A DNA stretch of 29,359 bases from the IMG/VR virus record IMGVR_UViG_3300025695_000071, positions 1-29,359 of that record. One strand, given 5' to 3'. Positions 1 to 29,359 of the stretch are shown piece by piece. Origin of the DNA: a virus. The position numbers and the translations under genes are program-made. A model generated the notes under the pieces. It made no database searches. It had not been told where the DNA came from and saw nothing but the letters and a program-made list of their open reading frames with translations. Numbering within the stretch: position 1 is the stretch's first letter; each line of letters opens with the position of its first letter.

Positions 1-13
1 TTACATATTTATA

Positions 14-3000
14 ATGAGTGGATCACCAATAAAATCTAAGCTATTTAATAAGAGGGTATTGAACATCCTCAAGGATAGAGTGGGTGATTACAATGCGTTT
101 AAAGAAGGTGCGCTCAATGCTAAGCCGACTAAACCTTTTAGAGATGTTCTTGAAGCTCATGATAACTGGGAATCATTAACTGAAAGTCCAGACAGAAAGA
201 AACTTCTAAATGCGATTGAGAGCGTTAAAGAGAAGAAAGACACTCCATTAAAAACATTCTTGCAAGACAATAATGCGTTCATTGACTTGAATGATCTAAG
301 AGATGGATTCTACGCACAGAATGATTTCCAGATGAATGATATTATGTTGGTGTTAAAACCTACTGCATTTGGAGGAAAGTCTAACCACTCAACGTATGAG
401 AACGATATCTCTGGAGAAGTTATTGGTGTTCCAAATAAAAAAATCAATGCATACGACTTAATGCCAGAGGATGTAAAGCAGAAGTATTCTGACTCAATAA
501 CAGAGTCTCAGAAAGCACAAGTTGTTGCCCCTTACGGTATTGGAGTTAAAGGTATCTCTTCAAGAAAACAAATCGTGGGTAAGAAAGCTAGACTTTCACA
601 AGAAGCTAGAGACAATTACTACCAAGCTATAAAAATTGAGAAAGATGGTAAGACTCCTCAAGAGATTAGGCTTCTTACTGGATGGGAGAGAGGAAAGGAT
701 AAGAAGTGGAGATACGAAATATTCGATGGTGAGGCTGATTTTGCTCAACCATTGAAAGATCTTCAGACGTTTAAAATGCATAAGCTAAAGGATGTCTTGG
801 ATTTCCCTGAGCTGTACGAATTGTACCCAGACGCTGCAAACATGCAGTTTCAATCAAACCCCAATCTAAACGCATACGCACAATATCAAGAACAAAATGA
901 AAGGATAGTTATGAATCCAAGCCTATTTAGTCGTAAATCTAAAGAAGCTATATCTACTTTACTACACGAGGTTCAACATGCTATCCAAGAAATAGAGAGT
1001 TTTGGAAGAGGAGTTAACACTAGAGATGCTAAGGATAAGCTTACAGATGCTTTCTTATATACAAAGTACACAAAGCTAAATCCATTTAGAAAGTTCCGTG
1101 AAATATTAGGACTTCCATTTACTAGCACTGAAACGCTAAATAAAGCTATGGAAGATCTTAAGAGAGTTGCTGATAAAAGCGACTTTGAAGTTTACAAAAG
1201 AGCTTCTGGTGAGGTTGAGTCTAGAAATGTAGAAGCCAGAAAAAATATGACTGAAGCGGAGAGGCTAAAAACATTACTTAGCGAAACTGAAGACATTTCT
1301 AGAGAGGAGCAGTATATTGTTAGAAAGCAACAGGTAACCAATAACGAAATTATACAAAGAGCTAAAGAGGCTGGTATCAGCGATGCTGCAATAAGAGAAT
1401 ACCTAAAAGAAATAGGAATGTCTCCTGAAGCGGCTGATAGAGCTGTGAAAAAGTACAATGATAAGGTCAGACTTGAGGCTCAAAAAAAAGAAGGTATAAA
1501 GGTTATAGATAATAAGACATTAAAAGGTTTAGACAGGATACTTAAATTCTTAACCTCAGCAAGAGCTTACGCTCCTAAGAGTATGCAGGTTGCTAAGGAA
1601 TCTAGAAATGGGTATATTGAATCCAACACAAAAAAGGCGAAGTTAACCCTAAACAAAATTGAAAAAGAAATCAAGAAGTATAAAGGTGACAAGGTAGCGT
1701 TAATGTCTGATGTAGATGCGTTCTTGAGGGGTGACGAAAGCGTTTCTCTTCCAGATAATGTACAGAAAATTGCAAACCAAATGCGAACACATATAGATAC
1801 ACTATCTTTATCATTATTGGAGAGTGGTGCTGTGTCAGATGTTGCGTTTGACGATCTTACAACAGCTCAAAAGAAAGAGCTTATAAAACAATTTGAAACA
1901 GAAGAAGAAGCTAGAAATAACTATAACACCTCAAAACAAAATGTCTTAAATAATATTGGATCATACTTAACACGATCATACGAGGTTTACAGTAACAAGA
2001 ATTGGAAAGATAAAGTGGCTCAAGAGGTTGTTGATAAGGCAAAGAACTATCTTAAGGAACAAATGAGACCAGCTGCCGAAAAGCAAGCTAAAGAAGAGAA
2101 TAGACCTGTAGAGACAGTTCTTCAAGAAAATGTTGACGCATTGGTTGACAGTCTACTGGACAGAGATCAAGCTAAAGCGTTTATATCAAACGCAAACGAT
2201 GCTTCTAAAAACTTAGGTATACTTAGAGGTAGAAAAGATATACCTGCTGAACTTAGAGCTTTGATGGGTGAATATACTTCGCCAGCTATGAATTACATCA
2301 TATCTGTAAATAAGGTTTCTGCACTTACCGCACAACAGAACTTCTTGAATAAGATGAAAGAAGTAGGAGAAGGTGTATTCTTTTTTAAAGACGATAAAAC
2401 GAAAGGTTTTAAAACAAGGATAGCAGCAGAAGGTTCCGAGACTATGAATCCTTTAAATGGTATGTATACAAGTCCTGAGATCGCTGAAGCATTAAAAGGT
2501 GGTTCGGTTATAGGTGTAAATCTAGGTCCACTACAATCAGCCGTTGACTTTTACTTAAAATCTGTAGGTCTTGTTAAGTATAACAAAACTATACTATCTC
2601 CAGGAACACACGCAAAGAACTTCTTGGGTAACATGTTCTTCATGTTAGCAAATGGTCACATAGACCCTAGGGATTATTACAATTCAGCGAAGGTTGTTGG
2701 TAACGACTTGTTTGGAGGGAAGAGAGAAGATCTCAATAATAAATTGCTTGAATATATTGAAGCTGGTGTAATCAACCAGAGTGTAACTCTCAGAGACCTT
2801 AGAGACATGATGTCTGGCAAAGAGAATCGAGTTGATAGTATGGAAGACTTCGAGAAAAGGATGATGCAGAGATTTAACAAGCCAACATGGTCGAAGTTAA
2901 AGTCTAAGCCAGAGTCTTGGTATCAAGCGGAAGATGATTACTTCAAGATCCTTGCATACGAAGCTAACAAAGCAAGATACTCAAAAGCATTGTTTGGAAA

Positions 3001-4198
3001 ACCATTCGATCAGCTAAATGATAAACAAAAAGCTGAAGTTAAAAAAACAGTTACCGAGATAGTAAAGAACACGCTTCCAAACTATGACAGACTACCAGAG
3101 GTTAGAAAACTAATGAGAGCAGTTCCATTGGCTGGGACATTTATATCATTCCATATTGAAGCTATTAGAACAGCGTGGAATACTTTAGATGTAGCTAGAA
3201 AAGAACTTGCAAATCCTAAAACAAGATCTATAGGTGTGAAAAGACTTTCAGGTATTATGGCGTTAATAGGACTTAAGGCATTTGTATTATCATCCCTAGG
3301 AATAGGTGACGAAGACGATGATATAGAAAAGTCAGTAAGAACATTCCTTCCATCATGGTCAACAAACTCTTATAAAGTTATAGAGAGTGCTGAAAATGGA
3401 GTTGTTAAATACAGAGACCTTAGCGCATCAGATCCGTGGGGTGTAGTAGACAGAGCTTTTATAGGATATATGTCTGGAGAGGACAGTATAGATGGTTTTA
3501 TAAACTCATTAGATGAGGTGTTTGGACCGTTCGTTGAACCAGATATTTTATTCAATGCACTTTCTATAATTAGAGGTAAAGTTGACGAAGATCAACCATT
3601 CTCTCAAAATGCAGACATAGTGATGAAGGAGCTATATAAAGTATTGAGTCCTGGAGTTTTAACATCTGGAGAAAGAATATTTTTTGAAGACAAGAAAAGC
3701 CTTGTTGATTTAGTACTTGGACAAGAGGTTAGTATGAAAAAACAAGGTAGACTAAACGAGTTTATCGGTCAGGTTTCTGGGTACAAGACAAGAGAGGTGA
3801 AGGTCGAGGATGCTATATTCTTTAAGTTTAGAGACATAGCGAGCGCAGGTATAGGTAAATCATATCCAGGTAGCGCAAGAACCGCTGCTAGCTTATACAA
3901 TAAAACTTGGTATAAAAATCAAGAGGGTGAAGCAACTGAAGAACAACTTCAGGCTGCATACGAGAAGTCTAACAAGGCTTACAAGAATGCGATGGATGAG
4001 GCTGTTAAGTATTATAAAGATGCACTAAAACTCGGAGTTACGCCTAGCATTATAGATGCCAAGATGAAGTCAGCAGGATTTAGAAAGCAAGAGATAGAGT
4101 CGCTATCACAAGGTGTGATACCTGAGTTGAAGCAGAAAGAGCCTGAGTTATCTGAGTATGAAAGGATGTTAAAAAAGAGGACTAGAAGGAGGAGATAA
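14..4198 (+). CDS. Large polyvalent phage protein with HEXXH metallopeptidase-like segment (1394 aa)
   Basis: Multidomain protein of the large polyvalent type that phages package and eject with DNA; its size and place beside other virion genes suggest an internal virion or ejection protein. Residues about 215-425 resemble a polyvalent-protein zincin module: HEVQH at 318-322 gives the HEXXH pair and GEVESRNVEAR near 399-409 could supply the third (Glu) ligand. A long charged, helical middle (about 410-750) follows. Residues about 750-1060 (SPGTHAKNFLGN, FISFHIEAIRTAW) resemble the LPD38-type domain common in podovirus internal proteins. The C-terminus is very basic (KKRTRRRR). The ATG at 14 is the first in the window, but the frame is open to the left edge, so an earlier start cannot be excluded. 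It converges with the leftward unit, its stop overlapping that gene by 17 bp. Domain assignment is from motif recall; peptidase activity is inferred. Confidence 0.8.
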   Translation: MSGSPIKSKLFNKRVLNILKDRVGDYNAFKEGALNAKPTKPFRDVLEAHDNWESLTESPDRKKLLNAIESVKEKKDTPLKTFLQDNNAFIDLNDLRDGFYAQNDFQMNDIMLVLKPTAFGGKSNHSTYENDISGEVIGVPNKKINAYDLMPEDVKQKYSDSITESQKAQVVAPYGIGVKGISSRKQIVGKKARLSQEARDNYYQAIKIEKDGKTPQEIRLLTGWERGKDKKWRYEIFDGEADFAQPLKDLQTFKMHKLKDVLDFPELYELYPDAANMQFQSNPNLNAYAQYQEQNERIVMNPSLFSRKSKEAISTLLHEVQHAIQEIESFGRGVNTRDAKDKLTDAFLYTKYTKLNPFRKFREILGLPFTSTETLNKAMEDLKRVADKSDFEVYKRASGEVESRNVEARKNMTEAERLKTLLSETEDISREEQYIVRKQQVTNNEIIQRAKEAGISDAAIREYLKEIGMSPEAADRAVKKYNDKVRLEAQKKEGIKVIDNKTLKGLDRILKFLTSARAYAPKSMQVAKESRNGYIESNTKKAKLTLNKIEKEIKKYKGDKVALMSDVDAFLRGDESVSLPDNVQKIANQMRTHIDTLSLSLLESGAVSDVAFDDLTTAQKKELIKQFETEEEARNNYNTSKQNVLNNIGSYLTRSYEVYSNKNWKDKVAQEVVDKAKNYLKEQMRPAAEKQAKEENRPVETVLQENVDALVDSLLDRDQAKAFISNANDASKNLGILRGRKDIPAELRALMGEYTSPAMNYIISVNKVSALTAQQNFLNKMKEVGEGVFFFKDDKTKGFKTRIAAEGSETMNPLNGMYTSPEIAEALKGGSVIGVNLGPLQSAVDFYLKSVGLVKYNKTILSPGTHAKNFLGNMFFMLANGHIDPRDYYNSAKVVGNDLFGGKREDLNNKLLEYIEAGVINQSVTLRDLRDMMSGKENRVDSMEDFEKRMMQRFNKPTWSKLKSKPESWYQAEDDYFKILAYEANKARYSKALFGKPFDQLNDKQKAEVKKTVTEIVKNTLPNYDRLPEVRKLMRAVPLAGTFISFHIEAIRTAWNTLDVARKELANPKTRSIGVKRLSGIMALIGLKAFVLSSLGIGDEDDDIEKSVRTFLPSWSTNSYKVIESAENGVVKYRDLSASDPWGVVDRAFIGYMSGEDSIDGFINSLDEVFGPFVEPDILFNALSIIRGKVDEDQPFSQNADIVMKELYKVLSPGVLTSGERIFFEDKKSLVDLVLGQEVSMKKQGRLNEFIGQVSGYKTREVKVEDAIFFKFRDIASAGIGKSYPGSARTAASLYNKTWYKNQEGEATEEQLQAAYEKSNKAYKNAMDEAVKYYKDALKLGVTPSIIDAKMKSAGFRKQEIESLSQGVIPELKQKEPELSEYERMLKKRTRRRR

Positions 4199-4523
4199 GG
4201 TGTATAATCCAAGCAGCTAAACCATTTATGTTTAGAACAACAAGATTCCATTGTTTTCTTGATGAGGTTTGTATTACAACAAATATAAACCCTATTATAT
4301 AAAACAATGGATCTATAGTCCATTGCGCTGTTATAAGGAAACCACTTCCCATGTAACCAATCCTTGAAGCTACCTTTTGATATGAAGTTAGTTTGTTTTT
4401 GTATGCAAGCTGTCTGAGTAACCAATACTTAAAACGAAACTCACATTTTAAGCAGGTTTTCTTTTTTTGGTTCTTAAACTTTGCGTCAAGTTTTTGCTTT
4501 CCGCACTTATTGCAGGTTCTCAT
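4182..4523 (-). CDS. Zinc-ribbon plus two-TM membrane protein, unknown function (113 aa)
   Basis: The N-terminus carries a CxxC...CxxC pair (CNKCGKQK near 4-11, CLKCEF near 24-29) typical of a small zinc ribbon. A basic linker follows, then two hydrophobic stretches (about 58-82 and 92-112), suggesting a membrane-anchored protein. It is the last gene of the long leftward unit. Its start overlaps the preceding 51-residue gene by 17 bp, and its end overlaps the convergent 1394-residue gene by 17 bp. I do not recognise a family with known function. The Cys pairs and hydrophobic segments are seen directly; zinc binding and membrane location are inferred. Confidence 0.65.
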   Translation of the reverse strand: MRTCNKCGKQKLDAKFKNQKKKTCLKCEFRFKYWLLRQLAYKNKLTSYQKVASRIGYMGSGFLITAQWTIDPLFYIIGFIFVVIQTSSRKQWNLVVLNINGLAAWIIHLISSF

Positions 4524-4662
4524 TGTCCTGCTTTAACTTGTTTATAGCTTTTTCGTAGTCAGGCATTCTTTTAATGGTCTCCATCATACCAACAACCATA
4601 GTAATCAATCTGTTGATCTTAACCTCTAGTGCGTCTACTCGACTTTGCTTTTTGCTCTTCAT
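4507..4662 (-). CDS. Small coiled-coil protein, unknown (51 aa)
   Basis: The start ATG is at 4662-4660 and the stop TAA at 4509-4507. The peptide begins MKSKKQSRVDALEVKINRL and is amphipathic and charged throughout, with heptad-like hydrophobic spacing that suggests a short coiled coil. It overlaps the next gene by 17 bp and the gene before it by 44 bp, in keeping with the packing of this unit. No family recognised. Support is the clean reading frame, position and coding-like composition. Confidence 0.55.
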   Translation of the reverse strand: MKSKKQSRVDALEVKINRLITMVVGMMETIKRMPDYEKAINKLKQDNENLQ

Positions 4663-4747
4663 CTAATTTTTGTTGTAGTTTTCTTATTAAATTATAATCT
4701 GGACTGTCCTTTAACTTTTCTTTCAATATTCTATCTAACAATTCCAT
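4619..4747 (-). CDS. Very small charged helical protein, unknown (42 aa)
   Basis: The ATG at 4747-4745 is preceded by an A-rich AATTTATT-type leader as for other genes here. The product starts MELLDRILKEKLKDSPDY and is strongly helical, ending in a basic RRTRG. It overlaps the following 51-residue gene by 44 bp in another frame. That long overlap lowers confidence that both are translated, though either alone would leave a gap in an otherwise fully packed operon. Confidence 0.4.
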   Translation of the reverse strand: MELLDRILKEKLKDSPDYNLIRKLQQKLDEEQKAKSSRRTRG

Positions 4748-4768
4748 AATAAATTAAATCTTATTCTG

Positions 4769-4915
4769 TCATTCCCAATAATCCTCCACTAACTTTGCAC
4801 TATATATTGCGCATGCAATACGCCTTAAATTATCCATAAATTCATCTAAGGTAAGATCGTCATGATTAGTCTCAATGCTAACCTTCTCATTGTAATGTTC
4901 AACTGTTATCTTCAT
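4769..4915 (-). CDS. Small acidic protein, unknown (48 aa)
   Basis: It starts at 4915 (MKITVEHYNEKVSIETNH) and ends at 4769. An N-terminal beta-like strand pattern is followed by a helix (DEFMDNLRRIACAIYSAKL). The first 17 bp overlap the end of the upstream diphosphohydrolase-like gene, suggesting translational coupling. No known function recognised. Confidence 0.6.
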   Translation of the reverse strand: MKITVEHYNEKVSIETNHDDLTLDEFMDNLRRIACAIYSAKLVEDYWE

Positions 4916-5312
4916 CTAAATATATTTCAAGGGCCGCTAAAGCTCTCCAAGCAACCTTTCCAAGGTGTAACATACCATCGTCATCGATAGGCTCTTGTGA
5001 GTGATCTATGAGATGCCTAGCTAAAGCATCCGTGTGATCGAAGCTCTTACTCTTATCCCAATGTAATGGCTTTTCTGGATGATGTTGATCGTTACCAGCC
5101 TGACTAACTCTAGATACATACTTAAGAGCGTTAGGGAAGTACTTCATGACACCTGTGTATACAGGCATCTTTTTTCTATCTGTACCTGTTTCAGTTTTAG
5201 TATCTATTGTTGCGTTAGGAAATTCAATTCCCTCTGGAGTTTGTACCCAGTAGTAAGGACTATTTTTAACTCCTTCTTCTCCTTCTAACTTAAGTAATGT
5301 ATTGCTGCTCAT
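4899..5312 (-). CDS. dATP/dGTP diphosphohydrolase N-domain-like protein (DUF5664 type, 137 aa)
   Basis: The core block from about residue 58 to 133 (KYFPNALKYVSRVSQAGNDQ, then FDHTDALARHLID, then DGMLHLGKVAWRALAALEIY) matches what I recall of DUF5664, annotated as the N-terminal domain of dATP/dGTP diphosphohydrolases. Such phage enzymes trim nucleotide pools, and some belong to pathways that make modified purine genomes. The conserved W, H and D residues of this block are visible. No classical HD or MazG signature is present, so catalytic activity is not assured. It lies near the end of the replication unit, consistent with nucleotide-pool work. Family call moderate; function inferred. Confidence 0.6.
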   Translation of the reverse strand: MSSNTLLKLEGEEGVKNSPYYWVQTPEGIEFPNATIDTKTETGTDRKKMPVYTGVMKYFPNALKYVSRVSQAGNDQHHPEKPLHWDKSKSFDHTDALARHLIDHSQEPIDDDGMLHLGKVAWRALAALEIYLDEDNS

Positions 5313-5314
5313 AA

Positions 5315-5425
5315 TTAATATTTTAACATGTAAGCTGAAAACGTATAAGCTAATCCTACTAAAAATAACCCTACATAAAAAATTATAATTAAGAAATATA
5401 ATATGTTTTTCAGTATATTTCTCAT
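5315..5425 (-). CDS. Single-TM micropeptide (36 aa)
   Basis: The ATG is at 5425 and the stop TAA at 5317-5315. The peptide is MRNILKNILYFLII followed by more hydrophobic residues, essentially one transmembrane helix with a basic N-terminus, so the N-terminus probably faces the cytoplasm. It fills the gap between the phosphoesterase and DUF5664-like genes. Small phage membrane peptides often act on the host envelope, but nothing here shows that. Supported by position and the uninterrupted hydrophobic pattern only. Confidence 0.45.
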   Translation of the reverse strand: MRNILKNILYFLIIIFYVGLFLVGLAYTFSAYMLKY

Positions 5426-5450
5426 GTTTTAGTGACTTTATTATCTACTA

Positions 5451-6104
5451 TTACAGATTCATTAGTTCATTAATACACACCTTGCCATCTATAATCACAG
5501 CACAACCAATAGCTGGCTTCTTTCCACGTTTAGCATATGCCATAGCATACGAATCGTGATCAATACCACATCCTACCTGCGATCCGAATATCTTAAAGTT
5601 CTGTCCTACATACCAATCTGTATAACACTGAGTGTGTAGATGGCCTTGAACTGTTGACATCATATCTGCACGACATTTTGTTCTTGCAGTTCCACCTTCA
5701 CCATGTATGTATTGAACGTCATCGTAAACGACACGATTAACAAAATTCCATTCTGGAGTTCCTAATACATCCTTGTACTCACGTATCCATGCGCTTGGTA
5801 TAGATGAAGTCTGTGCTTTACGCATTATGATTCTATCATGGTTACCTATTGTGACATCTGCAACAGGAAAGGCATCATACCAGCGAGCTATTTTTGATAT
5901 AGCTAGGTTTAGTTCATCGCTTCCGCCCATCCCGTCTGCATCCGTCTCGTGATAAGAGCTATAGTGATTGTCTATCACATCTCCAATGAAAACAACTCGG
6001 TTACAGTTGTATTTTTTGAAAGTATCCTGACAGAACTGTAGGTATCCATCGAGACAAAACGGCTCATGCAAATCTCCTATTACTAGTATTCTGTTAGATT
6101 TCAT
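5451..6104 (-). CDS. Calcineurin-like metallophosphoesterase (217 aa)
   Basis: The metallophosphoesterase motifs occur in order: GDLHEP (D11, H13), GDVIDNH (D42), GNHD (N88, H89), HGEGG (H134) and GHLH (H155, H157). These are the usual dinuclear metal ligands of the calcineurin-like fold, so the protein should hydrolyse a phosphoester; the substrate (nucleotide, nucleic acid or protein) cannot be told. Related stand-alone enzymes are frequent beside phage replication genes. The start ATG at 6104 overlaps the end of the upstream 59-residue gene by 11 bp. All key residues are present, so I expect an active enzyme. Confidence 0.85.
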   Translation of the reverse strand: MKSNRILVIGDLHEPFCLDGYLQFCQDTFKKYNCNRVVFIGDVIDNHYSSYHETDADGMGGSDELNLAISKIARWYDAFPVADVTIGNHDRIIMRKAQTSSIPSAWIREYKDVLGTPEWNFVNRVVYDDVQYIHGEGGTARTKCRADMMSTVQGHLHTQCYTDWYVGQNFKIFGSQVGCGIDHDSYAMAYAKRGKKPAIGCAVIIDGKVCINELMNL

Positions 6105-6273
6105 TTTTAAAGGTTTCTGTTAAATCTTGTAGTATCTCTTTTATATTAGCTATAGTATCTTCTACAGCATTAAAATCCTCATCGAATAAAGCTTCGTAGA
6201 GGTCATCACAGAGATCTTGGACCATGTCCATCGTAGTGTTTATAAAACGTACTCTCTGGTGTTCATTATTCAT
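6094..6273 (-). CDS. Small acidic helical protein, unknown (59 aa)
   Basis: The ATG is at 6273-6271 and the stop TAA at 6096-6094. The product starts MNNEHQRVRFINTTMDM and is acidic and helical. It overlaps the phosphoesterase start by 11 bp. Upstream (6274-6375) is about 100 bp of AT-rich DNA containing short AAAGTTATTA-type direct repeats (6315-6336) and no clear promoter. No family recognised. Confidence 0.55.
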   Translation of the reverse strand: MNNEHQRVRFINTTMDMVQDLCDDLYEALFDEDFNAVEDTIANIKEILQDLTETFKNEI

Positions 6274-6375
6274 GTCATTATAAAGGTATTAAAGAAATAA
6301 AAATAATGTTATAAAGTTATTAAAAAGTTATTAACTATCTGTGTTATATATAAAATATTTAGCTAAATGAGAAGT

Positions 6376-6702
6376 TTATAATCTTTTCAATGTCATCATA
6401 TCCATATCCCACTTTATTGCTTTTTTCATGTTAATATAATCTAAAAATACATCTATATCGTTTATATCCTCAATAGAGTAAACTGTAAATGAGTCGTCTG
6501 ACTCACCAAAAGTTTTTAATTCTAAAAACAATTTGTCGTCTATGCTAAAAGCCCAAGAATCGTATAGGTTAAATCCTGGGTGCCCTACCTCTGGTAACAT
6601 ATCAAACAATATCTCCTGAATGTATTCCTCGTATTGCAAAATTTCTACCGCAACCCCTGCGGTTATCTCATATTCCCCTATATACTTCTGTCTCAAAACC
6701 AT
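6376..6702 (-). CDS. Hypothetical acidic protein (108 aa)
   Basis: Unknown. It begins MVLRQKYIGEYEITAGVA and is rich in Asp, Glu, Tyr and Phe, with alternating strand- and helix-like segments. The start is favoured because it is preceded by an A-rich stretch (AAAGAATTAAAAAAAT) like other starts here, although it lies 35 bp inside the upstream VRR-NUC gene. Being directly after a nuclease gene it could be a partner, but no feature proves it. Confidence 0.6.
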   Translation of the reverse strand: MVLRQKYIGEYEITAGVAVEILQYEEYIQEILFDMLPEVGHPGFNLYDSWAFSIDDKLFLELKTFGESDDSFTVYSIEDINDIDVFLDYINMKKAIKWDMDMMTLKRL

Positions 6703-6910
6703 ATTTTTTTAATTCTTTTAATCTGTACTCCTGGATTTTCGAAGTCTTCCCTTTGGGAGTCTTGACCTCCGAGAAAATAACTGGTGTATTCGGAGGTATA
6801 GCCACAATATCTGGTATTCCATTCTTGTTAGTTTTTATTAATTTAATAACGTAATATCCTTCTGCCTCAAGCTGATCTATACGTTTCTTCTGTATCTGTT
6901 GCTCCGTCAT
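6668..6910 (-). CDS. VRR-NUC PD-(D/E)XK nuclease (80 aa)
   Basis: A minimal VRR-NUC domain. GIPDIVAI supplies the metal-binding Asp (D34), FSEVKTPKGK supplies the E-x-K pair (E48, K50), and Q60 in SKIQEYRL is the conserved helix residue. Stand-alone phage VRR-NUC proteins are structure-selective nucleases, proposed to resolve branched or Holliday-like DNA; they are commonly encoded beside SNF2-like helicases, as here (only one short gene lies between). Length is normal for the phage form, and all active-site residues are present. Activity on junctions is inferred from the family. Confidence 0.85.
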   Translation of the reverse strand: MTEQQIQKKRIDQLEAEGYYVIKLIKTNKNGIPDIVAIPPNTPVIFSEVKTPKGKTSKIQEYRLKELKKYGFETEVYRGI

Positions 6911-7031
6911 GCGTATCCCAAAGATTTTTTTCTGATAAGTATTTAGGGTTCATAAGTGGAAGGTAAAAACAACATGGAATCTTGTTTATATAAACAGTAT
7001 TCTTAATCATTCCTAACGTTTTTTCTTCCAT
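6867..7031 (-). CDS. Small hypothetical protein (54 aa)
   Basis: The ATG is at 7031-7029 and the stop TGA at 6869-6867. It starts MEEKTLGMIKNTVYINK. Its last 44 bp overlap the VRR-NUC gene in another frame. It fills most of the gap between VRR-NUC and the SNF2-like helicase (a 65-bp spacer remains at 7032-7096). The long overlap keeps confidence moderate. No family recognised. Confidence 0.45.
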   Translation of the reverse strand: MEEKTLGMIKNTVYINKIPCCFYLPLMNPKYLSEKNLWDTHDGATDTEETYRSA

Positions 7032-7096
7032 ATAGAGCAAATTTAATCATTTTTTTTTAAAATATCAGCGGAAATGTACATTAAATCTATAGTTTT

Positions 7097-8311
7097 TTAC
7101 CATCTGCCAACACCGTTTCTAAAATGTTTTAGTGTGTAATCTTTCTTCTGGATCACAGATCTATAAACCTTACTCTCTATTCCTCCCTCTGCAAATATCC
7201 AGTATACCTTGTTATACTTCCTGTCTTTTGTAGTCATTCTATCTCTAGCTTGCCAATAACTGGTAGCACTAAAATCTATATTGTAGAACACAATGTGCTC
7301 AGCGTTTCGTAAGGATATACCCTCACGCCCAGATACTATTTGTAAGGCTATATTCTTGTTTGTTGTATTAAACGTATCTAAGTCCGTGCACAACTGATCT
7401 CCAAATATCTGCTTCAATGCATCAAGCTCAGCCTTGAACTTGTAGAACACGCCTATCTTCTGGTCATTGAATTTCCACTTAATAAACTCAGCTTTGCTGG
7501 TGTCAAGAACAATACTATTTCCAGACTCAAACTTTACCGTACCACTATACATCTGATGAAGCTTAGACATCAGCTTCACGCCCGTATCAGCCAATATAAC
7601 CTCATCATCCATCTCCACAACCAAATCTTTCTTTAGCTGCTTACACAGATCGCCAGTATTCACTCTCACGGTTAGGATCTCCTCTTCAATCTGAGACTCA
7701 AACCCTGCCTGCTTCTGCGTGTAAGATATCATGTATGGCTTCATAAGATTATTTATACTCTGCTTACCTCCAGAATAATCAGTAACCATAAAACCATTTA
7801 TCCGCCTTTGAGTTTTATTAACGTGATCATCACAGAACCTGTAGAAATTTTTATACTTTCTGAATGGGTTATTAGGGATACCATACACCTGATGGTACAT
7901 TTGACTATAACTTTCAGGCGTTGGTGTCCCAGACAACAAACAAACAAAAGAATTTTTTATCATTGATGCAACCTGCTTAGCTCTCTTACTTGGCTTAGGA
8001 AATGCACTAAGAGTATGAGCCTCATCAAGTATTATCATGTCAAAGTCTCCCTCGACCTTGTGTATAGATTCATAGTTTATACAAGTCATTTCATAGTTTG
8101 GAGAAAGCAATTTGTAATCACTTTCTATACTAGATATAGCCTTCTTCTTGGTTAAAAATAATAATCTTTTTATTCCAAGTCTTTGGGCCAAACCGAGGCT
8201 AGTAAGCGTTTTACCAGTCCGTACTTCCATCGCAAGATACACAAAGCGATGTAAATTAATAACATTCCAAGCATGCTCAATTATTTTATTTTGATAATCT
8301 CTGAACTTCAT
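7097..8311 (-). CDS. SNF2-like SF2 helicase/ATPase (404 aa)
   Basis: Two RecA-like lobes of a DEAD/SNF2-type ATPase are visible. Motif I is EVRTGKT (about 29-35), motif II DEAH (96-99), and motif III LLSGTPTPES (125-134). In the second lobe, VSGREGISLRNAEHIVFYN (motif V) is followed by YWQARDRM (motif VI, arginine finger region). The family translocates on dsDNA; phage members act in replication or recombination, often with VRR-NUC nucleases, one of which lies two genes downstream. It overlaps the preceding 86-residue gene by 26 bp. Full length for the phage subfamily, and all motifs are intact. Confidence 0.88.
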   Translation of the reverse strand: MKFRDYQNKIIEHAWNVINLHRFVYLAMEVRTGKTLTSLGLAQRLGIKRLLFLTKKKAISSIESDYKLLSPNYEMTCINYESIHKVEGDFDMIILDEAHTLSAFPKPSKRAKQVASMIKNSFVCLLSGTPTPESYSQMYHQVYGIPNNPFRKYKNFYRFCDDHVNKTQRRINGFMVTDYSGGKQSINNLMKPYMISYTQKQAGFESQIEEEILTVRVNTGDLCKQLKKDLVVEMDDEVILADTGVKLMSKLHQMYSGTVKFESGNSIVLDTSKAEFIKWKFNDQKIGVFYKFKAELDALKQIFGDQLCTDLDTFNTTNKNIALQIVSGREGISLRNAEHIVFYNIDFSATSYWQARDRMTTKDRKYNKVYWIFAEGGIESKVYRSVIQKKDYTLKHFRNGVGRW

Positions 8312-8546
8312 CTTTTAATTGTTTTATATAATCCCTAAGATCAATACATTTTTCATAGTGCTCATACTCCTCCAAAACCTCTAAAGTAGACTCAGCAGCC
8401 TCCATTCTTGATTGATGGTCTATGTATGGCCAGTTAGATACATCTACAAAGAATCCAACATCTATTTCAGATACAATCATATAGTATGGGTCTTCATTTA
8501 GAATGATAACCCTGTAAGTATTTAATGCTACATCAATTTCATCCAT
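8286..8546 (-). CDS. Hypothetical protein with C-terminal UVR-like motif (86 aa)
   Basis: The N-terminal half has a strand-rich pattern ending in NWPYIDHQSR. Residues about 58-84 (LEEYEHYEKCIDLRDYIKQL) resemble the UVR motif of UvrB/UvrC, ClpC and McsA, a helical hairpin used for protein-protein contact. That suggests an adaptor bridging the flanking helicase and another replication protein, but this rests on the motif alone. It overlaps both neighbours (26 bp and 8 bp), so it is probably co-translated with them. Confidence 0.6.
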   Translation of the reverse strand: MDEIDVALNTYRVIILNEDPYYMIVSEIDVGFFVDVSNWPYIDHQSRMEAAESTLEVLEEYEHYEKCIDLRDYIKQLKDEVQRLSK

Positions 8547-8859
8547 ATTTGTTTCTTAAGTATCTGTAAGTATAATTCAAGTGATTGTATGCATCAATAT
8601 AGCTAGTAAATGTCAATTCACTCAACGTTTCCTTACTGTCGAAACGTCTGCCATTTAATATAGTCCAATCCTTCCCTTCGGTAGTTATCCCACCTCTACG
8701 GACCGCTATCTTAAACAGCCCGTTAGCTTCATAGTCCTCCTTAGTTTTTTTGATAGATAAAGGAAGTATATACACCTGAAAATCATTTTCAATACACCAT
8801 TTGAAGTCATCAAAATTCAAGCCCTGGGATAACTTCTTGTTGTTCTTTTTTCTCTTCAT
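8539..8859 (-). CDS. Hypothetical basic protein (106 aa)
   Basis: It starts MKRKKNNKKLSQGLNFDDFK, with a highly basic N-terminus followed by an alpha/beta-looking body (YILPLSIKKTKEDY; AVRRGG; WTILNGRRF). It begins 50 bp inside the end of the primase-helicase gene and ends 8 bp inside the next gene, so it is certainly part of the replication operon if translated. No family recognised. A later start would shorten the overlap, but no better internal ATG is seen. Confidence 0.6.
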   Translation of the reverse strand: MKRKKNNKKLSQGLNFDDFKWCIENDFQVYILPLSIKKTKEDYEANGLFKIAVRRGGITTEGKDWTILNGRRFDSKETLSELTFTSYIDAYNHLNYTYRYLRNKYG

Positions 8860-11233
8860 ACTTATCAGTTTTGAAAATTATCCATCTACCCTGCCTTGAA
8901 CGACCTTCCTCCACAACTACATCACTTCTATAATCTCCATAGTAGTTCAACCATTTGTAGAAAGCTGTTCTAGATATGGTTCTCTTACCATTAGGAGCAA
9001 AATCTGGATTGTCGTTGATGAAGTCCATGTACAATTCATCCTTAAATATTTTGGCATCAGCAACAACTAAGTCACAAACTTTAGTACCCTCAACAAGACC
9101 AACCCATTCAATGAACTCATGACATGTGTCAGCGGCAAGTCTTTTTATAGCTGTGTTCGAAGATACTGATTGAACTAATCCTGTTGACAAGTATTTTTTA
9201 AGATTGCTAACCATATAGTTGTCGAAAGCGCACCATTCATCTTCGTCCCACTCATCAAAAAATCTCTTACCAAACTCATCTACTGGTGTAAAATCTTTGG
9301 TGTAAAATTGCTTCAACTCCACCTCAAACTTACGTCTCATGAATGAGTTACCTCTACCACGGATAGTGTAATTTGTAGTGATGACAATCTTAGGAGAAAA
9401 CTTGAATGGTATCCTAATAGCATCTTTGTTCTTCTTCTCAATAGTAATACCCTCAGTAATGGCAGAAAACAGCCTCTCAAAGTCAAAGCCCTTCTTTACA
9501 TCATCGAATGATAGAACCTGAGTATCAGTATTTATAGTCTGGTATGCAAATGGCTTGTCGAAAGAAAACGCCTTACCATCGATCATAGCAACCTTCTTCA
9601 TCATACTTATGCCCTGAACAAACAATCCTTTACCTGTACCACCCATTGGATTGTCACTGATAACCTCATCGTTAAGTATTACAGATGGACAGAATCCTGG
9701 ATCCTTGTATCCACTCATAAGGAATCCTATTGCAGATTCAAGAGACTCAACCCTATTATCATCATCTCCAGATATATTTCTTACAAAATTCTTGAAGTCA
9801 CATTCTGTAGTTTCACAAAAGTCAAAATCTCTATCAATAACCTGATCTTTCCAAACATACCCATCCAGATCAACATAGTCAACCATTACAAGATCATCTA
9901 CACAAACTTTTAGTGCACAGTTTCTAAAGTAGATAAATGAAAAATCTTTATCATCCTCAACAAAATGGACATCCACTGTATCAAGCAGAGATAAAAAATC
10001 CTCCCTAAAGTATCGTGTCTTGTCAGCAAAGAAGTTATAAATGGATAGATCATCAAACTCTTCTAAATATCCAAGAACAAAATCCTTTATCTCCTCCTCC
10101 GAAGCACGCTCGATAAGGTTATTAGTAACCTTTACAAACATATACTTCCTTGAGTCGTGTGGAGCAAACTTATAAAATCCTCTGTGTTGCAAGAATTCCT
10201 TAAACAAGTAGTGCACAATACTAATAGCACCACGTTCTGATTTTAACCAAAATCTCTTTATGGAAGAATCTTTTTCAAGATTATTTACAACAGCTTTGAC
10301 TATAGAGTCATCTACATCAGAAACCGACTCTTTGATAGAATCAACAGATCCACCACTGTTTATCTTCTGGCGAATCTTAGACATCCTAGCATCATCTTCG
10401 TAGTACTTAGTACCGTGAGCCATTACATCCCTGTAAGCAGAGTCTATAGTTGATTTTATCTCGGTAGGAGAAAATCCATTCGATGCATAGTTGTTTAACA
10501 CATACTCAGCTAAAGATTTATTGATACCATACTCATTCAAAGCAGCCGCAAGTATGAAGGCGTTGTTATTTCTCTGGCCTTCAACCATTGGATACTTCTT
10601 GGTCCACCATTTGATGAGTATCTCTATAATCTTATTGTCATCCGTAATAGGTATCGTTGGTCTATCTTTAATTTTGTCGATTGGTCTATAATCATAATCA
10701 GCCATCTTAGTCCAAACCTCAGAATCCATATTGATATAAATGTCTGGGTCGTAAGACTCATAACAGACACGGCTCACATTTTTTGTAGATATATCAAACT
10801 TATCTGAATTAAAATGTTCACCAAGAGCATCGAAGTAACGCTTATGGTTTTCGATATCAGATGGTATCTTAATGATAACCTTAAGTCCATTTCCACTTGG
10901 ACTAATAAAGGCAGACATCACGTGAGGATCAGATGATATAAGATCCTTGTCAGACAGCATAGATTGTTCACTCTCATAACCATCGAAGTCTAGACATATC
11001 AATCCACTGTGATCAAGTATAGCATCGTCAGATCTTTTGCTAAATGTACCAGAGAAACATATCGCTGGTAACTCTTTCTTAAGATCATTTCGCTTGGTCT
11101 TGTCCTGTTTTTTTCTGATTGAAGATATAAGATCTTTGTGCTTGCCTTCACGTACACGATCAAGAACAAAAGACACATCCCTATGGAATGGTGTGTATAT
11201 CTCCCTTATGTTTTTAAATATAGTTATTTTCAT
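8810..11233 (-). CDS. VirE_N-type primase fused to SF3/D5-like helicase (807 aa)
   Basis: Probable replicative primase-helicase. The N-terminal part (about 40-180) fits the VirE_N/BT4734-like primase-associated domain: LICLDFDGYE carries two Asp (82, 84), followed by SPSGNGLKVIIKI and VSRVCYESYDPDIYIN. The middle (about 190-460) is helical linker. The C-terminal ATPase has Walker A GGTGKG (about 531-536), a Walker B-like LSFDDV (DD near 577-578) and a sensor-like TTNYTIRG (about 619-626), typical of superfamily 3/D5 helicases. A winged-helix-like tail (TISRTAFYKWLNYYGDY) follows. It sits between DnaA-like and SNF2-like genes, and its start overlaps the DnaA-like gene by 4 bp (ATGA). Unusually, no DNA polymerase gene is nearby. 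Helicase confidence high, primase part good. Confidence 0.87.
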   Translation of the reverse strand: MKITIFKNIREIYTPFHRDVSFVLDRVREGKHKDLISSIRKKQDKTKRNDLKKELPAICFSGTFSKRSDDAILDHSGLICLDFDGYESEQSMLSDKDLISSDPHVMSAFISPSGNGLKVIIKIPSDIENHKRYFDALGEHFNSDKFDISTKNVSRVCYESYDPDIYINMDSEVWTKMADYDYRPIDKIKDRPTIPITDDNKIIEILIKWWTKKYPMVEGQRNNNAFILAAALNEYGINKSLAEYVLNNYASNGFSPTEIKSTIDSAYRDVMAHGTKYYEDDARMSKIRQKINSGGSVDSIKESVSDVDDSIVKAVVNNLEKDSSIKRFWLKSERGAISIVHYLFKEFLQHRGFYKFAPHDSRKYMFVKVTNNLIERASEEEIKDFVLGYLEEFDDLSIYNFFADKTRYFREDFLSLLDTVDVHFVEDDKDFSFIYFRNCALKVCVDDLVMVDYVDLDGYVWKDQVIDRDFDFCETTECDFKNFVRNISGDDDNRVESLESAIGFLMSGYKDPGFCPSVILNDEVISDNPMGGTGKGLFVQGISMMKKVAMIDGKAFSFDKPFAYQTINTDTQVLSFDDVKKGFDFERLFSAITEGITIEKKNKDAIRIPFKFSPKIVITTNYTIRGRGNSFMRRKFEVELKQFYTKDFTPVDEFGKRFFDEWDEDEWCAFDNYMVSNLKKYLSTGLVQSVSSNTAIKRLAADTCHEFIEWVGLVEGTKVCDLVVADAKIFKDELYMDFINDNPDFAPNGKRTISRTAFYKWLNYYGDYRSDVVVEEGRSRQGRWIIFKTDKYEEKKEQQEVIPGLEF

Positions 11234-11733
11234 AGCATTTTAATAATAGCATCTACACGTAACTTAAGTATTGAAATTTTCTCAGAAGGTACTCTGCGTA
11301 TAGATGATATAAGCTCTGATGCCTCTGTGTTTTCTATTTCGTTCAAGTTTAATTCAGCTGCAAGGTTATCGTACTTCTCTTTTAACTCGTTGTATTGAGA
11401 TGTAATCCTGTCGATAGTATCCTGCGATGTTTCGTCGAATGTATCTTCATCAATCACAAACTTTTTGAGCAAGTAAACTCTGTGAGAATTCATTTCCTTG
11501 TAGTGACTTTTTATGTAAGGAAGCACATTTTTAAGTGAGTGTATTACTGTAGCATGGTTTCTTCCAACAGACTTTCCAATAGCATCCATACTACCGAGTA
11601 ATAATTTGTTATATGCTAAATCATAAAAGATAGCTCTCGCTAATACATGATCATTATCCCTGCATTTTGACCGCAAGTCTTTACCCGTTTCTTCCGAAAC
11701 AATATCTACTAACCTTTCTAAATTCATTTTCAT
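11230..11733 (-). CDS. DnaA domain IV-like DNA-binding protein (167 aa)
   Basis: Residues about 20-75 match the DNA-binding domain IV of DnaA: helix SKCRDNDHVLARAIFYDL, then MDAIGKSVGRNHATVIHSLK, in which GRNHATVIHSL corresponds to the DnaA signature (G-R-D-H-T-T-V-x-H) contacting the DnaA box. The AAA+ domain of DnaA is absent. The rest is a long coiled coil (about 110-165). Such truncated proteins could mark a phage origin or load the primase-helicase, whose start overlaps this gene's stop by 4 bp (ATGA). DNA binding is well supported; recognition of real DnaA boxes is inferred. No clear TTATCCACA box was found in the window. Confidence 0.8.
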   Translation of the reverse strand: MKMNLERLVDIVSEETGKDLRSKCRDNDHVLARAIFYDLAYNKLLLGSMDAIGKSVGRNHATVIHSLKNVLPYIKSHYKEMNSHRVYLLKKFVIDEDTFDETSQDTIDRITSQYNELKEKYDNLAAELNLNEIENTEASELISSIRRVPSEKISILKLRVDAIIKML

Positions 11734-11751
11734 TGGATTTTAATAAGAGTT

Positions 11752-11801
11752 GAGGGAGGACTTGGAATTTTAAATAAGTACAAAATGAAATTGCCTCCCT
11801 C
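11752..11801. repeat. 8-bp inverted repeat in the spacer between SSB-like and DnaA-like genes
   Basis: GAGGGAGG at 11752-11759 pairs with CCTCCCTC at 11794-11801, separated by 34 bp. It fills the 81-bp gap between the stop of the ssDNA-binding-like gene and the DnaA-like start. It is G/C-rich against its surroundings but has no T-run, so it is more like an operator or mRNA processing/stability hairpin than an intrinsic terminator. Confidence 0.45.
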
Positions 11802-11814
11802 TCTCTTAATTTAA

Positions 11815-12468
11815 CTAAAAGTCTAACTCTACTTCCTCTATCTCTTGAAACTCCTCTTTTTTAAAGTACGAATCAAGATAGGTTTTAAGTTCAGACGCTA
11901 CAGAATCAGCTTGAATAGAATCTTTTGCATTCAACTTAGCTCCCAAAGTAAAATCTGGTGTGCTGTACTTGATACTACCCTTCTTCTGATCTTTAGCTGA
12001 CTTAACCTCTATCCATTGATTATCTACAAGGTTCTTGTTAGCCTCCATAAAGTCGGACCACTCACGGACAACTGCACCTTTGAATGAAAGGTTTGCGATT
12101 GTTCCGTCTTCCAGCATTACGTAGACAGATCTGTGGTACTTACCTCCAGCGTTAGTAATATCCTGCTTGATATCTTTATAGATACCCTCTGCGATAGTAC
12201 CGCCTTTGAAAGCTCGTACAGTCATAGGCTCACTACCAATGTAGTACACCTCGTTAGAGAAGATACCGCTTTGACTTGCATCGTTCCAACCTTTCACTGT
12301 ATGATAGTGTTGTAGGAATACAAACTTTAGTGGTAAATCTACCTTAACATTCTCTCCAGCTTCCTTGTCATAGTAGCTGAAAGATTTGTCATTTGACTTC
12401 CAGTCCAAATACTTGGACGTTGGGTTAGAGCTAGTGCTCTTCTCTGTGTTGTGGCTAATTCTTGCCAT
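11815..12468 (-). CDS. Probable phage ssDNA-binding protein with acidic C-terminal tail (217 aa)
   Basis: No motif names the family outright. The overall design fits phage T7 gp2.5-like ssDNA-binding proteins: a beta-rich body (residues about 45-185, e.g. KFVFLQHYHTVKGWND, VYVMLEDGTIANLSF) and a highly acidic tail ending FQEIEEVELDF, with a terminal Phe as in gp2.5 and bacterial SSB tails that dock replication partners. It lies directly upstream of DnaA-like and primase-helicase genes and downstream of a RecE-like nuclease, the usual neighbourhood. The ATG at 12468 follows an A/T-rich leader (AATAAATAAATG). The role is inferred from composition and position. Confidence 0.6.
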   Translation of the reverse strand: MARISHNTEKSTSSNPTSKYLDWKSNDKSFSYYDKEAGENVKVDLPLKFVFLQHYHTVKGWNDASQSGIFSNEVYYIGSEPMTVRAFKGGTIAEGIYKDIKQDITNAGGKYHRSVYVMLEDGTIANLSFKGAVVREWSDFMEANKNLVDNQWIEVKSAKDQKKGSIKYSTPDFTLGAKLNAKDSIQADSVASELKTYLDSYFKKEEFQEIEEVELDF

Positions 12469-12517
12469 AATAAATAAATGTTTAAATTACGATCATCTTA
12501 CCCTGACCGCTTGGGTT

Positions 12518-12772
12518 TTATTTTAAGTCTTCATTAATTACCTCTGCGATTTCTTCGTAGTCTACTAAGTTTATGAAAGTAGTAGCGTAATCTTCCATAA
12601 GGTGACTACCGTTCTTCATTTCAAAGTTAGATAGTACTACATCACTTACAATCTCATTTAGTTGATTAGCGGTAACTAATTCATCGAAGGTAATATCTGC
12701 TAAGATATCATTAAATATTCTCCAAGTAGGGTAGCTCGACCACCCATTATATCTAGTGCTAGTATTGTTCAT
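12518..12772 (-). CDS. Small phage protein with NGW-type N-terminal motif (84 aa)
   Basis: The N-terminus RYNGWSSYPTWRIFNDIL resembles the NGWxNYxTW start of a widespread family of small phage proteins (DUF7249-like, from memory) of unknown role. The remainder is acidic and helical (LVDYEEIAEVINEDLK). It lies between the ssDNA-binding-like gene and a 52-residue gene. The family link is moderate and no function is known to me. Confidence 0.65.
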   Translation of the reverse strand: MNNTSTRYNGWSSYPTWRIFNDILADITFDELVTANQLNEIVSDVVLSNFEMKNGSHLMEDYATTFINLVDYEEIAEVINEDLK

Positions 12773-12809
12773 ATTATTTATCTTTTATATGGGCTATGTG
12801 TTTTTATGA

Positions 12810-12968
12810 CTAATAAAAGTCTTCATCTAGCACTTTATTCTTGATTAAGCTTCTGTATTCACAGGTACAATCCTCGTCTGTTAACTCAATTATAAATCTC
12901 CCATACTCGGTTAACTTGTTTAGTAAGGACTTAATCCTTGCCTCTTGAAAATCTACTAAATCTTTCAT
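12810..12968 (-). CDS. Small protein, unknown (52 aa)
   Basis: The ATG is at 12968-12966 and the stop TAG at 12812-12810. It starts MKDLVDFQEARIKSLLNKL, then a strand (GRFIIELTDEDC) with a CxC pair (DCTCEY). It sits in the 208-bp gap between the RecE-like nuclease and the NGW protein, 12 bp after the nuclease stop. Unrecognised. Confidence 0.55.
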   Translation of the reverse strand: MKDLVDFQEARIKSLLNKLTEYGRFIIELTDEDCTCEYRSLIKNKVLDEDFY

Positions 12969-12980
12969 CTTGTTCTGTTT

Positions 12981-13703
12981 TTATAACACCTCGTTCATAA
13001 CGTACTGCGTTACATCGTCCGTAGCTTCTGGTCCAAAGAACCTCTTCCACACGTTAACAGCCCTCTCTACCTTATCTCTCCCTCTCTCAAGGAACTCGTC
13101 ACTACATGTGAACCTCTTCATCTGTAGCGTGTCCTTGTCTATCACAAAGAACTCAAAAGGCTTATCAAACATAGAGCTGTATATAAACGCTTGGCTGTCG
13201 TAGTTATACATCCTCGCCTTCGTCTTGAAGTTACCAATACCTGTAGATGTTTTTATGTCGATAATCTTATCATCCGTAATGATATCCGCCTTACCCTTGA
13301 AATCTACACCAAAGAACTCACCGATCATTGGGACCTCGTACTGTACACCATCTGAAAATATTTCTGATGAGAGTGATTCGTTATCCTTCATACACTGTAT
13401 AGCTCTGTCTAAAGCCTCCTTCTCCTTTCTAAGTAGCATTAACCTACCTTGTGACTTCTCCTTGTAAATTTTTGTGTTACGACTTGATGCATCAACAATC
13501 TCAAAATCGTCCTTCTTGTGTGGCTCCAACATAGATACGTGGAAGTACCTCCCTTGTACCATTGGCAGCCTCTCTTCTTGAGGTTTTCCAAAATCTCTTG
13601 GATTAGTTAACAATAAACCTATGTTACTGTTAGACAGATACTTACGACCATAAGCTCCATAGTAGTGTTTGTCGTCCTGAAGTTTTTTAAGTATTGATTT
13701 CAT
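12981..13703 (-). CDS. RecE/RecB-like PD-(D/E)XK exonuclease (240 aa)
   Basis: The motifs fit the exodeoxyribonuclease VIII/RecB-like PD-(D/E)XK group: H55 in GRYFHVSMLE, E123 in YEVPM, D140 in FKGKADII, the D-x-K pair D149/K151 in IIDIKTS, and the Q-x-x-x-Y helix Q171/Y175 in YDSQAFIYSS. Such phage nucleases resect dsDNA ends for recombination, paired with an annealing or ssDNA-binding protein; the SSB-like gene lies close downstream. It ends in a helical tail. The ATG at 13703 overlaps the upstream gene's stop by 17 bp. The catalytic set is complete. Confidence 0.82.
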   Translation of the reverse strand: MKSILKKLQDDKHYYGAYGRKYLSNSNIGLLLTNPRDFGKPQEERLPMVQGRYFHVSMLEPHKKDDFEIVDASSRNTKIYKEKSQGRLMLLRKEKEALDRAIQCMKDNESLSSEIFSDGVQYEVPMIGEFFGVDFKGKADIITDDKIIDIKTSTGIGNFKTKARMYNYDSQAFIYSSMFDKPFEFFVIDKDTLQMKRFTCSDEFLERGRDKVERAVNVWKRFFGPEATDDVTQYVMNEVL

Positions 13704-14046
13704 TATATTTGTTTATTATGTTTTCTCTCATTGTTTTTAAGTAAGAAAATCTTTTGTGATTCTTACTGCCATTTAAGTTCTTCTTTATGGCTCTCTCAAT
13801 CCTATCTAATGTCTTTAGATATTTTTTCTTGAGATGCTCCTTAACACCTATTGTGAAACTATCCATAACAAACTCTTTTGTAATGTCTTTATAAAATTCA
13901 GTCTCTGTAGAGTATATCTTTATACCATAATCGCCTCTTACAACCTTTATTCCCTTGTATATAACAGACTCATATTTCTTTGTATCTATAAACACAGAGC
14001 CAGACTTATTCCTTGCTTGTATCCATATCTGTTCCAGTGTTGCCAT
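13687..14046 (-). CDS. Hypothetical basic protein (119 aa)
   Basis: I place the start at the ATG at 14046 (MATLEQIWIQARNKSG), because the earlier ATG at 14070 adds only MHTTKTFT and increases overlap with the upstream gene. The N-terminal half is strand-rich (SVFIDTKKYESVIYKGIKVV) and the C-terminal half is a basic helix (LKTLDRIERAIKKNLNGSKN). It overlaps the RecE-like nuclease start by 17 bp. No family recognised. Confidence 0.6.
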   Translation of the reverse strand: MATLEQIWIQARNKSGSVFIDTKKYESVIYKGIKVVRGDYGIKIYSTETEFYKDITKEFVMDSFTIGVKEHLKKKYLKTLDRIERAIKKNLNGSKNHKRFSYLKTMRENIINKYNEINT

Positions 14047-14251
14047 TGTAAAGGTTTTTGTTGTATGCATTTATCATTTCTTTATTGAATTCACTGATCA
14101 TTTCTTTAAGTCGTATCTTATCACTGAAGTCTATTTCAGAATTACCATTATAAAGGTTTTTATTGAACTCATGTATCATTTCTTGGTATCGTAGTTGAAC
14201 ACCGAAGTGTGATTCAAACATATCATCTAGTAGTTGCTTTGTTCTGCTCAT
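14006..14251 (-). CDS. Hypothetical protein with internal tandem repeat (81 aa)
   Basis: Residues 23-37 (QEMIHEFNKNLYNGN) recur, split, as KEMISEFNKEM and NKNLYNGN at about 49-71, so most of the protein is an imperfect internal duplication. The repeat is also clear in DNA: AAAGGTTTTTATTGAACTC at 14153-14171 against related stretches at 14051-14060 and 14082-14090. The protein is helical and charged. It overlaps the next gene by 41 bp. Function unknown. Confidence 0.5.
   Translation of the reverse strand: MSRTKQLLDDMFESHFGVQLRYQEMIHEFNKNLYNGNSEIDFSDKIRLKEMISEFNKEMINAYNKNLYNGNTGTDMDTSKE
14043..14219. repeat. Imperfect tandem duplication inside the 81-aa gene
   Basis: One block at 14043-14144 and a shorter one at 14145-14219 share CCATTRTAAAGGTTTTTR at their left ends. 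They also share a 60-bp section (14082-14141 against 14160-14219) with roughly two thirds identity. The first block carries an extra 24-bp segment. It looks like an old duplication that has drifted. Confidence 0.5.
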
Positions 14252-14278
14252 ATTACAAATCTATTTAATTATTAACAA

Positions 14279-14479
14279 TTACACAAGCTTTTTCTTAAAA
14301 AAGTTTGTCTCTCTATTTATTCTATTTTTTATAACGAAGAGATCGTATGCCTTCGCCGCCTCTTTTGGTGTACCATAAAGTCCAAATCTATATGTTGTTC
14401 CTTCATGACCGAATGTGCAAGTAAAGTAATCTTTACCAGATACTCTCTTTCTATGTACTCCCTTATATTTTATTTCCAT
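14279..14479 (-). CDS. Stand-alone AP2-domain DNA-binding protein (66 aa)
   Basis: Almost the entire protein is one AP2 domain: YKGVHRKRVSGKDYFTCTF, then TTYRFGLYGTPKEAAKAYDL and INRETNFF, matching the Y-R-G-V, G-T-F/Y, E-A-A-x-A-Y-D and N-F signatures. In phages and bacteria AP2 usually sits on HNH homing nucleases, but no HNH residues are present here, so it should only bind DNA. I use the ATG at 14479 rather than the ORF-extending start at 14515, because MEIKYKGV is the natural domain edge and the extension runs into the repeat array. That array (14494-14597) lies directly upstream, suggesting autoregulation. Domain call strong, regulatory role inferred. Confidence 0.85.
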   Translation of the reverse strand: MEIKYKGVHRKRVSGKDYFTCTFGHEGTTYRFGLYGTPKEAAKAYDLFVIKNRINRETNFFKKKLV

Positions 14480-14493
14480 TTTATTTTTTATAA

Positions 14494-14597
14494 TTAGTAA
14501 AAAAAATCGACACAATCGACACAGTTATAGTTAATTAGTTGTTTATCAGTTAGTTACCCCGTGTCGATTGTGTGTCGATTTTTAGTTATCGTGTCGA
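14494..14597 (-). promoter_or_regulatory. Five-site CGACAC array / hairpin plus T8 (left copy, upstream of AP2 gene)
   Basis: Read on the minus strand, CGACAC starts at 14596, 14577 and 14566, then inverted GTGTCGA copies start at 14522 and 14513. The offsets (0, 19, 30, 74, 83) equal those of the second copy at 19281. As RNA, CGACAC (14577-14572) plus AATCGACAC (14569-14561) pairs with GTGTCGATT (14522-14514) plus GTGTCG (14513-14508), with a two-base bulge, a 38-base loop and eight T. It follows the 3D-domain gene and precedes the AP2 ATG by 15 bp. It could be an operator, an attenuator/terminator, or both. The first site lies inside the upstream coding region. Confidence 0.7.
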
Positions 14598-14876
14598 TTC
14601 TATATAGATTTTAACGTTCTCCCACTTTCCTCCAGTCATATCTTCATTAACGAGAAAGTCAATTCTCTTATTCCAACGCTTGTTCATTCTATCTTCGACA
14701 CGCCATATTCCATCCATCTCTCCAGCACCCTCAATGCATACATATGCACCGAAAACAAACCCTAACTTTTCCAAATCTCTTGACACAGCGATCCATCTAT
14801 GTCCTTGAGGATTTTCCTTGTTTATCTTCTTAAGTGATGCCGTTGTTAAGTAGTCTGCATTGGTCTGCTCTGGCAC
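14586..14876 (-). CDS. 3D-domain (double-psi beta-barrel) protein, probable non-ATG start (96 aa or more)
   Basis: The sequence RWIAVSRDLEKLGFVFGAYV, then EGAGEMDGIWRVEDRMNKRW, then RIDFLVNEDM fits the 3D domain (named for three Asp; here in VED, RID and nearby), a double-psi barrel found in wall-active MltA-like proteins and in many phage proteins. The listed start is a GTG at 14876, but the frame stays open upstream to 14948. That extension adds a hydrophobic leader (ILNIIIVALHYVFVTATIYH) and the first barrel strand (VTATIYHAVPEQT), and contains no ATG, GTG or TTG. The true protein probably starts earlier at a rare codon (ATA/ATC/CTG), overlapping the preceding gene. With the leader it would be exported or membrane-anchored. 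Wall-related function is inferred. Confidence 0.7.
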   Translation of the reverse strand: MPEQTNADYLTTASLKKINKENPQGHRWIAVSRDLEKLGFVFGAYVCIEGAGEMDGIWRVEDRMNKRWNKRIDFLVNEDMTGGKWENVKIYIESTR

Positions 14877-14923
14877 GGCATGATATATAGTTGCCGTAAC
14901 AAAAACATAATGCAGAGCTACGA

Positions 14924-15331
14924 TTATGATATTAAGGATAGTATATCTTTAAGTTGTATTGGATCGTTGAATACAACCTCATCGCCTCCTTCTCTACGCA
15001 AGGATGCACTCCTATCACTGATAAGGCGAAGAGTCACGTTGTCGTTTACCTTTACGCTGACGTCGTACTTGTTTATCACCAAGTCTAACATAGATTGAGT
15101 CTCGACGAAGTCTACTTTTGTAATGAAGTCCTGCACCATAGTGTAGTCTGGCTTACGACCTACCCAGTAGAAACATGTGCCTTTAGTTTTACCTCGTCTT
15201 TCTATTATCTTGTTGTTGATTAAAAAATCAAACTCCTCTTGAGTCAGTCCGTTTGATTCAACTAGTAATTTAACTGATGTTTTTGGGTTGTCGTTAAGAA
15301 ACTTTCTTGTTTTTAATAGTTTATTTAACAT
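14924..15331 (-). CDS. Hypothetical protein with possible N-terminal helix-turn-helix (135 aa)
   Basis: The first 60 residues (MLNKLLKTRKFLNDNPKTSV, then LTQEEFDFLINNKIIERRG) read like a small winged-helix or HTH unit. The remainder mixes strands and helices (DYTMVQDFITKVDF; YDVSVKVNDNVTLRLIS). The ATG at 15331 follows CCAATTAAATT, an A-rich leader typical here. The end overlaps the open frame of the 3D-domain gene. No family recognised; DNA binding is only a possibility. Confidence 0.65.
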   Translation of the reverse strand: MLNKLLKTRKFLNDNPKTSVKLLVESNGLTQEEFDFLINNKIIERRGKTKGTCFYWVGRKPDYTMVQDFITKVDFVETQSMLDLVINKYDVSVKVNDNVTLRLISDRSASLRREGGDEVVFNDPIQLKDILSLIS

Positions 15332-15441
15332 AATTTAATTGGTTTTTTTGGCATAATCAAATGCCTTGTTATACATATCGTGGTTCTATATACTCTGCGA
15401 ACAAGCCGTCCCACTTTAACTTGATTCGCAATGCCTCTATT

Positions 15442-15615
15442 TCAGTTTGTCTTCACTCCATTGTTTATAAACATTTGTAGAGCATCCAAGTTGTTTTCTA
15501 CGCTATCTATCGGCTGATAAAATCCCTCGTGGAAGAATCTGTCCAGCTCTAACGGATCAATGTCAATTAGATCTGTTACTTTTAAGAATGCGTTTAATAA
15601 TTTCTGTTCTCTCAT
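15442..15615 (-). CDS. Small acidic protein, unknown (57 aa)
   Basis: The ATG is at 15615-15613 and the stop TGA at 15444-15442. It starts MREQKLLNAFLKVTDLID and is acidic and helical. It overlaps the 3' end of the preceding gene by 53 bp, long even for this phage. The next 110 bp (15332-15441) hold only fragments: a 20-codon TTG-started frame and a 13-codon ATG frame, neither convincing. Confidence 0.5.
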   Translation of the reverse strand: MREQKLLNAFLKVTDLIDIDPLELDRFFHEGFYQPIDSVENNLDALQMFINNGVKTN

Positions 15616-15754
15616 AATCTATTGGTTTAACATTATCAAAATCTACTATCGAATTGCTTGGATACGTTTCTAATATCTTGGCACAAACCTCATCGCAAGC
15701 TTTAGATTCAGTATTGATGAGGTATCTGTTGCCGTTTACTATCATTGTATGCAT
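15563..15754 (-). CDS. Small hypothetical protein (63 aa)
   Basis: It starts MHTMIVNGNRYLINTESKAC, with a strand-rich N-terminus, then a helix with two Cys (ACDEVCAKILETY) and a basic C-terminus (IIKRILKSNRSN). The start overlaps the upstream 65-residue gene by 13 bp. The second Met (residue 4) is an equally good start. Unknown family. Confidence 0.55.
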   Translation of the reverse strand: MHTMIVNGNRYLINTESKACDEVCAKILETYPSNSIVDFDNVKPIDYERTEIIKRILKSNRSN

Positions 15755-15939
15755 GTTATCTGTGTATTATTTTTATAGAATTTAGTTTTATTACCAAGAA
15801 CTTCTACCTCTTGGTATGGTGTTAGTAATTCTACACCTGCAAACTTTTCAGCTACAGATATATTATCGGTCTCAAAGAATATGTTATCTCTGTTTCCCCC
15901 TGTCTTAATCTTTACTAAGTATTTTTTCTGCATCTTCAT
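15742..15939 (-). CDS. Small hypothetical protein (65 aa)
   Basis: It starts MKMQKKYLVKIKTGGNRDNI. A beta-alpha-beta-like pattern (YLVKIKTGG; NISVAEKFAGVELL; YQEVEVLG) resembles small phage ferredoxin-like or host-takeover proteins, but nothing specific is recognised. It overlaps the upstream YubB-like gene by 35 bp and the following gene by 13 bp. Confidence 0.55.
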   Translation of the reverse strand: MKMQKKYLVKIKTGGNRDNIFFETDNISVAEKFAGVELLTPYQEVEVLGNKTKFYKNNTQITCIQ

Positions 15940-16462
15940 ATGTATCTGCTAAGTAATTTTCCATCTGGATTCTGTAATAATATGTTCTAAGAGAATATAT
16001 CCTGTCGTTGGGCTTGCTGTTTTCCCACTCTGGCATGTCCCATCCCGAATGACGTAATGGCTTCCCATTTGTGTACTCAATCTCCTCTCCGAATCCTTGT
16101 TCTTCCTCCCAAGTGTACCAGAAATTTGGGATGTCTTTGGCTAACATGTCTAAAATATCTGGGTCAAGTGAATTCCAAGCCGTTGTGAAATAATAGTTGC
16201 CGTCTTCATATTCATTATCGTAGCAACCCCACTTCGTCCCCCAGTTAGCATTTGACCAATCGTACCAGTTGTTATGTCCATACAATTCTGTGATTCTGTC
16301 TGACTCTTCTATTGTGATGCTCCCCTGTGATCGAGTTTTTGTGTCCTTAAGTTCTTTAGGCATTGGCTTGTAGTATTGTGCAAGTCCTACCTCAGCTATC
16401 TCTTTTAGTTTATCGGCATACTTTTCTTCAACCGATATGTTACAATATACGTGGTTTGGCAT
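15905..16462 (-). CDS. DUF1281/YubB ferredoxin-like domain protein (185 aa)
   Basis: The signature of the DUF1281/YubB (API92-like) family is visible: N-terminal MPNHVYCNISVE, then YKPMPKEL, the WYDWSNANWGTKWGCYD block (about 66-82), YYFTTAWNSLDPDILDML, and IPNFWYTWEEEQGFG. These proteins occur on plasmids and phages of many bacteria; their biochemical role is unknown, though a ferredoxin-like fold is assigned. Length is typical for a single-domain member. The ATG at 16462 has an AATTAAAA leader 5-14 bases upstream, the local initiation pattern. Confidence 0.8.
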   Translation of the reverse strand: MPNHVYCNISVEEKYADKLKEIAEVGLAQYYKPMPKELKDTKTRSQGSITIEESDRITELYGHNNWYDWSNANWGTKWGCYDNEYEDGNYYFTTAWNSLDPDILDMLAKDIPNFWYTWEEEQGFGEEIEYTNGKPLRHSGWDMPEWENSKPNDRIYSLRTYYYRIQMENYLADTYEDAEKILSKD

Positions 16463-16464
16463 TT

Positions 16465-16635
16465 TTAATTGTTTATTAGTTCATAAATTAAATCTACTAC
16501 CTCGCCATCTGTGGCGTACTCGCCTTTAATATCTATAATGTGGTCGATAGCTTCAATAACCCTCATCATTCCAAATCCCTCTGCTTTTTCTTTTGAGTTT
16601 CCCAAGTTAATTAACTCGTATGCTTGTTCTTTCAT
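16465..16635 (-). CDS. Small acidic helical protein, unknown (56 aa)
   Basis: The ATG is at 16635-16633 and the stop TAA at 16467-16465, ending two bases before the YubB-like start. It begins MKEQAYELINLGNSKEKAEG and is helical and acidic. The leader AACAATTATTAAATT precedes the ATG. Unrecognised, but spacing and frame support translation. Confidence 0.55.
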   Translation of the reverse strand: MKEQAYELINLGNSKEKAEGFGMMRVIEAIDHIIDIKGEYATDGEVVDLIYELINN

Positions 16636-16638
16636 AAT

Positions 16639-16794
16639 TTAATAATTGTTTGTTAGATATGTGTTTAAAGCTAATTGCTGAGTCACGCTACCCTTGTATT
16701 GTTTTAATATATTCCTTACCCCTTCATCCTCCAAAGCTATGGATGGATTGATTGTATGCTCATTGCAGAGCCATATAAAATCTGATCTTGTCAT
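16639..16794 (-). CDS. Small protein, unknown (51 aa)
   Basis: The ATG is at 16794-16792 and the stop TAA at 16641-16639. It starts MTRSDFIWLCNEHTINPS; the next segment (IALEDEGVRNILKQY) is helical. The start overlaps the upstream gene's stop by 4 bp. Similar short 'TRSDFIWLCNE' openings occur in phage ORFs of unknown role, as far as I recall. Confidence 0.55.
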   Translation of the reverse strand: MTRSDFIWLCNEHTINPSIALEDEGVRNILKQYKGSVTQQLALNTYLTNNY

Positions 16795-16979
16795 ATTAGT
16801 TTTGTTTTAATATATTCCCAAATATTTATCTCTTTTTTTGTGCCGTCGATAATTAATTTAAACTCATCCTTGCTGATACCTCCGAAGAGTCTATTCTTGT
16901 AGTTATCCTCAAGACTCCTTAACTTAAATTGAAGTGTAGTTATGTTTGCATTAATCTTATTTTTTGCTACATCATTCAT
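16791..16979 (-). CDS. Small coiled-coil protein, unknown (62 aa)
   Basis: It starts MNDVAKNKINANITTLQFKL; regular hydrophobic spacing over residues 5-35 suggests a coiled coil, followed by a basic helix. It overlaps the next gene by 4 bp and lies one base after the upstream stop. No family recognised. Confidence 0.55.
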   Translation of the reverse strand: MNDVAKNKINANITTLQFKLRSLEDNYKNRLFGGISKDEFKLIIDGTKKEINIWEYIKTKLI

Positions 16980-16980
16980 A

Positions 16981-17130
16981 TTAGTTATTGATTGTGTAGT
17001 TATACTTTGTTTTTCTTGAAAGAATAAACCTGCCTATAGTCTCTTGTATGTATGGTCTACCGTACTGGTCAAACTCAATCTTGTCTCTGTCTTCTTCGCT
17101 GAATATGTAGTTGTCTAATGAATTGTTCAT
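16981..17130 (-). CDS. Small protein, unknown (49 aa)
   Basis: The ATG is at 17130-17128 and the stop TAA at 16983-16981. It starts MNNSLDNYIFSEEDRDKIE and is rich in Asp, Tyr and Asn. The start overlaps the preceding gene's stop by 4 bp (ATGA), a hallmark of coupled genes. Unrecognised. Confidence 0.55.
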   Translation of the reverse strand: MNNSLDNYIFSEEDRDKIEFDQYGRPYIQETIGRFILSRKTKYNYTINN

Positions 17131-17294
17131 CTGAATAAATTTTTAAGTTGTGTTAAGAATTTTAAATATGGCACTTGTTTAAACATAAACTTCTCTGCCT
17201 CTTCATAAGTATTAAAAACTTCTATTGAAGTTATTCCTGTTGGATTTGGTGATTCTACCACCCACATTCCAGTTTGTAGTTTTTTAGTTGTCAT
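17127..17294 (-). CDS. Small protein, unknown (55 aa)
   Basis: The ATG is at 17294-17292 and the stop TGA at 17129-17127. It starts MTTKKLQTGMWVVESPNP, a strand-rich N-terminus, then a helix (TYEEAEKFMFKQVPYLKF) with a basic end. It overlaps its upstream neighbour by 11 bp and its downstream neighbour by 4 bp. Unrecognised. Confidence 0.55.
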   Translation of the reverse strand: MTTKKLQTGMWVVESPNPTGITSIEVFNTYEEAEKFMFKQVPYLKFLTQLKNLFR

Positions 17295-17436
17295 ATACTC
17301 CTATGATTTTATTGCCCTTCTTAGACATTAGTTCACACCAATTTGAAAAGTGATAATCGTCGTTGAATTGCTTTGTGAAGCTGGTATAATTACCATAAAT
17401 AGACTTCATGCTTATTGTTTTTGAATAACCTTTCAT
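17284..17436 (-). CDS. Small protein, unknown (50 aa)
   Basis: The ATG is at 17436-17434 and the stop TAA at 17286-17284. It starts MKGYSKTISMKSIYGNYTS and is rich in Tyr, Ser and Lys with no clear helix. The start is preceded by AAATTAAAATT, the usual A-rich leader. Unrecognised. Confidence 0.55.
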   Translation of the reverse strand: MKGYSKTISMKSIYGNYTSFTKQFNDDYHFSNWCELMSKKGNKIIGVYDN

Positions 17437-17445
17437 AATTTTAAT

Positions 17446-17628
17446 TTAAATTTCTCTTAAATATTCTCTAATTCTCGATTCACTTAAATCAAGGATGTAA
17501 GCTATATCTTTAACAGATACATTATACTCTGATCTTAATAAGTTTGCTTTGTTCGCCTTGATTTGCGTATCTTCTTTTACTATTTTGCTATACTCGTTTT
17601 TACTTGAGTTCCAATTTACACCTCTCAT
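17446..17628 (-). CDS. Small helix-turn-helix protein (60 aa)
   Basis: The C-terminal half reads as a helix-turn-helix: LLRSEYNVSVKDIAYILDLS followed by ESRIREYLREI, where VKDIAYILDLSESRIREYL has the spacing of a sigma-region-4- or MarR-like HTH recognition unit. The N-terminus is basic. At 60 residues it could be a small early regulator. DNA binding is inferred; no targets are evident. Confidence 0.6.
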   Translation of the reverse strand: MRGVNWNSSKNEYSKIVKEDTQIKANKANLLRSEYNVSVKDIAYILDLSESRIREYLREI

Positions 17629-17633
17629 AATGT

Positions 17634-17828
17634 TTAATTAAATATATCAGAAGGATGGTTGGCTTTTGTAACTGCGTGTATATGTAACCACGCTCCGTAA
17701 GTTAGCTCTGTGTAAAATAATTTTGTTTCTAACTCATTAAAAACTTCTGCCATAATAGTTGGATAATTTTCGTTTGCGTCTTTTAAACTTTTTAAATAAG
17801 GTTCTTTTAATCTCTGTACTAAATTCAT
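17634..17828 (-). CDS. Small helical protein, unknown (64 aa)
   Basis: It starts MNLVQRLKEPYLKSLKDANE and is mostly helical with several aromatic residues (TKLFYTELTYGAWLHIHAV). The leader TTAAAATAGAAACATT before the ATG is almost identical to that of the upstream gene at 18030, so the two share an initiation or duplication signal. Unrecognised. Confidence 0.55.
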   Translation of the reverse strand: MNLVQRLKEPYLKSLKDANENYPTIMAEVFNELETKLFYTELTYGAWLHIHAVTKANHPSDIFN

Positions 17829-17877
17829 AATGTTTCTATTTTAATTGTTTATATCTTTTCGGGTATAGTTTCCTTTT

Positions 17878-18030
17878 TTATTCGTTTATATTTTCTAATT
17901 CTAATCTTGCTTGTAAATTGTGAGCGTATCTACTATACTTATAATTTTTACCAACTTGTTTTTGTGTTTGTTCATCAATGACAATAAATTTATCATCTTG
18001 TATATAAACTTCAAATCTGTTACTGTACAT
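17878..18030 (-). CDS. First gene of the leftward unit, small protein, unknown (50 aa)
   Basis: The ATG is at 18030-18028 and the stop TAA at 17880-17878. It starts MYSNRFEVYIQDDKFIVIDE, two beta strands, then a basic helix (QARLELENINE). Its leader AATTAAAATAGAAATATT begins right after the tRNA-like hairpin at 18051-18094, so processing there would leave a roughly 20-base leader. It is the promoter-proximal gene of the early unit. Unrecognised. Confidence 0.55.
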   Translation of the reverse strand: MYSNRFEVYIQDDKFIVIDEQTQKQVGKNYKYSRYAHNLQARLELENINE

Positions 18031-18050
18031 AATATTTCTATTTTAATTAG

Positions 18051-18094
18051 ACGATGCTGGAGGAATCGAACCTCTCATTTAACCATTGCATCGT
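18051..18094 (-). ncRNA. tRNA-like hairpin: acceptor-type stem plus T-arm
   Basis: On the minus strand, ACGATGC (18094-18088) pairs perfectly with GCATCGT (18057-18051). Between them is GAGGTTCGATTCCTC, a T-arm with the canonical TTCGA loop and a four-to-five base stem. GGTTAAAT before it looks like a D-loop piece. At 44 bases there is no room for an anticodon arm, and no CCA is encoded. It could be a tRNA mimic, the 3' end of a tmRNA-like or other large RNA, or a tRNA remnant that RNase P/Z would cut. The structure is visible; identity unknown. Confidence 0.5.
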
Positions 18095-18430
18095 TTTAAT
18101 TTTTTGACTTTCAAGCATTCTCAGTCACTCTAAATTTACGCATAGCTTTAACCTCATATACCTACCTTATCGGTGGTGTTGAATCGTCGCAGGATTTCCG
18201 ACGTATCCCTCTGCTTCTTAAGGAGTCTTCATACTTACCTCTTACAGAGCCACTTGCTGATACCTTGCAAGGTCTAAAAAATCATTTGTGGTATCTTAAC
18301 TGATCGTGCATCGGTTTTACGCTTTATGACCTCATTTGTTTATCATAGTATCTTAGTACTACACTTTTTTGGTCTCATCGGACGGAGCTGACTTATACTC
18401 CTCTCATGTCCTCTGCACTATGTCTGAATT
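18095..18430 (-). ncRNA. Roughly 340-nt structured non-coding leader downstream of tandem early promoters
   Basis: No convincing gene lies here. The sequence is more G/C-rich than the genes around it and contains several local helices in the minus-strand transcript: CGTCG/CGACG (about 18188-18202), ACCACC/GGTAGGT (about 18161-18177), GATACC/GGTATC (about 18261-18295) and the palindrome ACCTTGCAAGGT. It lies between a good promoter (18437-18468) and the tRNA-like hairpin, so the natural reading is one RNA of about 380 nt. Function unknown; large structured phage RNAs (GOLLD/ROOL type) and tmRNA were considered but no signature was matched. Confidence 0.45.
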
Positions 18431-18436
18431 CTGGGT

Positions 18437-18468
18437 CAAAACTACGACGAATTTTCGAAACTACCAAA
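18437..18468 (-). promoter_or_regulatory. Leftward Bacteroidota-type promoter (proximal copy)
   Basis: On the minus strand, TTTG (18468-18465), a 20-bp spacer, then TAGTTTTG (18444-18437) fit the Bacteroidota consensus TTTG/TAnnTTTG exactly. Transcription should start near 18430 and run left through the structured leader into the small-gene cluster. The same motif and spacing recur 224 bp upstream. Confidence 0.75.
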
Positions 18469-18660
18469 TTTTTAACACTTTTTTTACACTTGCTGCCTTG
18501 TCATCAGGTTTGGCATACTGCTTAGCGTAACTTCCTTCCCTATAATTTACGGCACTTGGGTGCTGACTCGTGTAGATTTGCCTTGTGGCACACGTCTACT
18601 CTTGTCGTGTATGTGTTGGCAGTATTTGAAAGAACGTAGATTTGCTTCTGAAATCTGGGT

Positions 18661-18692
18661 CAAAACTACAACGAATTTTTCAATCTACCAAA
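18661..18692 (-). promoter_or_regulatory. Leftward Bacteroidota-type promoter (distal copy)
   Basis: On the minus strand, TTTG (18692-18689), a 20-bp spacer and TAGTTTTG (18668-18661) match the proximal promoter in motif and spacing. Core elements are unchanged while spacers differ, which argues for selection on promoter function. The start should lie near 18654. Confidence 0.75.
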
Positions 18693-18713
18693 TTTTTTTT
18701 TACTTTTTTTACA

Positions 18714-19130
18714 TTCTAATCTGTAAAGATACATACACAACACACAAGTTGTATTTGTAAATTGTTGATTCTCACTAAGTTATACGTGTGGACATGGTGT
18801 TGCAAAAGTTTATTCTACAGATCACATGGGCAGGGGCTATTCCTTGTCTCGATGCATCTAACTAGTTTTCTTTTGAAATTGTCTTAGCAACCGACACGTT
18901 TACCAGATATTGATCTGTTTCTGGATCACGCGCAACCGCACGCACACACGTACACGCACACACATACGCACGCGGGTACAGTATATGCCACAGAAAAACG
19001 CCAAAAAATCTGAGGTAACCGACTAAAAGCAAACCCCCCCTATCGAAAAAAAAGCGGTTTCCATTTTGGCTCGTCTACGTGAAATATATATATAACCTTT
19101 TACCTCTATATAACTAAACAATATATACCT
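18714..19130. other. Non-coding control/origin-candidate region
   Basis: No supported gene is present. Contents: a TTATACGTG stretch near 18779 that is only loosely DnaA-box-like; an isolated ACCGACACG site at 18890-18898 of the type found in the two arrays; a 38-bp alternating purine-pyrimidine tract (18937-18974); an ACCGAC at 19018-19023; C7 (19034-19040) followed by A8; and TA-rich DNA (about 19085-19130). It lies between divergent transcription units and is therefore a plausible replication origin, but no iterons or clear unwinding element prove it. Confidence 0.4.
18937..18974. other. 38-bp alternating purine-pyrimidine tract (possible Z-DNA)
   Basis: From CGCACGCACACACGTACACG through ACACATACGCACGCG every base alternates pyrimidine and purine, mainly CA/CG steps. 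This is the best sequence class for left-handed Z-DNA under negative supercoiling. It is markedly G/C-rich in an AT-rich genome. It lies between divergent promoters, where supercoiling is expected to be strong. Confidence 0.55.
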
Positions 19131-19138
19131 TACCTTTG
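19131..19138 (+). promoter_or_regulatory. Candidate -7 element for the 44-aa gene
   Basis: TACCTTTG fits TAnnTTTG and ends five bases before the ATG at 19143, so transcription would start almost at the start codon, giving a leaderless mRNA. No TTTG lies about 20 bp upstream, so this is a weak call. Confidence 0.35.
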
Positions 19139-19142
19139 ATGT

Positions 19143-19277
19143 ATGGAAATACAGATTATAAACCGCATCCCTGCGGGTGTCGCAATTGGGTGGAGTTATT
19201 ACTCTCCAGACGAAAATCACAACTACGAAGAGATAACCTTTCACTTGTTACTTATAGACTTGAGATTTGTTTGGTAA
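19143..19277 (+). CDS. Small conserved-looking phage protein (44 aa)
   Basis: ATG 19143, TAA 19275-19277. The peptide starts MEIQIINRIPAGVAIGWSYY and continues with an acidic turn (SPDENHNYEE) and a hydrophobic strand or helix (ITFHLLLIDLRFVW). The 'NRIP-G-AIGWSYY...YEE...LLLI' pattern is one I recall from small unannotated Bacteroidota phage proteins. Longer overlapping frames here have poorer composition. It is the only gene in the 1.4-kb control region and ends four bases before the CGACAC array. Function unknown. Confidence 0.6.
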   Translation: MEIQIINRIPAGVAIGWSYYSPDENHNYEEITFHLLLIDLRFVW

Positions 19278-19280
19278 AAC

Positions 19281-19381
19281 CGACACGGATATTTAAAACC
19301 GACACGGAATTGACACGGCTTAAATTATTGGTTTTTAGTACCTTATCTATAGGTGTGTCGATTGTGTCGATTTTTTTACTA
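19281..19381 (+). promoter_or_regulatory. Five-site CGACAC array / hairpin plus T7 (right copy, upstream of groEL)
   Basis: CGACAC starts at 19281 and 19300 and TGACAC at 19311; inverted GTGTCGA copies start at 19355 and 19364. The offsets equal those of the left copy (14597-14494), which is in opposite orientation. The first three sites lie in the wider context ACCGACACGG. As RNA, CGACAC (19300-19305) plus AATTGACAC (19308-19316) pairs with GTGTCGATT (19355-19363) plus GTGTCG (19364-19369), then T7. It could terminate the 44-residue gene's transcript or bind a regulator of groEL. Confidence 0.7.
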
Positions 19382-19471
19382 TTTTAGAAAAAAAAATTAT
19401 ATAGATAATACTATAATAATATATATATAGTATAGAGGTTTACTAACTACGACACATGTCAATAACTTTTA

Positions 19472-19503
19472 TTTGTTTAGTTAATATCTATTTTGTATGT
19501 TTG
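19472..19503 (+). promoter_or_regulatory. Rightward Bacteroidota-type promoter for groEL operon
   Basis: TTTG (19472-19475), a 20-bp spacer and TATGTTTG (19496-19503) fit the TTTG/TAnnTTTG consensus. The start is expected near 19509, giving a leader of about 15 bases to the ATG at 19524. The CGACAC-array hairpin ends about 90 bp upstream, and AT-rich DNA (19381-19440) lies between. Confidence 0.75.
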
Positions 19504-19523
19504 ATGTATAAAAATTGAATAGA

Positions 19524-21068
19524 ATGAATGAACTATTTTTTGATCAAGAAGGTCGTGACAAGCTGATTAGCGGTATCGAGAAGATATCTAAGGCAGTAAA
19601 AAGTACACTAGGTCCTTTAGGAAATACAGTAATATTAGAATCACAGGTCCACACTCGTGGATTAACGGTAACAAAAGATGGTGTAACTGTAGCAAAAGCA
19701 ATTAACTTACAGGATCCTGTAGAAAACTTAGCAGTACGCATGGTGAAAGAGGCAGCTGATAGAACAGCAACCTCAGCAGGAGACGGAACAACCACAGCAA
19801 TCGTGCTCACAGAGGCTATTGTTGTTGAAGGTATGCGTATTATTCAGCAAAACCCTACTATAAATGTATCAGAACTTGTTCGTGAGATTAATCGTGTATC
19901 GGATTGGGTTATAAATAGTCTATCTAAAAAGTCTAAGAAGGTAACGGGGCGTACATTGAGAGATGTTGCGACGATATCTTCCAATAATGACAAGGAATTA
20001 GGTAAACTTGTTAGTAATATATACAAGATGGTAGGTCAAGACGGTGTTGTTACTGTTGAGAATAGCCAGACTAGCGATACTTACTACGAGGTTACAAACG
20101 GAATCAAGATTGATAGGGGTCATACTAGCCGATTATTCATCAATAATCAGAAAAATGACGAGTGTATCTTAGATGATGTGTATATTTTGGCTACGGATCT
20201 TGAGGTCAATAGCATTCTAAACATAGAAAACGTACTTAAGCCTATAATTCAGGGCAATAAGAAGATACTTATTATAGGTAAGTGTTCACAAAACGTAATC
20301 AACACCCTAGGGATGAACGTTGTGAAGAACGGATTAAAAATCTGTAACATAACACCGCCTCAATTTGGGTACAAGACTAAGGAATTGATGTCTGACATTG
20401 CACTTTCTGTCGGTGCTAAGTATTTTTCTGAAGATACTGGAGATGATTTAAGCTTAATTACCATGTCCGATCTTGGTCATGCACAGAAAGTTGTCGTTTC
20501 TCCGACACAGACCGTCATAGTTCGTGACGAAGATCGTTCTCAAGAGGTCAGTGAAAGAATTTCTGAGCTAAAAGAAGCTCGTGAACGAGCTCAAAACAAA
20601 TCAGACAGAGATTTCATCAACGACAGGATCGCTAGTTTATCAGGTGGTGTTGGTGTGGTATATGTAGGTGGGGATTCTGATATCGAACAGAAGGAGTTAT
20701 ACGACAGAGTTGAGGATGCGGTGTGTGCTGTACGCTCAGCTTTAGAGGAGGGAATACTTCCTGGAGGTGGTTCGGCGTTACTACACTTCTCTAAAGATGT
20801 TTTGGAGATGAATTCTAATGCAAGTTCAATTGTTGGAAATGCAATGAGGGCTCCATTTAAGCAGATTGTTGATAACGCTGGAAAAATGTACCCATCTACC
20901 GCTGGGGCTTTCGGCGAAGGATGGGATGTCAAGAACGATAAATACGGAAATATGTATAAGATGGGAGTAATTGACCCGGCTAAGGTAACAAAAAATGCAC
21001 TTAAAAATGCAGTGTCGGTTGCGACAACTATATTAACCACTAATGCAATTGTAACTTTAAAAAGATGA
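19524..21068 (+). CDS. groEL: Phage-encoded chaperonin GroEL (514 aa)
   Basis: A full-length group I chaperonin 60 that should assemble rings and fold phage or host proteins with ATP. Equatorial nucleotide motifs are intact: STLGPLGNTVIL (about 27-38), DGVTVAKAI (52-60) and GDGTTTAIVL (86-95, with the catalytic-type D87). The apical region starts at GIKIDRGHTSRLFINN. The second half has VEDAVCAVRSALEEGILPGG and the equatorial end KVTKNALKNAVSVATTILTT. It is shorter than the usual 540-550 residues and lacks the GGM tail. The substrate-binding Tyr of DRGYLS is His here, hinting at altered client choice. I prefer the ATG at 19524 over TTG at 19515 given the promoter position. The stop overlaps the next start by 4 bp (ATGA). 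Confidence 0.95.
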   Translation: MNELFFDQEGRDKLISGIEKISKAVKSTLGPLGNTVILESQVHTRGLTVTKDGVTVAKAINLQDPVENLAVRMVKEAADRTATSAGDGTTTAIVLTEAIVVEGMRIIQQNPTINVSELVREINRVSDWVINSLSKKSKKVTGRTLRDVATISSNNDKELGKLVSNIYKMVGQDGVVTVENSQTSDTYYEVTNGIKIDRGHTSRLFINNQKNDECILDDVYILATDLEVNSILNIENVLKPIIQGNKKILIIGKCSQNVINTLGMNVVKNGLKICNITPPQFGYKTKELMSDIALSVGAKYFSEDTGDDLSLITMSDLGHAQKVVVSPTQTVIVRDEDRSQEVSERISELKEARERAQNKSDRDFINDRIASLSGGVGVVYVGGDSDIEQKELYDRVEDAVCAVRSALEEGILPGGGSALLHFSKDVLEMNSNASSIVGNAMRAPFKQIVDNAGKMYPSTAGAFGEGWDVKNDKYGNMYKMGVIDPAKVTKNALKNAVSVATTILTTNAIVTLKR

Positions 21069-21460
21069 GAAAGTACGAAAATTTAATTTATGGATTAGGA
21101 GCTGCTATCGTTATCTTAGGGGTTCTATTTAAAATTCAAAACTGGGATTACGGGAGTCAAATCCTAACTTTCGGTATGATTGTAGAGGCTGGCATATTTA
21201 TATACTCTTCTTTTACCCCTATGGGGGCTGATCCGAAGGAAATAGACAAATTTGGTGTTTACACACCATCTGTAAAGAGGTATAATGAACAAGTTGCTGT
21301 GGCAATCAACAATATTGAAGAACTCAACAAGATGTATGAGCAGCAAATAGAAGGTTTTTCTGAAACCACAGGTATGTCAGACAAACTTAAAGAAGTAAAT
21401 ATGCACCTTGAGTCATTGAGTTCTGTTTACCGTTCAATTCTTAAGACTATGAAATCATAA
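21065..21460 (+). CDS. GldL-like inner-membrane protein (131 aa)
   Basis: The N-terminus (residues 4-52) resembles GldL, the cytoplasmic-membrane motor subunit of the Bacteroidota gliding/type IX secretion system. YENLIYGLGAAIVILGVLFK (TM1) ends in LFKIQNW and is followed by ILTFGMIVEAGIFIYSSFTP (TM2); GldL has YGxGAAVVIxGALFKI and LTEAxIFxxSAFEP at these places, so the TM Lys and Glu (K23, E41) are kept. The C-terminus (IEELNKMYEQQIEG; HLESLSSVYRSILKTM) matches GldL's helical end, but the long GldL middle is missing, giving about 60% of host length. It is embedded between groEL (4-bp overlap) and groES (1-bp overlap), so all three are co-translated. Motor interference or a mimic role is inferred. 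Confidence 0.8.
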   Translation: MRKYENLIYGLGAAIVILGVLFKIQNWDYGSQILTFGMIVEAGIFIYSSFTPMGADPKEIDKFGVYTPSVKRYNEQVAVAINNIEELNKMYEQQIEGFSETTGMSDKLKEVNMHLESLSSVYRSILKTMKS

Positions 21461-21717
21461 TGAAAGCTATAAATAAATACATAATAATAGAAAAAATATT
21501 AGAGGAGATGAAGACCGAATCAGGCCTTCTTCTTTCTGGAGAGGATGCCAGCGAATTTAGATACAATAAAGGTCGTGTGGTTAACCCAGGAACTAACGTG
21601 GATACGGTTAAAGAGGGCGATGTTATATACTATGACAAGTCTTCTGGCCACACAATGGTAATACAGAATAAAAAGTACACGATTATTCTCGAGAGGGACG
21701 TCGTTGTTGTTCTGTAG
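21460..21717 (+). CDS. groES: GroES-like co-chaperonin (85 aa)
   Basis: Chaperonin-10 pattern: MKAINKYIIIEKILEE opening strand, a mobile-loop-like segment ESGLLLSGED (about 20-29, where LLL replaces the usual IVL contact tripeptide), then YNKGRVVNPG (G-x-V-x-x-x-G), VKEGDVIYYD (V-G-D-x-V) and KYTIILERDVVVVL (xxIxxESDILAxx). The length is slightly below the usual 95 because the roof loop is reduced. The start shares one base with the gldL-like stop (TAATG). The divergent sequence fits co-evolution with the phage GroEL rather than host ring use. The end converges with and overlaps a minus-strand gene by 35 bp. Confidence 0.88.
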   Translation: MKAINKYIIIEKILEEMKTESGLLLSGEDASEFRYNKGRVVNPGTNVDTVKEGDVIYYDKSSGHTMVIQNKKYTIILERDVVVVL

Positions 21718-22213
21718 CTTTGTTCATTCTTTTTATAGCTCGCTTATATACCTTATCGGTGTAAGGCGAGCTTTTTTTAAATATAGGGTTGCGTTGAGGT
21801 GACTCTGATATTGTCTCTTCCCCTGAAAGCTTCTTATATATACTAACGATTAGTCTTTTACCTTTATATGAAACTTCATATAGAGCAGGCTCTGATCCCT
21901 TTGCTTTTCTCCATACAGATATCCATCCATCACGAAGTAAGTCATTAAACCTTGATTTGTCCCATGAAAAGATTTCTTCATAGTCATTGAAGTATGATCT
22001 CTTGAATAATCTTTCACTGTAAAGAAATAGTAGCATTTCTAAGTCGGCGAGACCCACTTCGTGGGTCCTCTTAGCCCAATAACGGATTATGCGAAAGTAT
22101 TTTAAGTAGTCGAATGTCGGTTGGCGGCGATCATAATTGATTCTAACTTTGTCGTTGTAACCCTTTGTAGGATTTTTACGCTCGTACTTTCGCCTCATTT
22201 TTCGTTTTCTCAT
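21683..22213 (-). CDS. Winged-helix-like regulator, basic (176 aa)
   Basis: I start it at the ATG at 22213 (MRKRKMRRKYERKNP); the upstream in-frame stretch encodes a low-complexity hydrophobic tail and overlaps divergent genes. The very basic N-terminus is followed by a MarR-like winged-helix outline: YFRIIRYWAKRTHEVGLADL, then EMLLFLYSERLF, the recognition part IFSWDKSRFNDLLRDGWISV, and a wing WRKAKGSEPALYEVSYKGKR. The C-terminus is Lys/Arg-rich. It is the only leftward gene among rightward late genes and is transcribed away from the small basic-protein operon. It may therefore regulate it. Domain call moderate. Confidence 0.65.
   Translation of the reverse strand: MRKRKMRRKYERKNPTKGYNDKVRINYDRRQPTFDYLKYFRIIRYWAKRTHEVGLADLEMLLFLYSERLFKRSYFNDYEEIFSWDKSRFNDLLRDGWISVWRKAKGSEPALYEVSYKGKRLIVSIYKKLSGEETISESPQRNPIFKKSSPYTDKVYKRAIKRMNKATEQQRRPSRE
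21737..21778 (+). terminator. Intrinsic terminator of the groEL-gldL-groES operon
   Basis: AGCTCGC (21737-21743) pairs with GCGAGCT, ending at 21772, with a TTA/TAA extension around a small bulge, followed directly by a T run to 21778. It works only for rightward transcription, 20 bp after the groES stop. The whole hairpin lies inside the C-terminal coding part of the opposite-strand regulator gene, which reads through it in the other direction. Confidence 0.8.
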
Positions 22214-22218
22214 TATAA

Positions 22219-22245
22219 CAAATATAATAATTTTATCTATCTTTG
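22219..22245. promoter_or_regulatory. Back-to-back -7 elements between regulator and late small-protein genes
   Basis: On the minus strand, TATATTTG (22226-22219) fits TAnnTTTG just before the regulator ATG at 22213, implying an almost leaderless transcript. On the plus strand, TATCTTTG (22238-22245) fits the same pattern upstream of the ATG at 22266. Neither has a good TTTG at the -33 position, so activation by a phage factor is possible. The two would share the 52-bp intergenic region. Confidence 0.45.
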
Positions 22246-22265
22246 CATAACACAAAAAAAATATT

Positions 22266-22349
22266 ATGTATAAGAAAAGTAAACCGTGTACTGCTAAGGT
22301 AAAAAAGGGTTCTAAACCAAAGACAAAGAAAAAATATGGGTCTAAGTAG
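22266..22349 (+). CDS. Tiny Lys-rich protein (27 aa)
   Basis: ATG 22266, TAG 22347-22349. The peptide starts MYKKSKPCTAKVKKGSK and is nearly half Lys/Arg with one Cys. It is the first of six consecutive small basic genes. Such short basic proteins are common in Bacteroidota phages and may be packaged with DNA. It overlaps the next gene by 14 bp. Confidence 0.5.
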   Translation: MYKKSKPCTAKVKKGSKPKTKKKYGSK

Positions 22350-22617
22350 ATCAGCAAAATATTATCGGGATAATCCCGAGGCCAGAGCGAAGAAAAACGC
22401 TTATCAAAAGCAATTTAATAAGAAAAAGGGTCAAAGTAAGAACAGGGCTAACCTGAACCGTCTGAACAGAGTCTTCGGAACGTATGGTAATGGAGATAAG
22501 TTAGATGTTTCTCATCGTACTGGCAAAAAAACAAGACTTGAACACCAGTCTAAAAATAGGGGAAGTAAAACAAACACATCTGGAGACAGAAGGTCCAGAG
22601 GTAAAAAGAAGAAATAA
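22336..22617 (+). CDS. Small basic phage protein (93 aa)
   Basis: It starts MGLSRSAKYYRDNPEARAKK; a YxxNPxAxxKKxAYxxxF opening, then NRLNRVFGTYGNGDKLDVSH, and a Lys/Arg/Gly-rich disordered tail. I recall very similar small proteins in marine phages, sometimes annotated as structural, without known function. The strong positive charge suggests contact with DNA or RNA. Position before lysis and fibre genes fits late expression. Confidence 0.65.
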   Translation: MGLSRSAKYYRDNPEARAKKNAYQKQFNKKKGQSKNRANLNRLNRVFGTYGNGDKLDVSHRTGKKTRLEHQSKNRGSKTNTSGDRRSRGKKKK

Positions 22618-22633
22618 GAGTTTTTAATTAATT

Positions 22634-22756
22634 GTGAAGAAAAAAAGAGTAAAAGATAGCTGTTACTACAAGGTTAAGAGAACCTACAAGGTTTTTCCTA
22701 GCGCATACGCTAGTGGAGCTATAGCTAAGTGTCGAAAAGCAAAGGGTAAGAAGTAA
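22634..22756 (+). CDS. Small basic protein, DUF5872-like motif (40 aa)
   Basis: The start is GTG at 22634 and the stop TAA at 22754-22756, sharing one base with the next ATG (TAATG). It starts MKKKRVKDSCYYKVKRTYKV; the FPSAYASGAIAKCRK block is a pattern I know from phage DUF5872-type and similar proteins (Y-K-V-x-P-S-A-Y-A-S-G-x-x-x-K-C-R). Two Cys could bind a metal. Function unknown. Confidence 0.6.
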   Translation: MKKKRVKDSCYYKVKRTYKVFPSAYASGAIAKCRKAKGKK

Positions 22757-23016
22757 TGGCGGTACGTAAAACAAAGGAGGGCTCATCACTGAAGCGTTGG
22801 TTTAAAGAAAAGTGGACTGACGAAAAAGGAAATCCTTGTGGATCTAAAAAAGGTTCAAAGGTAAAGAAATGCAGGCCTTCTATACGTGTGTCATCTAAAA
22901 CTCCAGTTACTTGGAAGCAGATGAGTTCAAGTCAAAAAAAGAAGGCTGTTGATGAGAAAAAGAGAGTAGGCATGGGCAAGAGAACAAAAAGCATTAAGAA
23001 TGGCAGAAAAAAGTAA
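22756..23016 (+). CDS. DUF5872-like small basic protein (86 aa)
   Basis: It starts MAVRKTKEGSSLKRWFKEKW; the LKRWFKEKWTDEKGNPCG segment and the CxP motif (KKCRPSIRVSSKTPVTW) fit the DUF5872-type small phage proteins as I recall them. Very Lys-rich, with two Cys. It is coupled to both neighbours (1-bp overlap upstream, 17-bp overlap downstream). Function unknown; probably a packaged or nucleoid-like protein. Confidence 0.65.
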   Translation: MAVRKTKEGSSLKRWFKEKWTDEKGNPCGSKKGSKVKKCRPSIRVSSKTPVTWKQMSSSQKKKAVDEKKRVGMGKRTKSIKNGRKK

Positions 23017-23290
23017 AATGAAGTGTAACCGTGTCACTAAAAGTGACCGTTCAGGAAAGAAAAAGATGGTTAAGGCTTGCTCTGGTGGCAAGGAAAAATT
23101 GATTCACTTTGGAGCTTCTGGATATGGGCATAACTACTCTTCTGCTGCTAGAAAATCATTTAAAGCTAGACACAAGTGTTCAACAGCTAAAGATAAGTTA
23201 ACGGCAAGATATTGGTCCTGTAAACATTTATGGGCAGGTAAAGGAGGAAGCACCAAGTCTTCTCCAAAATCAAAAAAAGGAAAATATTAA
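23000..23290 (+). CDS. DUF5754-like small basic protein (96 aa)
   Basis: The block KEKLIHFGASGYGHNYSSAA, then RKSFKARHKCSTAKDKLTAR and YWSCKHLWAGKG, matches small proteins seen in many phages and giant viruses (DUF5754-like, from memory). It has four Cys and several His (CNRV, ACSGG, HKC, SCKH), so zinc binding is possible. It is Lys-rich at both ends. It overlaps the preceding gene by 17 bp. Function unknown. Confidence 0.68.
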   Translation: MAEKSKMKCNRVTKSDRSGKKKMVKACSGGKEKLIHFGASGYGHNYSSAARKSFKARHKCSTAKDKLTARYWSCKHLWAGKGGSTKSSPKSKKGKY

Positions 23291-23293
23291 AGA

Positions 23294-23440
23294 ATGAGAA
23301 GCAGAGGTTTAGGAGATACAGTAGATAAAATAACTACGGCGACAGGCATCAAAACTATAGTTAAAAAAGTAACCAAAGGCGGTTGTGGGTGCGAGAAGCG
23401 AAGAAAAAAATTGAATGATCTTTTTCCTTATGTTAAATAA
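23294..23440 (+). CDS. Small Cys-containing phage protein (48 aa)
   Basis: ATG 23294, TAA 23438-23440. It starts MRSRGLGDTVDKITTATGIK; the second half has GGCGCEKRRKKLNDLFPY, a CGCxKRxxxLNxxFPY pattern that I recall from small Bacteroidota phage proteins in this late position. Two Cys and a basic stretch. Function unknown, but pattern and spacing make it a real gene. Confidence 0.65.
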   Translation: MRSRGLGDTVDKITTATGIKTIVKKVTKGGCGCEKRRKKLNDLFPYVK

Positions 23441-23446
23441 CTGATT

Positions 23447-23824
23447 ATGAAGTGGTTAGAGAAAGTGAAGGATTTGTTTTGGTATTCGGACAGTGAACCG
23501 AACGAGGTGCTTATTGCATTTTGCCACGTTATTGCCTTACCATCCTCTATGATTATGGAGTTTCACAACCCTAACCCTTTGTTTATTTTGGGAGGTATTT
23601 TTACTGGATTGTTTCAGTTGTGGGCAGTTATACTTAATGGATCTTTAAGGTACCGTTTAATAGCAGTTCAGCTCGCTTCTATAGTAGCAATTATGACGGT
23701 TATTAATCTTTGCTTAGAGGGCTTAATGGAAGGTTCTCGTACAGGGTGGGTAATCATACTTGTATTTGCTTTTTGGAACACAATAAGGGTATTTAAAGAA
23801 AAAACAGAGAGAGATAATGGATGA
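23447..23824 (+). CDS. Four-TM membrane protein, lysis-cassette candidate (125 aa)
   Basis: A polar N-terminus (MKWLEKVKDLFWYSDSEPNE) is followed by four hydrophobic segments at about 20-38, 44-65, 67-89 and 97-113, ending in a charged tail (FKEKTERDNG). Location just upstream of a TM/coiled-coil protein and an M15 peptidase suggests a holin or antiholin. However, a better holin lies three genes down. Overlap of 8 bp with the next gene. Function inferred from position. Confidence 0.55.
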   Translation: MKWLEKVKDLFWYSDSEPNEVLIAFCHVIALPSSMIMEFHNPNPLFILGGIFTGLFQLWAVILNGSLRYRLIAVQLASIVAIMTVINLCLEGLMEGSRTGWVIILVFAFWNTIRVFKEKTERDNG

Positions 23825-24131
23825 TTACGTACAAATAATAATAACAATAGCAGGTGTTTTAGGTTCCGCTTCTTTATGGAAGTATCTTGAGGCTAGATTA
23901 AAAGCTAATAGTCATAATAAAAAAGTTGAATTTGAAAATAACGATACCGTGCAATATAGAGATGACTTGAAAAACAGAGTTAGAAACTTAGAGTCTATGT
24001 TAGCTAACAGTTCAAAAGAGAAAGACGAACTTAGGCAACAGGTGTTAGATTTAGTAGCTGAGGTTAATGCTTTGAGGGTAAAGGTTGATTATCTTGAGAA
24101 AGAGAATGAAAGACTAAAGAATTTAAAGTGA
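23817..24131 (+). CDS. TM plus coiled-coil protein, spanin-like candidate (104 aa)
   Basis: One N-terminal hydrophobic segment (YVQIIITIAGVLGSASLWKY, about 4-23) is followed by a long coiled coil (about 52-103: LKNRVRNLESMLANSSKEKD, then VNALRVKVDYLEKENERLKN). This layout matches i-spanins (Rz-like) and other lysis accessory proteins, and the gene is next to the endolysin (4-bp GTGA overlap). No separate outer-membrane lipoprotein partner is seen. Confidence 0.6.
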   Translation: MDDYVQIIITIAGVLGSASLWKYLEARLKANSHNKKVEFENNDTVQYRDDLKNRVRNLESMLANSSKEKDELRQQVLDLVAEVNALRVKVDYLEKENERLKNLK

Positions 24132-24598
24132 AACATATAGATAAAATAAGTAAACATATAAATTTTAATGAAGCTACGACTTCTTATACAGCAAAAAGAA
24201 GGGGGATAGATAATACTCCTGATGCCTATCATATTTCTAATATGGAGGTATTGGCTGAGCAAATATTTGAACCACTTAGAGAGTGGGTTGGAGGTCCAAT
24301 AAAAATTAACTCTATGTTCAGGTCTGAAGACTTAAATGTTGCTATTGGAGGAAGTAGATCTTCACAGCATATGCAGGGTAGAGCTATGGATATCGATGAT
24401 ACGTATGGTTATAAGACTAATGCTGAAATGTATGATTACATTAAGGAAAACTTAGACTTTGATCAGTTGATATGGGAGTTTGGAAATAACAAAAATCCAG
24501 ATTGGATACATGTTAGTTATGTTTCTGAACATGAAAATAGAGGAAGATGCTTGAAAGCCTATAAAGAAGATGGCAAAACAAAATATGAGTTAATATGA
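24128..24598 (+). CDS. Peptidase M15-family endolysin (156 aa)
   Basis: Zinc D-Ala-D-Ala carboxypeptidase-like (M15A) domain over most of the protein. Zinc ligands fit: H81 and D88 in SSQHMQGRAMDID, and H128 in DWIHVSY; INSMFRSEDLN precedes them as usual. It should cut peptidoglycan cross-links or stems and act as the phage endolysin; no signal peptide is present, so release would need a holin. The GTG start at 24128 overlaps the spanin-like gene by 4 bp, and the stop overlaps the holin start by 4 bp. All metal ligands present. Confidence 0.88.
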   Translation: MKHIDKISKHINFNEATTSYTAKRRGIDNTPDAYHISNMEVLAEQIFEPLREWVGGPIKINSMFRSEDLNVAIGGSRSSQHMQGRAMDIDDTYGYKTNAEMYDYIKENLDFDQLIWEFGNNKNPDWIHVSYVSEHENRGRCLKAYKEDGKTKYELI

Positions 24599-25041
24599 GC
24601 AAAAAACCATTTAAAGATACTAAAGTCGGAAAGTTTATATTAAAGAAACTCCCTGGATTTGTTGGTGATGTTTTACCAGAAAAGGGTGTATTGGGAATTG
24701 TAAAAAACCTTATCGACAACGATAAAGATATAAGTCCAGAAGAAAAGACTAGGATGCACGAAGAGCTTGTTCAGTTGTATGAGCTTGAGGTTGCTGACAG
24801 AGACTCAGCTAGAAAGCGTGAGGTAGAGAAGGCTAAAATTGGGGGGTTTGATTTGATGTTCAACCTTACTGGAATTATTGGATTGTCTGCTTTTGCGTTT
24901 ATAATATATGCAATTGTATACCTGGAGGTCCCAGAGAACAACAAAGAGGTTTGGATACATCTTATTGGTATATGCGAAGGAATTGTTCTTAGTATTTTCG
25001 GATACTTTTATGGAAGTGCAGTTAGAAAAAACAAACAGTAG
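24595..25041 (+). CDS. 3-TM holin family protein (148 aa)
   Basis: Resembles the 3-TM holin family known from gene-transfer agents. A cytoplasmic N-terminal helix region (FKDTKVGKFILKKLPGFVGD) is followed by the charged block ELEVADRDSARKREVEKAK (about 63-81), then hydrophobic segments at about 87-109 and 120-140 and the ending GYFYGSAVRKNKQ. The DRDSARxREVE-...-GYxxGSS layout is characteristic of that family. It directly follows the M15 endolysin with a 4-bp overlap, forming a lysis cassette. Only two clear TM segments are visible. Confidence 0.75.
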   Translation: MSKKPFKDTKVGKFILKKLPGFVGDVLPEKGVLGIVKNLIDNDKDISPEEKTRMHEELVQLYELEVADRDSARKREVEKAKIGGFDLMFNLTGIIGLSAFAFIIYAIVYLEVPENNKEVWIHLIGICEGIVLSIFGYFYGSAVRKNKQ

Positions 25042-25755
25042 ATGACAAAGATTAAAATATATCCTATAGACACTAATATTAGTGGCAGTGACAAATGGAT
25101 TGGTACTGATTCTGAAACTAGCAACAGGACAAAAAACTTTACAGTCTCTGCTTTAGCTGACTATTTTAATAATACTAGTCAAATAAATCTATCTAACTCT
25201 TTAAAATTTAAGTACGATACTGTTGAGGTTGGAGATCCTAGAGCTAGCGGTAGTTTTTCTTTCTCAAGTGAAATAGGCCCAACTGTAAACTTTTCTGAAA
25301 TATCTAACCTTTTATTACATCAAAGCACATCAAACGGAAAGTATGTTGTAGAGTTGATGAATGCTTTAACTGGTAATATTGTTATGATCAGTAAGGTCGA
25401 TGATCCAAATAAGTTTGCTTTTTACAAGATTACTTCTTACATTCAGAATGAAACTGAAACACAGTTCTATAACACAGTTCTAAGTTACATTCAAGGTAAT
25501 GGAGCTATCGAGGAAGATGAATATTATTTTGTATCTTTGATACAATTTGACAGTGAAAGTGACAAGGAGCACATACATCCACAAGGTACTGCGTCTGCTG
25601 TTTGGAAAATAAAACATAACTTAAATAAGTTCCCTTCGGTTACTTCTGTAAACATCAATAACATAGAAATAAAAGGAGAAATAGAATATATAGATGAAAA
25701 TAACTTAACAATAACTTTTTCCGCTGGCTATTCAGGCAAAGCGTATTTAAACTAA
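25042..25755 (+). CDS. Tail fibre-associated / structural protein (237 aa)
   Basis: The C-terminal domain (about 180-237) has AVWKIKHNLNKFPSVTSVNI, then EIEYIDENNLTITFSAGYSG and KAYLN, a small beta domain I know from many phage tail-fibre or virion proteins (WxIxHNLxKFPSV...GxVxYxDxNxLTITFS). The N-terminal part (IYPIDTNISGSDKWIGTDSE) resembles fibre-adaptor proteins. The start follows the holin stop directly (TAGATG). It is the first of three fibre genes. Receptor binding is inferred. Confidence 0.7.
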   Translation: MTKIKIYPIDTNISGSDKWIGTDSETSNRTKNFTVSALADYFNNTSQINLSNSLKFKYDTVEVGDPRASGSFSFSSEIGPTVNFSEISNLLLHQSTSNGKYVVELMNALTGNIVMISKVDDPNKFAFYKITSYIQNETETQFYNTVLSYIQGNGAIEEDEYYFVSLIQFDSESDKEHIHPQGTASAVWKIKHNLNKFPSVTSVNINNIEIKGEIEYIDENNLTITFSAGYSGKAYLN

Positions 25756-25763
25756 CAAAAAAA

Positions 25764-27335
25764 ATGGCTATACATTATTTAAACAGTATTGACTTAAACA
25801 AAAACGAGCTGCAGCATGCAGTTATAGAAAACCAAGGGAGTGATGCGTTAGCAGGAACTGGGGCAGACGGTCAACTTTATTTTAATACAGACGATAACGT
25901 ACTAAAAATATGGAAAAACGGAGGCTGGTCCAATATAGACAGTACTGTAACTTATGATTTGGCAACTGCTGATACAGGTACCGCAATTACATTAACTGGT
26001 AGTGACTCGACAACAGATTCAATTACAATATCAGGTACAAGTTCAGAAGTAGAAGTAACTAGACAAAGTGGAACCGAATTAAAAATTGGTCTTCCAGATG
26101 ACGTAACTATTTCTAGCCAGTTGGTTGTAGGTACAACCTATGGTACTCAAGCGCCTGTTATACATGCTAAATCAGGAGGCTCTGGTGCTAACTTGTATTT
26201 AGAAAGTTTTGCTAACTCTGCTGATGATGGACCGGATTTAGTAATGTACAGGAACACGGCTCCTCACGCTGCTGGAGATTATTTAGGTAGCTTAAAATTT
26301 AGAGGAGAAGAGTCTGCAGGTGGGTATAGTGTAGATTACGCTACCATGAGTGTTGTAATGACCAACACTGAATCAGCTTCAGTTGTATTTGACGCAGCAA
26401 CTCCTAATACAAATAGAGCAGCTCTTTTCGCTATTCACGGAGATGAGGATGAAGGTGGAAAAGTGATTGTAAATCCAGCATCTGCGACAACGATTCCAAC
26501 TCATACATTAGATGTAAATGGTGACGCTAATATTAGCAGTAATCTAGAGGTTGGTGGAAACTTACTAGTAGAGGGTAACTTAACAGTATCAGGAACTACT
26601 ACCTATGTAGACACCCTAAATGTTCTCATTTCTGACAACATTATCACTTTAAACAGTGACGCAACAGGTACTCCCATAGAAGATGCTGGTATTGAAGTAG
26701 AAAGAGGTGATGAGACTAATGTTAGTTTAGTTTGGGATGAATCTGCAGATAGATGGACATTCACAAATGATGGATCTACGTTCTATAACATTCCTATCTC
26801 TTCTGAGTATGATAATTTTAATTTTAGTATAGGTGTTTTAGGTAATTTTCAAGAAGTATCAGACGGAGGCTTTGTTTCTTTCAACCAAGGAGGAGGATTA
26901 ACTGTAGCAATTAGCGGAGATGATTCGATTACATACTCTCACGCGGACACATCAAACCAAGCTTCTGTAAACAATTCAGGTAGAACCTATATACAAGATG
27001 TTACATTAGACGAATATGGTCACGTTACTGGATTAGTTTCTGCAACAGAAACAGTAGTAGATACAAACACTCAACTATCCACAGCGGCAGCATTGATTGA
27101 CGTAAGCGCAATGGGCAGTAATAAAACTGCCTCCTTTTTGCATGACTTAGGTTCTAAAAATTTAATTGTACAGTTATATGATGTGACAACAGGTGAGGTT
27201 GTTTTTGCAGATATCGATCACGATGATACTGATAATATTTCTATTATATTTGCATCTACTCCTCCTAATGATATTAGAGTGGTTGTAATTGATGCTAAAA
27301 ATGGACTTGCAGATAAGACTGTAACTTATTCATAA
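25764..27335 (+). CDS. Tail fibre protein (523 aa)
   Basis: A Ser/Thr/Gly/Asn-rich, beta-repetitive protein typical of trimeric tail fibres. It opens with MAIHYLNSIDLNKNELQHAV, then DGQLYFNTDDNVLKIWKNGG, a common fibre N-terminal motif. A beta-rich shaft with ANISSNLEVGGNLLVEGNLT (about 257-276) and AGIEVERGD follows. The end (LDEYGHVTGLVS, then NLIVQLYDVTTGEVVFADID) resembles receptor-binding or knob domains. It lies 8 bp after the preceding gene, and an A-run precedes the ATG. A repetitive shaft of this sort often recombines. Confidence 0.8.
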   Translation: MAIHYLNSIDLNKNELQHAVIENQGSDALAGTGADGQLYFNTDDNVLKIWKNGGWSNIDSTVTYDLATADTGTAITLTGSDSTTDSITISGTSSEVEVTRQSGTELKIGLPDDVTISSQLVVGTTYGTQAPVIHAKSGGSGANLYLESFANSADDGPDLVMYRNTAPHAAGDYLGSLKFRGEESAGGYSVDYATMSVVMTNTESASVVFDAATPNTNRAALFAIHGDEDEGGKVIVNPASATTIPTHTLDVNGDANISSNLEVGGNLLVEGNLTVSGTTTYVDTLNVLISDNIITLNSDATGTPIEDAGIEVERGDETNVSLVWDESADRWTFTNDGSTFYNIPISSEYDNFNFSIGVLGNFQEVSDGGFVSFNQGGGLTVAISGDDSITYSHADTSNQASVNNSGRTYIQDVTLDEYGHVTGLVSATETVVDTNTQLSTAAALIDVSAMGSNKTASFLHDLGSKNLIVQLYDVTTGEVVFADIDHDDTDNISIIFASTPPNDIRVVVIDAKNGLADKTVTYS

Positions 27336-27347
27336 TAATTAAATTAA

Positions 27348-29359
27348 ATGGCGAATAGATTCCTTAATAATATAAGAATAAACGACGAGTACACTTTGCC
27401 TGAAAATGATGGTAGTGCTGGTCAGGCAATAGTAACAGATGGTTCTGGTAATCTAAGTTTCGGCAGCGCAGTGGCTTCATCAGCTGAATCAAGCGAATCT
27501 ATACATATTACTGTAAAAAATACATCTGGAGCTCAAATTACCAAAGGTACCCCTGTATATGTTACGGGAGAAACTGGTAATTCAGGTAAAATTGAAATTG
27601 CTCCAGCAGATGCATCAGATGAAAGCAAAATGCCAGCTCTAGGTATTCTTGAATCTACGCTTAGTGATAACGCAGAAGGATTTTGTGTTCAAGGAGGTTT
27701 ACTTGAAGGATTAGTTACTGATACTATTGATGGTACTTCTACAACTGCAAATGATACTGTATATATAAAACCAGGTGGTGGTCTTACAATGACAAAACCT
27801 ACTGGAGCTAACTTTATACAAAATATAGCTAAAGTAGCTAGAGTTCACGCTTCTAACGGATCTTTAGTTGTTTCTTCTATACTTAGAACAAACGATGTAC
27901 CAACCCCGTTATATATAGACCATGATAACCAGCGTTTAGGTATCGGGGAGCCTAGTCCAAGTCAAAAATTTGCTGTTGCAGGAAATCAACATTTAACAGG
28001 AGATTTAAGGTTAGGAGCTAGCTCTAGTGCTACAGGAACAGGGATAGTAAAATCTTCAAGTGGTGTTTTATCTTTATTTACTTGGGGTGATGCCACTAAT
28101 ATACAAATAGGAGGAAGTGATGTAATCTTTAAACCAGAATCAGGATCAGAAAGAATGCGTATCACTTCTGCAGGCAACGTCGGGATTGGTACTACTAGTC
28201 CTACTGGTAAGTTATTTGTAGGTTCTGACTATAACACTTCATATGGAGGTACAAATCTGTATGTAAAGAGCATCATCGGGAGAACTGATTATGATCCACA
28301 AGTAGTAAACACATCCGACTTAGGTATAACAATTTCACAAACCTCTACAAACACTGCAGGCCCAGACAAGGTTGGTGTTACGTTGTACAACGATGATATT
28401 ACTCCCGGAGGATTTACTCCAATGTTGTTGTTTGCAAAAAGAGAAACAAACCCAAGTAATTTTAAAGCCGCTACCGCAGCAATATATTCTAGGTCTCCTT
28501 TAGGCACTGGAAACGGCGACAGTTGGATTGATGGGGAGCTAATATTTGCAACAGCGGGAGGTGCTAGCCAGGGTGTTAAGCAGCGAATGGTTATTGACAA
28601 GGAAGGCAACGTCGGGATCGGAACGACTAGTCCTACTCAAGCTAAATTAGTTGTTAATACTACATCTTTAGTTGCAAGTGCTTTCGGTAGAGACGGTACT
28701 GATGGAGATGTTGTGCAAATATATAATGGTTTAGTAGGTTCTACAAAAATAATAGCTTTAGGGGCTAGTGGTAATGATGGGACTATATATAGTCAATTTG
28801 GAAATTTACTTTTACAGCCAAGCGCAGGCAACGTCGGGATCGGGACGGATAGTCCTAGTGCTAAACTTGATGTTAATGGCGCTGGTAATTTTTCAGGTGG
28901 TACGGTTGTATCTGGTATTGATACAAATACAAGTGTAGGTGTGGCAATAGCAAAAGGTGACTATTTATATTCTAACGATGGAAGTTACTTAAGAAAATTA
29001 ATTGGGCAACAATCGGGGGGGTCTATTGACATTGGCCAGCAAGGTACAGGTTTAATTTCTAATATAAACTTTTTCCCAGGAACAAGTGGTAATATTGATT
29101 TTTTTGGAAGTGGATCTATAGATATGCGTGTTGCTTCCTCAGGCAACGTCGGGATCGGGACTACTAGTCCTGCCGAAAAACTACACGTTGCAGGAAACTT
29201 ATTGTTAAATAATTCAGGTGAAGGTTGGATAAAAGGCTATGACAATTATCATTCTATAAAATTCCGCGCAGGAGGTACTAATAAAACAGAGTATTATGAA
29301 TATGGTGGTACATTGGCAGCAGGTCTGGGTCATAAATTTTTTACTGGAGGAACAACTAA
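27348..29359 (+). CDS. Long tail fibre protein, 3' end outside window (670+ aa)
   Basis: Starts at ATG 27348 (MANRFLNNIRINDEYTLPEN) and remains open to the last base; the TAA at the very end is out of frame, so the gene continues beyond the window. The first 180 residues form an adaptor-like domain (SAGQAIVTDGSGNLSF; ITKGTPVYVTGETGNSG). The rest is built of modules ending in GNVGIGTTSP-type motifs (about 278, 422, 496 and 601; degenerate GIGEPSP near 200), each followed by a KLxV-type strand. Such fibres in marine phages often end in an S74 self-cleaving chaperone domain, which would lie outside. The protein probably carries host-receptor specificity. Confidence 0.85.
   Translation, partial: MANRFLNNIRINDEYTLPENDGSAGQAIVTDGSGNLSFGSAVASSAESSESIHITVKNTSGAQITKGTPVYVTGETGNSGKIEIAPADASDESKMPALGILESTLSDNAEGFCVQGGLLEGLVTDTIDGTSTTANDTVYIKPGGGLTMTKPTGANFIQNIAKVARVHASNGSLVVSSILRTNDVPTPLYIDHDNQRLGIGEPSPSQKFAVAGNQHLTGDLRLGASSSATGTGIVKSSSGVLSLFTWGDATNIQIGGSDVIFKPESGSERMRITSAGNVGIGTTSPTGKLFVGSDYNTSYGGTNLYVKSIIGRTDYDPQVVNTSDLGITISQTSTNTAGPDKVGVTLYNDDITPGGFTPMLLFAKRETNPSNFKAATAAIYSRSPLGTGNGDSWIDGELIFATAGGASQGVKQRMVIDKEGNVGIGTTSPTQAKLVVNTTSLVASAFGRDGTDGDVVQIYNGLVGSTKIIALGASGNDGTIYSQFGNLLLQPSAGNVGIGTDSPSAKLDVNGAGNFSGGTVVSGIDTNTSVGVAIAKGDYLYSNDGSYLRKLIGQQSGGSIDIGQQGTGLISNINFFPGTSGNIDFFGSGSIDMRVASSGNVGIGTTSPAEKLHVAGNLLLNNSGEGWIKGYDNYHSIKFRAGGTNKTEYYEYGGTLAAGLGHKFFTGGTT
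28173..29171 (+). repeat. Four dispersed 30-bp repeats in the fibre gene encoding GNVGIGTTSP
   Basis: GGCAACGTCGGGATYGG starts at 28173, 28605, 28827 and 29142, each extended to about 30 bp ending TAGTCCT. A degenerate relative is at 27939-27959. The bases are nearly fixed even at synonymous sites, with G/C-rich codons (GGC, GTC, GGG) foreign to the AT-rich surroundings. Spacings are 432, 222 and 315 bp, each a multiple of three, so modules can be exchanged in frame. Confidence 0.8.

Follow-up and report, generated by a model that had tools for sequence, protein, structure and literature searches.

A predicted LPD23-coupled zincin in a phage polyvalent protein and its possible targets

The window, that is the whole stretch of 29,359 bp analysed here, is a virus contig that starts inside the gene of a polyvalent protein. 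An ATG-to-stop frame at positions 14-4198 would encode 1394 amino acids, the length on which the initial annotation relied. That length is wrong: on its 5' side the frame stays open as far as the first complete codon, at base 2, and the contig edge cuts the gene, leaving its 3' part (2-4198, 1398 readable codons, on the plus strand like all features below) with the ATG at 14 as an internal codon. The nearest relative, L002, is 92% identical and colinear with the window (88% DNA identity over 4545 bp), and the start of the window gene corresponds to the internal Met1596 of its 2989-residue open reading frame. In a second relative, L100, which matches the first 597 bases of the window at 96.3%, an open frame enters from upstream. 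The open 5' frame, L002 and L100 rule out a complete protein of 1394 residues; the window encodes the C-terminal half of a larger protein, 2,989 residues long in the nearest relative. The source is an uncultivated tailed phage that probably infects Bacteroidota; prophages with the DFQMND domain, described below, were sought as a clue to the host, and no relative was confirmed in the genome contigs searched.

The order of domains in the L002 protein is a first zincin, the DFQMND domain, the LPD23-coupled zincin and a virion module, so that, as expected of a polyvalent protein, several unrelated domains lie in one large phage polypeptide. The window begins within the DFQMND domain, of which it retains about the C-terminal two thirds (2-553; alignments A2, A4 and A5), the whole domain corresponding to about 1500-1775 of P0002 in L002. 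LPD23 (PF18838) follows at residues 201-243 (614-742), where the window protein exceeds the curated cut-off (37.7 versus 27 bits; E 1.8e-9), a match that bears out the initial description of the gene product as a polyvalent protein. Directly after LPD23 comes a zincin-like peptidase segment, residues ~246-411. Its core (residues 246-335; 749-1018), recognized from an AlphaFold2 model and its structural neighbours, includes HEVQH at residues 318-322 (965-979), with H318 and H322 as predicted zinc ligands and E319 as predicted general base. An insert of variable spacing and lower model confidence (1019-1183) separates the two motif helices, and Y394 and the GEVESRNVEAR helix (residues 398-411; 1193-1246) complete the segment; within this helix GEVESRNVE occupies residues 399-407, and E400 is the predicted third zinc ligand.

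HEVQH and GEVESRNVE had been proposed to form part of one peptidase, and both conservation and the AlphaFold2 model indicate that they are real and belong together as a predicted zincin metal site. In alignment A3, H318, E319, Q321, H322, Q325, E328, Y394, G399, E400 and R409 were identical in all 76 rows, and the stretch after the Glu helix, around T425, D427 and Q433, was partly conserved. All 80 viral loci examined kept HExxH as well as E400, the first Glu of GEVE, with an HExxH-to-GExE spacing of mostly 28 to 193 residues. Motif patterns were used to find these loci, which are not 80 independent cases, since they include near-copies (for example L053/L054 and L088/L090) and L002 and L019 are one and the same contig; duplicate rows were dropped from the sequence sets. 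Sixteen of the 80 fall outside the HExxH search pattern, and all 16 kept these residues too. A further 80 genome loci, found by the HExxH pattern itself, are uninformative on its conservation. One locus, L055, was left out of A3, having no GExE within the range of the script, and keeps the Glu as SEVEAR. Most A3 members matched LPD23 at E<=0.1 (74 of 76) and 46 of the 76 matched DUF6782, a putative metallopeptidase family, at the same threshold. Peptidase_M78 was matched by 10 (best E 0.00038) and Pfam MPTase-PolyVal (PF18818) by three, weakly; the window protein scored 13.7 bits against PF18818, for which the cut-off is 27.5. Against NCBIfam, the window protein had two matches, both below threshold, and the three other proteins compared had none.

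The AlphaFold2 model of the zincin (m8d5c177a7036; pLDDT 86, pTM 0.83) has strands at 278-281, 289-292 and 297-300, the HExxH helix at 310-328 and a later helix with the Glu, with confidence falling to 60-65 at about residues 346-375. H318 and H322 fall on one predicted helix (i, i+4), and the conserved Glu sits close to the beginning of the later helix, so that the model does not refute the zincin reading in the way that a fold with unclustered His residues would; a small sheet before the HExxH helix and a Glu on the following one is the predicted arrangement of zincin-like MPTases. The nearest solved structures were zinc metallopeptidases at low Z (<=4.7): PprI (8sln; Z 4.7, rmsd 4.0 over 98), selecase (4qhf; Z 4.1, rmsd 4.7 over 92) and ArdC (6sna; Z 3.9, rmsd 3.0 over 80). 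In the model, the order of strands, HExxH helix and Glu helix is shared with IrrE/PprI (M78), ArdC and the minimal zincins of the selecase type, but these Z values alone are too low to establish kinship with any of them. A sequence search against solved structures returned no significant match (an IrrE chain reached E 0.023), and kinship by fold with an experimentally known protease family was rejected for the families of the VIA list, the best Foldseek match of the model in the PDB having an E of 0.47. This Foldseek result would also be expected if HExxH were a chance motif in a helical protein. However, only 20 of 5000 shuffles of the window protein contained HExxH, the motif is conserved throughout the family (80/80 viral loci, 76/76 A3 rows) and metallopeptidases head the list of structural neighbours, and on the shuffles and the conservation we reject a chance origin, which is extremely improbable.

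Some relatives have nonetheless lost the metal site, raising the question of whether the zincin of the window phage could be catalytically dead or purely structural. Seven relatives, encoded beside P22-type portal genes, lack HExxH, and in six of them the Glu is also replaced, by Asn or Asp; judged from their sequences, they represent a side branch in which the site was lost. This count is drawn from the family sample of 201 and is limited to it, since wider LPD23 searches, in 395 genomes of the phylum and in 369 genomes of the class of another centre, gave matches in the centre genome only. L220 is absent from the tree because the domain search missed it. The degenerate forms group together in this tree, away from the window protein, which retains the base and every predicted ligand; all 80 viral loci likewise have both HExxH and the Glu. 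A dead zincin in the window phage is thus very unlikely, and the window LPD23 zincin, with its complete predicted metal site, is probably active. Among the literature matches listed, none reported by title or abstract start an LPD23 protein devoid of the metal site, and those for LPD23 were unrelated papers.

The remainder of the protein, residues 546-1394 (1649-4195), is a module that matched phrog_22602, a virion structural family, at E 1.5e-36. It resembles gp123 of Cellulophaga phage phi18:3 (Baltivirus; 25% identity, 59% of the query), recorded as a structural protein by MS/MS proteomics; this tblastn match covers query residues 546-1374 alone and the zincin lies outside it. The LPD23-zincin domain itself is 27% identical to the corresponding part of gp60 of Pseudomonas phage H66, a 'PLxRFG domain-containing protein' in which HELQHAIQ and GEVEAR come after an LPD23-like stretch, and whose record note, which is incomplete, reads 'verified by mass spectrometry as part ...'. 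The evidence for carriage in the particle thus consists of mass-spectrometry notes on homologues, and by analogy with them the window protein is probably carried in the phage particle, in line with the earlier proposal of a virion passenger. It is probably also ejected with the DNA, the C-terminal module being what would tie it to the virion.

The DFQMND domain of L002 lies between two zincins, the upstream one carrying HETFH. This domain is conserved in 25 viral loci (A4 omits L123, and A5 omits L004/L117, L102, L120, L122, L123 and the window), and searches of Pfam, NCBIfam and 50,697 phage records returned nothing informative for it. Its closest structural resemblances were to YTHDF1 (7yyf; Z 6.5, rmsd 4.1 over 133) and 1zce (Z 5.0), which we take to be EVE, both below the trusted level of the tool, and the best Foldseek match of its model was PprI (E 0.041). 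The Pfam matches listed at E up to 10 for 23 DFQMND members included neither YTH nor EVE models, and a PDB sequence search gave RavD as the best match (E 0.083), with no YTH chain among the seven matches listed. The YTH/EVE-like resemblance is a new, faint observation from predicted models, and kinship with YTH is a structural hint that profiles and the PDB sequence search do not back. Under one speculative scheme, which as a whole we consider a long shot, DFQMND would be a YTH/EVE-like reader of modified bases that brings the peptidases to proteins on methylated nucleic acid, such as restriction or modification enzymes; the faster-changing LPD23 zincin would disarm these targets at entry, and the metal-site-less zincin of the related lineage would have been kept as a binding subunit beside the portal protein.

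What, then, does the LPD23 zincin cut? Our preferred reading, held tentatively and at a little under an even chance, is that this zincin, with H318, H322, E400 and the base E319, acts on another protein while residing in a polyvalent protein of ~2,990 residues. After ejection with the DNA, the protein cut would most likely be a host protein met on entry. Action in trans is favoured by three observations. The LPD23-zincin module occurs in stand-alone ATG-to-stop genes of 407-554 amino acids (L038, L057, L060 and L069), the one in L057 lying between the portal and major head genes. The module also appears swappable from the sequences: it is present in five of the 28 distinct segments that contain DFQMND, some of those scored without it ending before its place, and L003 has the C-terminal module and no LPD23-zincin module. 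Finally, dN/dS was 0.15 in the two catalytic stretches and 0.05-0.07 in the DFQMND part, LPD23, the linker and the C-terminal module, a contrast obtained by simple counting on one sequence pair, which may reflect looser constraint only.

The alternative, possible though on balance doubtful, is self-cleavage: the ~2,990-residue chain would be cut by its own LPD23 zincin, either in the head or once entry has taken place, to release the separate modules. Iyer et al. (PMC5512222) suggested such processing for the zincins of polyvalent proteins, drawing an analogy to the processing of P1 DdrB; two zincins around the DFQMND domain in L002 would fit the release of cargo, and the partly conserved stretch around T425, D427 and Q433 could be the site or a docking strand. 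Against autoprocessing, short stand-alone zincin genes exist, the LPD23 zincin was not found in 23 of the 28 DFQMND-containing segments, and the same paper points out that packaging of N4 vRNAP and transfer of ArdC and TraC1 take place without processing. Against action in trans, on the other hand, the short proteins have 150-300 additional N-terminal residues and may work with partners. If the LPD23 zincin acts in trans as we favour, the upstream HETFH zincin, which adjoins the DFQMND domain and is more constant, would be the better candidate for processing its own chain.

This case offers a defined set of residues (H318, E319, H322 and E400), a naturally occurring range of states, with the zincin on its own, fused, missing or deprived of its metal site, and a second zincin in the chain, which together make self-processing and a host target testable site by site. 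Iyer et al. (2017; PMC5512222) describe zincins as the commonest domain of polyvalent proteins, with their role left between processing and attack on the host, and divide the zincin-like MPTase domains into 12 clades, so that the miss against PF18818 does not exclude the window zincin from the polyvalent MPTases; LPD23 is not mentioned in their main text. The window zincin belongs to this kind, already predicted in 2017: as in the MPTases described there, it lies in a large phage protein with LPD domains and has an HExxH helix, a Glu on a second, C-terminal helix and a variable insert between them. New here, in comparison with that kind, are the seven relatives that lack HExxH and are encoded beside P22-type portal genes; six of these lack the Glu as well.

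The 1394-residue reading frame at positions 14-4198 of the window encodes the C-terminal half of a longer polyvalent protein, because the frame remains open back to base 2, its apparent first Met is Met1596 of the 2989-residue protein of the near relative L002, and in a second near relative (L100; 96.3% overlap with the window's first 597 bases) an open frame enters from upstream. The window, which is the entire 29,359-bp virus record, begins within the gene. L002 is colinear with it (88% DNA identity across 4545 bp), and the 1394 common residues have the same length in both and are 91.5% identical. The core observation of the initial annotation was sound, with its HEVQH and GEVESRNVE motifs present at residues 318-322 and 399-407, but the length that it assigned to the protein was wrong.

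In the L002 protein (L002 numbering) an upstream zincin, zincin-1, with HETFH at 1349 and a match to the phrog_87 metallo-protease (E 4.1e-5), is followed by a conserved domain that we call DFQMND (about 1500-1775), by LPD23 (1798-1837), by zincin-2, the counterpart of the window's zincin (HEIQH at 1913, first GEVE glutamate at 1995), and by a C-terminal module (2140-2969) matching phrog_22602, 'virion structural protein'. Locus L003 has the C-terminal module, and neither a Pfam match nor an LPD23-zincin hit was found there. When A3, a 76-row alignment of LPD23-zincin relatives, was compared by profile with the zincin-1 alignment, the strand-HExxH part aligned (probability 83.7, 36 columns).

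The DFQMND domain (window 2-553; L002 9710-10540) is strongly conserved in 25 viral loci (FWxADQLG, LDAGPS, SGSP, RDGFY, HSTY) and usually stands behind a HExxH, which lies 60-260 residues upstream in L002 and in 22 of 26 other segments, some of which begin too late to show it. The LPD23-zincin occurs in 5 of 28 distinct DFQMND segments, the window included, some contigs ending early. Pfam, NCBIfam and phage records gave no informative match to the domain. A second model has a pLDDT of 74.5 overall, and ten-residue blocks of its DFQMND part mostly reach 72-96. Its best Foldseek match was PprI/IrrE (E 0.041), and the VIA rows covering the domain were YTH domains and 1zce, which we take to be an EVE protein (best Z 6.5). 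YTH kinship found no sequence-profile backing, the best PDB sequence match being RavD (E 0.083), and the YTH/EVE-like fold suggested by the model is a weak lead. A domain of no recognised family between two zincins is not what a specialist would expect.

The zincin-like segment proposed initially is supported by an AlphaFold2 model of window residues 176-470 (pLDDT 86, pTM 0.83), in which both histidines of HEVQH share the predicted helix 310-328, E400 lies on helix 398-411, and strands are formed by 278-281, 289-292 and 297-300. Foldseek against the PDB found no match to this model below E 0.47. The best 40 VIA-align rows, going by their titles and our background knowledge, are presumably all zinc metallopeptidases or, like ArdC, proteins of the same fold; lethal factor alone makes up 23 of them, and unrelated helical proteins appear among later rows. 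The Z values (PprI 4.7, anthrax lethal factor 4.6, selecase 4.1, ArdC 3.9) are at a level that would not by itself prove kinship. In a viral library 15 matches passed E 0.001, seven of them named large polyvalent proteins.

A natural test of the ligands came from searching 201 genomes with LPD23 alone, all from the family to which G003 belongs; G003 is the Phocaeicola vulgatus genome that L143 comes from. LPD23 was found at 15 places in 12 genomes: seven are intact, with HExQH and GEVEAR or GEVESR (two share one genome), seven lack HExxH, and the fifteenth, a short ORF, was left out of both classes. Counting L221, from a separate search, there are eight intact forms. Among the seven degenerate places, H318 is lost in all, H322 in six (kept in L216) and E319 in five (kept in L212 and L214), while Q321 and Q325 are retained in all; in six the first Glu of GEVE is replaced by Asn or Asp and the second retained, and in L216 no second motif was recognisable. 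The loss of both histidines and of E400, with their neighbours Q321, Q325 and E402 retained, points to E400 as the probable third metal ligand. A quick tree of 171 rows separates the seven degenerate forms from all others by a single branch (SH-aLRT 96; none of 500 shuffles as low), a grouping that the unusual letter composition of four of them could help to produce.

By coordinates, each of the seven degenerate places is followed within 1.6 kb by a P22-type portal gene, which is absent within 4 kb of the intact places (0/7), and in all four neighbourhoods read the degenerate gene (1480-1639 residues) immediately precedes the portal. These four, L222 to L225, come from genomes of the same family and share the order of a ~180-residue ORF, the metal-site-less LPD23 zincin and the portal gene. 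By Pfam, the surrounding genes are of ordinary chromosomal kinds: ATP synthase at L224, and radical SAM, NAD-dependent DNA ligase and dihydrodipicolinate synthase at L223. Behind the portal of L224 stands a tyrosine integrase, to which L222 has a match; no capsid or terminase families were found among 20 neighbourhood ORFs scanned, a subset of all ORFs. As far as read, this is a small chromosomal cassette and not a complete prophage. Compared with L224, the portals are 72-83% and the degenerate proteins 28-42% identical. At E<=1e-20 the portal turned up in 21 of the 201 genomes; 12 of these have it at >=73% identity, and seven of the 12 carry the degenerate LPD23 protein. Metal-site-less relatives beside portal genes are, again, not what a specialist would expect.

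Carriage of the polyvalent protein in the phage particle is supported by two homologues annotated from mass spectrometry: Cellulophaga phi18:3 gp123, homologous to the C-terminal module and annotated from MS/MS proteomics, and Pseudomonas phage H66's LPD23-zincin protein, whose record carries the note 'verified by mass spectrometry as part ...'. By analogy with the polyvalent class, the protein would be ejected at infection. The host is probably a member of the Bacteroidota, given the homologues from Cellulophaga and the window's GldL-like gene. GldL is a gliding/type 9 secretion protein, and this 131-residue gene (21065-21460, + strand) matches its N-terminal domain, GldL_N (E 9.3e-19). It lies directly 3' of a GroEL-like chaperonin gene (19515-21068, +; PF00118, E 2.5e-51; phrog_5725), is also present on viral contig L125 inside a stretch 99.9% identical to the window, and had no match at E<=0.01 among 50,697 phage records; its product might act against the host motor or feed it. 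L125 leaves window 17872-18034 unmatched while both sides match at 99.9-100%, so this appears to be a small variable segment. A primase-like gene (8810-11733, - strand; BT4734-like N domain, PriCT_1, DUF5906) adjoins one whose small product carries the C-terminal helix-turn-helix domain of DnaA.

What zincin-2 would cleave can be read in two ways, both on indirect evidence. Processing of its own chain has been proposed for polyvalent zincins (PMC5512222) and agrees with the position of one domain flanked by the two zincins and with the tail that follows the Glu helix, which is partly conserved. Action on a separate target, that is, a host protein, is slightly ahead: genes of 407-554 residues contain little beyond the LPD23-zincin module, one such gene sits between portal and major head genes, and the module is swappable. 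In addition, the catalytic stretches show dN/dS of 0.154 and 0.156, compared with 0.048 in the DFQMND part, 0.065 in LPD23, 0.049 in the linker and 0.054 in the C-terminal module, and 0.279 in the insert, all from the single window-L002 pair.

LPD23 (PF18838) matches the window protein at E 1.8e-9. A 12-row alignment of phages (the window, L002, AF, 8P, USP_25, H66, a Manatee Spring phage and a faecal phage), Bacteroides, two Pseudomonas and a Neptuniibacter plasmid shows retention of H318, E319, Q321, H322, Q325, F330 and G333, as well as Y394, G399, E400, E402, R404, R409 and R417. A scan of viral contigs confirmed at least 532 relatives, and in the 80 taken for motif counts HExxH is universal (including 16/16 whose segment misfits the HExxH search pattern) and GExExR is present in 77, the exceptions (GEVQAR, SEVEAR, GELEAN) retaining the first Glu. 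Genome contigs yielded 205 confirmed relatives, 80 of them kept; the family extends to numerous bacterial phyla as well as one archaeal contig. At E<=0.1, LPD23 is matched by 74 of the 76 members of A3, and DUF6782, a putative metallopeptidase family, by 46. The LPD23-zincin adds a new member to the zincins of polyvalent proteins, which had already been described in 2017 (PMC5512222).
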